A stretch of 64,000 bases of DNA from Streptomyces sp. NBC_01298 (GTDB taxonomy: Bacteria; Actinomycetota; Actinomycetes; Streptomycetales; Streptomycetaceae): NCBI RefSeq assembly GCF_035978755.1, contig NZ_CP108414.1, forward strand, positions 3,410,001 through 3,474,000. The letters are read 5' to 3'. Both the position numbers and the translations under genes were made by a program. Under the pieces are notes generated by a model. That model was not told where the DNA came from, made no database searches, and saw only the letters and a program-made list of their open reading frames with translations. Below, piece by piece: positions 1-64,000 of this stretch; position 1 is the first letter of the stretch; every line of letters begins with the position of its first letter.

Positions 1-301
1 TCCCGAGCTGCCGGAAATGGAGCTCGTCCCGCCACAGCCGGTAGTCCTCGGGCGGCAGGTCCATCCCCCCGCGCCGTACCCGCTGCACCGAGACAACCGG
101 TCGTTGGGGTAGCGGGGCGTACTGGCCGCGCGTGGCCACGGCCACCGTGCTCGTTCCCCTGGTGAATCTCTGCCGTGCCTCGCTGCGAACGATCGCCGAC
201 GCGGTGTCGAGCACCAGGGCAGCACCCTCGGGCATCTCGGCCGGCTCGCGCTGTATCCACGCTGCGAGCTCAGCAACGGTGGCCAATGCTGGGAGTGCCA
301 T
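1..301 (-). CDS. Phage head-tail connector protein (partial, C-terminus beyond left edge)
   Basis: The first 100 codons are visible and open. The ATG at 301 follows a strong GGGGAGGTAACGC ribosome site. The protein begins MALPALATVAELAAWIQREP and shows the short helical start followed by a basic, Arg-rich segment that is common in small head-tail adaptors of siphophages. Its position just after the capsid gene in the transcription direction is where such connectors are found. The family assignment (gp6/gp15-like adaptor) is by context and general look, not by a diagnostic motif. It starts 15 nt beyond the stop of the 51-residue gene and is probably co-transcribed with it. Confidence 0.7.
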   Translation of the reverse strand, partial: MALPALATVAELAAWIQREPAEMPEGAALVLDTASAIVRSEARQRFTRGTSTVAVATRGQYAPLPQRPVVSVQRVRRGGMDLPPEDYRLWRDELHFRQLG

Positions 302-316
302 TACGCGTTACCTCCC

Positions 317-472
317 CTATTCGATTTCTTGTGTGCCGCACTCAAGACAGCGCCGCACGGTCCGAGCCGCCCCGGACGAGTCGAGAACGGGAAAGCTCTC
401 CACTCGGTCCGGGGCAGCGCACGAATCCGTGTGCGGAATCTTCGGGACGGACACCCGCTTACGCGGCGGCAT
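317..472 (-). CDS. Small phage protein, 51 aa, one CxxC motif, unknown function
   Basis: A short frame fits exactly between the capsid stop (484) and the connector start (301). The ATG at 472 lies about 8 nt after an AAGGGGG ribosome site that overlaps the capsid stop codon. The translation begins MPPRKRVSVPK and ends with RRCLECGTQEIE. The single CxxC near the C-terminus could bind metal as a dimer, or may be incidental. I do not recognise the family. Tight spacing on both sides, a good ribosome site and the lack of any other use of the gap support a real gene. Confidence 0.7.
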   Translation of the reverse strand: MPPRKRVSVPKIPHTDSCAAPDRVESFPVLDSSGAARTVRRCLECGTQEIE

Positions 473-483
473 CCGATTCCCCC

Positions 484-1440
484 TTACTTGGCGAGGACGC
501 CGTTAAGACGCGCAGCGCCACGGCCACCGAAGATCGCGAGTCCGGTGTAAAACTCGATTCGCGTCCGGTAAGAGGGCTTGGTCTCAAGCTCGCCCAGGTC
601 CGTGACCTGAATGCCGCCGTTGGTGAGACCGGTAACCGCTCGGTCGTCCTCGGACTGTCCGAAGCGCACGGCGTAAATGCTGGACGCGTCGACTGCCGAG
701 CCCTGAGTTTCCGTCTGCGGGAGAATGTCCGCGCCCGCAGCAGTCTGGCCGGGGTCAAGGATCGGAATTCCGTTGTACGTCGCTACGAGCTTTCCGGTAA
801 GAGCCTCGCGGACCATTTCGAAACCGCCGATCCGGCGAGCCGCAGAACGCACCTTCGCGATCACCTGCCGGTTTGCGTACAGCGCCCCGTTAGTGCTGTT
901 CAGGCCCGGGACCTGTGCAACAAGCTGATCCATCAGGTCGAAGAACTTGTGGGAATCGTCAGCGCCAGCGCCCACAATCGGGGCACCGTTCGTGCCCGCG
1001 CTCAGTACCTGCCCACCGGTCAGGCGCTTCCGCAGACCGTCAAAGGACTTGGAATCGGTAGCGGTGTCGCCGTTGAAAAATGTTTCGGCGAACTTGTAGG
1101 ACGCCGCCTTGATCTTCATGCGGGTCTGAATGGCGCGCTGGTCGTTCAGGTTGCCGCGAGTCTGGACAATGAACTTGTCGACGTCCGCGTCACCGCCGAG
1201 AATGACCAGGCTTTCAGACTTCTGGTTCACGGTGCCCGTGCTCTCGGCGTACGCCTCATTGACCGTTCGGAACTGAACGCCCGGGAGGGTGCCCTCCTCG
1301 TTGTAGGCGTACGCGTTGCCCTGAATGGTCAGCAGCGGGATACGGTCGAGGATGCTGGATTCCTGCACGAACGTCTCTATGACGCCGCGCTGGAGATCCG
1401 TGGTCGAGAGCTTTGCAGCCTCGGGAAGGGTCAGTGCCAT
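484..1440 (-). CDS. Major capsid protein (HK97-fold type)
   Basis: A 318-residue protein beginning MALTLPEAAK. It has the features of actinophage major capsid proteins: an N-terminal helical arm (residues 1-30), the segment QESSILDRIPLL, a long middle with ADVDKFIVQTRGN, and a C-terminal P-domain-like end (YRTRIEFYTGLAIFGG). The ATG follows an AGGGGGA ribosome site. It sits immediately downstream of the scaffold gene, the usual order for HK97-like phages, and has no fused protease or delta domain. A hairpin with a U-tract lies in the 87-nt gap before it, so its transcription may be tuned separately from the scaffold. Confidence 0.9.
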   Translation of the reverse strand: MALTLPEAAKLSTTDLQRGVIETFVQESSILDRIPLLTIQGNAYAYNEEGTLPGVQFRTVNEAYAESTGTVNQKSESLVILGGDADVDKFIVQTRGNLNDQRAIQTRMKIKAASYKFAETFFNGDTATDSKSFDGLRKRLTGGQVLSAGTNGAPIVGAGADDSHKFFDLMDQLVAQVPGLNSTNGALYANRQVIAKVRSAARRIGGFEMVREALTGKLVATYNGIPILDPGQTAAGADILPQTETQGSAVDASSIYAVRFGQSEDDRAVTGLTNGGIQVTDLGELETKPSYRTRIEFYTGLAIFGGRGAARLNGVLAK

Positions 1441-1468
1441 TTAGTAAATCCCCCTGGTTTTGGGCATG

Positions 1469-1503
1469 AAAAAAGGGACGGCACTCGGATTGAGTGCGTC
1501 CCC
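1469..1503 (-). terminator. Intrinsic terminator or attenuator between scaffold and capsid genes
   Basis: On the minus strand GGGACGCACTC pairs with GAGTGCCGTCCC (one bulged C) and is followed by a run of six U. It lies in the 87-nt gap between the scaffold stop (1528) and the capsid start (1440), inside the operon. A leaky terminator here would change the scaffold-to-capsid ratio unless a promoter follows. No clear promoter is visible. Confidence 0.7.
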
Positions 1504-1527
1504 GGAATCGGGTTAAGCGGTGAAAGG

Positions 1528-2088
1528 TCAGCCCGTGCGGTAGGCACGCCGCAGACGGTCCTGCGGGGTAGCGGGCTCGGGCTCGCCAGACTCGCGCTGA
1601 CCGGCGCCTACGTCGCCCCACATCGGGGCCTGTCGGTTCGGGTCCAGCGCTGCGGCAAGGTAAGGCTTGTCCTTGATCAGCTTTTCGACGGCAGCCGATA
1701 CCGCCTTAACGTCGACCTCCCCGCCCTTGCCGGTAAGCGCGGCAGCGTCGACCAGGGCGAGCGCGTCGGACGGATCGCGCAGCCGGCCCGCCGCAGCGGC
1801 TCGGATCTCGGCACGAACGAGCTGCACCCTGAACTCTTCGCGGATCTCGGCCCGCAGTGCGGCAACATCGTCCGGCTTCTGTGCAGCGTTCGAGCGGCGC
1901 AGCCGGGCCGCTTCCGCCTCAGCCTCCGTGGCGCGGTTCTCGGCAGCCTCTCGGGCAGTGCGCTCGGCAGTCAGCTCCTTGGGCTCGGCACCCTCGGCCG
2001 GCTGGTCGCCCTCGGGCTTGGCGCCCTGGTGCTCGTCCTCACCGATCTTCGGCTCGTCCGCAGCGTTCGTGTTCGGCGTATCCGCCAT
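1528..2088 (-). CDS. Phage scaffolding protein
   Basis: A 186-residue acidic, Ala/Glu-rich protein that starts MADTPNTNAADEPK. A long predicted coiled coil (about residues 38-75, rich in A, E and R heptads) is followed by a conserved-looking module ALVDAAALTGKGGEVD and a basic C-terminus ending RRAYRTG, the usual capsid-binding end of a scaffold. The start is chosen because AGGGGGA lies about 5 nt upstream. The frame stays open further upstream, but no better ribosome site is seen there. It lies directly before the capsid gene, as expected. Confidence 0.85.
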   Translation of the reverse strand: MADTPNTNAADEPKIGEDEHQGAKPEGDQPAEGAEPKELTAERTAREAAENRATEAEAEAARLRRSNAAQKPDDVAALRAEIREEFRVQLVRAEIRAAAAGRLRDPSDALALVDAAALTGKGGEVDVKAVSAAVEKLIKDKPYLAAALDPNRQAPMWGDVGAGQRESGEPEPATPQDRLRRAYRTG

Positions 2089-2096
2089 GAGTCCCC

Positions 2097-3077
2097 CTAA
2101 ATGATGTAGCCGTGTTTCTTGAGCATGGCTATTTGATGTTCGCGGGATTCCCCAGCGAGCTTGAATATCGTTTCGGGCATGAGCCGTGCCTCTTTGGCTC
2201 GCTCGTAGCGTTTGCCCGGAACCTTCTGAAACTCGGAGCGCATAGCCTGCGACCCAAGCCCACGTTTCGTCACACCCTCGGTCGTAACCGCCATAGGGCC
2301 ACGCCCAGTTAGGGCGGTAGCCATACCTCGGCGAGCGTTGATGATCTGCCCAAGATCCGCCCCGGCTGCAAGTGCCTTGACTCCTGCCTCGCCGAGCCGT
2401 TTGTGTTGCTCCTCGGGGCTCATCTCTCGGAACAAGTCCTCGGGGCTCTTGCTCGCCTTCCATTCGTCATTGGTCATGGGCTGCATGCCGCAGTCGCATT
2501 TGGGATGACGCTTGAAACCTGTGCTGTAGCTGTACTGACGACCGGCGAGAATGATGCAGCGTGCACAAGCGGGAAGCTTGACCACGCGGACATAGGACAC
2601 ACAGCGTGGATGGGCAGCCATGGCAACCGAGTTGGCAGCACGGGCGGTATCCGCAATCTGAGTGCTCACCATCATGGACATTTGCGTAAGCCCCCGTAGC
2701 GCGGCCAGTTCGGCACTCTCGCCGGCTGCCAGACTCTGAGCCGTTGTGAGGCTCGGCAGGTACAGCAGCGAGGCGAGCGGACGAGCGTCGGACGCAATGC
2801 CGACCAGGCCGGAGGGATTGACCGTTCCGAGCGGAGCCGCTGCGGCCCCTTGGGCTGCCATCGACGCACCGACAAAGAGTTGCGCGCCCTGAGTTGCGGA
2901 GAGTTGCCCCGCCAGGACAGCGCGGAGAATCTGCGCTCCCGTCTCCCCCTGCATGGCTGACAGAATCCGGTCCGCAGGCACATCCCGCCAAAGCCCTTGG
3001 ATAGCCGCTACGACGGCCCGGGAAATGCTTTGGGCTTGGGTGTACCGCGCGGCTGCCAAATCGTCTACTAGGGCCAT
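2097..3077 (-). CDS. MuF-like minor capsid / head morphogenesis protein
   Basis: A 326-residue protein. Residues 1-150 are Ala-rich and helical. The centre carries the cysteine-rich core typical of MuF-type minor head proteins: CARCIILAGR, then HPKCDCGMQP. The C-terminal part has the stretch SPEDLFREMSPEEQ and GADLGQIINARRGM that often follows the MuF core in Streptomyces phages. The ATG overlaps the stop codon of the portal gene (TGATG), so translation is probably coupled. It lies between portal and scaffold, the normal position. A few virion copies probably sit near the portal (known of the family). Confidence 0.8.
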   Translation of the reverse strand: MALVDDLAAARYTQAQSISRAVVAAIQGLWRDVPADRILSAMQGETGAQILRAVLAGQLSATQGAQLFVGASMAAQGAAAAPLGTVNPSGLVGIASDARPLASLLYLPSLTTAQSLAAGESAELAALRGLTQMSMMVSTQIADTARAANSVAMAAHPRCVSYVRVVKLPACARCIILAGRQYSYSTGFKRHPKCDCGMQPMTNDEWKASKSPEDLFREMSPEEQHKRLGEAGVKALAAGADLGQIINARRGMATALTGRGPMAVTTEGVTKRGLGSQAMRSEFQKVPGKRYERAKEARLMPETIFKLAGESREHQIAMLKKHGYII

Positions 3078-4135
3078 CAGGCAGCCTCTACGGGCGGACC
3101 CTCGGGCTGGTCCTGGTCCTGGTCGGGCTTGGGGCCGAAGAGATCGGCCATGCCGCCCCCGAGGATCGCTGAAGCCTGGTCATCCCGCATGCTCTTCCAT
3201 CGGTTGATGACTTCGGGCGTGACTCCGGGGATTCGCTCCCAAAGGGCTTCGTCCGGTACGCCGATGGCTTTCATCTTGACCAGCGCATCGGAGTACTGAC
3301 TATCGCTTCGAAACTGCGGGTCCCGCCAAATGACACCACCGAGCGCAAGCGACTCCGCCCGTTCCGGCTCACCGTTGGCAAGAGCTTCAAGCCGCATGAT
3401 CTCGCGGAGCGCGGAGCCAAAATGACGCTGCCTCTCTGTGACCTTTGCGACTAGTCCGGCCTCACTGGCCGCGAGGGCATCGGCGCTCACCTGAATTAGA
3501 GCGCCGGTTAGGTACGTAGCGGGTGTGCGGGTCTGAGCGGCAATGTGCTCGACTGCCTTGTCAATAACCCGCAAGTAGTTGTCGAGATCAGCGGCGGAGA
3601 ATTCGGCAATGGATGCGCCTTCCTTCTCCAGCCACAGCAGACGGTCCGACCGGAATTTGTCGAGCGGCAAATCTTCCTCGCCGACCACTTCGCCCGTGTC
3701 ATCGGTGATCTCCCGCACGGGGCGATCCATTCCGAGCACAGCGCGAGCGGGAAGAGCGAGACCGTCTGAGGCGGTCATCAGGTGAGCCCAAAGGGTGTTC
3801 ACCGCATCCTGTAGCGGCAGCACCGTTGCAAGCTCACTGCGGGGCGAGCCATGCAGTCGAGAACGGTTCTGCAATTCAACCAGCGGCACCACGCCGAGCG
3901 GATTAGGGATATGGCTCGGCTCGCCACGGGAAAGCCCCGCAGTGCGTCCGGTCCATGCTCCGCCCTCACGGTTCGGACGTTGCCACCGGTACACCATTTT
4001 GGGCGTGAACAGTGTTGAGAATTCCGTGTCGGAGTCCCGCCATGTGATCAGGCCGGCTGAACGGGCGCGGCGACGTCCCGGCACGTACTCGACAATGGCG
4101 CTGGACGCGTGCTGAAAGGTGATTTCAACGCTCAT
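3077..4135 (-). CDS. Portal protein, C-terminal piece (split gene)
   Basis: A 352-residue open frame that starts MSVEITFQHASS and carries the bulk of an SPP1-gp6-like portal: wing and stem segments, HIAAQTRTPATYLTGAL, and an acidic Pro-rich C-terminus. It has no own N-terminal portal region. That region is encoded just upstream (4125-4493) in a different frame, and the two reading frames overlap by 11 nt (ATG AGC GTT GA). Relative to the upstream piece the frame is shifted by +1. It is either a frameshifted portal, a genuinely bipartite portal made by coupled restart at this ATG, or a sequencing error. No ribosome site other than the coupling is evident. Confidence 0.7.
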   Translation of the reverse strand: MSVEITFQHASSAIVEYVPGRRRARSAGLITWRDSDTEFSTLFTPKMVYRWQRPNREGGAWTGRTAGLSRGEPSHIPNPLGVVPLVELQNRSRLHGSPRSELATVLPLQDAVNTLWAHLMTASDGLALPARAVLGMDRPVREITDDTGEVVGEEDLPLDKFRSDRLLWLEKEGASIAEFSAADLDNYLRVIDKAVEHIAAQTRTPATYLTGALIQVSADALAASEAGLVAKVTERQRHFGSALREIMRLEALANGEPERAESLALGGVIWRDPQFRSDSQYSDALVKMKAIGVPDEALWERIPGVTPEVINRWKSMRDDQASAILGGGMADLFGPKPDQDQDQPEGPPVEAA

Positions 4136-4493
4136 CGTTGCCCCAAACCAGCGCATACGAGCGCCCGGTAATCAGGGCTTCAAGCAGTGCCAGACCGATT
4201 TCTACGTCACACTCCGACCGGCGCCACGCCTTACCAGCGGCATCGTCAACCGAACCGTCTTCCAACCGAAACCCAATCGGCACCAGTCGTTCAACCGTGG
4301 CATCCGGCACCACGGCGCACCAGTTGTCGGAGAACTCATCGAAGAGCCCGCCTGTTTGCGTGCTGAACTCCGGCGAGGAAAACAGGAGGGGCCGCTTACC
4401 CTCGTAGGCATCTGACCATTTCTTAGCGGCGGTCTTACGGCGCTGCACTTTGGCGTATAGCCGTTCCGTCATCTGTAGCGGTGTCTCCGTCAT
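4125..4493 (-). CDS. Portal protein, N-terminal piece (split gene)
   Basis: 122 residues beginning MTETPLQMTERLYAKV, with a GAGGGGGG ribosome site before the ATG. The text matches the beginning of actinophage portal proteins (for example FDEFSDNWCAVVPDATVERL and ALITGRSYALVWGND), then stops at DER followed by TGA. The expected continuation (VEITFQH, a beta-strand and IVEY) is found immediately downstream in the +1 frame. The two pieces together would give about 470 residues, the usual length for this family. The break falls in the middle of a conserved domain and not at a domain border, which favours mutation or frameshifting over evolved fission. Confidence 0.7.
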   Translation of the reverse strand: MTETPLQMTERLYAKVQRRKTAAKKWSDAYEGKRPLLFSSPEFSTQTGGLFDEFSDNWCAVVPDATVERLVPIGFRLEDGSVDDAAGKAWRRSECDVEIGLALLEALITGRSYALVWGNDER

Positions 4494-4510
4494 GAACCCC
4501 CCTCGGGCAT

Positions 4511-4543
4511 AAAGAAACCCCGGCCGGCTGTTCCCGAGCGGGG
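4511..4543 (-). terminator. Intrinsic terminator between terminase and portal
   Basis: On the minus strand CCCCGCTCGG pairs with CCGGCCGGGG (one C-C mismatch, one U-G pair, loop of 6) and is followed by UUUCUUU. It fills the gap between the TerL stop (4546) and the portal ribosome site, so part of the transcripts may stop before the head genes. Confidence 0.6.
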
Positions 4544-4545
4544 TG

Positions 4546-6243
4546 TTAGGCACTCGCAGCGCGAGGGCGCTTAAGCGGTCTACGTACGTACCCGTCCAGT
4601 GCCATGACCGCAGCGGCAATCCCGTCAATGCGAGCTGATGACTTGCCCCGGTCGGGCTTGACGGGCCTAAGGTTGTCGTTACCGTCTCGGTAGACTTCGA
4701 CAACGGATGCATTCCAGCGGAGCACGGGGTTACCGCCGTGGCGTATCTGCCCCTCGCGCAGTAGCCGTTCAAGCTCTTTCGATCCGGGCGACATTCCTAG
4801 ATAGGTCTGCGCGATAGGCACCACGTCGACACCGCGCGTTTTCGCTTCGATGCGCTGGACGAGCTGACCCGCAAACATGCGGTCATAGCTGATTCGCTGA
4901 ACGTCCAGCCGGCGACAGTCCGCAATGATCTGCTTTTCAATCGCGTCATAGTCAATTGCGTCGCCCTCGGTGAGCGTGAGTAATCCGTCCGCCACCCATT
5001 GCCGCAGCGGGACCTGTAGCTGTTGTTCTAGCTCGTCTACGCGCTCTTCCGGCAGCCAGAAACGAGCGACTAGTTCCAGCTCGACCCCGGGCACGCGGGA
5101 CTCAACAGCGAGAACCCATGCGGAAAGGTCAGAGACCGCCGAAAGGTCTACCCCGCCCCATGCCCGGCGGTATCGAAACGCTTTGTCGTTCACCTCTCCG
5201 GCATTCTCGTCCCACAGCGCGATAGGCAGCCACCGTGAAGCGGCCCGCATTCGGCGGTTGAGGGACAGTCGGCAGAAGGTGGGGAAATAGGATGGAGTCG
5301 ACTTGGCCTTTGCGGCCTCGCGGCGCATGTAGGCAAGCGACGGAGAGGCACCCAAACCGGGGTTGGCCTTACGCCATGTGTCCTCGCTGAAAGGGTCGTC
5401 TGATTCCTCGGCAGCCCAAATGACGCCGTAGTGTCCGGGGTCATCAACGATGCCGTCTGCACAGCGGCGGGTGTAGACATGTTTCTCGTCGTAGATGCTG
5501 CCCTCGGTGCCCTCGTCCGCAGTCGTAATGAAGATGACGAGCGGCTGATCTCGGGCACCGGTACCGGTCTCGATAGCGTCGATAAGGTCACGGCGCTTGT
5601 GCACGTGGACCTCATCCACAATGGCACCGCTGACATTGAGTCCGTGTGCGGTTTCGGCGATCTTCGAAAGGGCCCGGAAGACTCCGCCCGTGCGGGGTAC
5701 CCGGATAAGGCCCCTGAGAACCTCTACACGGCCCCTTACGGCCCGCGAAGTAAGGGCCATGCGCTTCGCGTCATCAAAGACACGTTCAGCCTGCGGAAGG
5801 CTGCCAGCCGCCGCATAGACTTCGGCGCCAATCTCTCGGTCAGCGAGGAGCAACACCAACCCGATGCCGCTGCTAAGCGTGCTCTTGCCGTTCTTACGCG
5901 GCACTTCAATCCATGCCGAGCGGACCACGCGGACAGCGCGGCCAAGCTCTTCCGAGTAGGCGAGCCATCCGAAAATTGGAGCGATGACCCAAACGACCTG
6001 CCACGGCGAGAGCTTGAGCGGAGTGGAGCCCCAACGGCCCTTTGTGTGCTTGAACGTCTGGATAGCGCCGATGGCTCGCCGGGCGGACTCCACATCGAAG
6101 AACGCGCCCGGAGCCTGCGAGGCCTGTACGGCCGTAACGAGGGGGCGGGAACGTATCGCATCGGCTATCTCGTCATCGGTAAGCCCGAGCTCGTACAGCG
6201 CGTCCAGGGGTACGGGAAGCCCGTCAGTCAAAGATCCCATCAT
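4546..6243 (-). CDS. Terminase large subunit (ATPase and nuclease)
   Basis: A 565-residue DNA-packaging motor protein. The N-terminal ATPase shows a Walker A PRKNGKS (residues 115-121) and a Walker B ending in DE (210-211, in SGAIVDEVH). The C-terminal RNase-H-like nuclease shows an aspartate in GGVDLSAVSDL, another in ISYDRMF and a third in ARIDGIAAAV. The gene overlaps the small terminase gene by 20 bp. Two tandem ATG codons are possible starts, and the first lies 5 nt after GGGGGCG. Family: HK97/lambdoid Terminase_1 type. Confidence 0.93.
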   Translation of the reverse strand: MMGSLTDGLPVPLDALYELGLTDDEIADAIRSRPLVTAVQASQAPGAFFDVESARRAIGAIQTFKHTKGRWGSTPLKLSPWQVVWVIAPIFGWLAYSEELGRAVRVVRSAWIEVPRKNGKSTLSSGIGLVLLLADREIGAEVYAAAGSLPQAERVFDDAKRMALTSRAVRGRVEVLRGLIRVPRTGGVFRALSKIAETAHGLNVSGAIVDEVHVHKRRDLIDAIETGTGARDQPLVIFITTADEGTEGSIYDEKHVYTRRCADGIVDDPGHYGVIWAAEESDDPFSEDTWRKANPGLGASPSLAYMRREAAKAKSTPSYFPTFCRLSLNRRMRAASRWLPIALWDENAGEVNDKAFRYRRAWGGVDLSAVSDLSAWVLAVESRVPGVELELVARFWLPEERVDELEQQLQVPLRQWVADGLLTLTEGDAIDYDAIEKQIIADCRRLDVQRISYDRMFAGQLVQRIEAKTRGVDVVPIAQTYLGMSPGSKELERLLREGQIRHGGNPVLRWNASVVEVYRDGNDNLRPVKPDRGKSSARIDGIAAAVMALDGYVRRPLKRPRAASA

Positions 6244-6706
6244 CGTCGCCCCCGCTGAATTCCGGCGGGGTGATCCGAGTTGCCGATGCGGGGCTCAGCC
6301 CCAACTCGCCGACCAGCGAACGGAAGTGACTCCGGTACTGGTGGGCAATCGTCACCCAAGGATTCTTGACGTTCCCGCGCTCTGTCTCGACTACTAGGCC
6401 GTTACGGGACAGCTCCCGCTCTGCCTGCCATAGGCGAGCGGCTGTCACGCAATACTCGATAGCGGTTTCCCGCTGTGGATCAGTGAGGCCGGCCGAGTGC
6501 ACCAGGGCCGGAATCGTCCGCGCCCAAACATCAGCGGCCATACGCCGCACATCAGCGGAGCCGGTACCGGGCAGGCGGTCCGACCAGTCAGGCTCGACAG
6601 GCGCAGTCGGAGCGAAGCGGGCACCCTCGGAATTGCGGTCCGGGCGGAAGGTCCCTTCCCGGACAGCCTGAATATGGGGTTTCGGTTTCTGTCCGGGGAC
6701 AGCCAT
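6224..6706 (-). CDS. Terminase small subunit (P27-like)
   Basis: A 160-residue protein, MAVPGQKPKP at the start, with a GGAGGTG ribosome site. The helical middle contains AIEYCVTAARLWQAERELSRNG, followed by the sequence GNVKNPWVTIAHQ. This pattern (an xxN-P-xx motif before a helix) is characteristic of phage P27-type small terminases. It should recognise pac or cos DNA and recruit TerL. The C-terminus is acidic (GGDDDGIFD) and overlaps the TerL start. Confidence 0.85.
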   Translation of the reverse strand: MAVPGQKPKPHIQAVREGTFRPDRNSEGARFAPTAPVEPDWSDRLPGTGSADVRRMAADVWARTIPALVHSAGLTDPQRETAIEYCVTAARLWQAERELSRNGLVVETERGNVKNPWVTIAHQYRSHFRSLVGELGLSPASATRITPPEFSGGDDDGIFD

Positions 6707-6801
6707 GTGAATTCACCTCCGCGAAAGCGGTCTAATTAGCCATGGGAGTTTTTTGCCTCCCTGCCGCTCGGGAAGGAGAGGGGTTGACCCCCTCCCCCTG
6801 G

Positions 6802-7197
6802 TCAGAACGGCGGGAGCTCGCGCGATTCGCGCCGCGAACGAGCCTCAGCAGCGAATCCGCCCGGCTGATGCCTTGCTGTCTCGCGGTTGTGGCAGGCAAC
6901 GCACAGCGGACGAAGATGACCCGCAGCATCAGGGTTCGCGTCACCCCGTGCGATCAACTCGCGTCGGGACAGCGGGAAGTGGTCCGCCACGTTCGCCAGA
7001 CGGCCACACAGCACGCACCAGGGATGCCGGTACAGGTAGGCACGTCGGATGCGCTGCCAGCGCGTGTCATAGACAGCGCCACCACGTGAAGCACGGTCCG
7101 CGTTCGCCTCGCGCTCATGCTCGGCACAGCGTCCGCCGGCTCGGGTGAGCTCAGGACAGCCGGGTACCGAGCACGGGGGACGGGGCTTACGGGGCAT
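6802..7197 (-). CDS. HNH endonuclease (terminase-linked)
   Basis: A 131-residue protein with two zinc-binding cysteine pairs (CSVPGCPEL near the N-terminus, CVLCG in the core) and an HNH core: VADHFPLSRRE carries the first His, and PLCVACHNRETARH the last. It lies directly upstream of the small terminase gene, where HNH proteins are often needed for packaging with TerL in HK97-like phages (known of the class). GGAGGTGATCCCCT precedes the ATG. The stretch 6707-6801 between it and terS holds a G-rich hairpin but no gene. Confidence 0.88.
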   Translation of the reverse strand: MPRKPRPPCSVPGCPELTRAGGRCAEHEREANADRASRGGAVYDTRWQRIRRAYLYRHPWCVLCGRLANVADHFPLSRRELIARGDANPDAAGHLRPLCVACHNRETARHQPGGFAAEARSRRESRELPPF

Positions 7198-7300
7198 AGG
7201 GGATCACCTCCAATCTGACTAGGGGTAGTGGCGGCGTGACGTTCTGGCATGTCATGATCGGCGTCGAACTACGGCCATGACGCACAGCTAGGAGTCTGAG

Positions 7301-7465
7301 ATGTCCGAAGAGTTGGGCAAGATCGAGCCCGTTGTTTACGGGGTTGCTGAAGACTTCCTCCTGCGCATTGCGGCGGAAGACGAGAAGGACACCGCCGACA
7401 AGGCCGCTGCAAAGGCTGCCGCTGAAACTCCAGCGAACGAGGACGAGCCCAACAAGTCCGCCTGA
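7301..7465 (+). CDS. Small acidic/Ala-rich phage protein, 54 aa, unknown function
   Basis: The ATG at 7301 follows AGGAG by about 6 nt. The product starts MSEELGKIEPVVYG and ends in a charged, Ala-Lys-Glu-rich tail (DKAAAKAAAETP). It is the only rightward gene seen in this part of the prophage, divergent from the HNH gene, and is followed about 70 nt later by a strong hairpin with a TTCG loop. That isolated transcription unit is typical of an accessory or moron-like gene. I do not recognise the family. Confidence 0.6.
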   Translation: MSEELGKIEPVVYGVAEDFLLRIAAEDEKDTADKAAAKAAAETPANEDEPNKSA

Positions 7466-7536
7466 CGCAGCACAGTAAGGTCGAGCCGTCCGCCTCGGCG
7501 GATAGAGCCCGCTTCAGCGAGGACGAGCGACACACG

Positions 7537-7558
7537 GCCCTCGGATTCGTCCGGGGGC
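7537..7558. terminator. Hairpin terminator with TTCG tetraloop
   Basis: GCCCTCGGA and TCCGGGGGC pair over 9 bp (one G-U) around a TTCG loop and are followed by CTTCGTCGTT. It lies downstream of the rightward 54-residue gene and just past the 3' end of the leftward tRNA-like element, so it may serve both strands. Confidence 0.65.
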
Positions 7559-7570
7559 TTCGTCGTTACG

Positions 7571-7669
7571 CGGGGTGTACGGACTCGAACCGTGTTCTTC
7601 CGCCGTGTTCAGCCCCGGGACCAACCGGGCGCCTACTGCGGTCTGCGTGCGCACCTACACCGCACCCCT
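7571..7669 (-). tRNA. tRNA-like element 1 (anticodon unassigned, irregular)
   Basis: Read on the minus strand. The 3' part has a T-arm GGTTCGAGTCC and an acceptor strand CACCCCG that pairs with AGGGGTG at the 5' end (6 of 7). A D-stem GTGT/ACGC follows the acceptor. The anticodon stem can be drawn as GACCG/CGGTT, but the loop is then 11 nt, not 7. A long variable region with its own hairpin makes the whole 99 nt. No CCA is encoded. It could be a degenerate class II tRNA or a tRNA mimic. A covariance-model scan is needed to settle it. Confidence 0.45.
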
Positions 7670-7771
7670 TCCCCACCCGCACGAGTCTGGTTAGGACCCG
7701 TCCGGGGCGGTGTCTGTGAATCCCTTTGCGAGGATGGCCACGACCATCAACAGCACTGCAAAGCAGCGGAG

Positions 7772-8119
7772 TCAGAACGGCGGACCAGCAGCCCCGAAGT
7801 CCTCGCGCGTCTTGAGCTTGTGACACGGACGGCAGAGCGGCTGAACGTTCCCGTCCGTGTCCGTCCCACCCAACGCAAGCGGCTGTATGTGGTCCACGTC
7901 GATGTTCGACGCGAGGACATGCCGACCACAGCGCACGCACTTCCAGCGCCCCGACTTCCGGATGATCCGGCGGAGCCGAGCGGCAGCCGAGTTGCCCAGT
8001 GCGAGAACCTCCCGACGCTTCCGCCGAGCCCGTACCGCAGGACGCTCCTCGTAAGCCCGGTAGTGGAGCTCACAGCGGCCCCGATGGCTCGCAGGCTCCG
8101 GACAGTCGATACAGCGCAT
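7772..8119 (-). CDS. HNH endonuclease, second phage copy
   Basis: A 115-residue protein starting MRCIDCPEPASHRGRC. It contains CVRCG, the core IDVDHIQPLALGGTDTDGNVQPLC split by an H-N-H pattern (DHIQPL, then GN, then CHKLK), and a Pro-Phe C-terminus like the first HNH protein. AAGGGGGTCGC precedes the ATG. The gene is enclosed by tRNA-like elements on the same strand, which is a common location for free-standing HNH homing nucleases, so it could act in mobility and not in packaging. The exact role is not shown by the sequence. Confidence 0.85.
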   Translation of the reverse strand: MRCIDCPEPASHRGRCELHYRAYEERPAVRARRKRREVLALGNSAAARLRRIIRKSGRWKCVRCGRHVLASNIDVDHIQPLALGGTDTDGNVQPLCRPCHKLKTREDFGAAGPPF

Positions 8120-8136
8120 GCGACCCCCTTGTCATT

Positions 8137-8325
8137 GCTCCTGGTGCTCGTTGTTGCGTGCCCGCCCAGGGACTTGAACCCCGGAACTCTGCGGCCGATA
8201 TCCCCGAGTCGGGGCCGGTACCGCGCACCTCTCACCGTTGGGTCAGCGGGCCGTAAGGGTGCTACCAGGTAGCGTCAGTTTTGGTTGACAAGCTCTGCGC
8301 TCGTCGTGCTCCTGGTGCTCGTTGT
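8137..8325 (-). repeat. 18-bp direct repeat downstream of two tRNA-like elements
   Basis: GCTCCTGGTGCTCGTTGT occurs at 8137-8154 and again at 8308-8325. On the minus strand each copy lies shortly 3' of a tRNA-like element (elements 2 and 3). The second-transcribed copy also precedes the second HNH gene. The identical flanks suggest duplication of a tRNA-plus-spacer unit or a processing signal. Confidence 0.6.
8160..8251 (-). tRNA. tRNA-like element 2 (anticodon unassigned, irregular)
   Basis: On the minus strand GCCCGCT at the 5' end pairs with GGCGGGC at the 3' end (7 of 7, one G-U), discriminator A. The T-arm is perfect: CGGGG TTCAAGT CCCTG. The D-region has a GG doublet and a short stem. 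The middle does not fold as a normal anticodon arm. It contains CCCCGACTCGGGG, a tight hairpin, inside a larger GC-rich helix. Length 92 nt would suit a class II tRNA. Acceptor and T-arm are so good that chance is unlikely, but function as a decoding tRNA is uncertain. Confidence 0.5.
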
Positions 8326-8365
8326 CGATCGGCGTAAGCCCTGGTCGGACCGTGCCGCAGTGCGT

Positions 8366-8444
8366 GTTCCCGACTGGATTCGAACCAGCATCGACCGCCG
8401 GATTGTTGTAAGACGGCCGTTCGCAACCAATGAACTGCGGGGAC
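8366..8444 (-). tRNA. tRNA-like element 3 (possible UAC anticodon, enlarged loop)
   Basis: On the minus strand the acceptor GTCCCCG/CGGGAAC has one mismatch and the discriminator is A. The D-arm GTTC/GAAC with loop ATTGGTTGC is canonical, as is the T-arm GCTGG TTCGAAT CCAGT. The anticodon stem GCCG/CGGC encloses an oversized loop that contains CTTACAA, which would place UAC (Val) at 34-36 of a normal 7-nt loop, followed by extra bases CAATC. It is the most tRNA-like of the three. The extra bases are the odd part. Confidence 0.55.
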
Positions 8445-8698
8445 GGGTTGCCCTCGCCGGCGAACCGGTCCAGACGAGTTGGGGACCACACGCGCTTACA
8501 ACCCCTTTCGGCGCACCCCGGAGGGTGGGTTACTCATGGGCGGTGTGGTCCCCGCTCGCGCTGCCACACGTCGACTCCTGGCCACCCCGGTAACGCGGGG
8601 TGCGGTGTAGCACGGGCAACGCTGTATCCGAGAGCGGGCACTCAGTCCGCCCGGTTCCCCCGTTGGGTGGGTGCGCGGTAGTCCCGCTCTCGGAAGTA

Positions 8699-8918
8699 GT
8701 GGAGGGCGAAGGTTTCCCGCGTCCGTCTGGACTGTTCGGTCCCTTGCTTCCCCAGTAGTGGAGGGCGAAGGTTTCCAGTGCCGCTCGGACACTCGAACCG
8801 CTCGCTCTCTCCCCAGCTGTGGAGGGCGAAGGTTTCCCGCGTCCATCCGGACGAGCGGGCCGTTCACTCTCTCCCCACAGTGGAGGGCGGAGGTTTCCCG
8901 CGTCCGAAGAGGTGACGC
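8699..8918 (-). repeat. Array of four ~60-bp direct repeats with conserved hairpins
   Basis: The core GTGGAGGGCGAAGGTTTCCC (plus strand) starts at 8699, 8758 (last bases differ), 8819 and 8880 (one change), giving spacings of 59, 61 and 61 bp. The sequence between cores is itself related from unit to unit, so whole units were duplicated. Beside each core the minus strand can form a short hairpin: GTCC/GGAC at 8721-8732, GUGUC/GGCAC at 8778-8792, CGTCC/GGACG at 8840-8853, GCGTC/GACGC at 8900-8918. The arms differ but stay paired, partly through a U-G pair only possible in minus-strand RNA. Spacings are not multiples of three. Function unknown. Confidence 0.8.
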
Positions 8919-8938
8919 GGTGCCGAAGGAGACCCTGG

Positions 8939-8983
8939 TTCTCTTTCTTTCTATTTTTTCTATGTGTTTCTAAAAAATGGTTG
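8939..8983. other. AT-rich tract in the prophage accessory strip
   Basis: A 45-bp stretch of T-rich then A-rich sequence (CTTTCTTTCTATTTTTTC, then TTTCTAAAAAATGG) in otherwise GC-rich DNA. It lies 5', in the minus-strand sense, of the repeat array. Between it and 9090 I see no gene. It could be a promoter or protein-binding region. No clean -35/-10 pair is seen. Confidence 0.4.
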
Positions 8984-9093
8984 AACTCAACACCCCAACA
9001 CCAACCGCTTCGCTGTAGAGCCGAGAGCTCCAAGCCCGAGGGCAGCCAGCGAGGGGGCACGAGGGGCCCTGTACGCCCGTCTGCGGACATGGG

Positions 9094-9146
9094 AAAGCCC
9101 CGGCGGTCCCGAGGGATGCCGGGGCGGTCCCGAGGGATGCCGGGGC
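9094..9146 (-). terminator. Terminator with duplicated stem (21-bp tandem repeat)
   Basis: GGTCCCGAGGGATGCCGGGGC-type units of 21 bp occur in tandem at 9105-9125 and 9126-9146. On the minus strand either GCCCCGGC copy can pair with the following GCCGGGGC, which leads into a short U-tract (AAAG on the plus strand). It ends the 73-residue coiled-coil gene. Confidence 0.65.
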
Positions 9147-9162
9147 GGTGCGGCTCGGCTGA

Positions 9163-9384
9163 TTACTCGGTGCCCTCCGTGGCCAGACTCATGCGGGCGG
9201 CTCGCAGGTCTCGATTCACTTCTTCGATCTTCTTGTCACATGTTTTAATTTCATCCTCTAGCCTAGCCACCTCTGCGGAATTTCCGCGTCGGCTTTCGTT
9301 CTTCAGCGCATCGGCTAGCTCTTTCCTCTCATGCTGGAGGGTTGAGAGCCTATGGGTGGCTTCTGCGACTTTTTCGTCGCTCAT
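9163..9384 (-). CDS. Small coiled-coil phage protein, 73 aa
   Basis: The ATG at 9384 follows AAAGGGGAACAA. The product starts MSDEKVAEATHRLSTLQHE and is almost wholly a charged heptad coiled coil (EVARLEDEIKTCDKKIEEV), ending ATEGTE. It lies between the recombinase and the repeat array with its own terminator downstream. Its location next to the recombinase would fit an accessory or directionality factor, but nothing in the sequence proves that. The frame continues upstream without a ribosome site, so the shorter start is preferred. Confidence 0.65.
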   Translation of the reverse strand: MSDEKVAEATHRLSTLQHERKELADALKNESRRGNSAEVARLEDEIKTCDKKIEEVNRDLRAARMSLATEGTE

Positions 9385-9476
9385 TTGTTCCCCTTTGAGG
9401 CGTAGGACTGTATAGGTCGCCAAGATCATAGTCAGCGCGAATGTGGCGTGTGGCGGTTCTGCGCAAGTTGGCAGCA

Positions 9477-9510
9477 GAAAGCCCCGGCGGTCCGAAGGGA
9501 CTACCGGGGC
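9477..9510 (-). terminator. Intrinsic terminator upstream of the coiled-coil gene
   Basis: On the minus strand GCCCCGGTAGTCC pairs with GGACCGCCGGGGC (12 of 13 including one G-U) around CTTC, followed by UUUC. It stands between the recombinase terminator and the 73-residue gene, insulating that gene. The rest of 9385-9626 holds no gene that I can see. Confidence 0.65.
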
Positions 9511-9623
9511 GAGGCGGGCTGGTCGTACTGCTTCCAGGACGAACCTGTAAGGCACCAGCCCTAGCCCGCACACCCATGTCGGCGCGGGGTGCGAAGAGCG
9601 TACCGGGCCGCGAGGGGCACGCA

Positions 9624-9659
9624 GAAAGCCCCGGATGATCACGGGGGCCGTCCGGGGCT
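9624..9659 (-). terminator. Terminator of the serine recombinase gene
   Basis: AGCCCCGGA and TCCGGGGCT pair over 9 bp on the minus strand around a 15-nt loop and are followed by UUCUGC. It lies 20 nt past the recombinase stop. Confidence 0.65.
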
Positions 9660-9679
9660 GTTCTGTCCTTACAGGGCCG

Positions 9680-11353
9680 CTAGGCGGCTTGCTCGAACCC
9701 GTCTGCGTCGGGCTCGGCACCTTCCGGGGTGGCCCATGCGATGGTGACGCGCTTCATCCCGTCGAAGCGCCGTCCGCGTCCCGGAGACTTCGTCACGGTC
9801 ACGGTGTCTATGGCGAGTCCGAGTAGGTCGCGCTGCATCCGTGCGTCGGCAGTGTTCCAGTACGCCTCACCCCTGCCGCTCAGCAGGAACGAGAGGGACA
9901 CGGGACCGCTGTTGCCGACCAGCTCGGCGAGGGCCGTTTCAGCCTTGCTGATCCGTGCTTCGGCAGCGTTCTTGTGGGGGATGCGGTATCGGGCGGAGCG
10001 GCCCGTATAGAAGTCCGCAGCGTCGTCCGCGTGGAACTTGTCGAGCTTGGCTTGTGCGGCTTTCAGCTCGGCGCGTGCGTCCCTGATGACCTGTGTCTCC
10101 TCGGGCCGCGTAATGGCCTGCCAACGCTCGGCCACGGCAACCAACAGCGGGTCCTCATCGTCGGTGACTGCGAGCCGCTCGGACCACGTTTGCACCACGT
10201 ACTTTTCGACGGCCTTGCGGGTGACGAACGCGGGATCGGCGCACGCTTCGGCTCCGTCGCCGTAGCGGGTGCAGGCGTACGAGTCCCCTTCCAACGTCAT
10301 GGCGCTGCCGCAGGATGCACACCGCATGCGGCTTGTCAGCGCTCGGACAGCGCGGCCCGGAGTGGGGGCAGCCTTGCTGATGGTCTGGTTCCCGGACAGC
10401 ACACGGCGGGCACGCTCGGCGAGCTCGGACGGGATCATGTGCGGCAGCGTTTCGTCCGTGACGACACGAATCCGCTCGCCCTGTGCGTCAAGGAAGGGCA
10501 CGCGGTCGCGGTGAGCCTTCCCGCCGGGGCAGTGCGTGAGCCACCCCTCATATACCGGATGGATGATGATCGCTCGGACCGCATCGGCACGCCACGGAAC
10601 ACCCGTTCCGGTCCGCAGACCCTCGCTGTTGAGTTGGCGGGTCAGCGCGCGGGACGACATGCCCTCACTGATGGCCTTGAACACGCGCTGGACGATCTCC
10701 CACGGGGTTACTTCCCGCCTGTCGGCAACGGTGCACATGTACGGGGTGAGATCCGGGACGAGCTTCCGCGTACCGGGGACCGCGACCAACCCGAACGGCG
10801 CCTTAGACAGCCAACGGCCCTCGGTACGCTGCCGGGATTTGGTGCCGCGCACGTTGTGAGAAAGGCGCTGCGAGTACTCGCGTGCGTTCTCGGCCCGGTC
10901 GATGATCCATCGGCGGTCCCGCTCGTCCATCGAGTCGAGACGCTCGTAGTCGAAGATCACGCGTGCCTTGCCGAGGATCGGTACTACCGCTTCGGCGCCC
11001 TTGCGGGAAAATCGGTCGAGCGCGTAGCACCACAGCGCGGGTACCTCGCCGGCGAGCACGGCAGACATGGCCTGGTCGTACTTAGGGCGCTGCACATCCG
11101 ACCAGGCGGACAGGTTCTCTTTCCACACCTTCCGCACGCAATACCCGTGCTCGTCTGCCCATGCCCGCCCACGGTCCTCCTGCGCCCGGATGGACAGTGC
11201 ACGCTCGCCCTCGCGGACGATCTTTGACTTACGGAGGAGGAGGTCTACATACGGTCGTCCGTGGCACGGGCACAGCCCGTCAGTAGTCTGGTTCATGCCC
11301 TGTGTGGAGGGCGAGAGGTTCCCGGAGAGACGTGCGAGGGTGCTCGTAGACAT
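9680..11353 (-). CDS. Large serine recombinase (phage integrase)
   Basis: A 557-residue site-specific recombinase. The resolvase domain has the catalytic serine in LLLRKSK (Ser43 from the first ATG) and the LDRFSRKG helix. A recombinase domain follows (residues about 190-310, with SRALTRQLNSEGLRTGTGVPW and YEGWL). A zinc ribbon has CASCG and a later Cys pair (ACTRY, EACADP), and a coiled-coil tail ends the protein. It is at the prophage edge as expected for an integrase. The start is uncertain. ATG 11353 has a moderate AAAGG site. An in-frame ATG at 11296 would remove 19 residues (ARLSGNLSPSTQG), and those are encoded by a copy of the repeat-array core, so the leader may not be translated. 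Confidence 0.9.
   Translation of the reverse strand: MSTSTLARLSGNLSPSTQGMNQTTDGLCPCHGRPYVDLLLRKSKIVREGERALSIRAQEDRGRAWADEHGYCVRKVWKENLSAWSDVQRPKYDQAMSAVLAGEVPALWCYALDRFSRKGAEAVVPILGKARVIFDYERLDSMDERDRRWIIDRAENAREYSQRLSHNVRGTKSRQRTEGRWLSKAPFGLVAVPGTRKLVPDLTPYMCTVADRREVTPWEIVQRVFKAISEGMSSRALTRQLNSEGLRTGTGVPWRADAVRAIIIHPVYEGWLTHCPGGKAHRDRVPFLDAQGERIRVVTDETLPHMIPSELAERARRVLSGNQTISKAAPTPGRAVRALTSRMRCASCGSAMTLEGDSYACTRYGDGAEACADPAFVTRKAVEKYVVQTWSERLAVTDDEDPLLVAVAERWQAITRPEETQVIRDARAELKAAQAKLDKFHADDAADFYTGRSARYRIPHKNAAEARISKAETALAELVGNSGPVSLSFLLSGRGEAYWNTADARMQRDLLGLAIDTVTVTKSPGRGRRFDGMKRVTIAWATPEGAEPDADGFEQAA
11304..11323 (-). repeat. Fifth copy of the repeat-array core at the recombinase 5' end
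   Basis: GTGGAGGGCGAGAGGTTCCC matches the array core (8699-8899) at 17 of 20 positions, same strand. It lies between the two candidate start codons of the recombinase (11353 and 11296). No clear hairpin is found next to it. Confidence 0.6.
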
Positions 11354-11431
11354 GGAAAAGCCTTTGTGACCTGCGGAAACGGCCCGCTACCGAGTAGAAC
11401 CCAGGGTGTTTGTTCCACTCCAGACCCCGCG
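11354..11431. other. Candidate right prophage junction (attR)
   Basis: For serine-integrase phages the attachment site lies just upstream of the integrase gene. This 78-bp stretch separates the recombinase start from the first host-type dispersed repeat and contains no gene. The crossover dinucleotide cannot be placed without the left junction or an unoccupied genome. Confidence 0.4.
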
Positions 11432-11481
11432 CCTCAAACGCCGGCGAGGCTGGGTTTATCCAGCCCCTCCGGCGCTTGAGG
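11432..11481. repeat. Dispersed host intergenic inverted repeat, copy A
   Basis: CCTCAAACGCCGG at 11432 and its near-complement ending CGGCGCTTGAGG at 11481 form a 22-bp stem (19 pairs) with a 6-nt loop. The same family recurs at 22200-22303 and 61251-61395. It stands downstream of tag (minus) and may terminate transcription. The G-rich remainder to 11630 holds further short hairpins and no gene. Confidence 0.75.
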
Positions 11482-11630
11482 AGCGCGGGTCCGGGGGCCA
11501 GCCCCCGGCTGGGGGTCCCCCCGGACGGAGTCTGGGGGATGGTGGAAGGGCGGGTAGGGGACCTCGCCCCGCAGGGCCGGCCCCGCCGCAGCGGCGACGC
11601 CGGGTCAGGAGCAGGCCGGGCCGGGCCCGG

Positions 11631-12206
11631 TCAGGGCAAGTCGCGGGACACGCAGCGGGCCAGGTGGTCGTTGACGAGGCCGCAGGCCTGCATCAGGGCG
11701 TAGGCCGTCGTGGGGCCCACGAAGCGGATGCCGGCCTTCTTGAGGGCCTTGGCCAGGGCCGTGGACTCCGGGGTCACCGCCGGGATCTCGGTGGTGCTCT
11801 TCGGGGCCCGCCCCGGCGCCGGGGCGTGGGACCAGACGAGGGCGTCGAGTTCGCCCGCCTCCCACCCGGCCAGGGTCTTCGCGTTGGCGAGGGTCGCCTC
11901 GATCTTGGCCCGGTTGCGGATGATCCCCTCGTCGGCGAGGAGCCGCTCCACGTCCGCCGCCCCGAACTCGGCCACCTCGGCGATCTCGAAGCCCGCGAAG
12001 GCCGCCCGGAACCCCTCGCGCCGGCGCAGGATCGTCAGCCAGGACAGTCCCGACTGGAAGGCCTCCAGGCACAGCCGCTCGTACAGCGCGTCGTCCCCGT
12101 GGACCGGCCGGCCCCACTCCGTGTCGTGGTAGGCGACGTAGTCCTCGGTGGCCAGCCCCCAAGGGCACCGCAGACCCCCGTCGGGGCCGGCGAGCACTCC
12201 GCTCAC
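11631..12206 (-). CDS. tag: DNA-3-methyladenine glycosylase I
   Basis: A 191-residue base-excision repair enzyme that removes 3-methyladenine from DNA. The family zinc site is visible: Cys in RCPWG near the N-terminus, His in YHDTEWG, and His and Cys in NDHLARC at the C-terminus. The substrate-pocket segment QSGLSWLTILRRREGFR and the helix-hairpin region are intact. Length is normal. The GTG start overlaps the stop of the DivIVA-domain gene by 3-4 bp, so the two are translationally coupled. Confidence 0.93.
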   Translation of the reverse strand: MSGVLAGPDGGLRCPWGLATEDYVAYHDTEWGRPVHGDDALYERLCLEAFQSGLSWLTILRRREGFRAAFAGFEIAEVAEFGAADVERLLADEGIIRNRAKIEATLANAKTLAGWEAGELDALVWSHAPAPGRAPKSTTEIPAVTPESTALAKALKKAGIRFVGPTTAYALMQACGLVNDHLARCVSRDLP

Positions 12207-12562
12207 TGCCCGTCGCCCTTGATCAGGTCCACGGCGCCCTCGGCGGGCCCGGTAGCGGGCCCGGTAGCGGGCGCGGGCGCGGCAGCCCCGGTGAGTTCGG
12301 CGATGCGGGCGTCACGCTCCGCCAGTTCCGCCGCCAGCCGCTCCAGTACGTCGTCCACGTCGGACATCCGGTAGCCCCGCGGGGCCACGGGCAGGCGCAG
12401 CTCGTCGATGTCCGCCCGTACGACGGGCCGGTTCTCCGGCAGGGCGTCGGACAGCCGGTCGGGCTCGGCATCCGGCAGCACGGCCTCGGACCCCCCGCCG
12501 GCCACCGCGAGGGTGACTCCCGCGACGACCACGACCAGCGCGATGAGCAAGAACGCGAACAC
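12203..12562 (-). CDS. DivIVA-domain membrane protein
   Basis: A 119-residue protein with one N-terminal membrane helix (FLLIALVVVVAGVTLAVAG), a linker, and a short DivIVA-like segment (LRLPVAPRGYRMSDVDDVLERLAAEL) that usually targets curved membrane or polar complexes. The C-terminus is Ala/Pro rich. The GTG at 12562 is preferred, 6 nt after GGGGAG. A TTG two codons earlier is too close to that site. It forms an operon with tag. The same pair with a FolP2 gene is seen in mycobacteria, where the DivIVA-like protein has no settled role. Confidence 0.8.
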   Translation of the reverse strand: MFAFLLIALVVVVAGVTLAVAGGGSEAVLPDAEPDRLSDALPENRPVVRADIDELRLPVAPRGYRMSDVDDVLERLAAELAERDARIAELTGAAAPAPATGPATGPAEGAVDLIKGDGQ

Positions 12563-12644
12563 GATCAACTCCCCTGAGAGACTCCGGCCACCAGGTTAAG
12601 GTCGCAGGCGAGGCGCGAGGGTCGCCGAAGGAGGAAAGAGCGGG

Positions 12645-13505
12645 ATGCTGCGACTGGGCAGGCGCGAGTTCGACGACCACGAGCCGGTGATCATGGCCAT
12701 CGTGAACCGGACCCCCGACTCCTTCTACGACCAGGGAGCGACCTTCCGCGACGAGCCGGCCCTGGACCGGGTCGAGCAGGCGGTCGCCGAGGGCGCGGCG
12801 ATCATCGACATCGGCGGGGTGAAGGCCGGCCCCGGCGAGCACGTGGACGCGGTGGAGGAGGCCCGGCGCACGGTGGGCTTCGTCGCCGAGGTGCGCCGCC
12901 GCCACCCCGACGTGGTGATCAGCGTCGACACCTGGCGCCACGAGGTCGGAGAGGCCGTCTGCGAGGCCGGGGCGGACCTCCTCAACGACGCGTGGGGCGG
13001 GGTCGACCCGAAGCTCGCGGAGGTCGCCGCGCGGTACGGCGCGGGCATCGTCTGCACGCACGCGGGCGGGGTCGAACCGCGGACCCGGCCGCACCGGACC
13101 GCGTACGAGGACGTGATGGAGGACATCCTCCGCGTCACGGTCGGCCTGGCCGAGCGCGCGGCGGCCCTGGGTGTCCCCCGCGAGTCGATCATGATCGACC
13201 CGGGTCACGACTTCGGGAAGAACACCCGCCACTCCCTGGAGGCCACCCGCCGCCTCTCGGAGATGACGGAGACGGGCTGGCCGGTCCTGGTCTCCCTCTC
13301 CAACAAGGACTTCGTCGGCGAGACCCTCGACAAGCCGGTCAAGGAGCGCCTCCTGGGCACCCTGGCCACGACGGCCGTCTCGGCCTGGCTGGGCGCCCAG
13401 GTCTACCGCGTCCACGAGGTCGCGGAAACCAAACAGATCCTGGACATGGTCCGCGCCATCCAGGGCCACCGACCCCCGACGGTCGCCCGCCGGGGGCTGG
13501 CGTAG
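12645..13505 (+). CDS. folP2: FolP2-like dihydropteroate synthase homologue
   Basis: A 286-residue TIM-barrel protein. It keeps the general DHPS layout: IMAIVNRTPDSFYDQG at the N-terminus, the pterin-site aspartate in MIDPGHDFGKN, and RVHEV near the end. Three DHPS signatures are altered. The phosphate/PABA loop usually GGESTRPG reads GGVKAGPG, SRKS reads SNKD, and the final RVHDV reads RVHEV. These are the hallmarks of the actinobacterial FolP2 branch, for which DHPS activity has not been found in mycobacteria. Context (tag, DivIVA, LOG, dapE) matches that branch. A GGAGGAAAG site precedes the ATG. It should not be counted as the folate enzyme without other evidence. Confidence 0.85.
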   Translation: MLRLGRREFDDHEPVIMAIVNRTPDSFYDQGATFRDEPALDRVEQAVAEGAAIIDIGGVKAGPGEHVDAVEEARRTVGFVAEVRRRHPDVVISVDTWRHEVGEAVCEAGADLLNDAWGGVDPKLAEVAARYGAGIVCTHAGGVEPRTRPHRTAYEDVMEDILRVTVGLAERAAALGVPRESIMIDPGHDFGKNTRHSLEATRRLSEMTETGWPVLVSLSNKDFVGETLDKPVKERLLGTLATTAVSAWLGAQVYRVHEVAETKQILDMVRAIQGHRPPTVARRGLA

Positions 13506-13518
13506 TCGTCGGCGGCTC

Positions 13519-14277
13519 CTACAGGCCGACTTCCTTCGTCACGAGCGCGATCGCCTCGTCCACGTCGTCGGTGACGTGGAAGAGGTAGAGGTCCTTCTCC
13601 GAGGCCTTGCCCTGGGCGATGACCGTGTTCTTCAGCCAGTCGATGAGCCCGCTCCAGTACGACGTGCCGAACAGCACGATCGGGAAGCGGGTGATCTTCT
13701 GCGTCTGGACCAGGGTCAGGGCCTCGAACATCTCGTCGAGGGTGCCGAGCCCGCCCGGCAGGACCACGAAGCCCTGGCTGTACTTCACGAACATCGTCTT
13801 GCGGACGAAGAAGTAGCGGAAGTTCAGCCCGAGGTCTACGTGCTCGTTGAGCCCCTGCTCGAAGGGCAGCTCGATGCCCAGGCCGACCGAGAGGCCGTTC
13901 GCCTCACGCGCGCCCTTGTTCGCCGCCTCCATCGCGCCCGGGCCGCCGCCCGTGATCACCGCGAAGCCGGCCTCCACGAGCGCGCCGCCGATCCGCACGC
14001 CCGCCTCGTACTCCGCGGAGCCCACCGGCGTCCGGGCGGAGCCGAACACGCTGATCGCCGGCGGCAGCTCCGCCAGCGTGCCGAAGCCCTCGATGAACTC
14101 CGACTGGATGCGCAGGACCCGCCACGGATCGGTGTGCACCCACTCGGAGGGCCCGGCCGAATCCAGCAGCCGCTGGTCCGTCGTACTGCCGGCCTGCACC
14201 TGGCCCCGCCTCCTCAGCACCGGCCCGAGCTGCTGCTCCTCGGGCCGACGACGAGCGGACCCTTCAGGGTTGCCCAT
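13519..14277 (-). CDS. LOG-family (TIGR00730) nucleotide hydrolase
   Basis: A 252-residue protein with a disordered basic N-terminus (1-60) and a Rossmann-like domain. It shows ISVFGSARTP, the loop VITGGGPGAMEAANKGA and the family signature PGGLGTLDEMFE. Members act as cytokinin riboside 5'-monophosphate phosphoribohydrolases and were formerly called lysine decarboxylases. A GGAGGGAG site precedes the ATG. It converges with folP2 across a 13-nt gap. Confidence 0.87.
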   Translation of the reverse strand: MGNPEGSARRRPEEQQLGPVLRRRGQVQAGSTTDQRLLDSAGPSEWVHTDPWRVLRIQSEFIEGFGTLAELPPAISVFGSARTPVGSAEYEAGVRIGGALVEAGFAVITGGGPGAMEAANKGAREANGLSVGLGIELPFEQGLNEHVDLGLNFRYFFVRKTMFVKYSQGFVVLPGGLGTLDEMFEALTLVQTQKITRFPIVLFGTSYWSGLIDWLKNTVIAQGKASEKDLYLFHVTDDVDEAIALVTKEVGL

Positions 14278-14467
14278 GATGTGCTCCCTCCTGCTGATCG
14301 TTGGATCAGGTTAGGCGCACCGGGGTGACGACCAACGGAACTCGACGAGTTCCTGGCGTGGCCGGAAAGACTCATCGAGCGAACAGGCGCTCGACAACTC
14401 GCTGAAACCGGTGAGGAACGAGCGACCGACACACAGACTCACGTCCGATCCCATAGCTTCACGTCCC

Positions 14468-15673
14468 ATGAAGCTGGTGGTTCAGGTGAAGCTCCTGCCG
14501 ACGTCCTCACAGGCATTGGCACTGGCCTCGACCCTGCATGCCTGCAACCAGGCGGCTTCATGGGTGGCGGAGGCGGCCTTCGAGCAGAAGACCCTCCGCA
14601 ACTTCGATCTCCGGAAGCACACCTACAGTGAGGTCAAGGCACGTTGGGGTCTCGGCGCGCAGGCCGCCCAGCACGTGATCAAAAAGGTTGCCGACGCGTA
14701 CACGGCCCTCATCGCGAACTCACGGGCGGGCAACCTTGGCCGACCCGGCTCCGCCCGACACCGCCGCGCGACGGAGAAACCGCTCGCTTTCCGGTCAACA
14801 GCCGCTCAGCCCTACGACGACCGCATGCTCTCGTGGCAGACCACCTCGCGCACGGTGTCGATCTGGACCACGGCCGGACGCCTAAAGGGAATGGCGTACA
14901 CGGGAAGTCCCGCCCAGCTGGAGATGGTCGCCGCGAACCGTCGCGGCGAATCGGACCTGATCCACCGCGACGGTTCGTGGTACCTCTCCGCCACCTGCGA
15001 GGTACCGGAAGCCCTTCCGAACGCGCGGCCCACGGACTTCCTCGGCGTGGACCTCGGGATCGTCAACATCGCCACGACGAGCGACGGCGAGATCATGGCC
15101 GGGCGGCGACTCAACCGGCTGCGGAAGCGTGACCGGGACGTCCGCACCAAACTTCAGCGCAAGGGAACGAAATCCGCCAAGCGGCGCATCCAGCGCAGGC
15201 GCCGCAAGGAAGCCCGGCGGACCCGGGACGTCAACCACAAGATCGCCAAACACATCGTGGCCGAGGCTGAACGCACCGGGCGCGGAATCGGTCTGGAGAA
15301 CCTGACCGGGATCCGCGAACGGGTACGGCTGAGGAAGCCCCAACGGGCCATGGTGCACAGCTGGGCATTCGCCCAGCTCGGCGCGTTCATCGCCTACAAG
15401 GCTCGCCGGGCCGGAGTGCCGGTGGTGTACGTCGACCCGGCGTACACCTCCCGCACTTGCTCCGAGTGCGGGCACGTCGACAAGGCGAACCGGGTCTCAC
15501 AGGCCCGCTTCGCCTGCCGGTCCTGCGGATTCTTTGATCACGCAGACCGCAACGGCTCCCGCACCATCCGCGCACGCGCGCTGATGGTGTGGCGAAGCGG
15601 GGCCCCGTCACCGGCCCCAGCCGTCCCGCAGCAGCGGGACGGCCTGACGCGGACGACACACCACACCCGGTGA
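14468..15673 (+). CDS. tnpB: TnpB RNA-guided endonuclease
   Basis: A 401-residue IS605 OrfB/TnpB protein. The three RuvC acidic residues are present: Asp195 in GVDLG, Glu277 in GLENL, and Asp360 in DHADRNGSRTI. The zinc finger has CSECG (331-334) and CRSCG (350-353). The N-terminal helix-turn-helix and the basic bridge region KRRIQRRRRKEARR are intact, so it looks catalytically competent. The ATG at 14468 is chosen because MKLVVQVKLLP is the standard family start. No ribosome site is evident, as is common for tnpB. Codon usage is less GC-biased than its neighbours, which fits transfer. Confidence 0.92.
   Translation: MKLVVQVKLLPTSSQALALASTLHACNQAASWVAEAAFEQKTLRNFDLRKHTYSEVKARWGLGAQAAQHVIKKVADAYTALIANSRAGNLGRPGSARHRRATEKPLAFRSTAAQPYDDRMLSWQTTSRTVSIWTTAGRLKGMAYTGSPAQLEMVAANRRGESDLIHRDGSWYLSATCEVPEALPNARPTDFLGVDLGIVNIATTSDGEIMAGRRLNRLRKRDRDVRTKLQRKGTKSAKRRIQRRRRKEARRTRDVNHKIAKHIVAEAERTGRGIGLENLTGIRERVRLRKPQRAMVHSWAFAQLGAFIAYKARRAGVPVVYVDPAYTSRTCSECGHVDKANRVSQARFACRSCGFFDHADRNGSRTIRARALMVWRSGAPSPAPAVPQQRDGLTRTTHHTR
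15620..15643 (+). ncRNA. Candidate omega-RNA stem-loop at the tnpB 3' end
   Basis: GCCGTCCCGC and GCGGGACGGC form a perfect 10-bp stem with an AGCA loop inside the last codons of tnpB. TnpB guide RNAs come from the 3' end of the gene and extend past it, so this stem is a reasonable scaffold candidate. Only the hairpin is seen. The guide boundary is not known. Confidence 0.4.
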
Positions 15674-15697
15674 TGCGCCGTAACGCAAGCTCGGCTC

Positions 15698-16792
15698 TCA
15701 GGAACCGGCAGGTGACGAGGTCAGCCAGGCGCGGAGTCGTTCCTCGCAGTGGAGGATCGCCTTGGTTTCCACTCGCTCGTCGGCCTTGTGGGCCAGCAGG
15801 GCGTCGCCCGGGCCGTAGTTGACCGCCGGGACGCCCAGGGCGCTGAAGCGGGAGACGTCCGTCCAGCCGAACTTCGGCATGGCGTGTCCTCCGACGGCCT
15901 CCATGAAGGCCGCGGCCGCGGGGTGGGAGAGGCCGGGGAGGGCGCCGGGAGAGAGGTCGTCGATGACGAACTCGTCGATGTCGCAGTGCGCGAAGACCTC
16001 GCGGACGTGGGCGATCGCCTCGTCCGTGGTGCGGTCGGGGGCGAAGCGGAAGTTGACCGTCACCGTGCACTCGTGGGGGATGACGTTGTTGGCGACGCCG
16101 CCGTCGATGCGGACCGCGTTGAGGCCCTCGTGGTACTCCAGGCCGTCGATCACGGGCTTGCGGGGCTCGTACGCCGCCAGCGTGGCCAGGATCGGGCTCG
16201 CCGCGTGGATGGCGTTGGAGCCCATCCAGCTGCGCGCGGAGTGGGCGCGCTCGCCGGACGTGCGGAGCAGGACGCGCAGGGTGCCCTGGCAGCCGCCCTC
16301 GACCTCGGCGTTGGAGGGTTCGAGGAGGACGGCGAAGTCGCCGGTCAGCCAGTCGGGGTGGGCTTCGGCGACCTTGCCGAGGCCGTTGAGGTCGGCGGCG
16401 ACCTCTTCCTGGTCGTAGAAGACGAAGGTGAGGTCGCGGTTGGGCTCGGGGACCGTGGCGGCGATGCGCAGCTGCACGGCCACGCCCGACTTCATGTCGG
16501 TGGTGCCGCATCCCCACAGGACGTCGTTCTCGTCGAGGCGGGAGGGCACGTTGTCGGCGATCGGCACGGTGTCGAGGTGCCCGGCGAGCACGACGCGTTC
16601 GGCGCGGCCCAGGTGGGTGCGCGCGACCACGTTGTTGCCGAAGCGGTCCACGGTCAGGTGCGGCAGGCCGCGCAAGGCGTGTTCCACGAGGTCGGCGAGT
16701 ACCTTCTCGTCGCCGCTCACGGAGGGGATGTCGACGAGCCGGGCGGTCAGCTCGGCGGCGTCCAGGGTGAGGTCCAGCTCGGATTCGGACAT
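15698..16792 (-). CDS. dapE: Succinyl-diaminopimelate desuccinylase
   Basis: A 364-residue M20 zinc peptidase-fold enzyme of lysine/meso-DAP biosynthesis that removes succinate from N-succinyl-LL-diaminopimelate. Metal ligands and catalytic residues can be read: His and Asp in LAGHLDTVPI, Asp in GCGTTDMKSG, the Glu pair in YDQEEV, Glu in LLEPSN, and His in LLAHKADE. The dimerisation (lid) domain lies around residues 175-290. It pairs functionally with dapC further along (18583-19683). The TnpB element lies just beyond its C-terminus. Confidence 0.93.
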   Translation of the reverse strand: MSESELDLTLDAAELTARLVDIPSVSGDEKVLADLVEHALRGLPHLTVDRFGNNVVARTHLGRAERVVLAGHLDTVPIADNVPSRLDENDVLWGCGTTDMKSGVAVQLRIAATVPEPNRDLTFVFYDQEEVAADLNGLGKVAEAHPDWLTGDFAVLLEPSNAEVEGGCQGTLRVLLRTSGERAHSARSWMGSNAIHAASPILATLAAYEPRKPVIDGLEYHEGLNAVRIDGGVANNVIPHECTVTVNFRFAPDRTTDEAIAHVREVFAHCDIDEFVIDDLSPGALPGLSHPAAAAFMEAVGGHAMPKFGWTDVSRFSALGVPAVNYGPGDALLAHKADERVETKAILHCEERLRAWLTSSPAGS

Positions 16793-16879
16793 GGAGCTGA
16801 CCCTAACGCCCCGGACTGCGGCGAAGCCTTGTCCGTCCGGCCGATGGACGCGTCATATGGCTCAAGTACGGTGGGCGGC

Positions 16880-17854
16880 GTGCCGCAGACCGATCACGCC
16901 CGCCCTCGCCGCCGCCGTCGCCCGTTCCGCTGGGCCGCGGGGTTCCTGGTGCTGGTGGCGGTCGCCGGGTACTTCGTCGTGCAGCGCGCGTCGAACGACA
17001 ACGCCGGGGTGCCCTACTGCACGGCTTCGGCCGACGGGAAGAGCGACGGGAAGAGCGGCGCGAAGGCCTCCGGCCGGTTCGACGAGATGTCCCCCGAGCA
17101 GGCGGCGAACGCGACGACGATAGCCGCCGTCGGGGTCTCCAAGGGGATGCCCGACCGGGCCGTGACCATCGCGCTGGCGACCGCGATGCAGGAGTCGGCC
17201 CTGCGCAACCTCGACCACGGCGACCGCGATTCGCTGGGCCTGTTCCAGCAGCGGCCCTCGCAGGGCTGGGGCACGCCGGACCAGATCATGGACCCGGTGT
17301 ACTCGGCGGGGATCTTCTACGACCGGCTGGCCGAGATCAAGGGGTACTCGCGGCTCCCGCTGACGGTGGCGGCGCAGAAGGTCCAGCTGAGCGGCTTCCC
17401 GCAGGCCTACGCGAAGCACGAGCCGGACGCCACCGTGCTGACCGCGGCCTTCACCGGCGCCGGCCACCTGACGTGTACCGGGCCCGCGCCCGTCCGGGCC
17501 GGCGATCCGGCCAAGGTCCGGGCGGAGCTGACCCGGCTGCTCGGCAAGAACCCCCTGTACGCGCTGCCGCCCGCGGGCGGCCGGTCCGGGGAGGGCGCCG
17601 AGTCCGAGGTGACCCTGGTGGCGAAGCCCGGCGGCGGGGATCCGGCGGCGCGGATCGGCCGGGTGCTCGCGCAGTGGGCGGTGGCCGGCTCCCGCGAGCT
17701 GGGGATCACGCGGGTCTCGTACGACGGGAAGTCCTGGGTCGCGGGCAAGGACGGCGACCGCTGGCGGGAGCGGGGCGCCGCGGCGGGCACGAACGGCGCC
17801 GGGGATCCCGCCGCCGCGGGTCCGGGCCAGGTACGGATCTTCGTACGCGGCTGA
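16880..17854 (+). CDS. Secreted/membrane-anchored lytic transglycosylase-like protein
   Basis: A 324-residue protein: Arg-rich start, one membrane helix (WAAGFLVLVAVAGYFVV), then an extracytoplasmic domain. The segment ATAMQESALRNLDHGDRDSL followed by GLFQQRPSQGWG has the Glu and the G-L-F-Q-Q pattern of goose-lysozyme/SLT-like muramidases. In Streptomyces such proteins are often mislabelled heavy-metal transporters. The C-terminal 100 residues are variable. GTG 16880 is chosen. Another GTG 9 nt upstream is possible and neither has a clear ribosome site. It is divergent from dapE. Confidence 0.7.
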   Translation: MPQTDHARPRRRRRPFRWAAGFLVLVAVAGYFVVQRASNDNAGVPYCTASADGKSDGKSGAKASGRFDEMSPEQAANATTIAAVGVSKGMPDRAVTIALATAMQESALRNLDHGDRDSLGLFQQRPSQGWGTPDQIMDPVYSAGIFYDRLAEIKGYSRLPLTVAAQKVQLSGFPQAYAKHEPDATVLTAAFTGAGHLTCTGPAPVRAGDPAKVRAELTRLLGKNPLYALPPAGGRSGEGAESEVTLVAKPGGGDPAARIGRVLAQWAVAGSRELGITRVSYDGKSWVAGKDGDRWRERGAAAGTNGAGDPAAAGPGQVRIFVRG

Positions 17855-17938
17855 TTCGCCGTGCGCGGCCGATTCCCGTGCGCGGCCGACCCTCGCGCAC
17901 GGCCGATCCCCCTGCGCGGCCGATCTCCGCGCGCGCCC
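17853..17938 (+). repeat. Five tandem ~17-bp repeats after the muramidase-like gene
   Basis: Units such as GATTCCCGTGCGCGGCC, GACCCTCGCGCACGGCC, GATCCCCCTGCGCGGCC and GATCTCCGCGCGCGCCC follow head to tail directly from the stop codon. The period (17) is not a multiple of three, so this is not coding. It could be a transcription-slowing or terminator region. The remainder, 17939-18177, has an AT-richer patch (GATTAAACGATCCGTTACTG) that may hold the promoter of the next gene. Confidence 0.75.
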
Positions 17939-18177
17939 GATGTCCGGGGTTGTCCCGGTGGACGGGCGTACGGGCCGTCGCCCGTTCGGGGGTGACCCGT
18001 ACGGCGGACACGAGGGCTCCGGCGGGCACACAATCGCAGGTCGGCGCGTGTTCCGGGCGGTCGGACCGGAAGCCGATTAAACGATCCGTTACTGATCCTT
18101 TACCCACCGGCTCCGCAACTCGCGCCCCCCTGCGAGCGGTTGTCACGGCGTACTCAGCCGCTACCGCTAGGAGCAAC

Positions 18178-18513
18178 ATGTCCACCTCCCTGACCCGTCG
18201 GATCGCCCGTGCCGCGCTGCTGCTGGCAGCCGGGGCAGCGCCCGTGGTCGGTGCGGCCGGCGCGGCCAGTGCCGCGGGCCTGGAGTCCGTGCCGCAGCTG
18301 GGCGCGCTCACCTCGCCGGACGCGACGGTCGCCGCCGCGGGCGACACCGCCGCCTCCACCCTTCCGGCTCCCGCCCCCGCCCCCGCCGATGAGGTGACCG
18401 GCGCCGCGGGCAGCCTGCTGGCGGGGCTGCCGCTCGCCGGTGGCGGGCTGGCGGGCGGTCTCCCGGCCGGCGTCCCCGCGGGTCTCCCGGGCGGGCTGCC
18501 CGGCCTCGGCTAG
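18178..18513 (+). CDS. Small secreted Ala/Gly/Pro-rich protein, 111 aa
   Basis: The ATG follows AGGAGCAAC. The product has a clear Sec signal peptide (MSTSLTRRIARAALLLAAG, cleavage near AGAASAA), a Pro-Ala spacer, and a C-terminus made of repeated LAGGLPAG/GLPGGLPGLG turns. Such small secreted proteins are common in Streptomyces and are of unknown function. It ends before a strong terminator. Confidence 0.75.
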   Translation: MSTSLTRRIARAALLLAAGAAPVVGAAGAASAAGLESVPQLGALTSPDATVAAAGDTAASTLPAPAPAPADEVTGAAGSLLAGLPLAGGGLAGGLPAGVPAGLPGGLPGLG

Positions 18514-18532
18514 CAGCCGCCGCCACGAACGC

Positions 18533-18568
18533 CGAGGGGCCCGGGAGCACGAACTCCCGGGCCCCTCG
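18533..18568. terminator. Bidirectional terminator between convergent genes
   Basis: CGAGGGGCCCGGGAG and CTCCCGGGCCCCTCG pair perfectly over 15 bp around CACGAA. It separates the secreted-protein gene (plus) from dapC (minus). Confidence 0.9.
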
Positions 18569-18582
18569 GGCTTGTCCCGCCG

Positions 18583-19683
18583 CTACGGCGCCAGCCGCTT
18601 GACCGCCGCCTCGACGCGTTCGTCCGTGGCCGTGAAGGCGACGCGGACGAAGTGCGCGCCCGCCTCGCCGTAGAAGTCGCCCGGTGCGACCAGGATCCCC
18701 AGGCCGGCCAGGTGGGCGACGGTGTCCCAGCAGGGCTCGTCGCGGGTCACCCACAGGTAGAGGCTGGCCTCGCTGTGCTCGACGCGGAAGCCGTGGGCCT
18801 CCAGGGCCGTGCGCAGCGCCGCGCGGCGGGCCGCGTAGCGCACCCGCTGCTCCTCGACGTGCGCGTCGTCGCCCAGGGCCGCGACCGTGGCCGCCTGCAC
18901 GGGGGCCGGGGTCATCATGCCGCCGTGCTTGCGGATCTGGAGCAGCTCGCCCAGGACGTCGGCGTCACCGGCGACGAAGGCCGCCCGGTAGCCGGCCAGG
19001 TTGGACCGCTTGGAGAGCGAGTGGACGGCGACGATGCCCTCGTAGGAGCCCCCGCAGACCTCGTCGTGCAGGACGGAGACGGGCTCGGCCTCCCAGCCCA
19101 GTTCCAGGTAGCACTCGTCGCTGAAGATGAGGATCCCGTGCTCGCGCGCCCAGGCCACGATCGCTGCGAGCTCCTCCTTGGGGAGGACCCTGCCGGTGGG
19201 GTTGGACGGGGAGTTGAGCCACAGCAGCTTCACGCGGGCCGGGTCGAGATCGGTGGTGGGGTCGTCGTAGACCACCGGTTCGGCGCCGCACAGCCGCGCG
19301 CCGACCTCGTACGTCGGGTAGGCGAGCCGGGGGTACGCCACCTGGTCGCCGGCGCCGAGGCCCAGCTGGGTGGGCAGCCAGGCCACCAGTTCCTTGGAGC
19401 CGACGACCGGCAGGACGTTGCGGTGCCCGGCGTCGCTCGCGCCGAGGCGGCCGCGCACCCATCCGGTGATCGCGTCGCGCAGGGCGGGAGTGCCCCACAC
19501 CGTCGGGTAGCCCGGGGAGTCCGCGGCCTCGATCAGGGCGCGCCGGATCAGTTCCGGCACCGGGTCGACGGGGGTGCCGACGGAGAGGTCGACGATGCCG
19601 TCCGGGTGGGCCGCCGCCGTCGCCTTGTACGGCTCCAGCTTGTCCCAGGGGAAGACGGGGAGACGGGCTGAGACTGCGGCCAC
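18583..19683 (-). CDS. dapC: Succinyldiaminopimelate transaminase
   Basis: A 366-residue fold-type I PLP aminotransferase. Visible are the substrate-side start FPWDKLEPYK, NSPSNPTGRVLP, the PLP-phosphate region, and the Schiff-base lysine in HSLSKRSNLAGYR. A plausible arginine for the substrate carboxylate lies in FVRVAF near the end. Adjacent fdxA matches the fdxC-dapC pair of mycobacteria, which supports DapC over a generic aminotransferase. The GTG at 19683 is chosen (product starts AAVSARLPVFPW). The frame is open upstream without other family sequence. Confidence 0.87.
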   Translation of the reverse strand: MAAVSARLPVFPWDKLEPYKATAAAHPDGIVDLSVGTPVDPVPELIRRALIEAADSPGYPTVWGTPALRDAITGWVRGRLGASDAGHRNVLPVVGSKELVAWLPTQLGLGAGDQVAYPRLAYPTYEVGARLCGAEPVVYDDPTTDLDPARVKLLWLNSPSNPTGRVLPKEELAAIVAWAREHGILIFSDECYLELGWEAEPVSVLHDEVCGGSYEGIVAVHSLSKRSNLAGYRAAFVAGDADVLGELLQIRKHGGMMTPAPVQAATVAALGDDAHVEEQRVRYAARRAALRTALEAHGFRVEHSEASLYLWVTRDEPCWDTVAHLAGLGILVAPGDFYGEAGAHFVRVAFTATDERVEAAVKRLAP

Positions 19684-19756
19684 GGTGCGCTCTCGCTTTC
19701 CGGGTGTCACGTGCTTTCCAGAAGGGCTTCGTTGTGCTGTCGGAACTGTCAAAACA

Positions 19757-19795
19757 CCTCGGTCCCGTGCGGCTGAGAGCCGTACGGGACCGAGG
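19757..19795 (-). terminator. Strong hairpin after fdxA
   Basis: CCTCGGTCCCGTGCGGCT pairs with AGCCGTACGGGACCGAGG around GAG: an 18-bp stem with one G-U. It lies 20 nt past the fdxA stop and before dapC, so it terminates or attenuates readthrough from fdxA into dapC. Confidence 0.85.
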
Positions 19796-19814
19796 GGCGC
19801 TACTGCCTGAGAGG

Positions 19815-20144
19815 TCAGTGCTCGCCGTTGATGCCGGCGGGCAGCGCCGCGACGAAGGGGTGGTCGCGCTCGATCAGGCCGAGCTTGGAGGCACCACCGG
19901 GCGAACCGAGCTCGTCGAAGAACTCGACGTTCGCCTTGTAGTAGTCCTTCCACTCCTCCGGAGTGTCGTCCTCGTAGAAGATGGCCTCGACCGGGCAGAC
20001 CGGCTCACACGCACCACAGTCGACGCACTCGTCCGGGTGGATGTACAAGGACCGCTGGCCCTCGTAGATGCAGTCGACGGGGCACTCTTCGATGCATGCC
20101 TTGTCCTTGACGTCGACACAAGGCTCCGCGATGACGTAGGTCAC
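19815..20144 (-). CDS. fdxA: 7Fe ferredoxin ([3Fe-4S][4Fe-4S])
   Basis: A 109-residue seven-iron ferredoxin. The first cluster region reads CVDVKDKACIEECPVDC and the second CVDCGACEPVCPVEAI, the usual asymmetric arrangement of actinobacterial FdxA/FdxC. The C-terminal 50 residues (EEWKDYYKANVEFF) form the family's extra helix. GTG 20144 is preferred over an upstream ATG because GAGGAGGAACGAGAGC precedes it and VTYVIAEPC is the family start. It may supply electrons to cytochrome P450s or other redox enzymes. Confidence 0.93.
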   Translation of the reverse strand: MTYVIAEPCVDVKDKACIEECPVDCIYEGQRSLYIHPDECVDCGACEPVCPVEAIFYEDDTPEEWKDYYKANVEFFDELGSPGGASKLGLIERDHPFVAALPAGINGEH

Positions 20145-20261
20145 GCTCTCGTTCCTCCTCATAAGGGCTTTCCATATCGCGCGGGAGCGCGGCGTCGTCG
20201 ATGCCCGCCTCTAGTATCTCCGTTCCCGGGCACGATCCGAACAGGAGGGGCGGACAGAGCT

Positions 20262-21254
20262 GTGGAAATCACTGCCGGTGGACGGCTGGAGATCCGGATT
20301 ACACCCGCTGACGTGGGTAAACGAGTCTCTGTGCGACGGGTGGAGCATGGCTCGACCGGGACCCCCCGCTTCACGGACACCGTAGGGGTTCTCACATCCT
20401 GGAACGACGGTGTGGTGACGATCACACGAAAGACCGGCGAGTCCGTCCGCATCGCGGAATCCGCGCTGGTGGCGGGCAAGGTCGTACCGGCCGCGCCGGC
20501 CCGCCGCAGGGGGCCCGCGGCCTCCTTCGAGGAGCTCTCGCGGGTCTGCGCACGGGCCTGGGTGCCGCTGGAGAGCGAGCCGCTGGGCGAGTGGACGCTG
20601 CGCGCGGCCGGCGGATTCACCCGCCGGGCCAACTCCGTACTGCCGCTCGGCGATCCCGGGGTTCCGCTGGACGATGCACTCGAGCGGGTGACGGCCTGGT
20701 ACGCGCGGCGGGGTCTTCCGGCCTACCTCCAGACCTCCACGGGGGCCGCGGGGACGCAGGAGGCGCTGTGCGCGGGGCTGGAGGACCGGGGCTGGGTCCG
20801 CGAGGTGTCGGCGCAGGTCCAGGTCGGCGGGCTGGCGGCGGTGGCGGACCTGGACGTGGACGACGCCGTGGTCGCGGACGTACGGCTGACCCGTACTCCG
20901 GACGAGGACTGGCTCTCCCGCTACGGACGGGTCAAGGACCCGCAGACCGCACGCCGCGTCCTGACGGCCGGGCCCTCGGTGTGGTTCGCGACGGTACCCG
21001 GCCGGGCGATCGGGCGGCTCGTGGTGGACGGCCGGTGGGCCGGGTTCGCGGCCGTGGAGGTCGACCCCGAGCACCGGCGCCGCGGCCTCGCCTCGGCCGT
21101 GATGGCGGCGCTGGCGCGGCGCGCGCTGGAGGAGGGCGCGTCGGCCGCGTGGCTCCAGGTGGAGAGCGACAACGCCGGGGCCCAGGGGCTGTACGGGCGC
21201 ATGGGCTTCGGGACGCACCACACGTACCACCACTACCGCCGGGCGGCCCTGTGA
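20262..21254 (+). CDS. GNAT N-acetyltransferase with N-terminal SH3-like domain
   Basis: A 330-residue protein. Residues 1-80 form a small beta-barrel-like domain (RITPADVGKRVSVRRVE, DGVVTITRKTGESVRI). The C-terminal GNAT domain carries the acetyl-CoA loop EHRRRGLASAVM and the closing DNAGAQGLYGRMGF. The substrate is not evident. The GTG start follows AGGAGGGG. The stop codon overlaps the next gene's GTG (GTGA), so they form a coupled pair. It is divergent from fdxA. Confidence 0.85.
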   Translation: MEITAGGRLEIRITPADVGKRVSVRRVEHGSTGTPRFTDTVGVLTSWNDGVVTITRKTGESVRIAESALVAGKVVPAAPARRRGPAASFEELSRVCARAWVPLESEPLGEWTLRAAGGFTRRANSVLPLGDPGVPLDDALERVTAWYARRGLPAYLQTSTGAAGTQEALCAGLEDRGWVREVSAQVQVGGLAAVADLDVDDAVVADVRLTRTPDEDWLSRYGRVKDPQTARRVLTAGPSVWFATVPGRAIGRLVVDGRWAGFAAVEVDPEHRRRGLASAVMAALARRALEEGASAAWLQVESDNAGAQGLYGRMGFGTHHTYHHYRRAAL

Positions 21255-22042
21255 CCTCGCCCTGGCGGGAGCGGTTCGCCGCCGAGGCGCGGGCGGAGCG
21301 GCCCGACCTGGCCACGCTGTGCCTGCTGCTGGCCGCGGAGGGGGATCCGGAGCTCGACGAACGGGCCATGGACTGGGCGCAGATCGAGCTGGACCGGCTG
21401 GCGGGCATGCTGCCGTACGGGCTGCGGGGCGCTCGCGCGTGGGCTTCGGCGGTGTCCGAACTGCTCGGCGGGCGGATGGGTTTCCACGGCACCCCTGCCG
21501 ACTACGACCGGCTCTCGTCCTCGCTGCTGCACGAGGTGCTGCGGCGGCGCCGGGGGCTGCCGATCCTGCTGTCCGTGGTGTGGCTGGAGGTGGCCCGGCG
21601 GGCCGGGGCTCCGGTGTACGGGCTGGCCCTGCCGGGGCACTTCGTGGTGGGCTTCGGGGATCCGGAGGAGGGCGTGGTCGTCGACCCCTTCGCGGGGGGC
21701 GCCTCGCTGGGCGCGGGTCCGGCGGAGCTGGCGGCGGGGCCGCGGACCGCGGCGCGCACGATGGACATCGTCCTGCGGATCCTGAACAACATCCGGGCGT
21801 GGGCATCGACGCGGCCCGAGCACTCGGGGGTGGCGCTGTGGGCGCTGGACCTGGCGCTGCTGCTGCCCTCGCATCCGGCGGCGTTGCGGTACGAGCGGGC
21901 GAAGCTGCTGGTGGAGCGGGGGGAGTTCGCGGTGGGGGCGGCGGAGATGGAGTCCTACGCGGTGGTCGTGGACGTGATCGATCCGCCGTCCGCGGTGCGG
22001 ATTCGGGCCGAGGCGATGGCTGCGCGGGCCCTGCTGAATTAG
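21251..22042 (+). CDS. SirB1/transglutaminase-like family protein
   Basis: A 263-residue protein with the SirB1 N-terminal (transglutaminase-like) signature: LLHEVLRRRRGLPILLSVVW, ARRAGAPVYGLALPGHFVVG, then VVDPFAGG. A TPR-like C-terminus (LPSHPAALRYERAKLLVERG) follows. It lacks an obvious catalytic cysteine, so enzymatic activity is doubtful. It is coupled to the GNAT gene by a 4-bp overlap. Confidence 0.8.
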   Translation: MTSPWRERFAAEARAERPDLATLCLLLAAEGDPELDERAMDWAQIELDRLAGMLPYGLRGARAWASAVSELLGGRMGFHGTPADYDRLSSSLLHEVLRRRRGLPILLSVVWLEVARRAGAPVYGLALPGHFVVGFGDPEEGVVVDPFAGGASLGAGPAELAAGPRTAARTMDIVLRILNNIRAWASTRPEHSGVALWALDLALLLPSHPAALRYERAKLLVERGEFAVGAAEMESYAVVVDVIDPPSAVRIRAEAMAARALLN

Positions 22043-22199
22043 GCCGCCGGCCCGGCTTCCGCTGCGCGGGGCGGAGTCCCGCTGCGACCCTTTGCCGCTG
22101 CGCGGGGCCGAGAGTTCCTTGCCGCGGCCTTGCCGCTGGTGGGGCGGAGTTCCCCTACCCGCCCTTCCACCGTTCCCCGGGCGCTGCCCGGACCCCGGT

Positions 22200-22303
22200 C
22201 CTCAAACGCCGGACGGGCTGGGAGGGGAAAGGGTCCCGGGCTGCGCCCGGACCCCTCTGGGGCTCCGCCCCAGACCCCGCGCCTCAAACGCCGGCGAGGC
22301 TGG
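22200..22303. repeat. Dispersed host intergenic repeat, copies B1 and B2
   Basis: CCTCAAACGCCGGACGGGCTGG (22200-22221) and CCTCAAACGCCGGCGAGGCTGG (22282-22303) are two same-orientation copies of the half-site seen at 11432 and 61256. The rest of 22043-22310 is GC-rich intergenic sequence with no gene. Confidence 0.7.
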
Positions 22304-22310
22304 ATATGCC

Positions 22311-22343
22311 GGAGCCCCTCCCCCAGGTTCGGGGAGGGGCTCC
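22311..22343 (-). terminator. Terminator of the peptidoglycan-binding protein gene
   Basis: GGAGCCCCTCCCC and GGGGAGGGGCTCC pair over 13 bp around CAGGTTC, 20 nt past the stop codon of the minus-strand gene. Confidence 0.85.
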
Positions 22344-22363
22344 GGGGTGCGGGCTGCTGTGGG

Positions 22364-24421
22364 TCAGCTCGGGTTGGTTTCGATGACCGCGGTGCGTTCG
22401 GCGGTGGTTTTGCCGCGGAGGGCCTTGCCCAGGACTCCGACGACGTCCTGCGGGGTGACGGCGGTCTTCTGGCCGGTGCCGCGCATGATGAGGACTCCGT
22501 CGAAGGTGTTCCCGTAGGCCGTCTTGAGGGCTTCCAGGTCGTACTTCTCGACGAGGTGGCCGTCCACGGCCTGCATGCTCAGGATCTTCGGCAGGGACTT
22601 GGCGCCGAGCGGGATGGACTTGCCGCCGGCCTTGACGAGGACCGGGGCCGACATCGCGGGCTGGGCGAACTCCTTCATGGCCCGGTCCAGTTCGGCCTTG
22701 TCGACGACCGGGTCCTTGGTGGCGACCGGGAGGACGACGGGGTCGGACTTGCCGCTCTCGACCATGTCGTGGAAGGCCTTGGTCACCATGGTGACGGAGC
22801 CGTCCACATCGAGCGTGGAACCGGCCTTGCCGGGTACGGCGACGGCCTTGCCCGTGTCGAAGGTGATGGTGCCCTCGGCCACGGAACCGGCGGTGCCGGC
22901 CAGCTCCTGGAGGGCCACCCGCAGCTTCTCCTCGTCGGTGGGCATGACGGCCTCGGCCTCGCGCACGCTGCCGAACAGGGAGCCGATGACCGTGACGGGG
23001 TTGTAGTCGCTGCCCGCCGCGTTGCGGACGGTGGTCTGGCTGTCCAGGCTCAGGCCGGCCTTCTCCGGCTTCAGCTCGACCTGCTTGCCGCCGACGGTGA
23101 GCTTGAGCGGGGCCGCGGCGCGGTTGCCGAAGGACGTCTGGAGCTTGGCGACGGCCTCGTCGCGGGTGCCGCTGATCTCGACGCCGAGCACGGTGGTGCC
23201 CTTGGGGACGTCGGAGTGGTTCAGGAGCAGCCCGGCTCCGTAGGCCACGCCGATCAGCCCGAAGAGGGCTCCGCCGACGAGGACCAGCTTGTTGCGGCCC
23301 TTCTTGGCGGGCCGCGCCGGGGCGGGCGCGGGAGCCTGCGGCCTGGCCTTGTTCGCGGGCGCCGGCGCGGGCACGTGCGGAAGCTGTCCGGTGGAGTCCA
23401 GCTCGGGGCCGGGCCAGCTCGGCTCCTGCGCCCCTCCCCCGGGTACGGAGCCCAGCGCGGGCCCGCCCGTCGGCCCGTCCGGGACGCGGCCCGGGCCGGT
23501 GCCGGGCCAGGCGGGAGCCGGCGGCACGGGGGTGCCCAGGGCCTGGGCGACGGGACCGGAGCCGGGGCCGTACGCGGCTCCGGCGCCGGGCGGCGGCCCG
23601 GCGGGACCGGGACCGGGGCCGGGGCCCTGCGCACCCGTACGGGGACCACCGGGTCCGGCGGGCGGCGCGGGGTAACCGGCGCCCGGCCCTGTGCCGACGC
23701 CGGGGCCGCCGGGGCCGGGGCCCATCGGCGCGCCGGGGCGCGGACCGGCCGGGCCCTGGGCGAAGCCCTGCTGCGCGGGACCGTCGAAGCGCGGGCCGCC
23801 GGGCTGGGCCGGAGCGGGACCGGGACCGCCCGGGCGGGGGCCCATGGGCGCGCCCGGACCGGGGCCCATCGGCGCGCCGGGGCGCGGACCGGCCGGGCCC
23901 TGGGCGAAGCCCTGCTGCGCGGGACCGTCGAAGCGCGGGCCGCCGGGCTGGGCCGGAGCCGGGCCGCGCGCCGGGGCCGGAGCCTGCTGCGGGGCGGGCG
24001 CGGGGGCGGGCGCGGGGGCCGCCTTGCGCGGAGCGAACCAGTTGCTGGCCGTCTCCTCGCCCGCACTCGGTTCGGGGGCGGCCGGCGGGGCGGGTGCGGG
24101 CTCGGGCGCGGGCGCCTCGGCTTCGGGCATGGTCTGGCGTACGACCACGGGCGGAATCGGCCGCGAACCCGGGATGTTGATCCGGATCCGGGTCGTCAGC
24201 TGGGTCTCCGTCTTCGGCCCGTCGGAATCGGGTGTGGACGGCTTCGCGGGCGGTGCGGTCACTGAACTCTCCTCCGGGATGGTCGCCGTGCCCGGACCCG
24301 GACCGGGGGGCACTGTCGTGGTCGGATACTGGCCTGATCCGTACGGCGGCCCACCTGAGGGGTGGGCGGCTTCGCCGCGCCCGTTGGGCCCGGCGGGCGG
24401 ACTGTCAGTTTCACGGCTCAA
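22364..24421 (-). CDS. Membrane protein with Pro/Gly-rich cytoplasmic tail and peptidoglycan-binding domain
   Basis: A 685-residue protein. Residues 1-380 are Pro/Gly/Ala-rich and disordered, with an internal 33-residue exact duplication. One membrane helix (LVLVGGALFGLIGVAYGAGLLL) follows a KKGRNK stop-transfer. The outer part resembles the PG_binding_4 domain (VLGVEISGTRDEAVAKLQ, GKQVELKPEKAGLSLD) found in actinobacterial cell-wall proteins of the VanW/L,D-transpeptidase type. There is no transpeptidase Cys motif. The TTG at 24421 is chosen because GGGAGAACC lies just upstream. Upstream codons would continue without family sequence. Confidence 0.78.
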   Translation of the reverse strand: MSRETDSPPAGPNGRGEAAHPSGGPPYGSGQYPTTTVPPGPGPGTATIPEESSVTAPPAKPSTPDSDGPKTETQLTTRIRINIPGSRPIPPVVVRQTMPEAEAPAPEPAPAPPAAPEPSAGEETASNWFAPRKAAPAPAPAPAPQQAPAPARGPAPAQPGGPRFDGPAQQGFAQGPAGPRPGAPMGPGPGAPMGPRPGGPGPAPAQPGGPRFDGPAQQGFAQGPAGPRPGAPMGPGPGGPGVGTGPGAGYPAPPAGPGGPRTGAQGPGPGPGPAGPPPGAGAAYGPGSGPVAQALGTPVPPAPAWPGTGPGRVPDGPTGGPALGSVPGGGAQEPSWPGPELDSTGQLPHVPAPAPANKARPQAPAPAPARPAKKGRNKLVLVGGALFGLIGVAYGAGLLLNHSDVPKGTTVLGVEISGTRDEAVAKLQTSFGNRAAAPLKLTVGGKQVELKPEKAGLSLDSQTTVRNAAGSDYNPVTVIGSLFGSVREAEAVMPTDEEKLRVALQELAGTAGSVAEGTITFDTGKAVAVPGKAGSTLDVDGSVTMVTKAFHDMVESGKSDPVVLPVATKDPVVDKAELDRAMKEFAQPAMSAPVLVKAGGKSIPLGAKSLPKILSMQAVDGHLVEKYDLEALKTAYGNTFDGVLIMRGTGQKTAVTPQDVVGVLGKALRGKTTAERTAVIETNPS
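23717..23959 (-). repeat. Exact 99-bp in-frame duplication inside the Pro-rich coding region
   Basis: 23717-23815 is repeated at 23861-23959 without a difference, offset 144 bp (48 codons). It encodes AQPGGPRFDGPAQQGFAQGP and flanks twice. Identity at the DNA level implies recent duplication or gene conversion. Confidence 0.85.
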
Positions 24422-24658
24422 GGCAGGTTCTCCCGATCGGCTCCGCCGCCCGTCATAGCGTGCGCGGGCAGCTCGGCGGCCGGTCCACCATACTGGCCAC
24501 CGCCCGCGTGCACCCGGCCGCCGGGAACGAAGGGTTCCCCTTGAGCTCCTGCGCGCCCCCTCCGTACCCCTCCTGAGCACCTGTCGCCCGGTTGCCGGGG
24601 GCGCGCGCACGCACCGGCCGAGCCGCTCGTCAAGGCGTCGGGCGGGGCCGACGCCGCG

Positions 24659-25051
24659 TCACTTGGCCTTCCCGGCGGCCGAAAGCGGCCGGTCCCCGGG
24701 GAGGTTCATCGTGGCGCACATCACAGCGAGTACGACTCCACCCAAAAGGTAGACGTACATGCCGATTCCGGACGAACCAAGCAGGAAGTCCCCCTCCGGC
24801 CGGGGCACACCGAGGAGCACGTAGGAGAGGAACCAGCCGACCGTGGCCGCTCCCACGCCGATGCCGGTGCCCAGTGCGAGCCGGGCGCCGAGGAACAGGC
24901 CGAAGAGCGCGAGGAGTGCGAGCGCCAGTCCGCCGTGGAACCACAGGTCGGCCACGAGCCAGCCGGCCACGCCGGTGAGCACCCCGGCCGCCAACAGGCC
25001 CAGCAGGACGGCGATCCGCGCCCCGTTCCCGATGGCCGCCGACCCGGTCAC
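24659..25051 (-). CDS. DUF6113-type membrane protein
   Basis: A 130-residue protein with four predicted membrane helices ([71 protein letters not shown]) and a short charged tail. The GTG overlaps the mshB stop by 4 bp, so it is co-translated with mshB, as in other actinobacteria. Function unknown. The 237 nt downstream before the next gene show no gene. Confidence 0.8.
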
Positions 25052-25956
25052 GCCCGCACCCCCGCGAAGAGGTCGCGCTCGCGCTCGCCCGCCGGGACGC
25101 CGGGCCGGCCGGCGGCCAACTCGTAGTACTCGTGGGTGAACAGCGGCTGCGCGAGGTCGTTGGAGAGCGCGAAGAAGGGCCCGTCCACCGCGATCTGGGT
25201 GGCGTGGGCGCGCATCGCCGCCGTCTTCGCGGCCACGAACGCCTGCTCGGCGGCCTCGTCCCCGCCGATCTCGGCGGTGATCCGCTCGTCGGCCACCACG
25301 CCCGGCACGTCGTCCGGCGCCGCGGGCGCCGGGAAGGGCACCTCGCTCCCGGCCTCGCGCAGCCGGGCGAAGCCCTCCTCGACGACCGTGCGCGGTACGC
25401 GGTTCCAGTAGAGCTTCTGGATGGCGTGCGCCGCCCCGAGGTCCCGGCGGTACGTGGGCTCCGCGGCCAGTTCGGCGGCGCGGGTGGCCACGCGGTGGGC
25501 CTGGATGTGGTCGGGGTGGCCGTACCCGCCGTCCGGGTCGTAGGTGACGAGGACCTGGGGGCGCAGTTCGCGGATCACCTCCACGAGGTACCCCGCCGCC
25601 TCGTCCACGTCGGCCGACCAGAAGGCGCCGGGACGGCGGTTCTGTTCGGCGCCCATCATCCCGGAGTCCCGGAAGCGGCCGGGGCCGCCGAGGAAGCGGT
25701 GGTCGGTGACGCCCAGTTCCTTCATGGCCTCGGCGAGTTCGCCGACGCGGTGGGCGCCGAGGGTGTCGTCGCGGTCGGCCGTCAGGTGGGCGAGGCCGGG
25801 CGGGATGACCTCACCCTCCTCGCCGAGGGTGCAGGTCACCAACGCGACATGGACGCCCTCGGCCGCGTACTTGGCCATGGTGACGCCGTTGTTGATCGAC
25901 TCGTCGTCCGGGTGCGCGTGCACGAGCAGGAGCCGACGGGCGGGAAGACCGTTCAT
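25048..25956 (-). CDS. mshB: GlcNAc-Ins deacetylase of mycothiol biosynthesis
   Basis: A 302-residue zinc deacetylase that makes GlcN-Ins from GlcNAc-Ins. The LmbE-type zinc site is present: HAHPDDES near the start and [11 protein letters not shown] in the middle. The family C-terminus ([13 protein letters not shown]) is intact. The ATG at 25956 with AGGGTG 7 nt upstream is preferred to a GTG 9 nt earlier. It forms an operon with the membrane protein gene. Mycothiol is the main actinobacterial thiol, so the gene supports the host assignment. Confidence 0.93.
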
Positions 25957-26007
25957 GGGGGTCACCCTACGAGAAACGGCGGCCCCGTCCCCCGAACCGG
26001 GACCCCG

Positions 26008-26202
26008 CTAGAACTTGAGGCCGCTGATCATGCTCGCCACGTTGTTGGTCAGCTGGGAGAGCGTCGGAGCCACGGTCGAGCTCGCCAGATAGAAGCCGAG
26101 CAGTACACAGACCACTGCGTGACCCGCCTTCAGGCCCGAACGCCGGACCAGCAGGAAGACGACGACTGCCAGCAGCACCACGGCCGAGATCGATAGTGCC
26201 AC
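26008..26202 (-). CDS. Small membrane protein, 64 aa
   Basis: GTG start with GGAGGTGAAACGCC before it. Two hydrophobic helices (SISAVVLLAVVVFLLVRRS and AVVCVLLGFYLASSTVA) flank a short basic loop. The C-terminus is TLSQLTNNVASMISGLKF. It resembles the small DUF membrane proteins common in Streptomyces. No function can be given. Confidence 0.75.
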   Translation of the reverse strand: MALSISAVVLLAVVVFLLVRRSGLKAGHAVVCVLLGFYLASSTVAPTLSQLTNNVASMISGLKF

Positions 26203-26284
26203 GGCGTTTCACCTCCACGTCGAGCGGACATCGGGTTCGCGTACTCGCAACTCGGTGCTCGGCAGAGTCATACCCACCGTGCGC

Positions 26285-26305
26285 TACGGATCATAACTAT
26301 CCGTA
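26285..26305 (-). promoter_or_regulatory. Candidate promoter/operator before the 64-aa membrane protein
   Basis: TACGGAT and ATCCGTA form a perfect 7-bp inverted repeat around CATAACT. On the minus strand it contains TATGAT, a good -10 hexamer, about 80 nt before the GTG. The -35 is weak. A repressor binding the repeat would block this promoter (inference). Confidence 0.4.
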
Positions 26306-26371
26306 CCGCCACATCGATCGATTCCGGCAGCACGAGGGGCGCACGCCGCGCACGCCCGGGGTCACAGAAGT

Positions 26372-26406
26372 GCCGGCCGGGGAAGCTGTGAGCCTCCCCG
26401 GCCGGC
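26372..26406. terminator. Hairpin terminator, 3' of the first opp operon
   Basis: GCCGGCCGGGGA and TCCCCGGCCGGC pair over 12 bp around an 11-nt loop, 154 nt past the oppF stop. The rest of 26203-26559 holds the operator-like repeat and no gene. Confidence 0.75.
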
Positions 26407-26559
26407 TGTCGGCACCCGCACGGCCGCACGAATCCAGGCTGCCCGGCCCAGATCTCGGGACAGAAACGGTCAAGTTGCCTGCATGTAAACCGAGTTGCCG
26501 GAAAGCGGAGTGCCGTTCACAGCTGTGGCGAGAAATGAGCGGTCCCGGGGGCCCTTGGC

Positions 26560-27672
26560 TCACTCCTTGGTCAGCGGCCCCGAAGGCGGTTCCGAAGCCG
26601 GCCCCGAAGGCGGTTCCGAAGCCGGCCCCGAAGGCGGCTCCGAGGACGGCCCCGAAGGCGGCATGACGACCCGCTCGGATGCGAAATGGCACGCCGAGGG
26701 GTGGGCCGTCGGGCCGCCCGGGAGGAAGGCCGGGATCTCCAGGAGCGGGACCTCCGAAGCGCAGCGCGCCTCGGCCTTCCAGCAGCGGGTGCGGAAGCGG
26801 CAGCCCGAGGGCGGATTCGCCGGGGAGGGCACGTCGCCGGAGAGGATGATCCGCTCGCGGCCCGCGCGCGCCTCCGGGTCGGGGACCGGGACCGCGGAGA
26901 GCAGTGCCTGGGTGTACGGGTGGGTGGGGTGGTCGTAGATCTGGGTGTCGGTGCCGATCTCGACGATCCGGCCCAGGTACATGACGCCGACCCGGTCGGA
27001 GATGTGCCGGACGATCGAGAGGTCGTGCGCGATGAACACGTAGGAGAGGTTGAACTCGTCCTGGAGGCGCTCCAGGAGGTTGACCACCTGGGCCTGGACG
27101 GAGACGTCGAGGGCGGAGACGGGCTCGTCGGCGACGATGATCTCGGGCTGGAGCGCGAGGCCGCGGGCGATGCCGATGCGCTGGCGCTGGCCGCCGGAGA
27201 ACTGGTGCGGGTACCGGTTGATGTACTCCGGGTTCAGGCCGACCACGTCCAGGAGTTCCTGGACCTTGCGGCGCCGGTCGCCCTTGGGGGCCACCTCGGG
27301 GTGGATCTCGTACGGCTCGCCGATGATGTCGCCGACCGTCATGCGCGGGTTCAGCGAGGTGTACGGGTCCTGGAACACCATCTGGATGTTGCGGCGCGCG
27401 GCCTTGAGGCCCTTGGCGGACAGCTTGGCGAGGTCCTCGCCCTTGTACGTGATCGAGCCAGCCGTCGGGCGTTCCAGGTTGACCAGCATCTTGGCGACGG
27501 TGGACTTGCCGCAGCCCGACTCCCCGACGATGCCGAGGGTTTCGCCGGCCCGCAGGTCGAAGGAGACCCCGTCGACGGCCTTGACGGCGCCGACCTGCTT
27601 CTTGAAGAGGATGCCCTGGGTCAGCGGGTAGTGCTTGACCAGGTCCTCCACCACGAGGATGGACTCAGCCAC
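26560..27672 (-). CDS. oppF: Oligopeptide ABC transporter ATPase OppF (operon 1)
   Basis: A 370-residue ATPase: Walker [11 protein letters not shown]-loop [10 protein letters not shown], signature SGGQRQ, Walker B VADEP, and a switch His in AHDLSIVRH. The Opp/Dpp C-terminal zinc-like motif has Cys in CRFRTRCW and CHF. The tail adds SGPASEPP repeats coded by 24-bp DNA repeats (26576-26662), absent from the operon 2 copy. GTG with AAGGAGTGCC, overlapping the oppD end by 8 bp. It is nearly the same protein as the operon 2 copy. Confidence 0.93.
26576..26662 (-). repeat. 24-bp tandem repeats in the oppF C-terminal codons
   Basis: Units of GGCCCCGAAGGCGGTTCCGAAGCC-like 24 bp run from 26576 to 26662 (three full and one partial), in frame, coding for an 8-residue Pro-Ser-Gly repeat. 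Tail length is likely variable between strains. Confidence 0.8.
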
Positions 27673-28639
27673 CGAGGCACTCCTTCCAGAAGAAGCACGC
27701 ACTGGCGCGGTCGGGTCCGACCTCGGCCAGCGGCGGTACGTCGGTGCGGCAGACGGCCCGGGCCATCGGGCAGCGCGGGTTGAAGGCGCAACCGGGCGGG
27801 ATGGCGAGCAGGTTGGGCGGCAGGCCCTTGATGGCGTACAGCTCCTGGCCCTTCTGGTCCAGGCGCGGGATGGAGTCCAGCAGGCCCCGGGTGTAGGGGT
27901 GGGCGGGATTCCGGTAGATCTCGTGGACCGGCGCGGCCTCGACGATCCGGCCGGCGTACATGACGGCGATCTTGTCGGCCACGTCGGCGACCACGCCGAG
28001 GTCGTGGGTGATCAGGATCAGGCCCATGTTGAGCTCGCGCTGGAGCTCGGCGAGCAGGTCCATGACCTGGGCCTGGACGGTGACGTCCAGGGCGGTGGTC
28101 GGCTCGTCCGCGATGATGAGCGAGGGTTCCAGGGCCATCGCCATCGCGATCATGATGCGCTGGCGCATGCCGCCGGAGAACTGGTGCGGGTAGTCCCCCA
28201 CCCGCTCCCGGGCCGCCGGGATCTTCACCCGGTCCATCAGCTCGACGGCCTTGTTCCGGGCGTCCTTGCGGGACATCCCGCGGTGGACCTCGTACATCTC
28301 GCCGAGCTGCGCGCCGACGCTCAGGACCGGGTTGAGGGAGGACAGGGCGTCCTGGAAGATCATGGCCATCTCGTTGCCGCGGACCTTCCTGCGCTCCTCC
28401 TCCTTCATCTTCAGCAGGTCTTTGCCCTTGAAGAGGATCTCGCCGCCCGCGATGCGGCCCGGCGGCATGTCGAGGATGCCCATGACGGCCTGGGCGGTGA
28501 CCGACTTGCCGGAGCCGGACTCGCCGAGAACGGCGAGGGTCTCGCCCTCGGCCACGGAGTAGTTGACCCCGTTGACGGCCTTGGCGACGCCGTCCCGCGT
28601 CTTGAATTCCACGTGCAGATCGCGCACTTCGAGCAGCAT
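27665..28639 (-). CDS. oppD: Oligopeptide ABC transporter ATPase OppD (operon 1)
   Basis: A 324-residue ATPase with Walker [10 protein letters not shown], signature FSGGMRQR, Walker [11 protein letters not shown] and the His loop THDLGVV. The Opp C-terminal Cys cluster ([14 protein letters not shown]) is present. GAGGAG precedes the ATG. It pairs with OppF to power the two permeases. Confidence 0.93.
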
Positions 28640-28651
28640 GTGCGGGGCTCC

Positions 28652-29668
28652 TCAGCGCAGCTTGGGGTCGAGGGCGTCGCGCACCGCGTCGCCGAGCATG
28701 ATGAACGCGAGCACGGTGATGCTGAGCGCGCCCGCCGGGTAGAGCAGCATGTGCGGGGCGTTGCGGATCTGGGAGGCGGCGTTGGAGATGTCGATGCCCC
28801 AGGAGACCGTGGGCGGCCGCAGGCCGACGCCGAGGAAGGACAGGGTGGCTTCCAGGGCGATGTAGGTGCCGAGCGCGATGGTGGCGACGACGATGACGGG
28901 CGCGATGGCGTTGGGCGCCACGTGCCGCAGCAGCATCCGGCCGTTGCCGGCGCCGAGCGCCCGAGCGGCCTGGACGTAGTCGTTCTGTTTGGCGGTGATG
29001 ACCGAGCCGCGGGCGATGCGGGCCAGCTGGGGCCAGCCGAGCAGCACGATGAAGCCGACGACGGGCCAGACGGTGGTGCTGGTGACCACGGACAGGAAGA
29101 CCAGGCCGCCGAGGACCACCGGGATGCCGAAGAAGATGTCGGCGACCCGGGAGAGCAGCGCGTCGCCCCAGCCCCCGAAGAATCCGGCGAGCCCGCCGAG
29201 CGCGGAGCCGAGGAGGGCCGCGCCGAGGGTGGCGCAGATGCCGACGGTGATGGAGGCGCGGGCCCCGTAGACGGTACGGGTGTACACGTCGCAGCCCTGG
29301 GTGTCGTACCCGAAGGGGTGGCCCGGCGAGGAGCCCTGCTGCGATTTGGACAGGTCGCACTGGAGCGGGTCGCCGCTCGCGATGAGCTGGGGCCAGATGG
29401 AGATGACCACGAGGAAGAGGATCAGCAGCGTGGAGACGAGGAAGACGGGGTTGCGGCGCAGCTGGTGCCAGGCGTCGGACCACAGGGAGCGGGGCTTCTC
29501 CTGGGGTCCCGTGGGGCCCGCGGGGCCTCCCCCGAGCTCCTTCTCCAGGGACTCCCCCTCCTCCAGGGCGAGATCCATGGCGCCCCCCTGGCCGGTGGGG
29601 GCGATGGACTCGTGGGGGCCGGGTCCCAGCGGATCGTAGGCGGCGCGCTCGGGATCGGGCTCAGGCAT
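28652..29668 (-). CDS. oppC: Oligopeptide ABC permease OppC (operon 1)
   Basis: A 338-residue protein with a long cytoplasmic N-terminus (1-60), six predicted membrane helices and the EAA coupling motif around ARALGAGNGRMLLRHVAPNA. The loop after the first helix holds DPLQCDLSKSQQG and a Cys pair, typical of the substrate-facing loop. The ATG lies within the last codons of oppB (8-bp overlap). Confidence 0.92.
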   Translation of the reverse strand: MPEPDPERAAYDPLGPGPHESIAPTGQGGAMDLALEEGESLEKELGGGPAGPTGPQEKPRSLWSDAWHQLRRNPVFLVSTLLILFLVVISIWPQLIASGDPLQCDLSKSQQGSSPGHPFGYDTQGCDVYTRTVYGARASITVGICATLGAALLGSALGGLAGFFGGWGDALLSRVADIFFGIPVVLGGLVFLSVVTSTTVWPVVGFIVLLGWPQLARIARGSVITAKQNDYVQAARALGAGNGRMLLRHVAPNAIAPVIVVATIALGTYIALEATLSFLGVGLRPPTVSWGIDISNAASQIRNAPHMLLYPAGALSITVLAFIMLGDAVRDALDPKLR

Positions 29669-30584
29669 AACGGATCCTCGGGTCCAGGACCGCGTAGAGC
29701 AGGTCGACGAGCAGGTTCGCCAGCAGGAAGACGATCACGAGGATGGTCACGAAGCCGACCACCGTCGGGGAGTTGTTGCGCAGGATGCCCTGGTAGAGCT
29801 GGTAGCCGACCCCGTGGATGTTGAAGATCCGCTCGGTGACGATCGCTCCGCCCATCAGGGCGCCGATGTCGGTGCCGATGAAGGTGACCACGGGGATCAG
29901 CGAGTTGCGCAGCAGGTGACGGGTGATGACCCGGCGGCGGGGCAGGCCCTTGGCCACGGCGGTGCGGACGTAGTCGGCCTTGACGTTCTCGGCGATGGAG
30001 GTCCGGGTCAGCCGGGTGACGTAGGCGAGGGAGACCAGCGCGAGCACGATGCCGGGCAGGATCAGTTCGCTGAAGGGGGCGTCCGGGGAGACGGTGGGGC
30101 GCACCCAGCCCCATTTGACGCCGAAGACGAACTGGAGGAGGTAGCCGGTCACGAAGGTGGGCACCGAGATGACGACGAGGGTGAGCACCAGCACGCCGCT
30201 GTCGATGGACTTGCCGCGCTTGAGGCCGCTGATCACGCCGAGGGTGATGCCGACGACGATCTCGATGGCGATCGCGACGATGGTCAGGCGCAGGGTCACC
30301 GGGAAGGCCGAGGCCATGAGTTCGGTGACCTTCTGGCCGTTGAAGGCGGTGCCGAAGTCGCCCTGGAAGATCTGCCCCATGTAGTGCAGGTACTGCTTCC
30401 ACAGGGGCTGGTCGAGGTAGAGGTCCTTGCGGATGCGCGCGGCGGTGGCGGGGTCGGGGGCCTTGTCGCCGAAGAGGGCGGCGACCGGGTCACCGAGCGC
30501 GTACACCATGAAGAAGATCAGGAACGTGCTGCCGATGAACACGGGGATCATCTGGAGCAGTCGCCGGATCACATAACGTCCCAT
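29661..30584 (-). CDS. oppB: Oligopeptide ABC permease OppB (operon 1)
   Basis: A 307-residue permease. It starts MGRYVIRRLLQMIPVF as OppB/DppB proteins do, has six membrane helices, and an EAA loop (RTAVAKGLPRRRVITRHLLRN). It ends LYAVLDPRIRY and overlaps oppC. Distance to the upstream lipoprotein gene is 30 nt. Confidence 0.93.
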   Translation of the reverse strand: MGRYVIRRLLQMIPVFIGSTFLIFFMVYALGDPVAALFGDKAPDPATAARIRKDLYLDQPLWKQYLHYMGQIFQGDFGTAFNGQKVTELMASAFPVTLRLTIVAIAIEIVVGITLGVISGLKRGKSIDSGVLVLTLVVISVPTFVTGYLLQFVFGVKWGWVRPTVSPDAPFSELILPGIVLALVSLAYVTRLTRTSIAENVKADYVRTAVAKGLPRRRVITRHLLRNSLIPVVTFIGTDIGALMGGAIVTERIFNIHGVGYQLYQGILRNNSPTVVGFVTILVIVFLLANLLVDLLYAVLDPRIRYA

Positions 30585-30614
30585 GGACTGCTCCAGGTTC
30601 GATCCGTTGGCGGG

Positions 30615-32243
30615 TCAGCTGACCTTGATCTGGTCGTACACCGGGACGCTGAACTGGTTGAGCTTCACGTCCGAGACGCGCTCCCCGTAGCCCGCGCTGC
30701 CGTTCTGGTACCAGAGCGGGATCGACGGCATCTGCTCGGCGAGGATCTTCTCGGCGTCCTTGAAGAGGCCGGTCGCCTTGGCGGCGTCGCTCTCGCGGTT
30801 CGCCGCGTCGACGAGCTTGTCGAATTCCGGGTTGCTGAACTTCCCGTAGTTGGAGGACGCGCCGGTGTAGTAGAGCGGCTCCAGGAAGTTCTGGATCAGG
30901 GGGTAGTCGGCCTGCCAGCCGGAGCGGAACGGGCCGGTCAGCTTGAAGCTGCTCTGCTGGTTGCGGAAGTCGGCGAAGGTGCCGATCGGGTTGACCGTGC
31001 AGACCGGGCCCTCGCCGAGGGCGTTGTTGATGCTGTTGCAGACGGCGTCCATCCACTCGCGGTGCGAGCCGGTGTCCACGTTGGAGGTCAGCGAGACCTT
31101 GCCGCCGGGCAGGCCGCCGGCCTCCTGGATGAGCTTCTTGGCCTCGGTGGGGTTGAAGGAGCAGGCCTCGCCGCAGGCGGTGGCGGAGAAACCGCCCTTG
31201 TCGCCGAGGGCCGGGGAGGTCCAGTCCTTGGCCGGGGTGCGGGTCTCGCGGAAGATCTGCTTGGTGATCTCGTCGCGGTTGATCGCCATCGAGATGCCCC
31301 GGCGGACCTTGTCCATGCCCTCCTTGCTCCACTGCGGGTCGTATAGCGGGAAGGTGAGGGTCTGGATGATGAGGGCCGGCTGGTTGATGTAGCGGTCGCC
31401 GAGGTCGTTCGCGACGTTCTTCAGCTGCTGCGCCGGGACGTCGTCGACCAGGTCGAGGTTGCCCGAGATCAGGTCGGTGTAGGCGGTGTTGTTGTCGGTG
31501 TAGACCTTCAGGTCCACTCCGCCGTTGACCGCCTTGTCCTCACCCGTGTAGGCGTCCCACTTGCGCAGCTTCATGCCGGTGCCCTTGGTGTACGAGTCCA
31601 CCGTGTACGGGCCGTTGCCGACGGGCTTCTTCAGCCAGGCGTCGTGGTCCGTGAAGAAGGCCTTGGGCAGGGGCGAGAACGCCTGGTAGCCGAGGGTCTC
31701 GGGCCAGGTGGAGAACTTCTCCTTGAGGGCGACCGTGAAGGTCTTGGGGTCCTTGACGACCAGGCCTGACATGGTCTTGGACTTGGGGTCGCCCTTCTCG
31801 GGGTGGACGTCCGCGTAGCCGACGATGTCGGAGAAGAAGGGCGAGTTGTTCTGCTTCTTGGTGACGTCCGCGCCGTAGTTCCAGGCGTCCACGAAGGACT
31901 GCGCGGTGACGGGCTCGTCGTTGCTGAACTTCCAGCCGTCCTTCAGCGTGATCGTGAAGTTCTGGCTGTCGGTGGTCTCGATCTTCTCGGCGAGGAAGTT
32001 CTTCGCCTCACCGGTCTCGGGGTCGTACCGCTTGAGCCCCCGGAAGATCATGTCGAGGACCTTGCCGCCCTGGACCTCGTTGGTGTTGGCGGGCTCCAGC
32101 GGGTTCTGCGGGTCTCCCCACGAGGAGCTGACGATGCCGTCCGCGCCGCCCCCGCCGCTGTCGCTTCCGCCGCCGCAGGCGGTCGCCGCGAGGGCGACGG
32201 CCGCCGCACATGCGGCCCACTTGGCGTGGGTGGCTCCGCGCAT
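30615..32243 (-). CDS. oppA: Peptide-binding lipoprotein (operon 1)
   Basis: A 542-residue SBP_bac_5 family solute-binding protein. The lipoprotein signal peptide ends in the lipobox LAATAC. An SBP_bac_5 fold follows, with typical SWGDPQNPLEP near the start and VGNGPYTVDSY in the middle. The second ATG is chosen because GAGGAGGCACTCC precedes it. First gene of the operon. Confidence 0.92.
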   Translation of the reverse strand: MRGATHAKWAACAAAVALAATACGGGSDSGGGGADGIVSSSWGDPQNPLEPANTNEVQGGKVLDMIFRGLKRYDPETGEAKNFLAEKIETTDSQNFTITLKDGWKFSNDEPVTAQSFVDAWNYGADVTKKQNNSPFFSDIVGYADVHPEKGDPKSKTMSGLVVKDPKTFTVALKEKFSTWPETLGYQAFSPLPKAFFTDHDAWLKKPVGNGPYTVDSYTKGTGMKLRKWDAYTGEDKAVNGGVDLKVYTDNNTAYTDLISGNLDLVDDVPAQQLKNVANDLGDRYINQPALIIQTLTFPLYDPQWSKEGMDKVRRGISMAINRDEITKQIFRETRTPAKDWTSPALGDKGGFSATACGEACSFNPTEAKKLIQEAGGLPGGKVSLTSNVDTGSHREWMDAVCNSINNALGEGPVCTVNPIGTFADFRNQQSSFKLTGPFRSGWQADYPLIQNFLEPLYYTGASSNYGKFSNPEFDKLVDAANRESDAAKATGLFKDAEKILAEQMPSIPLWYQNGSAGYGERVSDVKLNQFSVPVYDQIKVS

Positions 32244-32351
32244 GGAGTGCCTCCTCATGGATCCCAAGACTCACTTAGGGCCCAATGTCACCCTATGTGG
32301 GGTCTCGCACACTCCTGGTTGGACCGATTGCACCCTCGCGCCGCCCGCCTG

Positions 32352-33302
32352 TCACCCCTGCGAGTGCAAAGCGGACCGTCGAAGCGTCAGCTCCCAGGTG
32401 TCCACCGTGTGGTGCGTGCTCATGCCGTGCGCCTCGTACAGCCGCAGCGCTCCGCTCGCGTTGGCCGAGTCCACCTCCAGGCCCAGTGTCGCGCGGCCGC
32501 GAGCGGCGTAGGCGGCGAAGCAGTGGCGCAGCAGGAAGGCTCCGACGCCCCGGCCGCGGGCCTGCGCCCGTACGCCGAGGTGGCTGAGCCAGCCCATGCT
32601 GGTGCGGTCGTCGCGGGTGAGCAGTACCCCTACGTCGCCCAGTACGGGCAGGCTCGCGATCCACACCAGCGACCAGTCCAGGCCGCGGCCGTCGATCTGG
32701 TCCAGCCAGGGCTCGTACGGGCGCTCCACGTGCCCGAAGTGCTCCGCGAAGGTCTCCTCGATCAGTGCGTGGGCGCGCCGGCGCTCGCTCTCGTCGCCGT
32801 CGCAGGGGCGAAGGACGAGCCCTGCGGGCGGCTCCGGGGGCGTGTCGGCGGAGCCGAGCGCGCGGGTCAGCACCCGGAAGCTGCGCACCGTGCGGTAGCC
32901 GCGGCCGGGCAGCAGGTCGGGGTCGAGGGTGCGACCCCCGCTGGGCGCGAGCCACAGGTAGGCGTGCGGGGCTCCGGCGGTGAGTTCGCGGGCCCTGGCC
33001 TCCACCCGCTCCAGCAGCCGGACGGCGGCCGCGCTGCGCCCCGGCAGGACCCTGAAGTGGCAGTCGGCCCGGCCGGGGCCGGAGTCGGCCCACACCAGGG
33101 CGTAGCCGAGGAGACGGCCGCTCTCGAAGGCGAGGAAGGAGTCCGCCTCCAGGTCCACGTCGGGGTGGTGCAGATCGGCCTCCACCGCGCCCAGGTCGGT
33201 TTCCGGGCGGCCGATCTCGATGCGGTCGATGGTGTTGAGGAGCCCGCAGATGTCCCCGGCGTCGGAGGGCCCGGCGGGCCGTACGGTGAGCATGCGGGCC
33301 AT
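32352..33302 (-). CDS. Two-domain GNAT acetyltransferase (MshD-like architecture)
   Basis: A 316-residue protein with two GNAT domains. The C-terminal one carries the acetyl-CoA loop RAQARGRGVGAFLL and VDSANASGALRLYEAHGM. The N-terminal one is degenerate. The double arrangement recalls mycothiol synthase (MshD), but the sequence is not close enough to call it that. It lies between the two opp operons on the same strand, 139 nt downstream of the second operon's oppF, and may be read with it. Substrate unknown. Confidence 0.8.
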   Translation of the reverse strand: MARMLTVRPAGPSDAGDICGLLNTIDRIEIGRPETDLGAVEADLHHPDVDLEADSFLAFESGRLLGYALVWADSGPGRADCHFRVLPGRSAAAVRLLERVEARARELTAGAPHAYLWLAPSGGRTLDPDLLPGRGYRTVRSFRVLTRALGSADTPPEPPAGLVLRPCDGDESERRRAHALIEETFAEHFGHVERPYEPWLDQIDGRGLDWSLVWIASLPVLGDVGVLLTRDDRTSMGWLSHLGVRAQARGRGVGAFLLRHCFAAYAARGRATLGLEVDSANASGALRLYEAHGMSTHHTVDTWELTLRRSALHSQG

Positions 33303-33440
33303 CAGACCATGCGGGCCGTCGGGGCTCCGTCAGCGGGCCGGGGGCGCACGGCGCGCGAACGCCGGGGTGCGCCGACGCGGAGGCGCCCGCCGCCGGAAAG
33401 GATCCGGTGACGGGCGCCCGTGGGTACCCCTGTCGGGAGG

Positions 33441-34490
33441 TCAGACGGCCAGGACGGCCTTCTCCTCCGCGAAGTGGCAGGCCGACTCGTGCGCGGCCAG
33501 CGACTTGGAGCCCTTGAAGCGCTCCGGGATGGCGAGCAGCGGCTCCTCGACGGAGCACTTCTCCTCGGCCTTCCAGCAGCGGGTGCGGAAGCGGCAGCCC
33601 GACGGCGGGTTGGCCGGCGAGGGGACGTCACCGGTGAGGATGATCCGCTCGCGGCCCTCGCGGGCGGCCGGGTCCGGCACCGGCACCGCGGAGAGCAGCG
33701 CCTGGGTGTACGGGTGGGTCGGGTGCTCGTAGATCTGCTCGTCGGTGCCGATCTCGGCCATCTTGCCGAGGTACATGACACCGACGCGGTCCGAGATGTG
33801 CCGGACGATCGACAGGTCGTGCGCGATGAAGATGTAGGAGAGGTTGAACTCCTCCTGCAGCTTCTCCATCAGGTTGATGACCTGGGCCTGCACCGATACG
33901 TCGAGCGCGGAGACCGGCTCGTCGCAGATGATGATCTCCGGGTTGAGCGCGAGGCCGCGGGCGATGCCGATGCGCTGGCGCTGGCCGCCGGAGAACTGGT
34001 GCGGGTACCGGTTGATGTACTCCGGGTTGAGGCCGACGACGTCGAGGAGTTCCTGCACCTTGCGGCGCCGGTCGCCCTTGGGGGCCACCTCGGGGTGGAT
34101 GTCGTAGGTCTCGCCGATGATGTCGCCGACCGTCATGCGCGGGTTCAGCGAGGTGTACGGGTCCTGGAACACCATCTGGATGTTGCGGCGGACGGCCTTC
34201 AGGGCGCGGCCGGACAGCTTGGTGATGTCCTGGCCCTTGTAGAAGACCTCGCCGGCGGTGGCGCGTTCCAGGTTCATCAGCAGCTTGGCGACGGTGGACT
34301 TGCCACAGCCGGACTCGCCGACGATGCCCAGGGTCTCACCCTGGTACAGGTCGAAGGAGATCCCGTCGACCGCCTTGACCGCGCCGACCTGCTTCTTGAA
34401 CAGGATTCCCTGGGTCAGCGGGAAGTGCTTGACCAGGTTGCGGACCTGGAGGATCGGCTCCCGTGCGGGGGCGTTGGTGAGCTCAGCCAT
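33441..34490 (-). CDS. oppF: Oligopeptide ABC transporter ATPase OppF (operon 2)
   Basis: A 349-residue ATPase with the same motifs as operon 1 ([25 protein letters not shown]). The core from [12 protein letters not shown] to VPVPDP is almost identical to the first copy at protein and DNA level. The C-terminus differs, with a short tail instead of the Pro-rich repeats. AAGGAGC precedes the ATG. Confidence 0.93.
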   Translation of the reverse strand: MAELTNAPAREPILQVRNLVKHFPLTQGILFKKQVGAVKAVDGISFDLYQGETLGIVGESGCGKSTVAKLLMNLERATAGEVFYKGQDITKLSGRALKAVRRNIQMVFQDPYTSLNPRMTVGDIIGETYDIHPEVAPKGDRRRKVQELLDVVGLNPEYINRYPHQFSGGQRQRIGIARGLALNPEIIICDEPVSALDVSVQAQVINLMEKLQEEFNLSYIFIAHDLSIVRHISDRVGVMYLGKMAEIGTDEQIYEHPTHPYTQALLSAVPVPDPAAREGRERIILTGDVPSPANPPSGCRFRTRCWKAEEKCSVEEPLLAIPERFKGSKSLAAHESACHFAEEKAVLAV

Positions 34491-35538
34491 GGAGCTGCTC
34501 CTTCCAGAAGTGGCAGGCGCTCTGACGGCCGGCCAGCTCGCTGCCGTCCTGCTCGCTGACGGGCTGCAGGGCGGGGATCTCGGACCGGCAGATGTCCTGC
34601 GCCGCGGGGCAGCGCGGGCTGAACGAGCAGCCGGTGGGCAGGCGCAGCAGGTTCGGCGGCAGGCCCTTGATCGCGAAGAGCTCCTGGCCCTTCTGGTCCA
34701 GGCGCGGGATCGAGTCCAGCAGGCCCCGGGTGTACGGGTGCGCCGGGCGCTTGTAGATCTCGTGGACCGGAGCGGTCTCGACGATCCGGCCGGCGTACAT
34801 GACGGCGATCTTGTCCGCGACGTCGGCGACCACGCCGAGGTCGTGGGTGATCAGGATCAGGCCCATGTTCAGCTCGCGCTGGAGCTCGGCGAGCAGGTCC
34901 ATGACCTGGGCCTGGACGGTGACGTCCAGAGCGGTGGTCGGCTCGTCCGCGATGATCAGGTCGGGCTCCAGCGCGATCGCCATGGCGATCATGATGCGCT
35001 GGCGCATACCGCCGGAGAAGTGGTGCGGGTAGTCGTCGACCCGCTGCTTCGCCGCCGGGATCTTGACCTTCTCCATCAGCTCGATGGCCTTGAGCCGGGC
35101 GTCCTTCTTCGACATGCCCTCGTGGACGCGGAACATCTCGCCCAGCTGGTAGCCGACGGTGAGCACCGGGTTCAGGGAGGACAGGGCGTCCTGGAAGATC
35201 ATGGCGATCTTCCGGCCGCGCAGCTGACGCCGCTCCTCGAAGCTCATCTTGAGCATGTCCTGGCCGCGGAAGAGGATCTCGCCCTGCGGGATCTTGCCGG
35301 GGGGCATGTCGAGGATGCCCATGATGGCCTGGGCCGTCACGGACTTGCCGGAGCCGGACTCGCCGAGGACGGCGAGGGTCTCGCCGGCGCTCACGGAGTA
35401 GTTGACGCCGTTGACTGCCTTGGCCACACCGTCGCGGGTGTGGAACTCGACGTGCAGGTCGCGCACTTCGAGGAGCGGCGTCTGCGGGGCCCCGTCACGC
35501 GGGGAGGGGAGGCTGGAGGTGTTGTCCATGGTGATCAC
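34483..35538 (-). CDS. oppD: Oligopeptide ABC transporter ATPase OppD (operon 2)
   Basis: A 351-residue ATPase with [27 protein letters not shown] and the C-terminal Cys cluster CSFSPRCPAAQDIC. GTG start with GAGGAGGGCG. It is strongly similar to the operon 1 OppD, with a longer N- and C-terminus. Confidence 0.93.
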   Translation of the reverse strand: MITMDNTSSLPSPRDGAPQTPLLEVRDLHVEFHTRDGVAKAVNGVNYSVSAGETLAVLGESGSGKSVTAQAIMGILDMPPGKIPQGEILFRGQDMLKMSFEERRQLRGRKIAMIFQDALSSLNPVLTVGYQLGEMFRVHEGMSKKDARLKAIELMEKVKIPAAKQRVDDYPHHFSGGMRQRIMIAMAIALEPDLIIADEPTTALDVTVQAQVMDLLAELQRELNMGLILITHDLGVVADVADKIAVMYAGRIVETAPVHEIYKRPAHPYTRGLLDSIPRLDQKGQELFAIKGLPPNLLRLPTGCSFSPRCPAAQDICRSEIPALQPVSEQDGSELAGRQSACHFWKEQLHG

Positions 35539-35549
35539 TTACGCCCTCC

Positions 35550-36497
35550 TCAGCGCAGCTTGGGGTCGAGGGCGTTGCGGACCGCTTCGCCGAGCATGAT
35601 GAAGGCGAGGACGGTGATGCTGAGCATGATCGACGGATAGATCAGGATGTGCTGGGCGACGCGGATCTGATCGGAACCGGCGGAGATGTCCACGCCCCAC
35701 GAGATGGCCGGCGACGCGAGGCCCAGACCCAGGTAGGACAGGGTCGCCTCAGTGGCGATGTACCCGCCCAGCGCGATCGTGGCTACGACGATCACCGGTG
35801 CCATGGCGTTCGGCAGGATGTGCCGGAGCATGATCCGGGGGGTACCGGCGCCCAGGGCCTTGGCGGCGTGGACGTAGTCGGCCTGCTTGACGGTGATGAC
35901 CGCGCCGCGCATGACGCGGGTGATCTGCGTCCAGCCCAGGAAGGCCAGGGCGAAGACGACGGTCCACACGGTGCGTTCGGTGAACGCCTGGAGGACGACC
36001 ATCGAGCCGAGCAGGAAGGGGACGCCGAAGAAGACGTCGGTGAGCCGCGAGATGATCGCGTCCGTCAGACCGCCGAAGTAGCCGGAGATCATGCCCGTCA
36101 GACCGCCGACGAGGGTGACGAGCGCGGTGACGCAGACGGCGACGATCAGCGAGGCGCGGGTGCCGTAGATCAGACGCGCGTAGACGCTGCGGCCCTGGCC
36201 GTCCCAGCCGAGCCAGTCGGGCGAGCCGACCTTGCTGAGCTGGGGCTTCTGGAGGAAGTGGTTCACCAGGTCGCCCTTGGTGGGGTCGGCACTGGTGAAC
36301 AGGCTCGGGAAGACGGCGATCAGCAGCAGGAAGAAGATCAGCACCGAGGAGACGAGGAAGTAGGGGTTACGCCGCAGGTCGGACCATGCGTCCCCCCACA
36401 GGCTGCGGGCCTTCTCGGGCTTCTGCGCTTCCACGGGGGCGACGGGCGCCGAAGCCTGCTCGGTCGTCGCGGTTTCGGTCTTGGTCATATCAGGCAT
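35550..36497 (-). CDS. oppC: Oligopeptide ABC permease OppC (operon 2)
   Basis: A 315-residue permease: acidic/Ala N-terminus, six membrane helices, and the EAA motif AKALGAGTPRIMLRHILPNA. Same layout as the operon 1 copy, with clearly more divergence than the ATPases show. It overlaps oppB by 8 bp. Confidence 0.92.
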   Translation of the reverse strand: MPDMTKTETATTEQASAPVAPVEAQKPEKARSLWGDAWSDLRRNPYFLVSSVLIFFLLLIAVFPSLFTSADPTKGDLVNHFLQKPQLSKVGSPDWLGWDGQGRSVYARLIYGTRASLIVAVCVTALVTLVGGLTGMISGYFGGLTDAIISRLTDVFFGVPFLLGSMVVLQAFTERTVWTVVFALAFLGWTQITRVMRGAVITVKQADYVHAAKALGAGTPRIMLRHILPNAMAPVIVVATIALGGYIATEATLSYLGLGLASPAISWGVDISAGSDQIRVAQHILIYPSIMLSITVLAFIMLGEAVRNALDPKLR

Positions 36498-37422
36498 ACC
36501 GGATCCTCGGGTCCAGGACCGCGTAGAGGAGGTCGACGAGCAGGCTGGCGATCAGATAGACCACGACCAGGATGGTGACGACACCGACGAGGGTCGCGCC
36601 TTCACGCCGGGCGAGGGAGTCGTAGATCAGACCACCGACACCCTTGACGTTGAAGATCCGCTCGGTGACGACGGCGCCGCCCATGAGGGCGCCGATGTCG
36701 GTACCGAGGTAGGTCGCCACGGGGATCAGCGAGTTGCGCATCAGGTGAACACCGATGACGCGACGCTTCGGGAGACCCTTGGCCACGGCCGTACGCACGT
36801 AGTCGGCGCGCAGGTTCTCCGCGATCGACGTGCGGGTCAGGCGGGCCACGTAGGCGAGGGACAGCGAGCCCAGCACGACGGCCGGCGCCATCAGTTCGCC
36901 CCACGTCGGGTAGTTGCTGACGTTGGGCTTGATCCAGTTGAGCTCGAAGGCGAACACCGTCTTGATGACGTAGCCGAGGACGAACACCGGGACCGAGATG
37001 ACCAGCAGCGTCAGGATCAGCACGAGGTTGTCCACGAACTTGCCGGCCTTGAGGCCGGCGGCGATGCCGAGGCTGAGGCCGAGCACGATCTCGATGGTGA
37101 ACGCGAGCAGGGCGATCCGGCCGGTGACCGGGAACGCGTCGCCGAGTACTTCGGTGATCTCACGGCCACTTCGGATCTGCGTACCGAAGTCGAAGTGGAA
37201 CAGGATGTTCGATATGTAGTTCCAGTACTGCTGGTACATCGGCAGGTCCAGGCCGTGTTCGTGCCTGAGCTTCGCCAGCGTGGCGGGGTCTACACCCTTG
37301 TCTCCGAAGAGTCCGGCCACGGGGTCGCCGGGCAGGCTGTAGACCATCAAAAAGATGAGCAGGGTCGTCCCGAAGAAGACCGGGATCATCTGGAGCAGTC
37401 GTCGTGCGACATAGCGCCCCAT
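36490..37422 (-). CDS. oppB: Oligopeptide ABC permease OppB (operon 2)
   Basis: A 310-residue permease starting MGRYVARRLLQMIPVFFG, six helices, EAA loop RTAVAKGLPKRRVIGVHLMRN. Two adjacent ATG codons exist. The second (37422) is better spaced from GGAGG. It follows a gap with two strong hairpins. Confidence 0.92.
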   Translation of the reverse strand: MGRYVARRLLQMIPVFFGTTLLIFLMVYSLPGDPVAGLFGDKGVDPATLAKLRHEHGLDLPMYQQYWNYISNILFHFDFGTQIRSGREITEVLGDAFPVTGRIALLAFTIEIVLGLSLGIAAGLKAGKFVDNLVLILTLLVISVPVFVLGYVIKTVFAFELNWIKPNVSNYPTWGELMAPAVVLGSLSLAYVARLTRTSIAENLRADYVRTAVAKGLPKRRVIGVHLMRNSLIPVATYLGTDIGALMGGAVVTERIFNVKGVGGLIYDSLARREGATLVGVVTILVVVYLIASLLVDLLYAVLDPRIRYA

Positions 37423-37459
37423 CATGCCTCCGTAGAAGATGCGGCAGGCGCAGCCGGAT

Positions 37460-37573
37460 GGGCCCTTTCGCCACGCACGCGCGTGACGTTTCCGTCACTG
37501 CGTCGCGAAAGGGCCCCCCGGGCGCTGCATGTTAGGCCCGGATGTGGGCCGGCTCCCCGCCGGCCCACATCCG
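37460..37573 (-). terminator. Two intercistronic hairpins between oppA and oppB (operon 2)
   Basis: First: GGGCCCTTTCGC/GCGAAAGGGCCC (37460-37471 with 37505-37516) encloses an inner GTGACG/CGTCAC stem. Second: CGGATGTGGGCCGGC/GCCGGCCCACATCCG (37539-37553 with 37559-37573). Such structures after a binding-protein gene usually protect its mRNA or trim readthrough, so that the binding protein outnumbers the permease. Operon 1 has no counterpart in its 30-nt gap. Confidence 0.75.
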
Positions 37574-37597
37574 TCGAAAGGAATTACGCGGTAGGAC

Positions 37598-39235
37598 TTA
37601 CTTCTTGACCTCGACCTGGTCGAGGATCGGGTCGCCGTCCTGGGCGTACTTCACGTTCTGGACCTTCTCGGAGTAGCCCGCGTTGACCTTGTAGTACCAG
37701 AGCGGGATGGAAGGCATGTAGTTGACGAGTTCCTTCTCGATGGCCTGGTAGGCCTTCACGGACTCGTCGAGCGTCGCGGCGCTGTCGGCCGCGGCGATCT
37801 TGGCGTCGAGCTCGGGGCTGCTGAAGCCACCCTGGTTGCCGCCGGCGCCCGTACGGAACAGGTCGCTGATGAAGTTGGCGTTCACCGGGTAGTCGAGGAC
37901 CCAGCCGGAGCGGTAGATCGACTTGACCTGCTTGGACTTGCGGGCCTGGAGGTCGGCCTGGAAGTCCGGCTTGGCGTCACCGGTGCACTTGACGCCGGTG
38001 GCCTGGGTGATGCTGCCGCAGACGGCCTCGACCCATTCCTTGTGACCGCCATCCGAGTTGAACTGGATGAAGATCTCGTTGTTCGGGACGCCGCCGCCCT
38101 CGGCGATGAGGGCCTTGGCCTTCGCCGGGTCGAACTTGGTGACGTCACCGGAGCCGGTCGGCGTGTAGCCGAGGACGCCCTTGGCGACCCAGCCGGTCGC
38201 CGGCTCGCGGGTGCCCTGGAGCACGGTCTTGGTGATGGTGTCGCGGTCGATCGCCATCGACAGGCCCTGGATGACCTTCGGGTCGACCTTCTTCGGGGTC
38301 TTCCACTGGTCGGCGTAGTACGCGATGGCCAGCGTCTGGACGGCGGAGTACGCCTGGTCCACGGCGCGGTCACCGAGGTCGGCACGGTAGACCGGGAGGT
38401 CCTTCGGGCTGATCTGACGCAGGACGTCGACGTTGCCCGACTTCAGGTCCTCGTAGGCGGTTTCGAGGGTGGTGTAGTTCTTGAGAATCACACCGCCGTT
38501 CTTCGCCTTGTCCGCGCCCTTGTAGTCGTCGAAGCGCGTGAGCTCGATCTGCTTCTTGTGCTCCCACGACTTGAACTTGTACGGGCCGTTGCCGACCGGC
38601 TTCTCACCGGCGGCCGCGGGGTCCGCGTAGAACGAGGCGGGCAGCGGGGAGAAGACCTCGTAGCCGAGCTTGTACGCGAAGTACGGCACCGCGTTGGCGA
38701 GCTCGATGGTGAAGGTGTTCTCGTCGACGATCTTCAGACCCTCGAGGGCGTCACCGGTGGGCTTGGCGCCCTCCGCCTCGGGGTGCAGGGCTTCGAAGCC
38801 CTTGATGTCGGCGAACCAGGACGCGTTGCCCTGCTTGTTGTTGATGTTCGCGGCCCAGTTCCACGCCTTGACGTAGGACTCGGCGGTCACCTTGGTGCCG
38901 TCGTGGAAGGTCCAGCCCGGCTTCAGCTTGACGGTCCACAGCTTGCTGTCCGTGCTCGTGACCGACTCGGCGTTGACGTTGACGATCTTGCCGTCAGCGT
39001 CGTAGTCGACGAGCTGGGCGAACAGGCCCGACATCGCGATCGAGCCGTTGGACTCCATCGTGTCGGCCGGCTGGAGAAGCTTCTCCGGCTCGCCGACCTC
39101 GATCGAGTAGATGCCGTTCGGGTCAACCTCACCCTTGGCGCCGGCGTTGTCGCCATCTCCGCCGCCACAGGCAGTCGCTGCCAGGGCGACGACAATCGCG
39201 CCCGCTACCCACTTGGCGCTCTTGGCACCGCGCAT
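37598..39235 (-). CDS. oppA: Peptide-binding lipoprotein (operon 2)
   Basis: A 545-residue SBP_bac_5 lipoprotein with the lipobox LAATAC and the fold marks VGNGPYKFKSW and QPADTMESNG. AGGAGGAAACCC precedes the ATG (MRGAKSAKW). It is a paralogue of the operon 1 binding protein, sharing the signal region closely and the mature part only moderately, so different peptides are likely bound. Confidence 0.92.
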   Translation of the reverse strand: MRGAKSAKWVAGAIVVALAATACGGGDGDNAGAKGEVDPNGIYSIEVGEPEKLLQPADTMESNGSIAMSGLFAQLVDYDADGKIVNVNAESVTSTDSKLWTVKLKPGWTFHDGTKVTAESYVKAWNWAANINNKQGNASWFADIKGFEALHPEAEGAKPTGDALEGLKIVDENTFTIELANAVPYFAYKLGYEVFSPLPASFYADPAAAGEKPVGNGPYKFKSWEHKKQIELTRFDDYKGADKAKNGGVILKNYTTLETAYEDLKSGNVDVLRQISPKDLPVYRADLGDRAVDQAYSAVQTLAIAYYADQWKTPKKVDPKVIQGLSMAIDRDTITKTVLQGTREPATGWVAKGVLGYTPTGSGDVTKFDPAKAKALIAEGGGVPNNEIFIQFNSDGGHKEWVEAVCGSITQATGVKCTGDAKPDFQADLQARKSKQVKSIYRSGWVLDYPVNANFISDLFRTGAGGNQGGFSSPELDAKIAAADSAATLDESVKAYQAIEKELVNYMPSIPLWYYKVNAGYSEKVQNVKYAQDGDPILDQVEVKK

Positions 39236-39580
39236 GGGTTTCCTCCTCATGAGTCCACTGTCTGATGTGAAGGACACAGGTGTGTTTCGCCGACACCCCT
39301 GACGGCGATAGGACCGGTGTCCCGAGTGTGCTCGTGAGTCGACGCTCCCCACAGCGTGTGACCCATTGACCCGAGCTCAATGGAGCCATCCTCGAGGACG
39401 TCCTGACCGTAAACCACACTTAAGTGGTCTCGTTTTCACAACATCGCACTACGGCTAAAACCCGAAATCCGGACAAACGGATAGGAGACAGACATGAACG
39501 AAACGGACTGTTAGCTCTTCTTCCGGAGTGTCACGGTCGGTATGCGGACACCGGACCGAAATAATCCGCTTGACAAAAGC
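39236..39580. promoter_or_regulatory. Upstream region of opp operon 2, with palindrome
   Basis: 345 nt without a convincing gene. It is less GC-rich than its surroundings and holds ACCAC-ACTTAA-GTGGT (39413-39428), an inverted repeat centred on the palindrome ACTTAAGT, about 180 nt before the oppA start. TTGTGA 17 nt before TGTGGT could be a promoter on the minus strand, but the -10 is weak. Confidence 0.4.
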
Positions 39581-39625
39581 GAACAGCCCCCTCCGTCACG
39601 GTGAACGTGACGGAGGGGGCTGTTC
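39581..39625 (-). terminator. Terminator of typA
   Basis: GAACAGCCCCCTCCGTCAC and its exact complement GTGACGGAGGGGGCTGTTC form a 19-bp stem with a 7-nt loop, 51 nt past the typA stop. Confidence 0.9.
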
Positions 39626-39675
39626 ACTTGAGTCGACGCCGGGCAGGACCCAAGTGTGACCTAGGTCCCAGGCGA

Positions 39676-41580
39676 CTACTTGCCGGACTTGGCGCGCGAA
39701 GCGGTGCGCGAGCGGTCCTTCTGGTCCAGGACGACCTTGCGGATGCGGACGGCCTCCGGGGTCACCTCGACGCATTCGTCGTCGCGGCAGAACTCCAGGG
39801 ACTGCTCCAGGGAGAGCCTGCGCGGGGGCACCACGTTCTCGGTGTTGTCCGCCGAAGCCGCACGCATGTTGGTGAGCTTCTTCTCCTTGGTGATGTTCAC
39901 GTCCATGTCGTCGGCGCGGGAGTTCTCGCCGACGATCATGCCCTCGTACACCTCGGTGCCGGGCTCGGTGAACAGGACGCCGCGCTCCTGCAGGTTGATC
40001 ATCGCGAACGGCGTGACCGAACCGGAGCGGTCGGCGACCAGCGAACCGTTGTTACGGGTCACCAGCGGGCCGAACCACGGCTCGAGGCCCTCGTGGATCG
40101 AGTGGGCGATGCCCGTGCCGCGCGTACCGGTCAGGAACTCGGTACGGAAGCCGATGAGGCCGCGGGACGGGACGACGAACTCCATGCGGACCCAGCCGGA
40201 GCCGTGGTTCGACATGTTGTCCATGCGGCCCTTGCGGACGCCCATGAGCTGCGTGACCGCGCCCATGTGCTCCTCGGGGACGTCGACGGTCATGCGCTCG
40301 ACCGGCTCGTGCACCTTGCCGTCGATGACCTGGGTGACCACCTGCGGCTTGCCGATGGTCAGCTCGAAGCCCTCGCGGCGCATCTGCTCGACCAGGATGG
40401 CGAGCGCGAGCTCACCACGGCCCTGGACCTCCCAGGCGTCGGGACGCTCGGTGTCGAGGACGCGGAGCGAGACGTTACCGACCAGCTCGCGGTCCAGACG
40501 GTCCTTGACCTGACGGGCGGTGACCTTGCGGTCCTTGACCGCGGACTTGGCGTCCGCGCCCTTGCCGCTGCCGCCGCGGCCGACCATCGGGGAGGTGTTC
40601 GTACCGATGGTCATGGAGATCGCCGGCTCGTCGACCGAGATCAGCGGGAGCGCGATCGGGTTCTCCGGGTCGGCCAGGGTCTCGCCGATCATGATGTCGG
40701 GGAAACCGGCGACCGCGCAGATGTCACCCGGGCCCGCCACCTCGGCCGGCTTGCGGGTGAGCGCCTCGGTCATCATCAGCTCGGTGATGCGGACGTTGGA
40801 GATGGTGCCGTCACGCTTGATCCACGCGACGGTCTGACCCTTGCGGAGCTCGCCCTGCTCGACGCGCACCAGCGCGATGCGGCCGAGGAAGTTGTCCGCG
40901 TCCAGGTTGGTGACGTGGGCCTGGAGGGGCGCCTCGTCGTCGTACACCGGGGCCGGGACGTGGGCCAGGATGGTGGAGAAGAAGGGCTCCAGGCTGTCGC
41001 TGTCCGCGGGGACGGTGCCGTCCTCCGGCTTGGTCAGCGAGGCCACGCCGTCACGGCCACAGGCGTAGACGATCGGGAATTCGATCTGGTCCTCGTCGGC
41101 GTCCAGGTCGAGGAAGAGGTCGTACGTCTCGTTGACGACCTCGTCGATCCGGGAGTCCGGGCGGTCCGTCTTGTTGATGCAGAGGATGACCGGCATCTTC
41201 GCCTGCAGGGCCTTGCGCAGGACGAAGCGGGTCTGGGGCAGGGGACCCTCGGAGGCGTCCACCAGCAGGACGACCGCGTCCACCATGGACAGACCGCGCT
41301 CGACCTCACCACCGAAGTCGGCGTGGCCGGGGGTGTCGATGATGTTGATCGTGATGGGCGCCCCGCCGTCCTTGGGGTGGTACTTCACCGCCGTGTTCTT
41401 GGCGAGGATCGTGATGCCCTTCTCACGCTCCAGGTCGTTCGAGTCCATCATGCGGTCGTCGAGGTGCTGGTGGGCGGCGAAGGCACCGGCCTGCTTGAGC
41501 ATGGCATCGACGATGGTCGTCTTGCCATGGTCGACGTGGGCGACGATGGCGACGTTACGGATGTCGTGGCGCGTGGGCAC
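39676..41580 (-). CDS. typA: Ribosome-associated GTPase TypA/BipA
   Basis: A 634-residue translational GTPase: G1 AHVDHGKTT, G3 DTPGHADFGGEVER, G4 NKTD, then EF-G-like domains and the BipA-specific C-terminal domain. GTG with GGGAGAAGC. It is a single-gene unit with a strong terminator. Known role: ribosome assembly and stress adaptation. Confidence 0.95.
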   Translation of the reverse strand: MPTRHDIRNVAIVAHVDHGKTTIVDAMLKQAGAFAAHQHLDDRMMDSNDLEREKGITILAKNTAVKYHPKDGGAPITINIIDTPGHADFGGEVERGLSMVDAVVLLVDASEGPLPQTRFVLRKALQAKMPVILCINKTDRPDSRIDEVVNETYDLFLDLDADEDQIEFPIVYACGRDGVASLTKPEDGTVPADSDSLEPFFSTILAHVPAPVYDDEAPLQAHVTNLDADNFLGRIALVRVEQGELRKGQTVAWIKRDGTISNVRITELMMTEALTRKPAEVAGPGDICAVAGFPDIMIGETLADPENPIALPLISVDEPAISMTIGTNTSPMVGRGGSGKGADAKSAVKDRKVTARQVKDRLDRELVGNVSLRVLDTERPDAWEVQGRGELALAILVEQMRREGFELTIGKPQVVTQVIDGKVHEPVERMTVDVPEEHMGAVTQLMGVRKGRMDNMSNHGSGWVRMEFVVPSRGLIGFRTEFLTGTRGTGIAHSIHEGLEPWFGPLVTRNNGSLVADRSGSVTPFAMINLQERGVLFTEPGTEVYEGMIVGENSRADDMDVNITKEKKLTNMRAASADNTENVVPPRRLSLEQSLEFCRDDECVEVTPEAVRIRKVVLDQKDRSRTASRAKSGK

Positions 41581-41808
41581 TTCGGCGCTTCTCCCGGGAT
41601 CGTGGATGGCGACGCGTACGGTCCGGCACGCGCGCCTCGACCGGGCGGAAAACCTGCCACGGCCTTACCCCATCGTACGTCGGCTGGCGGGAACCGCCTG
41701 CCGGGGGGTCTGTCAAGAGGCCGGACGACTGAGCACGGCCGGGTCCTGGGTGGGGGGACTCGGCAGTAGGTGGAACCTGTAAACACGCGGGTCAACGGGT
41801 ACGTACGA

Positions 41809-41839
41809 CCTTGCCCGCCGGGTGATCCGGCGGGCAAGG
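41809..41839 (-). terminator. Terminator after the third binding-protein gene
   Basis: CCTTGCCCGCCGG and CCGGCGGGCAAGG pair over 13 bp around GTGAT, 86 nt past the stop of the minus-strand gene. The rest of 41581-41924 shows no gene. Confidence 0.85.
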
Positions 41840-41924
41840 GACTTGAGTCACATCTGAGCTTGAGACCTTCGAATCAACCCCGGATGCACCCGTTCGTCAT
41901 CACTTCTTCGCGTTGCTTCCCGCC

Positions 41925-44303
41925 CTAGTTCTTCGCGTTTTTGTCCTTGGCCGCCTGCGCCGGCTTCTTCCAGCCGATGTCCTGGTAGCGCGGAGCTCCG
42001 AGGCCGAAGGCGCCCGCGTTGGTGAGACCCGGCTTCACGGCCACCAGCTCGGGGCGCTGGTAGAGCGGGATGGACCCGGCCGTGGCCCAGATCCGGGCGT
42101 CGGCCTTGCGCATCAGGTCGCGGGAGGCCGCCTCGTCCAGCTCGCCGAGCGCCTGGTCGAAGAGCTGGTCGATGTGGTCGGTGCCGACCCGGGTGTAGTT
42201 CTGTTCGACCAGGAGCGAGCCGTCGGCGGCCGGCTCCGGCTTGGCGAAGATGGGCCGGGCGTCGGTCGCCGGGTAGGCGGTCGCGGGCCACGAGTAGAGC
42301 GCCAGGTCGTACTGGCCCGAGGCGATGTGGTCCTTGAAGAAGCTCTCGTCGGCCACCTTGACCAGCTCGGTCTGCACGCCGACCTTCTGGAGCACCTGCG
42401 CGATCCGCTCGCCGACCGTGCGCAGCGCCTCCGAGCCGGGGCCGGCCGGCAGGACGAAGCGCAGGGCGAGGGGCTTGCCGTCCTTGGCGAGCGTGTTCCC
42501 GGAGGTGCGCACGGCCTGCTTGGCGGGGGCCGGGGCGGGGCTGGCCTTGGCCGGGTCCGCCGGTTCGGCCGCGGTCTCGGCGTCGAGGGCCGGGCTGCGC
42601 TTGCCGTCGTCCACGGCGTTGGCGGCGTTGGCCTGGGCCTGGGCCTCGGCCTGGGCGCGCAGGTGCTGCTCCTGGAGGTCGGCGAAGGGGGCCGGGGCGA
42701 GCACCGGGGAGGGGTGGTTCTGTCCGCTCTGCCCGTCCGCCGCGAAGGCGTCGGCGTCGACGATCTCCCCGTCGGGCTGCCCGTCGGGCTGCCCCTCGGG
42801 CAGCCCGTCCGGCTGCCCGTCGCCGTTGCGTCCGTCGTCCTGGCCGACGATGTAGAGGCCGTCGTTCCCGGTGCCCGGGCCCGCGGCCGGGACGGAGGGG
42901 GTCTTGGAGTCGTCCGTCTCCTTGGAGGCCTCCGAACCCGCCTTCGCGCCGGCCGGCTCGGTGATCTTGCCGCCGCGGCGCCAGCCGGCGTCCGCGAGCA
43001 GGGCCTGCGAGGCCTGGGGGTCCTGGCCGCCGAGGGCGTCGCTGTTGTCGGCGTACGCCTGCTGCCCGGCCAGGGCGAGGTGGCTGCCCACCGGCTTCGC
43101 GGGCAGGCCGAGCGGCTTGAGCACGATGTCGGCGAGCGCCTGGCGGTCCAGGGCACGGGCCACGGCGCGGCGCACCCGCTCGTCCGCGAGGGGGCCGCTC
43201 GCCCCGTTCATGGCGAGCTGCGTGTAGGCGGGCTCCAGGGACTTGCGGACGGTGAAGCCGCGCAGGGCGCCCTGCTCCTCGGCGTACCGCTTCACCGACT
43301 CCGCGTGCTTCTGGCGGGTGGCCTGGGCCTCCTTGGCCTTGTCCTCGTCCAGGCCGAAGGCCAGCGCCCACGAGAGGGTGGCCTGCGCGGCCGTCACGGA
43401 GGCGGCCGGGCCGTGGGCCCCGTCGGCCTTGGCGGCGTCGCGGCGGGCCAGGGCGATCCGGTCGGCCCCGGTGCGGTCGATCTCCGCGAGGTCGAGCTTG
43501 CCGGCGGCCAGCGCGGCGGGGCGTTCGGAGCGGGGCACCGCGGTGAGGACGAGGGTGTCGAGCTTGGCGGGGCTGCCCCACCAGCGCGGGTTGCGGGTCA
43601 GCGAGGCCGTGCCCGTCTTCTTGTCGATGGCGCCCAGCCCGAAGGGCCCCGCGGTGACCTTCAGGGCGCCCCGGGCCCCCTCGTTGAAGCTCTCCGGGGT
43701 GCCGGTGACCTGCTTGGGGTAAAGGGGGCTGAAGAGGGAGCGCCAGTCGGCGTACGGCCGGACGAAGGTGACCTTGACCTCCAGATCCGTCTTGCCGCGC
43801 TCGATCTTCTCGATCCGGTCGTACCCGGCGTTGCGCGCCGTCCAGTACGCGGAGTCCTTGCCGTTCAGCGCCCGCCACTGGGAGACGAAGTCGGCGGCGC
43901 CGATCTCGCGGCCGTCGCTCCAGACCGCCTGCTGGTTGAGCTTGTACAGGACGACCTGCTTGGGCTCCCGCTCGACGACCTCGGCCTTCTCCAGGTAGTC
44001 GGGGTTGGCCACCGGCCGCCCCTTGCCGTCCAGCACGAACAGCTGGGGCAGGACCGCCCCGGCGATCCGGTTGGTGGTGGTGTCCGCGTCGGCCTGGAAG
44101 GCGTTGAGGGTGCCCGGCATGGAGTCCACCGCCCACCGCAGCACCCCGCCGTCCTTGACCTTGTCGCGGGTGGTGGCCGCGATGTCCTGCCCGGCGGCGG
44201 CCGGGCCGCCCTCGTCTTCACCCGCGCCGCAGCCCGCGAGCAGCGGCAGTGCAAGAACTCCCGAGGTCAGGAGCGCCAAGGACCTGCGCCTTCTCTGGGA
44301 CAT
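41925..44303 (-). CDS. Peptide-binding lipoprotein with large low-complexity insert
   Basis: A 792-residue SBP_bac_5 protein. Lipobox LPLLAGC; mature part starts GAGEDEGGP. Residues about 60-430 and 640-780 are SBP_bac_5 sequence (LERNQQ-like regions, VRPYADWRSLFSPLYPKQV, SGQYDLALYSWPA). Between them lie about 170 residues of Pro/Asp/Gly/Ala-rich sequence (GQPDGLPEGQPDGQPDGE) that interrupts the second lobe. No ABC permease or ATPase is adjacent, so it must share a transporter or act alone. GGAGGT precedes the ATG. Confidence 0.87.
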   Translation of the reverse strand: MSQRRRRSLALLTSGVLALPLLAGCGAGEDEGGPAAAGQDIAATTRDKVKDGGVLRWAVDSMPGTLNAFQADADTTTNRIAGAVLPQLFVLDGKGRPVANPDYLEKAEVVEREPKQVVLYKLNQQAVWSDGREIGAADFVSQWRALNGKDSAYWTARNAGYDRIEKIERGKTDLEVKVTFVRPYADWRSLFSPLYPKQVTGTPESFNEGARGALKVTAGPFGLGAIDKKTGTASLTRNPRWWGSPAKLDTLVLTAVPRSERPAALAAGKLDLAEIDRTGADRIALARRDAAKADGAHGPAASVTAAQATLSWALAFGLDEDKAKEAQATRQKHAESVKRYAEEQGALRGFTVRKSLEPAYTQLAMNGASGPLADERVRRAVARALDRQALADIVLKPLGLPAKPVGSHLALAGQQAYADNSDALGGQDPQASQALLADAGWRRGGKITEPAGAKAGSEASKETDDSKTPSVPAAGPGTGNDGLYIVGQDDGRNGDGQPDGLPEGQPDGQPDGEIVDADAFAADGQSGQNHPSPVLAPAPFADLQEQHLRAQAEAQAQANAANAVDDGKRSPALDAETAAEPADPAKASPAPAPAKQAVRTSGNTLAKDGKPLALRFVLPAGPGSEALRTVGERIAQVLQKVGVQTELVKVADESFFKDHIASGQYDLALYSWPATAYPATDARPIFAKPEPAADGSLLVEQNYTRVGTDHIDQLFDQALGELDEAASRDLMRKADARIWATAGSIPLYQRPELVAVKPGLTNAGAFGLGAPRYQDIGWKKPAQAAKDKNAKN

Positions 44304-44354
44304 GGGTGGTACCTCCGGGACGGGGCGTGGGGGGAGCCGTGAAAGGGGATGTTT

Positions 44355-44387
44355 TGATCACGTTCGGCGGTATATGGAGCTGATCAC
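44355..44387. promoter_or_regulatory. Paired TGATCAC motifs around a TATAT box
   Basis: TGATCAC at 44355-44361 and again at 44381-44387 flank GGTATATGG. On the minus strand this lies 50-85 nt upstream of the lipoprotein gene. The spacing (26 bp, two to three helical turns) could suit a regulator binding both sites over a promoter. The rest of 44304-44664 shows no gene. Confidence 0.4.
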
Positions 44388-44664
44388 ACTGGTTGCCGAA
44401 ACCCACTGAAATCGACACCCCGCCGCACCCACCGCAGCCGACCCTCGCCACGCCGCGAACCCCACCCGTGCGGACCAATCCGGCTTGCTTTCCGGGTCGG
44501 CGTTCGCCCGTAAGAGGGACGAGAACGGGGGCGGGAGGGGCGCACGGTTCGCGACCGCGCGCCCGCAATCGCTGCACGTCCCTTCACAACGGGGGATGTG
44601 AGGCGCGACACTCGCAGGCGCACATGAGCGTTGCCACCGCACCCAGCGGAAGTGAGGGCAAGTC

Positions 44665-44886
44665 ATGTCCCTGCAAGATGATTTGACCGCCGTACGGCGC
44701 AACCTGAACGAGCTGGTCCGCTCCGTGGAACAGCTGGAACGGGATGTCGCCCGGCAGGCACCGGCCGCCTCCCGGCCTCCCGGGGAGGGCGCGATGATCA
44801 GCGTCCCGGACACCCCGTACGACAGCACGCTGTGGACGGACGCCGACGACGAAGGTCTCGGAGCCCGCGACCGCCGCGCCCCCTGA
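44665..44886 (+). CDS. Small coiled-coil protein, 73 aa, unknown
   Basis: The ATG follows GTGAGGGCAAGTC. The product begins MSLQDDLTAVRRNLNELVRS, a single amphipathic helix, then a Pro-rich linker and acidic tail (TPYDSTLWTDADDEG). It lies 104 nt upstream of sdhC on the same strand. I do not recognise the family. Third-position GC bias is typical of coding DNA. Confidence 0.65.
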   Translation: MSLQDDLTAVRRNLNELVRSVEQLERDVARQAPAASRPPGEGAMISVPDTPYDSTLWTDADDEGLGARDRRAP

Positions 44887-44990
44887 CGCGCGCCTCCCGC
44901 ACACCCCACCGCCCCACCGGACCCGGTCACCCGCAGCGACGGCGGCCGGGTCCCCCGGGGCACCCCTCATCACTCCACCCGGAGTCCCTC

Positions 44991-45815
44991 TTGGCCACAG
45001 GCACCCAACCATCGCCACAGCGGCCCGGCGGCGTCCACGACGCCTCGCGGGCCGCGATACCGGCCCGGCACCTGCGGACCGACCGGTGGTGGCTCTCGCC
45101 CGCCGGCACCGCGGCCGGGCTGCTCGCCTTCATCGTCTACTCGACCTGGCGGGCCTTCGCCAACGCCGACTACTACGCGGCGCCGTACGTCTCCCCGTTC
45201 TACTCCCCGTGCCTCGCGGAGAACTGCGCGGACATGCGCGGCGGCCCGAACCTCGACCTCTTCGGCAGCTGGTGGGGCCTGTCCCCCGCGCTGCTGATCC
45301 TGGTCTTCCCGCTCGGCTTCCGGCTGACCTGCTACTACTATCGCAAGGCCTACTACCGGGGCTTCTGGGCCTCGCCGCCCGCCTGCGCCGTCGCCGAGCC
45401 GCACGCCTCGTACAGCGGTGAGACGCGCTTCCCGCTGATCTTCCAGAACATGCACCGGTACTTCTTCTACGCGGCCCTGCCGGTGGCGGGCATCCTCACC
45501 TACGACACCGTGCTGACCTTCCGAAACGAGCAGTACGAGTGGGGCCACATGGGCCTCGGGACGCTGCTGTTCGTCGTCAACATCGGGCTGATCTGGGCGT
45601 ACACCCTGTCCTGCCACTCCTGCCGGCACATCATGGGCGGCCGCCTGAAGCACTTCTCCAAGCACCCGGTGCGCTACCGCCTGTGGGGCTGGATCAGCCG
45701 TCTCAACACCCGTCACATGCAGCTGGCGTGGGCCTCGCTGATCAGCGTCGCCCTGTGCGACTTCTACGTGTACCTGCTGGCCAGCGGCGCCTTCACCGAC
45801 CCGAGGATCTTCTAG
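44991..45815 (+). CDS. sdhC: Succinate dehydrogenase membrane anchor, Sdh1 type (5 TM helices)
   Basis: A 274-residue membrane protein with five helices (about residues 35-55, 95-116, 163-184, 197-216, 246-268). Histidines in MHRYFFYAAL, SCHSCRHIMGG and NTRHMQL could bind heme or quinone. The single long anchor and the order C-A-B match the Sdh1-type complex of actinobacteria, not the SdhC+SdhD pair of the other type. TTG 44991 after GGAG is inferred. The stop shares one base with the sdhA GTG. Confidence 0.8.
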   Translation: MATGTQPSPQRPGGVHDASRAAIPARHLRTDRWWLSPAGTAAGLLAFIVYSTWRAFANADYYAAPYVSPFYSPCLAENCADMRGGPNLDLFGSWWGLSPALLILVFPLGFRLTCYYYRKAYYRGFWASPPACAVAEPHASYSGETRFPLIFQNMHRYFFYAALPVAGILTYDTVLTFRNEQYEWGHMGLGTLLFVVNIGLIWAYTLSCHSCRHIMGGRLKHFSKHPVRYRLWGWISRLNTRHMQLAWASLISVALCDFYVYLLASGAFTDPRIF

Positions 45816-47767
45816 TGACCCAAGTGGAACGGCAGCAGTGGGACGTGGTCGTCGTCGGGGCCGGCGGTGCCGGGCTGCGGGCCGCGATCGAGGCGCGCGA
45901 GCGGGGCGCCCGTACGGCCGTGATCTGCAAATCCCTCTTCGGCAAGGCCCACACCGTGATGGCGGAGGGCGGGATCGCCGCCTCCATGGGCAACGTCAAC
46001 GAGGGCGACAACTGGCAGGTGCACTTCCGCGACACGATGCGCGGAGGCAAGTTCCTGAACCAGTGGCGGATGGCGGAGCTGCACGCCAAGGAGGCGCCGG
46101 ACCGGGTCTGGGAGCTGGAGACCTGGGGCGCGCTCTTCGACCGCACGCCCGACGGGAAGATATCGCAGCGCAACTTCGGCGGGCACGAGTACCCGCGGCT
46201 CGCGCACGTCGGCGACCGGACCGGGCTGGAGCTGATCCGCACCCTCCAGCAGAAGATCGTCCAGCTCCAGCAGGAGGACTTCAAGGAGTACGGGGACTAC
46301 GAGGCCCGGCTCAAGGTCTTCCAGGAGTGCACGGTCACGAGGATCTTGAAGACCGAGCCCGATAGCGGCTCCGCCGCGGACTCGAGGGTCTCCGGGACCT
46401 TCTGCTACGAGCGCGAGACCGGGCGGTTCTTCGTCCTGGAGGCCCCGGCGGTGGTGCTGGCCACGGGCGGGATCGGGAAGTCCTTCAAGACCACGTCCAA
46501 CTCGTGGGAGTACACGGGCGACGGCCACGCGCTGGCGCTGCTCGCCGGAGCCCCGCTGCTGAACATGGAGTTCGTGCAGTTCCACCCGACCGGTATGGTC
46601 TGGCCGCCCTCGGTCAAGGGCATCCTCGTCACCGAGTCGGTGCGCGGCGACGGCGGGGTGCTGCGCAACAGCGAGGGCAAGCGGTTCATGTTCGATTACA
46701 TCCCGGACGTGTTCAAGGAGAAGTACGCCCAGTCCGAGGAGGAGGGCGACCGCTGGTACGAGGACCCGGACCACAACCGGCGCCCGCCCGAGCTGCTCCC
46801 CCGCGACGAGGTGGCCCGGGCCATCAACTCCGAGGTCAAGGCCGGGCGCGGGTCCCCGCACGGCGGGGTGTTCCTGGACGTGTCCACCCGGATGCCGGCC
46901 GAGAAGATCAAGCGGCGGCTCCCGTCGATGTACCACCAGTTCAAGGAGCTGGCGGACGTGGACATCACCGCCGAGCCGATGGAGGTCGGCCCGACCTGCC
47001 ACTACGTGATGGGCGGCATCGCGGTCGAGTCCGACACGGCCGCCACCCTCGGGGTACCGGGCCTGTTCGCCGCCGGTGAGGTCGCGGGCGGGATGCACGG
47101 CTCGAACCGGCTGGGCGGGAACTCCCTGTCCGACCTGCTGGTCTTCGGCCGCCGGGCCGGGCTGCACGCCGCCGAGTACGCGGCGCGGGACGCCCCGGCC
47201 GTCGGCGGGCGGCCCGAGGTGTCCCAGGCGCAGATCGACGCGGCGGCCTCGGAGGCGCTGGCCCCCTTCCACGCCGCCGAGGGCGCGGAGAACCCGTACA
47301 CCCTCCACCAGGAGCTCCAGACGGCGATGAACGACCTCGTCGGGATCATCCGCCGGGAGGGCGAGATGGCCCAGGCGCTGGAGAAGCTCGCGGCCCTGCG
47401 CGTACGGGCCTCCCGGGCCGGGGTCGAGGGGCACCGGCAGTTCAACCCCGGCTGGCACCTGGCCCTGGACCTGCGCAACATGCTGCTCGTCAGCGAGTGC
47501 GTGGCCCGCGCCGCCCTGGAGCGCACCGAGAGCCGGGGCGGGCACACCCGCGAGGACTGCCCGGCGATGGAGCGGTCCTGGCGGCCGGTGAACCTGCTGT
47601 GCCGGCCGGTGACCGTGCCCGATGGAGACCTCGCTCCCGCCGACCCGGCCGCGGACCGGATCGAGCTGACCCGGGTGCGCACCGACCCCATCCGACCGGA
47701 CCTGCTCGCGCTCTTCGAGAAGGAAGAGCTGGTCAAGTACCTCGCCGAAGAGGAGCTGTACGAGTGA
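45815..47767 (+). CDS. sdhA: Succinate dehydrogenase flavoprotein subunit
   Basis: A 650-residue FAD protein: dinucleotide fold VVVVGAGGAGLRAAIEA, the covalent-FAD histidine in KAHTVMAEGGIAA, the capping-domain sequence VQFHPTGMVWP, and a dicarboxylate-site His/Arg near GSNRLGGNSLSDLLVFGRRA. GTG ACC CAA start, overlapping the sdhC stop. It oxidises succinate to fumarate with SdhB (or reduces fumarate). Confidence 0.93.
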   Translation: MTQVERQQWDVVVVGAGGAGLRAAIEARERGARTAVICKSLFGKAHTVMAEGGIAASMGNVNEGDNWQVHFRDTMRGGKFLNQWRMAELHAKEAPDRVWELETWGALFDRTPDGKISQRNFGGHEYPRLAHVGDRTGLELIRTLQQKIVQLQQEDFKEYGDYEARLKVFQECTVTRILKTEPDSGSAADSRVSGTFCYERETGRFFVLEAPAVVLATGGIGKSFKTTSNSWEYTGDGHALALLAGAPLLNMEFVQFHPTGMVWPPSVKGILVTESVRGDGGVLRNSEGKRFMFDYIPDVFKEKYAQSEEEGDRWYEDPDHNRRPPELLPRDEVARAINSEVKAGRGSPHGGVFLDVSTRMPAEKIKRRLPSMYHQFKELADVDITAEPMEVGPTCHYVMGGIAVESDTAATLGVPGLFAAGEVAGGMHGSNRLGGNSLSDLLVFGRRAGLHAAEYAARDAPAVGGRPEVSQAQIDAAASEALAPFHAAEGAENPYTLHQELQTAMNDLVGIIRREGEMAQALEKLAALRVRASRAGVEGHRQFNPGWHLALDLRNMLLVSECVARAALERTESRGGHTREDCPAMERSWRPVNLLCRPVTVPDGDLAPADPAADRIELTRVRTDPIRPDLLALFEKEELVKYLAEEELYE

Positions 47768-48537
47768 GTAGCTACGATGCCGCGTTCCGGATCTGGCGGG
47801 GCGACGCGGAGGGCGGTGAGCTGCGCGACTTCACCGTGGAGGTGAACGACGGGGAAGTGGTCCTGGACATCGTCCACCGGCTCCAGGCCACCCAGGCGTC
47901 CGACCTCGCGGTGCGGTGGAACTGCAAGGCGGGCAAGTGCGGTTCGTGCAGCGCGGAGGTCAACGGGCGGCCGCGGCTGATGTGCATGACGCGGATGTCG
48001 ACCTTCTCCCGCGAGGAGACGATCACCGTGACCCCGCTGCGGGCCTTTCCGGTCGTCCGCGACCTGGTGACGGACGTGTCCTTCAACTACCAGAAGGCGC
48101 GCGAGGTGCCCGCGTTCGTGCCGCCCGCCGGGGTGGCTCCCGGCGAGTACCGGATGCAGCAGATCGACGTGGAGCGCTCGCAGGAGTTCAGGAAGTGCAT
48201 CGAGTGCTTCCTGTGCCAGGACACCTGTCACGTGGTGCGCGACCACGAGGAGAACAAGCCCGCCTTCGCCGGTCCGCGCTTCCTGATGCGGGTGGCGGAG
48301 CTGGACATGCACCCGCTGGACGCGGCGGCCGAAGCGGGCCTGGACCGCAAGCGCACGGCGCAGGAGGAGCACGGGCTCGGCCTCTGCAACATCACCAAGT
48401 GCTGCACGGAGGTCTGCCCCGAGGGGATCAAGATCACCGACAACGCCCTGATCCCGCTGAAGGAGCGGGCCGTGGACCGCAAGTACGACCCGCTCGTGTG
48501 GCTGGGGAGCAAGATCGGGCGTCGCTCCGGTCGATAG
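47764..48537 (+). CDS. sdhB: Succinate dehydrogenase iron-sulfur subunit
   Basis: A 257-residue protein carrying a [2Fe-2S] ligand set (CKAGKCGSC and later C in RLMC), a [4Fe-4S] set (CIECFLCQDTC) and a third cluster set (CNITKCCTEVCP). GTG start overlaps the sdhA stop by 4 bp. It passes electrons from SdhA to the membrane quinone. Confidence 0.93.
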   Translation: MSSYDAAFRIWRGDAEGGELRDFTVEVNDGEVVLDIVHRLQATQASDLAVRWNCKAGKCGSCSAEVNGRPRLMCMTRMSTFSREETITVTPLRAFPVVRDLVTDVSFNYQKAREVPAFVPPAGVAPGEYRMQQIDVERSQEFRKCIECFLCQDTCHVVRDHEENKPAFAGPRFLMRVAELDMHPLDAAAEAGLDRKRTAQEEHGLGLCNITKCCTEVCPEGIKITDNALIPLKERAVDRKYDPLVWLGSKIGRRSGR

Positions 48538-48566
48538 CCGCCCCCAATCGTTCACTTGGCACGACA

Positions 48567-48612
48567 GAATGCCCCCTGAGCAACGTCGTTGACGTGAAGT
48601 CAGGGGGCATTC
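48567..48612 (+). promoter_or_regulatory. Hairpin that terminates sdh and covers the kinase ribosome site
   Basis: GAATGCCCCCTGA (48567-48579) pairs exactly with TCAGGGGGCATTC (48600-48612). An inner ACGTC/GACGT stem sits in the loop. The right arm includes the CAGGGGG that would serve as ribosome site for the GTG at 48616, so the structure can both end the sdh transcript and hide that site. Confidence 0.65.
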
Positions 48613-48615
48613 GCG

Positions 48616-51600
48616 GTGCGGGTGGGGGATCAGCTGGCGGGCCGGTACCGCCTCGAACAGCGGCTCGGCAAGGGCGGCTTCGGCGAGGTGTGGCGGGCGT
48701 TCGACACGGCACTGGACCGGGCCGTGGCGGTGAAGGTGCTCCTGGAGACGGCCATGTCCGACGAGGCGGTCGCCCGCTTCCGGCGCGAGGCCACCATCGG
48801 GGCGCGGCTCCAGCATCCCGGCATCACCGTGGTGCACGACGTGGGGCAGGAGGACGAGCGGCTCTTCATCGTCATGGAGCTGCTCGCCGGTGAGGATCTG
48901 CGCGCGGCGCTGGTCCGGGCTCCGGGCGGGATGCCGGTGGCGGTCGCGCTGGATCTCGCCGCCCAGACCGCCGAGGCGCTGGCCGCCGCGCACGAACGCT
49001 CGGTGATCCACCGGGACTTGAAGCCGGCCAACCTCTTCCTGCTGCCCGGGGGCCGGCTGAAGATCTGCGATTTCGGCATCGCGCACTCCTCGGACGCCAC
49101 GGCCGGCTGGACGGTCACCGGCCGGATCTTCGGCAGCCCGCCGTACATGGCCCCCGAGCAGTGGCGGGGCGAGCGGGTGGACGCCCGGTGCGATCTGTAC
49201 GCGCTGGGGGGCGTGCTGTACGCGCTGCTGAGCGGGGAGCCGCCCTTCGGGGAGGCGGAGGTCCCCTACGTCCTGATGCGCCGGCACATCGAGGACCGGC
49301 CGCGCCCGCTGCGGGAGGCCGGCCTGCCGGTTCCGCCGGAGGTGGAGCGGCTGGTGGGGCAGCTGCTGGAGAAGAGCCCGGCGGACCGGCCGGAGTCGGC
49401 GGACGCGGTGGCCGCGGGGCTGCGGGCGCTGCTGCGGGCGGGGGCGGGCGCGGGTCCCGGGACGGGGTCGGTGGTGGGGTCCGCGGTGCCCGTCGGGCGT
49501 GCGGCCTCGGCGGCGCCGGGCGGTCCGGAGACCCCGGGCGGTACGGCTGCTCCGGGGGCCGTACCGGACGGGGCCGTACCGGACGGGGCTGCTCCGGACG
49601 GGGCTGCCGGGGGCGGGTTCGGGCCGGCCTCCCTGTACGCGCCGGACACTGGGGGCGGGTTCGGGCCCGTGTCCATCCCCGCGCCGGACACCTGGGGCCG
49701 GTTCGGGCCCGCATCCGCGTCCGCCCCCGGTGCCGGGGGTACGCCCGGTGCCGCCTCCGCGCCCGGTGCCGTGTCCGCTCCCGGTGCCGTGTCCGCTCCC
49801 GGCACCGGGGGCGGGCCCGCGGCGGCCGCCGTGCCGGACACCGGGGCCGTTCCCGTTCCCGTACGGGACTTCGTACGGGAGCTGCTGCTGGAAGCCGAGG
49901 AGTCGCTCCGGGCACTGCCCGCCGGCGCCCCGGCGCGGATCGAGGTGCTGGCCCTCGCCGCCGATGCCGCGGCCCGCTTCGACGGCGGGCTCGCCGGCCG
50001 GCTGCTGGCCGACGCCGAGGCCGCCGCGTGGGCCGGCGACGGGGGCGACGGGGCTCGGGCGGCCCGACTGCTGACCGGGCTGGCCAAGGACGTCTCCGCG
50101 CACGCCCCGGCCCGGGCCCGGCGGCTGCTGACCGACGCGCAGCAGGCGCTGTTCACCGTGTTCGGCTCCAACCGGTCGGGCCCGCTGCGCGCGGTGGCGG
50201 AGGAGCTGGCCCGGGTGGCGCCGGAGCAGGCCGCGCGGATCGCGGCGGACCACTTCGCCGACAGCCCGGCCGAGAAGCGGCTCGGCGCCCGCATCGCCAC
50301 GGCCGTCGCGGCGGCCGACCCCGCCGAGGCCGAACTGCGCCTCGCGCTGATCCAGGACGCCGGGCTGCGCGGGGCCGCCACCTACGACACGGTGCTGGCC
50401 GTCGCCCCGAACGATCTGGCGGCGGCCCTGCGGCTGAGCGAGCGGATCGGCTCCGCCGGGGGCCGGCTGCTGGCGCTGTGCCAGGTGGCCCGAGACCGCG
50501 CGGCGGCCGGGGACGCGGCGGGCGGGTCCCGGGCGCTGGAGCAGGCCGAGGAGGAACTGCCCCGGTTCCTGGAGGAGCGGGCGGCCTGGCTGCGCGAGGA
50601 GGCCGCGCACCACACCGAGCAGGGACGGCTCGTACAGGCGGAGCGGCTGCGGAACCAGGCCTCCGGCCTGCTGCGCCGCCACCCGCAGGAGGCCGCCGAC
50701 GAAAAGGCCCGCCACGCCCTGGACTCGCTGGCCTCGGCGCGGGCCGCCGTCGAGCGGGAGGGGCGGCCGCCGCTGGACCCGGCCGTGGCGCGGGAGCGCG
50801 CGGGCCGGGCCCGGAATCTGCCCGATGCGGCGGAACGGGCACGCTCGCTGGCCCGGATCGCCCGGGAGTGCGTGGCGACGGCCGGGGTGCCCTGGTTGCG
50901 GGAGGCCGCCGCCGATGCCGGGAGCCCCCTGCCGGCGGGTACGACGGTCACCGGTCGCGACGGGACGGTGCCGCGCGGCCGCGCGGCGGCCCCCGGCGCT
51001 CGGGCGTGGCACACGAGCGCCCGGCCGGCCGGCCTGTACGCGGCCGGTGCGCGCGTGGTGTGGCGCAAGGGGACCGAGGTGGGCTGCGTACGGGTGGACG
51101 CGGGCGCGACGCTCTGGACGGCGTACGCCGACGAGGGCGCGGCCGCTCCGCCGCTGCCGGGGACCGGGCCGCTGCTGGTGTCCTGCGAGGCGGACGCGGC
51201 CACGGTGTACGTCCAGGTCCGGCGGGACGACGCGGCGGGGGTGCGGCTGCTGGCGCGCGATCCGCGCGACGGGCGGGTGCGGTGGTGGCGGGACCTGCCC
51301 GTGGAGCGGCCGCTGCACAGCGCCGGGCCGGTGCTGGTGCTCGGTGCGCCCGGTGATCTGACGGCGCTGCGGGCCGAGACGGGCGAGGTCCTGTGGCAGC
51401 GGACGCTCCCGGACTCCGCCACCCGCTCCCCCGCGGCGGTGGGCGACTGCCTGGTGCTGGCGGACGACCGGCTGGTCCAGGCCCTGCACCTGCCGACCGG
51501 CCGCCCGGTGTGGTCCTTCCCCCGGGCCCGCCCGGAGGAGCGCGCGCTGCACGGGCAGCAGCTGTCCGGCGGCCCGGTGCACCTGCTGGACGGGGGCGCG

Positions 51601-52041
51601 CTCCTGGCCCTGGACCGGGCCACCGGCCGGGAGCTGTGGCGGTTCGCGCTGGGCACCCCGGCGGAGCGGCTGCTCATCGAACGGGGCACGGTGTACGCGG
51701 CGGCGCACCGCCCGGACCAGGGCGCGGACCTGGTCTTCGCGCTCGACGCCGGGACCGGTGCGCTGCGCTGGCAGCGGGCGCTGACCCGGCGCGAGGGCCG
51801 GGTGTGCACCCTCGACCTGCTGGGGCTGCGCCCGGGCGGCCTGTACGTCAAGGTTCCGCGGGGCGGCCGGCGCGGCCTCCTGAGCCGCTCCGCGGACCCC
51901 TTCGTCAGCGTCCTGGACCCGGCGACCGGCAAATCCCGCCGCCAGTGGGAAGAGCCGGCGCTCGCCCAGGGGGACACCCTCCTGGTCGGCGACCGCCTCG
52001 TCCTGTCCCGTCCCGAACTCACGGCGTACGCCCTGCCGTGA
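48616..52041 (+). CDS. Ser/Thr protein kinase with C-terminal quinoprotein-like propeller
   Basis: A 1141-residue protein. The N-terminal Hanks kinase (1-275) has the G-loop GKGGFGEV (18-25), Lys40, HRD (132-134), DFG (152-154) and the APE motif in YMAPEQW. A Pro/Gly/Ala linker spans about 275-430, then an alpha-helical region with ALEQAEEEL-like heptads to about 770. The C-terminal third holds PQQ-like propeller strands (GATLWTAYADEG, GEVLWQRTLP, GRELWRFALG, GALRWQRAL). There is no membrane helix, so unlike PknB it is cytoplasmic. Substrate unknown. Confidence 0.88.
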   Translation: MRVGDQLAGRYRLEQRLGKGGFGEVWRAFDTALDRAVAVKVLLETAMSDEAVARFRREATIGARLQHPGITVVHDVGQEDERLFIVMELLAGEDLRAALVRAPGGMPVAVALDLAAQTAEALAAAHERSVIHRDLKPANLFLLPGGRLKICDFGIAHSSDATAGWTVTGRIFGSPPYMAPEQWRGERVDARCDLYALGGVLYALLSGEPPFGEAEVPYVLMRRHIEDRPRPLREAGLPVPPEVERLVGQLLEKSPADRPESADAVAAGLRALLRAGAGAGPGTGSVVGSAVPVGRAASAAPGGPETPGGTAAPGAVPDGAVPDGAAPDGAAGGGFGPASLYAPDTGGGFGPVSIPAPDTWGRFGPASASAPGAGGTPGAASAPGAVSAPGAVSAPGTGGGPAAAAVPDTGAVPVPVRDFVRELLLEAEESLRALPAGAPARIEVLALAADAAARFDGGLAGRLLADAEAAAWAGDGGDGARAARLLTGLAKDVSAHAPARARRLLTDAQQALFTVFGSNRSGPLRAVAEELARVAPEQAARIAADHFADSPAEKRLGARIATAVAAADPAEAELRLALIQDAGLRGAATYDTVLAVAPNDLAAALRLSERIGSAGGRLLALCQVARDRAAAGDAAGGSRALEQAEEELPRFLEERAAWLREEAAHHTEQGRLVQAERLRNQASGLLRRHPQEAADEKARHALDSLASARAAVEREGRPPLDPAVARERAGRARNLPDAAERARSLARIARECVATAGVPWLREAAADAGSPLPAGTTVTGRDGTVPRGRAAAPGARAWHTSARPAGLYAAGARVVWRKGTEVGCVRVDAGATLWTAYADEGAAAPPLPGTGPLLVSCEADAATVYVQVRRDDAAGVRLLARDPRDGRVRWWRDLPVERPLHSAGPVLVLGAPGDLTALRAETGEVLWQRTLPDSATRSPAAVGDCLVLADDRLVQALHLPTGRPVWSFPRARPEERALHGQQLSGGPVHLLDGGALLALDRATGRELWRFALGTPAERLLIERGTVYAAAHRPDQGADLVFALDAGTGALRWQRALTRREGRVCTLDLLGLRPGGLYVKVPRGGRRGLLSRSADPFVSVLDPATGKSRRQWEEPALAQGDTLLVGDRLVLSRPELTAYALP

Positions 52042-52110
52042 GTCCGCGGGCGGCGGCCGTGCGGCGATCTCCGGGTGCGGGTGTATGAAACGGCCCATAC
52101 GCTCCCAAAT

Positions 52111-54246
52111 GTGACGCCGCCAAAGAGACGCACCACCACCGCGATATCCCTCCGGGCCGCCCTCGCCCTGGCCGCCGCCGGCCTCGCGCTGGGCGGCTGG
52201 GCGACGGCCGCCGCTCCGGCCGCCCGGGCCGACGATCCGGTCACGCTGTCCCAGCAGGGGCAGATCACCGACCGCGTGGGCGCCCTGGGCGACCGCAAGC
52301 CCGAGGTCACCGCCGCGCTGGACAAGCTCTACGCCGACCGGAAGGTCCAGCTGTTCGTCACGTACGTGCGCGACTTCTCCGGCCGGTCCGCGCAGAGCTG
52401 GGCCGACGCCACCGCCCAGAAGAACGGCCTCGGCCAGAACGACGTGCTGCTGGCGATCGCCACCGGGGCCCGGCAGTACGCCTATTCGGCCGATGTCGAC
52501 TCGGGATTCACCGAGGCGCAGCTCGCGGCGGTCGCGCAGACCGCCATCGAGCCGGCCCTCAAGCAGAACGACTGGGCGGGCGCCGCGATCGGCGCCGCCA
52601 ACGGCTACGACGCGGTCCTGGGCGGGCTGCCCGTGCCGGCGCCGGCCATCGTCCCCGGCGAGGCGGATCCCGGAGGCGCCGCGGCGAGCGGCGAGAGCGG
52701 CGCCGGGGACTTCGTCCTCCCGGTGGTCGCGGTCGGCGCGGCCGGCGCTCTCGGGGCGTACGCGTACACCCGCCGCAAGCGCAAGCAGGCGGGCGGCGGC
52801 AGCGGCGGCGGCTCGAAGACCACCGGCTGGCCTGGGCAGGGGCCCGCCCCCGTTCCGCTGCCCGAGCTGGACGCCAAGGCCAAGGCCATGCTGGTGGAGA
52901 CGGACGACGCGATCCGCACCAGCACCGAGGAACTCGGTTTCGCCACCGCCCAGTTCGGCGAGGATGCGGTGGCGGCCTTCACGCAGGCGGTGGAGTTCGG
53001 GAAGGGCGAGCTGACGGCCGCCTTCCGGCTGCGCCAGCAGCTCGACGACGCGTACCCGGAGGACGACGCCACCCGCCGCCGGATGCTCGACGAGATCGTG
53101 GCCCGCTGTACGGAGGCGAGCCGGCGGCTCGACGCCGAGACCGCGGACTTCGACCGGCTGCGGGACCTGGAGAAGAACGCCCCGCAGGCGCTGGCGACCG
53201 TGGAGGCCCACTTCCGGGCGCTGACGGGCCGTACGACCACGGCGGAGGCCACCCTGACGGCGCTCGGCCGCCAGTACGCGGACTCCGCGGCGGCGCCGGT
53301 GGCCGCCAACCCCGAACAGGCCAAGGACCGGCTGCTGTTCGCGACGACCAGCCTCGGCGAGGCCCGCGCCGCGATCGACTCCGGCGACAACGGCAAGGCC
53401 GCCGTGCACGTCCGGGCGGCCGAGGGCGCCGTGGACCAGGCGGCCACCCTGGTCGACGCGGTGGAGCGGCGCGCGCAGGAGCTGGCGGAGGCGGCCGGGA
53501 AGCTGCCGGGCGCACTGGGCGAGACGGACACGGACCTCGCCGACGCGCGCGGGCTGCTGACCGGCACCACCGAGGGCCCGACCGGCGATCTGCGCGGCCG
53601 GATCAGCCGGGCGGAGGCCGTGCTGGCCGACGTACGGCAGGAGCAGAGCGCCGGCCGGTACGACCCGATGGACGCGCTGCGCCGCGTGGAGGAGGCCGAC
53701 GCGGCCCTCGACGAGGCGCTGGCCGGGGCCCGTGAGCGGGAGTCGGGCCGCCAGCGCGCCGCGGCCCTGCTCGACCAGGCCCTGCTGACGGCCCGCAGCG
53801 CGATCGGCGCGGCCACGGACTACATCACCACCAGCCGGGGCGCGATCGGCAGCCAGGCCCGCACCCGGCTGGCGGAGGCCCAGCGCCACCTGGAGCGGTC
53901 CACGTCCCTGGCGGACTCGGACCCGGCGGGCGCGCTCGCCGAGGCCCAGCAGGCGGACTCGCTGGCGCGCCAGGCGCAGCAGCTGGCCGAGCAGGACGTA
54001 CGGGGCTACCAGAACCCGTACGGCGGTGGCGGCCGGCAGCAGGGCGGCGGCATGGGCGGCGCGGTGCTCGGCGGGATCATCCTCGGCGAGATCCTGGGCG
54101 GCGGCCGGGGCGGAGGCGGCTTCGGCGGCGGCGGGGGCGGAGGCGGAGGCTTCGGCGGCGGCTTCGGCGGGGGCGGCGGACGCGGCCCCGGCTCCTTCGG
54201 CGGCGGCGGCACCCGCGGCCGCATGGGCGGCGGCGGCCGCTTCTGA
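52111..54246 (+). CDS. TPM-domain membrane protein with coiled coils and Gly-rich tail
   Basis: A 711-residue protein. Signal peptide (AALALAAAGLALGGWATAAA), a TPM domain (VTLSQQGQITDRVGALG, NDVLLAIATGARQYAYS), a membrane helix near residue 215, about 400 residues of Ala/Glu-rich coiled coil, and a glycine-rich end with runs of GGG. The GTG at 52111 gives a typical signal peptide start. An earlier GTG at 52075 is also in frame and neither has a ribosome site. It is followed by pspA and probably acts with it at the membrane. Confidence 0.8.
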   Translation: MTPPKRRTTTAISLRAALALAAAGLALGGWATAAAPAARADDPVTLSQQGQITDRVGALGDRKPEVTAALDKLYADRKVQLFVTYVRDFSGRSAQSWADATAQKNGLGQNDVLLAIATGARQYAYSADVDSGFTEAQLAAVAQTAIEPALKQNDWAGAAIGAANGYDAVLGGLPVPAPAIVPGEADPGGAAASGESGAGDFVLPVVAVGAAGALGAYAYTRRKRKQAGGGSGGGSKTTGWPGQGPAPVPLPELDAKAKAMLVETDDAIRTSTEELGFATAQFGEDAVAAFTQAVEFGKGELTAAFRLRQQLDDAYPEDDATRRRMLDEIVARCTEASRRLDAETADFDRLRDLEKNAPQALATVEAHFRALTGRTTTAEATLTALGRQYADSAAAPVAANPEQAKDRLLFATTSLGEARAAIDSGDNGKAAVHVRAAEGAVDQAATLVDAVERRAQELAEAAGKLPGALGETDTDLADARGLLTGTTEGPTGDLRGRISRAEAVLADVRQEQSAGRYDPMDALRRVEEADAALDEALAGARERESGRQRAAALLDQALLTARSAIGAATDYITTSRGAIGSQARTRLAEAQRHLERSTSLADSDPAGALAEAQQADSLARQAQQLAEQDVRGYQNPYGGGGRQQGGGMGGAVLGGIILGEILGGGRGGGGFGGGGGGGGGFGGGFGGGGGRGPGSFGGGGTRGRMGGGGRF

Positions 54247-54371
54247 CGCACACACCGCTTCCCGGGCCCTCGCGGGCACCCCCTTCCCAGGGAGCTTCCC
54301 CTCGTTCCCCCCGACACCTGTCCCCCGCTTCCCCGCTTCCCCGCTTCCCCGTCCGCAAGGAGACACCGCAC

Positions 54372-55091
54372 ATGAGCAAGCAGAGCATCCTCGGCCGCGT
54401 CACCCAGCTCGCCAAGGCCAACATCAACTCGCTGCTGGACCAGGCGGAGGACCCGCAGAAGATGCTGGACCAGCTCATCCGCGACTACACGAACAACATC
54501 TCCGAGGCGGAGCAGGCCGTCGCCACCACCATCGGCAATCTGCGGATGCTGGAGGCCGACCACAAGGAGGACGTGGACGCGGCCGCGGAATGGGGCGGCA
54601 AGGCCCTCGCGGCGAGCAAGAAGGCCGACGAGCTGCGGACGTCCGGGTCGGCGGCCGACGCCGACAAGTTCGACAACCTCGCGAAGGTCGCGCTCGGCCG
54701 CCAGATGCAGTCGGAGAAGGAGGCGAACACGGCCGCGCCGACGATCGCCGCGCAGACCGAGGTGGTCGACAAGCTGAAGTCGGGCCTGGACTCGATGAAG
54801 ACCAAGCTGACGGAGCTGACGGCGAAGCGCGACGAGCTGGTCTCGCGGGCCAAGACCGCGCAGGCCCAGAACACGATGATGGACGCGGTCAAGAACATCG
54901 ACGTGCTCGACCCGACCAGCGACATCGGCCGCTTCGAGGAGAAGGTCCGGCGCGAGGAGGCCATGGCCCTGGGCAAGCAGGAGCTGGCCGCCTCCTCCCT
55001 GGACGCGCAGTTCGAGTCCCTGGACGACCTCGGCAAGACCTCGGAGATCGAGGCCCGGCTGGCCGCCCTGAAGGCCGGCAGGGCCGCCTGA
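54372..55091 (+). CDS. pspA: PspA/IM30-family membrane stress protein
   Basis: A 239-residue, almost entirely helical protein that begins MSKQSILGRVTQLAKANINSL and has the family heptads (LRMLEADHKEDVDAAAEWGGK, TELTAKRDELVSRAKTAQAQ). AAGGAGACACCGC precedes the ATG. It lies 125 nt after the TPM gene. PspA binds stressed cytoplasmic membrane (known of the family). Confidence 0.92.
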   Translation: MSKQSILGRVTQLAKANINSLLDQAEDPQKMLDQLIRDYTNNISEAEQAVATTIGNLRMLEADHKEDVDAAAEWGGKALAASKKADELRTSGSAADADKFDNLAKVALGRQMQSEKEANTAAPTIAAQTEVVDKLKSGLDSMKTKLTELTAKRDELVSRAKTAQAQNTMMDAVKNIDVLDPTSDIGRFEEKVRREEAMALGKQELAASSLDAQFESLDDLGKTSEIEARLAALKAGRAA

Positions 55092-55101
55092 CCGTCACCC
55101 C

Positions 55102-55133
55102 GTGCGGGCCGCTCCCACCGGGGCGGCCCGCAC
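55102..55133. terminator. Hairpin between convergent pspA and SpoIIE-type gene
   Basis: GTGCGGGCCGC and GCGGCCCGCAC pair over 11 bp around a 10-nt loop, 10 nt after the pspA stop. Confidence 0.85.
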
Positions 55134-55150
55134 CCGTGTCCGGCCGGGCC

Positions 55151-57787
55151 TCACCCGTACATGCTCAGCAGTTGCTCCGCCGACAGTTCCGCCACCGATT
55201 CCGCCACCGCGCCCGGGAGCGGGAGTTCGAACCAGACCGTCTTGCCCCGGTGGGTGCGGCGGGTCCCCCACCCCGCGGACAGCAGCCCGACCAGCTGGAG
55301 GCCACGGCCGCCCTCGTCGGTGTCCCGCGCCCGGCGCCGGCGGGGCTGGACCAGGTTGGCGTCCCAGACCTCGCAAACCAGGGTCCGGTCCAGCAGGAGG
55401 CGCAGCCGGATCTCGCCCTCGCCGTACCGCAGGGCGTTCGTGACGAGCTCGCTCACCAGGAGTTCCGTGGTGTCGAGCAGTCCCTCCAGGCCCCACGCGG
55501 GCAGCTTCGCCCGGGCCAGCTCGCGGGCCCGGCCCACCGAGCGGGCCTCGCGCGGGAGCTGCCAGTCGCCGACCGCGTCCACGGGAAGGCCCTGGACCCG
55601 GGCCATCAGCAGCGCGATGTCGTCCTCGCCGTGCCGGGTGTGCAGGGTGTTCAGGACGTGGTCGCAGACCTCCTCCAGCGGGCGCGAGGGGTCGGCCAGC
55701 GCGTCGCGCAGGCCGCGCAGTCCCTCCTCCAGCGGGTGGGTCCGGGATTCGACCAGGCCGTCGGTGTAGAGCGCGAGCAGTGCGCCCTCCGGGAGTTCGA
55801 CCTCGACCTCCTCGAAGGGTTCGCCGCCCACGCCCAGCGGCATCCCGGTCGGGATCTCCAGCAGCAGTCCGGGGCGGGGCGCGGTGCCCTCCTCGACCGG
55901 TTCCACCAGCACCGGCGGCATGTGGCCGGCGTTGGCGATGGTGCAGCGGCGGGTGACCGGGTCGTAGACGGCGTAGACGCAGGTCGCGAGGTACACCTCG
56001 GAGCGGTCGGCGTCGCGCGAGTGCAGTGCGGCCCGGGAGGCCTGCTGGGAGCCGCCGGGCGCGCCGAGGCCACGGGCGATCTCGTCGAGCGCGGTCAGCA
56101 CCTCCGCCGGCTCCAGGTCCAGCAGCGCGAGGGTCCGTACGGCGGTGCGCAGTTCGCCCATGGCGACGGCGGCCCGCAGTCCGCGGCCCATGACGTCGCC
56201 GACGACCAGTGCCGTACGGTGCCCGGGCAGTTCGATGACGTCGAACCAGTCGCCGCCGACCTCGGTGGCGGCGTTGCCCGGCAGGTAGCGGCAGGCGATG
56301 TCGAGGCCGGCGGCCTCCGGGTCGCCGGGGGGCAGCAGGCTGCGCTGGAGTATCAGCGCGCGCTCGTGTTCGCGCCGGTAGAGCCGGGCGTTGTCGATGC
56401 ACACGGCGGCGCGCGCGGCGAGCTCCACGGCGACCGCCCGGTCGCGTTCGCCGAAGGGCTCGCTGCCCTTGGTGCGGGAGAACTGCGCGAGCCCGACCAC
56501 CGTGTCGTGCGCGACCAGCGGGACGACGAGCGTGGACTGTACGAGGTCCCCGGACTCGGGTCCGCCGCCCTCCACCAGCCGGGGCCGCGCCGTCCGCAGG
56601 GCGAAGGCCCCCGGCGAGCCGGCCGGGTAGCGGTGCACCTCCCCTACGGAGACCAGCGCGCCCGGACCCGACAGCGGCGCGTCCGACACGGCCGAGGAGA
56701 AGGCCACCCGGCGCAGCGGCGCCGAGGGGGCGCGTCCGGGGCCGTAGCCGGGCAGGCTGGGGACGCCCGGGCCCTGGGGGCGGGCCGGGCGGTCGTCGTC
56801 GCCGAGCAGCAGCCCCTGGTAGAGGTCTACCGCGGCCAGGTCGCAGAAGCCCGGGACGGTGACGTCGAGGAGTTCGCGGGCGGTGGTCTCCAGGTCGAGG
56901 GAGTTGCCGATGCGGTGTCCGGCCTCGTTCAGCAGGGCCAGGTTGCGCCGGACCCCGGCGGCCTCGCGGGCGGCGAGGTGGCGGCGGGTCACGTCGATGC
57001 CGATGCCGGCGACTCCGATGGGGCGGCCGGTACCGCCGTGGACCCGGTAGAGGTTGATGGACCAGTGGCGGTTGTCCCGGCTGCCGGGGGCGGCGCCGGT
57101 GATCTGGAGGTCGTTGACCGAGTCGCCGGTTTCCAGGACCCGGCGCAGCGCCTCGGCCATCCGGTCGGCCTCGTGCGCGGGCAGGTAGTCGTGGACGGTG
57201 CGGCCGCGGTGCTCCTCGGCGGCGCCGCCGAAGACGGTCGCGAAGCGGCGGTTGGCCCGCTGCACGGTGAGGTCCGTACCGAAGAGCAGGAACCCGAAGG
57301 GAGATTGACCGAAAATCGCCTGCGAGGCGGCCAGATCGGATTCGATCCGGCGCAGCGCGCGGACGTCGACCACGACGCAGAGCGCGGCCCGCTCGGCGGT
57401 TTCGGTCTGGGTCGGCATCACATAGATCTCGGCCACCCCGTGCGCACCATCGCCGCCGGGGATCCGGAAGGGGATCAGGCCGGTCCATTCCTTGCCGTCG
57501 AGGATCTCGGCCACCCGGCGGTGCGCGCCGGCGCGCAGCTCCGGGGGCATGAAGGCGTCGACGGGGTCACGGCCGACGGCCTCGGCCGCGGTCAGCCCGA
57601 AGAGTTCCTCGGCGCGCAGACTCCACTGGTCGATCAGCCCGTCGGGCCCGATCGAGAAGGAAGCGACCTTTATGTAGTCATATATCGAGCCAGGCGGGCT
57701 GCTGTGCCACAGGGAGTCGCGCCAGGTCTCCCCCGACGCTTCCCCGGGCACACGGGCCTGATGTGCCTGTACAGGTATCTCGCTCAC
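55151..57787 (-). CDS. PAS-PAS-GAF-SpoIIE phosphatase with HATPase domain
   Basis: An 878-residue signalling protein. PAS about 35-140, PAS about 150-270, GAF about 285-465, PP2C-type SpoIIE phosphatase about 480-695 (GGDWFDVIEL, VGDVMGRGLRAA, YTDGLVESR), and a HATPase_c kinase-like domain about 730-860 (ELVTNALRYGEGEI, DEGGRGLQLVGLL). Streptomyces has many such proteins. They control sigma factors through anti-anti-sigma proteins. GTG start. It is convergent with pspA and next to a small HATPase gene. Confidence 0.9.
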   Translation of the reverse strand: MSEIPVQAHQARVPGEASGETWRDSLWHSSPPGSIYDYIKVASFSIGPDGLIDQWSLRAEELFGLTAAEAVGRDPVDAFMPPELRAGAHRRVAEILDGKEWTGLIPFRIPGGDGAHGVAEIYVMPTQTETAERAALCVVVDVRALRRIESDLAASQAIFGQSPFGFLLFGTDLTVQRANRRFATVFGGAAEEHRGRTVHDYLPAHEADRMAEALRRVLETGDSVNDLQITGAAPGSRDNRHWSINLYRVHGGTGRPIGVAGIGIDVTRRHLAAREAAGVRRNLALLNEAGHRIGNSLDLETTARELLDVTVPGFCDLAAVDLYQGLLLGDDDRPARPQGPGVPSLPGYGPGRAPSAPLRRVAFSSAVSDAPLSGPGALVSVGEVHRYPAGSPGAFALRTARPRLVEGGGPESGDLVQSTLVVPLVAHDTVVGLAQFSRTKGSEPFGERDRAVAVELAARAAVCIDNARLYRREHERALILQRSLLPPGDPEAAGLDIACRYLPGNAATEVGGDWFDVIELPGHRTALVVGDVMGRGLRAAVAMGELRTAVRTLALLDLEPAEVLTALDEIARGLGAPGGSQQASRAALHSRDADRSEVYLATCVYAVYDPVTRRCTIANAGHMPPVLVEPVEEGTAPRPGLLLEIPTGMPLGVGGEPFEEVEVELPEGALLALYTDGLVESRTHPLEEGLRGLRDALADPSRPLEEVCDHVLNTLHTRHGEDDIALLMARVQGLPVDAVGDWQLPREARSVGRARELARAKLPAWGLEGLLDTTELLVSELVTNALRYGEGEIRLRLLLDRTLVCEVWDANLVQPRRRRARDTDEGGRGLQLVGLLSAGWGTRRTHRGKTVWFELPLPGAVAESVAELSAEQLLSMYG

Positions 57788-57936
57788 GCGACCGTCCCCT
57801 CCAGCTCACCGCAACCGGACCGGCCATGAGCGAAGTATTCAGCACCACGGCGCTCTACGACACGGCCTTCGCGATCACAAAAGGATCCCGTTGTTTTCCG
57901 GCCAACCCTTGTGATCGTCGACGGGCCCTCACCTTG

Positions 57937-58365
57937 TTACTCACCAGGAAGAGCCAATTCGAACCACACGGTCTTGCCCGACTTCCCGTGACGGGTGCCC
58001 CAGCGCTGCGCGGAGACGGCCACGAGGTGGAGCCCGCGACCCCCCTCGTCGTCGGGCTCGGCCACGCGTTCGCGGGGTGGATCCGGAAGCGGATCCGAAA
58101 CCTCCACGAGAAGTGCCGGACCCGAAGGAGCGTCGGCGACGGCCGGATTGCGCCGTACGAGGCGGACTCCGATGGGGCCGGAGGCGTACCGCAGGGAGTT
58201 GGTGACCAGCTCGCTGACCAGCAGTACGGTGACGTCGCCGACGGAGTCGAGACCCCAGTCGCGCAGCGTGCCGCGCACCGCGTGGCGGGCGGTGCGGACG
58301 GCACCCGGTTCGGCGGGAAAGGCCCATTCGGCGCATTCACCGTCTGTGTCGATCACGCCGATCAC
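57937..58365 (-). CDS. HATPase-domain anti-sigma-factor-like protein
   Basis: A 142-residue protein with an N-box ELVTNSLRYASGPIG and a G-box DEGGRGLHLVAV, the layout of RsbW/SpoIIAB-like ATP-binding proteins of Streptomyces. Its final residues (TVWFELALPGE) match those of the adjacent phosphatase's HATPase domain, so one may derive from the other. It could be a partner that the phosphatase counters. Confidence 0.87.
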   Translation of the reverse strand: MIGVIDTDGECAEWAFPAEPGAVRTARHAVRGTLRDWGLDSVGDVTVLLVSELVTNSLRYASGPIGVRLVRRNPAVADAPSGPALLVEVSDPLPDPPRERVAEPDDEGGRGLHLVAVSAQRWGTRHGKSGKTVWFELALPGE

Positions 58366-58532
58366 TTCCCGGGCCGGCTGGCGACCCCAGTCCGGTTCGA
58401 CAGGGAGAACAGAGCCTCGCGTACACGTTCAAGATAGGGATTAATAGCGACATACCCGGTATTCGGGGCGTCGTACCACTCGGTCCCCCACGGACCGGCG
58501 CACTGTGGCGCAGACGGCCTAGCGCGTGCGCG

Positions 58533-58955
58533 TCACGCGCCCCCTCGGACGCGGTCCCGGGATTCGGCGCTCAGCCGGCGGCCCGCCTCGGCGACGGCCG
58601 GGCGGTCCTGGTCCAGCCAGTCCACCGAGTCCAGCTCCTCGGGCCCCAGCCAGCGCAGCTCGTCGTGGTCCTCCAGCGGGAGCGGATCGCCCGAGAGCAG
58701 CCGGGCCGTCCACACGTGCAGGACGAGGCCGGGCTTCAGCGGCCACTCCCCCGGGATCCGCTCCAGCGCCTCGGTCTCCACGCCGAGCTCCTCGCGCAGC
58801 TCGCGCACGAGCGCCTCGGGTACGGACTCACCCGGCTCGGCCTTGCCGCCGGGAAGCTCCCAGCGGCCGGCGAGCTCGGGGGGCGCGCTCCGGCGGGCGG
58901 CCAGCAGGCGCCCCTCATGACAAAGGGCTCCGCCCACGACCACTCGTACAGTCAT
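58533..58955 (-). CDS. NUDIX hydrolase (MutT-like)
   Basis: A 140-residue protein with a complete Nudix box: GGKAEPGESVPEALVREL followed by REELGV. The remainder resembles (deoxy)nucleoside triphosphate pyrophosphohydrolases that clean oxidised nucleotides, but the substrate cannot be read from the sequence. It starts with VVGGALCHEGRLL, the usual first strand. Confidence 0.9.
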   Translation of the reverse strand: MTVRVVVGGALCHEGRLLAARRSAPPELAGRWELPGGKAEPGESVPEALVRELREELGVETEALERIPGEWPLKPGLVLHVWTARLLSGDPLPLEDHDELRWLGPEELDSVDWLDQDRPAVAEAGRRLSAESRDRVRGGA

Positions 58956-58996
58956 GGGACGGAGCCTATGGCAGCGGCGACGGTGCGCCGCACCGC

Positions 58997-59209
58997 TCAG
59001 TTCCTCGTGCCGGTCCGGCCGGCGGTGGTGTCCTGACCGACCTGGCCGAGCCGCTCGATCCAGTAGAGCTGCTTGTGCCCTCTGCTTTCGAGGCTGTCGG
59101 CGACCTTCTGGGCCTCGGCCCGGGTGGCGTACCGGCCCACCCGGTAGCGGTTGCCGTTGTCGTCCTCACGTATGACCAGCCACGGGAGCAGGGCACCGCT
59201 GTCGTTCAT
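58997..59209 (-). CDS. SPOR-domain-like small protein
   Basis: A 70-residue protein that is essentially one SPOR-like unit (WLVIREDDNGNRYRVGRYAT, AEAQKVADSLESRG). SPOR domains bind denuded peptidoglycan at division sites in other bacteria. With no membrane anchor or signal peptide the role here is open. Small cytoplasmic proteins of this type are common next to each other in Streptomyces. Confidence 0.75.
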   Translation of the reverse strand: MNDSGALLPWLVIREDDNGNRYRVGRYATRAEAQKVADSLESRGHKQLYWIERLGQVGQDTTAGRTGTRN

Positions 59210-59369
59210 CGCGTTTCACCCTCCGCCGACGTACCTGCCCGGGAAACCGCATTGCGCATATGCCCGAGCCTACGCCCGACCTTTACTCAGCGGATACGGT
59301 TTTTCACGAAGAGGTACCTCGCAGGCGTACGCATCCGGCCATGCGTACGAGTGGGCCGTGCGCGCCGGT

Positions 59370-61067
59370 TCAGACCCCGCGCACGGTCGGCGGCGGGAGG
59401 ATCACGGCGCCGCCCGGGTTCCCCTTGCGGCAGACGTCCCCGCAGGTGGCGTCGAGAGAACAGCAAAGCGAGCAGATCGCGCCGGAGACGACGGGGCAGT
59501 CGGCGATGTCCGGGAGCTCGTACGCGGACTCGCAGACGGAACAGACGTGCGTGGCGGTGACGTCCTCGACGACCACGTCCGGGCCGTTGACCGTGTTCGG
59601 CCTGGCCAGGTAGTACTTCCCCTTCGTCGCCCAGGCGATCAACGGGCAGAGGACGAGCGCGAGTCCGGCCGCGATGAAGGTGGAGAAGGCCTCCGCGTAT
59701 GTCCCGAAAAGGCCGAAGAAGGCGAGGATCGAAACGGTGGAGGCGATCACCATCGAGCCGAATCCGGCCGGATTGACCGAGTAGAGGTAGGCCCGCTTGA
59801 ACTCGATGTACGGCGGGCTGAGCCCGAGCCGCTTGTTGATCACGAGGTCGGCGGCGACGGCGACGATCCAGGCGATGCCGACGTTGGAGTAGAAGCCCAG
59901 CAGCTTGCCGAGCATCGCGAACATGTTCAGCTCCATCAGCGTCAGCGCGATGCCGAGGTTGAGGAAGATGTACCAGACGCGGCCGGGGTGGCGGTGGGTG
60001 ACGCGGGAGAAGAAGTTCGACCAGGACAGCGAGCCGCTGTAGGCGTTCGTGACGTTGATCTTGATCTGGGACACGATGACGAACAGCGCGGCGACGGGCA
60101 GTGCGAGGCCGCCGAGCCAGGGGCGCAGCGCCTCCAGCTGCGGGGCGATCGGCTCCAGCGCGTGGGTCTTGCCGACGGCTTCCAGGGCGACGAAGGCGAG
60201 GAAGGCCCCGCCGAGCTGCTTGGCGGCGCCGATGATCACCCAGCCGGGGCCGGCGGCGAGCACGGCGAGGTTCCAGCGGCGGCTGTTGGCCGGGGTCTTG
60301 GCGGGCATGAACCGCAGGTAGTCGGCCTGCTCGCCGATCTGCGCGATGAGCGAGAGCGCGATGCCGGTGCCGAATCCGAAGCCGATCCACGAGAACCCGG
60401 AGCCGGCTCCCTCCGTCCCGCCGAAGTGCGCGAAGGCGCCCCAGGCGTCGGGGGCCTCGAAGGCGAGCACGAGGAAGGGCAGGACCAGCCCGATCAGCCA
60501 GATCGGCTGGGTCCAGGCCTGCACCTTGGCGAGGGCGCCCATGCCCTTGAAGACGATCGGGATGACGATCAGCGTGGTGAGCAGGTACCCGATCTCCACC
60601 GGCAGTCCGACGGCCTGGTGCATGGCCTGGGCCATGATCGAGCCTTCGAGCGCGAAGAAGATGAAGGTGAAGGAGGCGTAGATGAGGGACGTGAGGGTGG
60701 AGCCGAAGTACCCGAAGCCCGCGCCCCGGGTCACCAGGTCCATGTCCAGGCCGTACTTGGCGCACGCGCGGGCGATGGGGATGCCGGTCAGGAAGATGAC
60801 GACGGCCGCGGCCAGGATCGCGGCGGCCCCGCTGGTGAAGCCGTAGGCGAAGACGATGGAGGCGCCGATGGCGAAGTCGGCGAGGTAGGCGATGCCGCCG
60901 AGGGCGGTGCCGGCGACGGTGCCGGGGCCCCAGCGGCGGAAGGAGTGGGGCGCGTATCTGAGCGAGTAGTCCTCGCGGCTCTCGTCGGCGGCGAGCTTGG
61001 CGTAGCTCCGGCGGGGTGGCGCGGGCGCCGGGGCCGGGGCCGGGGCCGGGGTGACGGTATCGGTCAT
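59370..61067 (-). CDS. NCS1-family nucleobase permease with Cys-rich C-terminal tail
   Basis: A 565-residue transporter of the purine-cytosine/allantoin permease family, with about 12 hydrophobic helices from residue 50 to 495. After the last helix a hydrophilic tail holds eight cysteines: CSVCESAYELPDIADCP, then CSLCC, then CGDVC. Such a metal- or redox-like tail is not part of standard NCS1 proteins. Downstream in the same direction from a GntR gene, so it is probably controlled by it. The ATG follows a weak GGCGGT site. Confidence 0.85.
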   Translation of the reverse strand: MTDTVTPAPAPAPAPAPPRRSYAKLAADESREDYSLRYAPHSFRRWGPGTVAGTALGGIAYLADFAIGASIVFAYGFTSGAAAILAAAVVIFLTGIPIARACAKYGLDMDLVTRGAGFGYFGSTLTSLIYASFTFIFFALEGSIMAQAMHQAVGLPVEIGYLLTTLIVIPIVFKGMGALAKVQAWTQPIWLIGLVLPFLVLAFEAPDAWGAFAHFGGTEGAGSGFSWIGFGFGTGIALSLIAQIGEQADYLRFMPAKTPANSRRWNLAVLAAGPGWVIIGAAKQLGGAFLAFVALEAVGKTHALEPIAPQLEALRPWLGGLALPVAALFVIVSQIKINVTNAYSGSLSWSNFFSRVTHRHPGRVWYIFLNLGIALTLMELNMFAMLGKLLGFYSNVGIAWIVAVAADLVINKRLGLSPPYIEFKRAYLYSVNPAGFGSMVIASTVSILAFFGLFGTYAEAFSTFIAAGLALVLCPLIAWATKGKYYLARPNTVNGPDVVVEDVTATHVCSVCESAYELPDIADCPVVSGAICSLCCSLDATCGDVCRKGNPGGAVILPPPTVRGV

Positions 61068-61250
61068 ACCGCCGGAAGGTAGGGCCCGCGCGTGACGGCC
61101 CCTCACCCTCCGGCGTTGCCCGGGGGTTACACCCCCGGCCTCCGCGTCACGGCGGGGTTACACCCTGCGGACCCCCTGTCCGCTGTCCGGTGCGGCGGGC
61201 TCCGCCGATGCGTTCCGGCTCGCCGCCGTTGCGGGGGCCGGCCCCCGCGC

Positions 61251-61395
61251 CCCCGCTCCTCAAACGCCGGAGGGGCTGGGTTTGCCCTGCGGGCAACTCA
61301 ACGCGGCCACGCGGAGCCCACTCCGCGAAGCGAGGGCCTGCCCCTGCGGGCGGCATCAGCCAAAATCCAGCCCCTCCGGCGTTTGAGGAGCGGGG
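61251..61395. repeat. Dispersed host intergenic inverted repeat, copy C
   Basis: CCCCGCTCCTCAAACGCCGG-type arms of 29 bp at 61251-61279 and 61367-61395 are exact complements of each other, with an 87-bp loop. It stands in the 372-bp gap between the permease and the GntR gene, which holds no gene. Confidence 0.85.
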
Positions 61396-61439
61396 GTCCG
61401 GGGGCTGGTCCCCGGCAACGGCGCCGCGCCGCCCTCGGT

Positions 61440-62192
61440 TCACCTCACCGGTAGGTGGTACGCCAGGCGGTAGCGGTCGGCCGGGACGATGACGTCCGCG
61501 GTTTCGACGGCGCGGCCGGACGCGAAGTACGTGCGGCCGATCACCAGGACCACGTGCCCCGGCACCCCGCCGAGCTGCATGCTCTCCTCCGCCAGGCCCG
61601 GTCGCGCCCCGACCTCCTCGACCACGTTGTCGACGACCACGTCGATCGCCGCCATCCGGTCCACGACCCCCGCGCCGCCGAGCGGTCCCTCCTCCGGCAG
61701 CATCACCGGCGTCCGCCCGGTCACGGTCAGCGGCTCCCAGGAGGTCGACAGCATCATCGCCTCGCCCGCGTCGCGGTACACGTACCGCGTCCGCATCACC
61801 CGCTCGCCCGGCTCGATGCCGAGCCGTTTCGCGATGTCCGCCGGGGCGGCGGCCTGTTCGCTGCTGGAGTCCCAGGTGCCGCGCGCGCCGGCCTCCGCCT
61901 GCTCCTGCCGGAAGGGGGTCGAGACCCCGCCGGTGCGGTAGCCGGAGCGGGCGACGCGCCGCGGGACGGGTTGTTCGCGTACGTACGTGCCGGATCCGGA
62001 CCGGCCCTCGACCAGGCCCTCCGCCATGAGGACCTTGCGCGCCTCCAGTGCCACCGTGTCGGAGACCCCGTACTCCTCGCGGATCCGGGCCTGCGAAGGG
62101 AGCCGGGCGTGCGGAGGCAGGGACCCATCGACGATCTTCCGTCGCAGATCACCGGCGACGCGCAGATAGGCCGGCTGCTCGCCGAAAGTCAC
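61440..62192 (-). CDS. GntR-family (HutC/UTRA) transcriptional regulator
   Basis: A 250-residue regulator. The wHTH DNA-binding domain comes first (GDLRRKIVDGSLPPHARLPS, REEYGVSDTVALEARKVL), followed by a UTRA effector domain (ERVMRTRYVYRDAGEAMMLST, and VIVPADRYRLAYHLPV at the end). GTG start. It lies immediately upstream of the permease on the same strand and is the likely regulator of it. The effector might be a nucleobase or related ligand (inference). Confidence 0.88.
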   Translation of the reverse strand: MTFGEQPAYLRVAGDLRRKIVDGSLPPHARLPSQARIREEYGVSDTVALEARKVLMAEGLVEGRSGSGTYVREQPVPRRVARSGYRTGGVSTPFRQEQAEAGARGTWDSSSEQAAAPADIAKRLGIEPGERVMRTRYVYRDAGEAMMLSTSWEPLTVTGRTPVMLPEEGPLGGAGVVDRMAAIDVVVDNVVEEVGARPGLAEESMQLGGVPGHVVLVIGRTYFASGRAVETADVIVPADRYRLAYHLPVR

Positions 62193-62324
62193 AGGCCACT
62201 CCCATCAGGTTGACAGACAGCTACACCCTGGCAACCGACGGTTGTCTCCCGCAAGCAAGGGCCAGAGTTTCACCCGAAGTGATGAAGCCTGGTCACTCAA
62301 ACCCACGCGTCACAGCAGCACCAT

Positions 62325-63452
62325 TCACGCCGACACCCGCTCCACGGACGGACCGCCCGAGGCGTCGCCCTGCGGCTCCTCCAGCCACTCCGGCACCGTC
62401 GTCGACAGACCGTACGCCCCGCGCAGCGCCTTCTCCGGCGCCACCGGCAGCTCCGCGAGCGCCCGGTCCCAGGCCTTCATGAAGCCGTCCCCGGTCTTCG
62501 CCTCCGCGGCCCGCCGCCACTCCTGCCGCGCCGCCTCCACGCGCTCGCGCTGCACTCCCGCCGGCCCGGCCACCTGCGGCCGCGCCGCCGTCGCCCCGTC
62601 GAGCATCCGCGACTCCGCGGCCAGTACCCCGTCCATCTCCCGCGCCCAGGCCCGGTACTCCTCCAGCGCCTCGTCCACCTCCGCGTCGGGCGCGTGGCCC
62701 AGGGCCAGATCGGCGGCGTTCATCGCGCGCAGGAAGGCCACCTGGTCCGGTGCCAGCACTCCGGCATCCTTGCGCAGACTGCCCCGATGCTCCTGCTCCG
62801 CCGTGCCGATCACGCATACGAGCAGCCGGTCCCCGCCCTCCCACCGCTCGCGCGAGGGCGCGAAGTAGAACATCTCCGCGTACGGGGGCAGCGCCCAGGT
62901 GTCCATCGCGTACGCGTCCTGCGCGCGCCAGCAGTCCTCGGCCGACGACTCCTTCAGCTCCTCCTCGCCCGGGAACCGCGTCCCGTCCAGCGCCCGCGCG
63001 AAGGTGACCTCGGCGTCGTGGACCCGCGAGCAGGCGATCCGGTACACGAAGGGGTTCTCGTCGAGCAGGTCCCCGCCGGGGACGTTGAAACAGGAGCCGA
63101 CGGCAAGTTCGCCGAGGTCGGCCAGCTCACCCTCGACGTCCTCGTAGGGCTCGGCCGCGCCCATCGCGCCGGCCCGCGCGAAGAAGGTGTCCGCGGCCCG
63201 CGCCGCGCCCAGGACCAGCACGCCGGACATCAGGACCGACACCACCAGACCGAGGACGGCGAGCACCTTGCCCCGCTCGCCCTTCTTCCCGATCTGCACG
63301 AGGGCCACGATCCCGAAGACGATCCCGAGGGGCGGGAAGCAGAGCAGCCCCACGAGCAGGGAGGCGAGCGCGAAGCCGTTGAGCGGCGGCGGCCCGTACG
63401 CGTACCCCTGCGGGGGCGGGGCGGGCCACTGGTAGGGGGGCTGGGTGCTCAC
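62325..63452 (-). CDS. Septum-formation-family (DUF4190) membrane protein
   Basis: A 375-residue protein. The Pro-rich N-terminus (QPPYQWPAPPPQGYAYGPPP) precedes two membrane helices (ALASLLVGLLCFPPLGIVFG and VLAVLGLVVSVLMSGVLVLG), the DUF4190 arrangement. The outer part carries the Septum_form-like pattern: VGSCFNVPGG, RIACSRVHDAEV, CWRAQDAYA. GTG at 63452 is chosen because the protein then starts STQPPYQWP. Function is not known beyond the family. Confidence 0.8.
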   Translation of the reverse strand: MSTQPPYQWPAPPPQGYAYGPPPLNGFALASLLVGLLCFPPLGIVFGIVALVQIGKKGERGKVLAVLGLVVSVLMSGVLVLGAARAADTFFARAGAMGAAEPYEDVEGELADLGELAVGSCFNVPGGDLLDENPFVYRIACSRVHDAEVTFARALDGTRFPGEEELKESSAEDCWRAQDAYAMDTWALPPYAEMFYFAPSRERWEGGDRLLVCVIGTAEQEHRGSLRKDAGVLAPDQVAFLRAMNAADLALGHAPDAEVDEALEEYRAWAREMDGVLAAESRMLDGATAARPQVAGPAGVQRERVEAARQEWRRAAEAKTGDGFMKAWDRALAELPVAPEKALRGAYGLSTTVPEWLEEPQGDASGGPSVERVSA

Positions 63453-63570
63453 GGGGCTCCAGGAACGGGGCGAACGAATGCGCGAATGGTACGCAGCGGG
63501 GACGACCGCCGAAACGGTCGCCCCCGAGGTTCTTCGCGTCACGTCACGTCATGTCACTGCCGCCCGGGCG

Positions 63571-64000
63571 TCAGAACTGGAGCGCCCAGGAGTCGATCTT
63601 TCCGGTGTCGACGTTCGCCAGGTCCGCGACCCGGAGCTTCCACACGCCGTTGGCGACCTCGGCCGAGGCGTTCACGGTGAAGGTCTGGATGATGTTGTCC
63701 GCGCTGCCGCCGGTGCGGTTGCGCAGGGTGTAGACGGTGCCGTCGGGGGCGACCAGGTCGACCTTCAGGTCACCGACGTAGGTGTGCTTGATGTCGACCG
63801 GCACGCTCAGCGTGGCCGGGGCGTTGCCGGAGATCCCGCTGACGGTGATCGGCGACTCGACGGTGGCGTTGTCGGCGATCGCGTAGTCGGCGAGGTTCTC
63901 GAAGCGGGTGCCCGGGTTCGGCGGGGTGGTGGAGGTGCCGATGTTGAGCAGCCGGTTCGGGGAGCCCGTGCCGGGGCTGGTCACCACGTTCGGCGTGGCC
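63571..64000 (-). CDS. P-domain of a secreted serine peptidase, partial (C-terminus only)
   Basis: 143 codons are open to the right edge. The sequence (ATPNVVTSPGTGSPNRLLNIG, then IADNATVESPITVSG) leads into a proprotein-convertase P/Homo B domain: DIKHTYVGDLKVDLVAPDGT, GVWKLRVADLA, DSWALQF at the end. The ATPNVV-GTGSPNRLL linker is typical of Streptomyces subtilisin-like S8 peptidases, so the missing N-terminal part is probably an S8 protease. A trypsin-like or M4-like catalytic domain cannot be excluded. Confidence 0.8.
   Translation of the reverse strand, partial: ATPNVVTSPGTGSPNRLLNIGTSTTPPNPGTRFENLADYAIADNATVESPITVSGISGNAPATLSVPVDIKHTYVGDLKVDLVAPDGTVYTLRNRTGGSADNIIQTFTVNASAEVANGVWKLRVADLANVDTGKIDSWALQF

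Follow-up and report, generated by a model that had tools for sequence, protein, structure and literature searches.

A stacked array of phiC31-type core motifs in a Streptomyces prophage: putative phage-specific promoters in front of a structured RNA

Introduction

Why does a Streptomyces prophage stack four copies of a short motif in the gap behind its integrase gene, and what do these copies do? The question touches phiC31, a standard tool phage, and its relatives, in which the way the genes are switched on is, to our knowledge, poorly resolved. Ingham et al. are said to have found in 1993 that phiC31 has several phage-specific early promoters.

The locus lies in a window of 64,000 nucleotides (the whole stretch of DNA that was analysed) of Streptomyces sp. 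NBC_01298, contig NZ_CP108414.1, positions 3,410,001 to 3,474,000. An earlier note, made from the letters alone, had described repeats of about 60 bp flanked by hairpins of which the arms change but stay paired, had proposed a transcribed structured RNA or structured binding sites, and had named no described element with this layout. Using a combination of motif scans, shuffling tests, comparisons of relatives and folding predictions, we propose that the array probably consists of four tandem phage-specific promoters, standing in front of a structured RNA, one or more tRNAs, an HNH gene and probably the late genes.

Results

Four cores behind the integrase gene

The array is made of four cores of about 20 bp, reading GTGGAGGGCGRAGGTTTCC on the plus strand and GGGAAACCTYCGCCCTCCAC on the minus strand, which start on the minus strand at 8899, 8838, 8777 and 8718 (spacing 61, 61 and 59); the unit at 8777 begins with TGG. 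The window holds five core matches with up to three mismatches, as compared to a mean of 0.03 in shuffled sequences, where five were reached in 0 of 100 shuffles. The four cores and spacings reported earlier are confirmed in this way, as is a fifth core at the recombinase start, which has three mismatches and lies inside the integrase ORF. The features concerned are as follows.

9680..11353, minus strand: serine integrase gene (int)
11300..11323, minus strand: weaker core in the integrase ORF (match 11304-11322), three mismatches, 27 nt before an in-frame ATG
8911..9007, no strand: AT-rich stretch flanked by inverted repeats, before the array, origin-like
8876..8899, minus strand: array core 1, the first in the direction of transcription, putative promoter (motif scan)
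8815..8838, minus strand: array core 2, putative promoter (motif scan)
8754..8777, minus strand: array core 3, beginning with TGG, putative promoter (motif scan)
8695..8718, minus strand: array core 4, adjoining the structured RNA, putative promoter (motif scan)
8687..8694, minus strand: predicted start of RNA made from core 4, at core bases 25-32; the stem of block 5 begins here

Over the whole genome, two places beyond the array match the core with at most one mismatch, namely a second element, which has an array laid out in the same way, and genomic position 3391070, where one copy stands alone; 12 further places, the integrase copy included, have two or three mismatches. A scan with a position weight matrix (PWM) found only six copies in the prophage, those outside the array being in the leader of the sigma gene and in int.

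The array was also considered as a CRISPR array and rejected as such: the stretches between the cores are partly alike (60-82%, families D2 and D4), and no CRISPR family reached the gathering score. In three relatives (L044, L050 and L060, from G346, G162 and G025, respectively), array units also occur farther upstream, before the AT-rich stretch preceding block 5, and in L044 the extra units are accompanied by another AT-rich stretch, which gives the impression of a duplicated module.

A phiC31-like prophage and its relatives

On the minus strand, int is followed by a small ORF, a terminator-like hairpin, the AT-rich stretch, the array, a non-coding stretch, the HNH gene and then the terminase side (a second HNH-like gene, the small terminase, the large terminase and the portal). 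The prophage also carries consecutive genes for a D5-type primase, a family A polymerase and a sigma-region-2 protein, and a search with the sigma protein returned 27 phage records, all from Streptomyces phages, including phiC31 gp12, TG1 and phiBT1. The gene order of phiC31 is the same: primase, polymerase, gap and sigma, and later int, gap, tRNA, HNH and the end. Judged by its genes and their order, the prophage is phiC31-like.

A 22-nt pattern taken from just 3' of the array has matches in 28 of 392 Streptomyces genomes (up to two mismatches). Eleven of them, our own included, were accepted, one looked decayed, and 16 were set aside because the AT run upstream and the CTGAGT downstream are absent (two of the 16, L038 and L051, were read). 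Further relatives were found in named genomes and viral contigs. The search of other Streptomyces prophages for the core, which the earlier note had suggested, yielded arrays in relatives and 15 int sites with a core.

In most relatives, and in Rowa, the array is preceded by an AT-rich stretch with inverted repeats of 12-26 nt (from about 11760 in L026 and from about 15010 in L033), which looks like a replication origin. The array could accordingly be regarded as part of such an origin, its repeats lying beside the AT-rich stretch, all the more as a small element in which neither primase nor terminase was detected (L010, see below) has kept the block with one mismatch. However, the core is also found by itself at sites that are not near the AT-rich stretch, namely in the sigma leader and in front of many genes, and we hold this origin function to be highly improbable.

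The small element just mentioned (G000:C1, about 4188000-4194850; L010) carries int, the same array, two HNH genes and the major head protein; terminase, portal and primase were not found by tblastn in the stretches searched. It matches positions 8247-9646 of the window with one mismatch, and its int is only 84-99% identical (100-nt bins). It may be a satellite, or a decayed prophage, which has acquired the block of the prophage.

The location of the array, between int and the HNH and terminase genes, would also suit a terminase-binding (cos-side) site. This has next to no chance of being right: the core also occurs elsewhere in the genome, and the ends of the linear Rowa record fall between HNH/gp61 and terS, at a place equivalent to some 2 kb from the array, so that the array is not at cos.

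Hairpins beside the cores

The short inverted repeats described earlier beside the cores do exist, including the one that relies on a U-G pair, but they do not amount to conserved hairpins. Among 40 array units from our own and related prophages, compared to dinucleotide shuffles, the mean folding z-score was −0.38 (sem 0.16) for the 30 nt beside the core, 0.09 (sem 0.13) for the core plus 12 nt, −0.51 (sem 0.20) for the stretch behind the core and −0.69 (sem 0.18) for the whole region from −30 to +45. The four units of the prophage itself are unremarkable (z −0.41, −1.27, 0.35 and −0.45), and well-folding units occur in a few relatives (z −2.0 to −2.8; G219b, G329a, L069b and G025b3). The array units thus fold at best slightly more than expected.

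When the 5' and 3' halves of array units were exchanged, to test the hairpin that the 3' half of the core makes, no covariation appeared (z −1.2, 901/1000 swaps as good). The same test gave a z of 2.5 at the 15 int sites (11/1000 swaps as good) and of 1.9 at the three sigma sites (161/1000). As the unit hairpins are hardly above chance, the claim of compensatory pairing between their arms fails, and the folding and swap tests together indicate that the array is a sequence motif and not a row of conserved hairpins. By eye, the upstream hairpins of some relatives change on both sides (L069b versus G162a). From the proposal of a transcribed structured RNA or structured binding sites, we retain the minus strand, the repeated recognition sites and the involvement of a structured RNA, but not the hairpins of the units, whose z-scores are near chance.

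A structured RNA, a tRNA and an HNH gene 3' of the array

The covariance analysis of homologues, negative for the array units (z −1.2), was positive just beside them: three covarying closed stems lie directly 3' of the array on the minus strand.

8627..8694, minus strand: block 5, closed stem of 8683-8694 with 8627-8638
8558..8622, minus strand: block 6, closed stem with covariation
8481..8553, minus strand: block 7, closed stem of 8543-8553 with 8481-8491, with covariation
8365..8444, minus strand: tRNA (Rfam, 40.3 bits; ARAGORN makes no call)
7772..8119, minus strand: HNH endonuclease gene, downstream

In blocks 6 and 7, 97.6% of the cells are paired and there are 12 both-side pair changes versus 4.3 in shuffles, 0 of 500 of which reach 12. 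These values refer to 12 sequences, L042 and L045 being left out for lack of a clear end, and L063, L068, L070 and L075 differing there. The test of block 5 used nine of the 18 sequences, for the most part those lacking a bulge which the aligner had put in the wrong place. In these nine sequences, 91.0% of the cells are paired (86.3 in shuffles; 0/500 reach) and the covariation score is 0.184 (0.116 in shuffles; 0/500 reach), with only four both-side pair changes versus 2.8, a number reached by 70/500 shuffles. The outer pairs of block 5 vary and mostly still pair in the 18 sequences if one bulge is allowed. They extend further 5' than the conserved part of the stem, which, at the 13 loci with a pattern match, begins 30, 31, 35 or 36 nt downstream of the first base of the last core.

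Blocks 5-7 match no Rfam family at gathering score, the tRNA being the only match at that level, and across 8100-9200, at E-values up to 5, nothing else came near the cut-off. A second stretch, at about 8158-8250 on the minus strand, has tRNA-like ends with an odd middle and is conserved in several relatives; neither ARAGORN nor Rfam reports a tRNA there.

The core precedes many genes in phiC31 and RemusLoopin

In phiC31, all 11 copies of the core with up to two mismatches (two matches on the plus strand and one on the minus strand, with three mismatches, being left out) are on the plus strand, and none is wholly inside a CDS. Ten of the 11 stand 20-70 nt before a gene start (at 39-67 nt), versus 0.062 at random, and the eleventh is 134 nt before a tRNA. 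In RemusLoopin (plus strand, up to three mismatches; two plus-strand and three minus-strand matches with four left out), 12 of the 13 copies are not wholly inside a CDS, nine are within 20-70 nt of a start, versus 0.069 at random, and two are exactly 27 nt before an annotated start codon. In both phages, then, many genes have the core ahead of them on the coding strand, usually at 39-67 nt.

In the prophage studied here, the motif likewise occurs on the coding strand at several places, namely the sigma leader (at −55), int (at −27) and the array, with no ORF directly behind the array cores. A copy before most early genes is found in phiC31, but not in our prophage with its six copies.

The 15 int copies in relatives of the prophage lie 27 nt before an ATG or GTG, and those of Samora, Euratis, Vash and Lilbooboo lie 26 nt before the start; no good int copy was found in the other 12 of the 16 isolated phages. 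Two PWM matches outside the arrays have no ATG at 27 nt (L023, 6568; L103, 18827). The int copies are in frame inside a longer ORF with a start and ribosome-binding site of its own, so that a product started from the core would be shorter and leaderless; they could also be kept as peptide. A single RNA start near base 28 of the core would explain both the 26/27-nt spacing in int and the distances of the block 5 stem. In L095 (18701-18853; G219), the region of the integrase start contains three cores, every one of them followed by an ATG at 27 nt, and by eye the integrase N-terminus has in-frame peptide repeats at these three cores.

Two observations bear on what the core is. First, the two conserved blocks within it are about 10 nt apart, which is closer than the usual −35/−10 spacing and speaks against promoters. 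Second, short, asymmetric and intergenic sites in one orientation, specific to a phage, are what one would also expect of DNA sites for a phage repressor or activator, similar to stoperators; a precedent in Streptomyces is phage R4, for which PMC10276819 describes a repressor-stoperator system. We nevertheless consider such sites very unlikely, judging from the positions of the motif: the narrow distances to the starts, including that of exactly 27 nt, fit a start site better, and phiC31 has separate, operator-like palindromes CTACTCACGTGAGTAG in its sigma gap. These palindromes (L123, about 2540-2780) share the gap with the sigma leader and are distinct from the core; we take them to be probably the repressor operators.

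The sigma leader and the gap after int share the core within each phage

About 28 kb from the array, the sigma-gene leader contains the single genomic core at 3391070. For 16 isolated phages and three prophages, the 130 nt immediately preceding the sigma gene were matched against the gap behind int (Sycamore, AbbeyMikolon and duplicates being left out of the 27 sigma records; three of the 16 genomes with a sigma match were examined further). The best ungapped match between leader and gap had a mean of 17.0 with the phage's own gap, as compared to 11.2 with the gaps of other phages and 10.2 with its own gap reversed, and 0 of 20000 permutations reached the observed value, in a set of 19 phages that are not independent, since eight have one core type and three another. 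The phage's own gap ranked first in only 9 of 19 cases because relatives share a core.

The shared sequence is GGGAAACC..CGCCCTCCAC in our prophage, GGTCACCGACTCCCTT in the phiBT1/Samora/Vash group, GGGAATCCCCTCCGCTC in RemusLoopin, GGGCTTTAC..ACTCACTC in Shaeky and GCATTCGACTC in Rowa. The top leader-gap match of phiC31 is another 12-mer, and its core is visible as the shared 10-mer GGTTGCCGAC. Similarly, the int and sigma cores are closer to the array of their own phage than to other arrays (18 sites, z 4.0, p 2e-4), the own array being the best match for 8/15 int cores and 3/3 sigma cores; here the array cores of L024 and L025 were added by hand, and the int core of the second element of our genome was compared with the shared array. 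Read side by side, leader and array cores differ mostly in the middle. In sequence, the versions of the core differ between phage groups and are shared within each phage.

The sigma-leader core in a predicted hairpin over the ribosome-binding site

The sigma leader is strongly structured by prediction (z about −3.9 in 3/3 leaders), and its core is predicted to lie in the 5' half of a hairpin by which the read-through RNA would mask its ribosome-binding site. In that RNA, the site has a mean unpaired probability of 0.12 (19 phages), versus 0.35 when the upstream part is shuffled; the real value is below the shuffle mean in 19/19 phages, and only 11/19 leaders are individually at or below 5% of their shuffles. 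The control, 14 other core-preceded genes of phiC31 and RemusLoopin, has a mean of 0.36. With an RNA that begins at base 28, the site is predicted to be more open (0.51, higher in 19/19), but the controls also rise, to 0.60. A simple rule served to place the ribosome-binding site, which may be a few bases off in our own prophage. A start at the core could in this way release the sigma gene.

The core could also act as RNA: the array transcript would titrate an RNA-binding protein, or pair with the leader, and so control sigma translation. It would indeed repeat the 5' half of the hairpin in the sigma leader, on the same strand and of the same sequence within a phage, and both the strong structure of the leader and the position of the leader/array differences, mostly in the middle, agree with such a role. 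Yet the array units have no matching 3' arm, and the distances of the core from the many unrelated genes that follow it in phiC31 and RemusLoopin resemble those of promoters; we regard this RNA sponge as unlikely.

Discussion

By analogy with phiC31, whose core motif we tentatively equate with its phage-specific early promoters, the array suggests a stacked variant of a phiC31-type promoter motif. The likeness is in the position of the motif, on the coding strand before early genes at the 11 phiC31 places, one of them (40568) in the gap after int, where the array is here. The difference is in the array itself, of which the motif has another sequence and is stacked four times in that gap. The statement that no described element has this layout has to be put less strongly, since phiC31 has one copy of its own core there and others before its early genes; our literature searches returned no paper that we recognised as describing the core motif.

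With tandem promoters as the preferred function, the RNA would start near base 28 of the core, and the array would drive the structured RNA (blocks 5-7), the tRNA or tRNAs, HNH and, further on, probably the late genes. The phage itself would code for the activator, which might be the sigma factor whose own leader carries the core. As the motif is specific to a phage group but shared within a phage, it offers a direct test of which protein recognises it, and the sigma-gene leader and the structured RNA beside the array are concrete objects for experiments.

The start-associated sequences of the Cluster K mycobacteriophages were another candidate. According to PMC3203893 they are, like the cores, short asymmetric repeats in one orientation near gene starts, with a fixed sequence GGGATAGGAGCCC at 3-7 nt from the start codon. 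The cores differ from them: they have another sequence, which changes between phage groups, and stand 27 or 39-67 nt from the start. We rejected this identity.

We further propose, tentatively and at less than even odds, that phiC31-like phages share a self-activating switch. The sigma gene would be silent in the read-through RNA, of which the ribosome-binding site is hidden, and would be opened only by the RNA from the promoter inside the hairpin, which lacks the 5' arm and could be translated. The same promoter, arrayed here, would make the undescribed structured RNA (blocks 5-7) that heads the tRNA/late transcript, and could also start a short leaderless integrase mRNA. Genes e and soc of phage T4 have a late promoter inside a hairpin that hides the ribosome-binding site. 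In both, as predicted for the sigma leader, the read-through RNA is silent and the promoter-started RNA is translatable; the phage and the promoter are unrelated, and here the action would be on the sigma gene itself.
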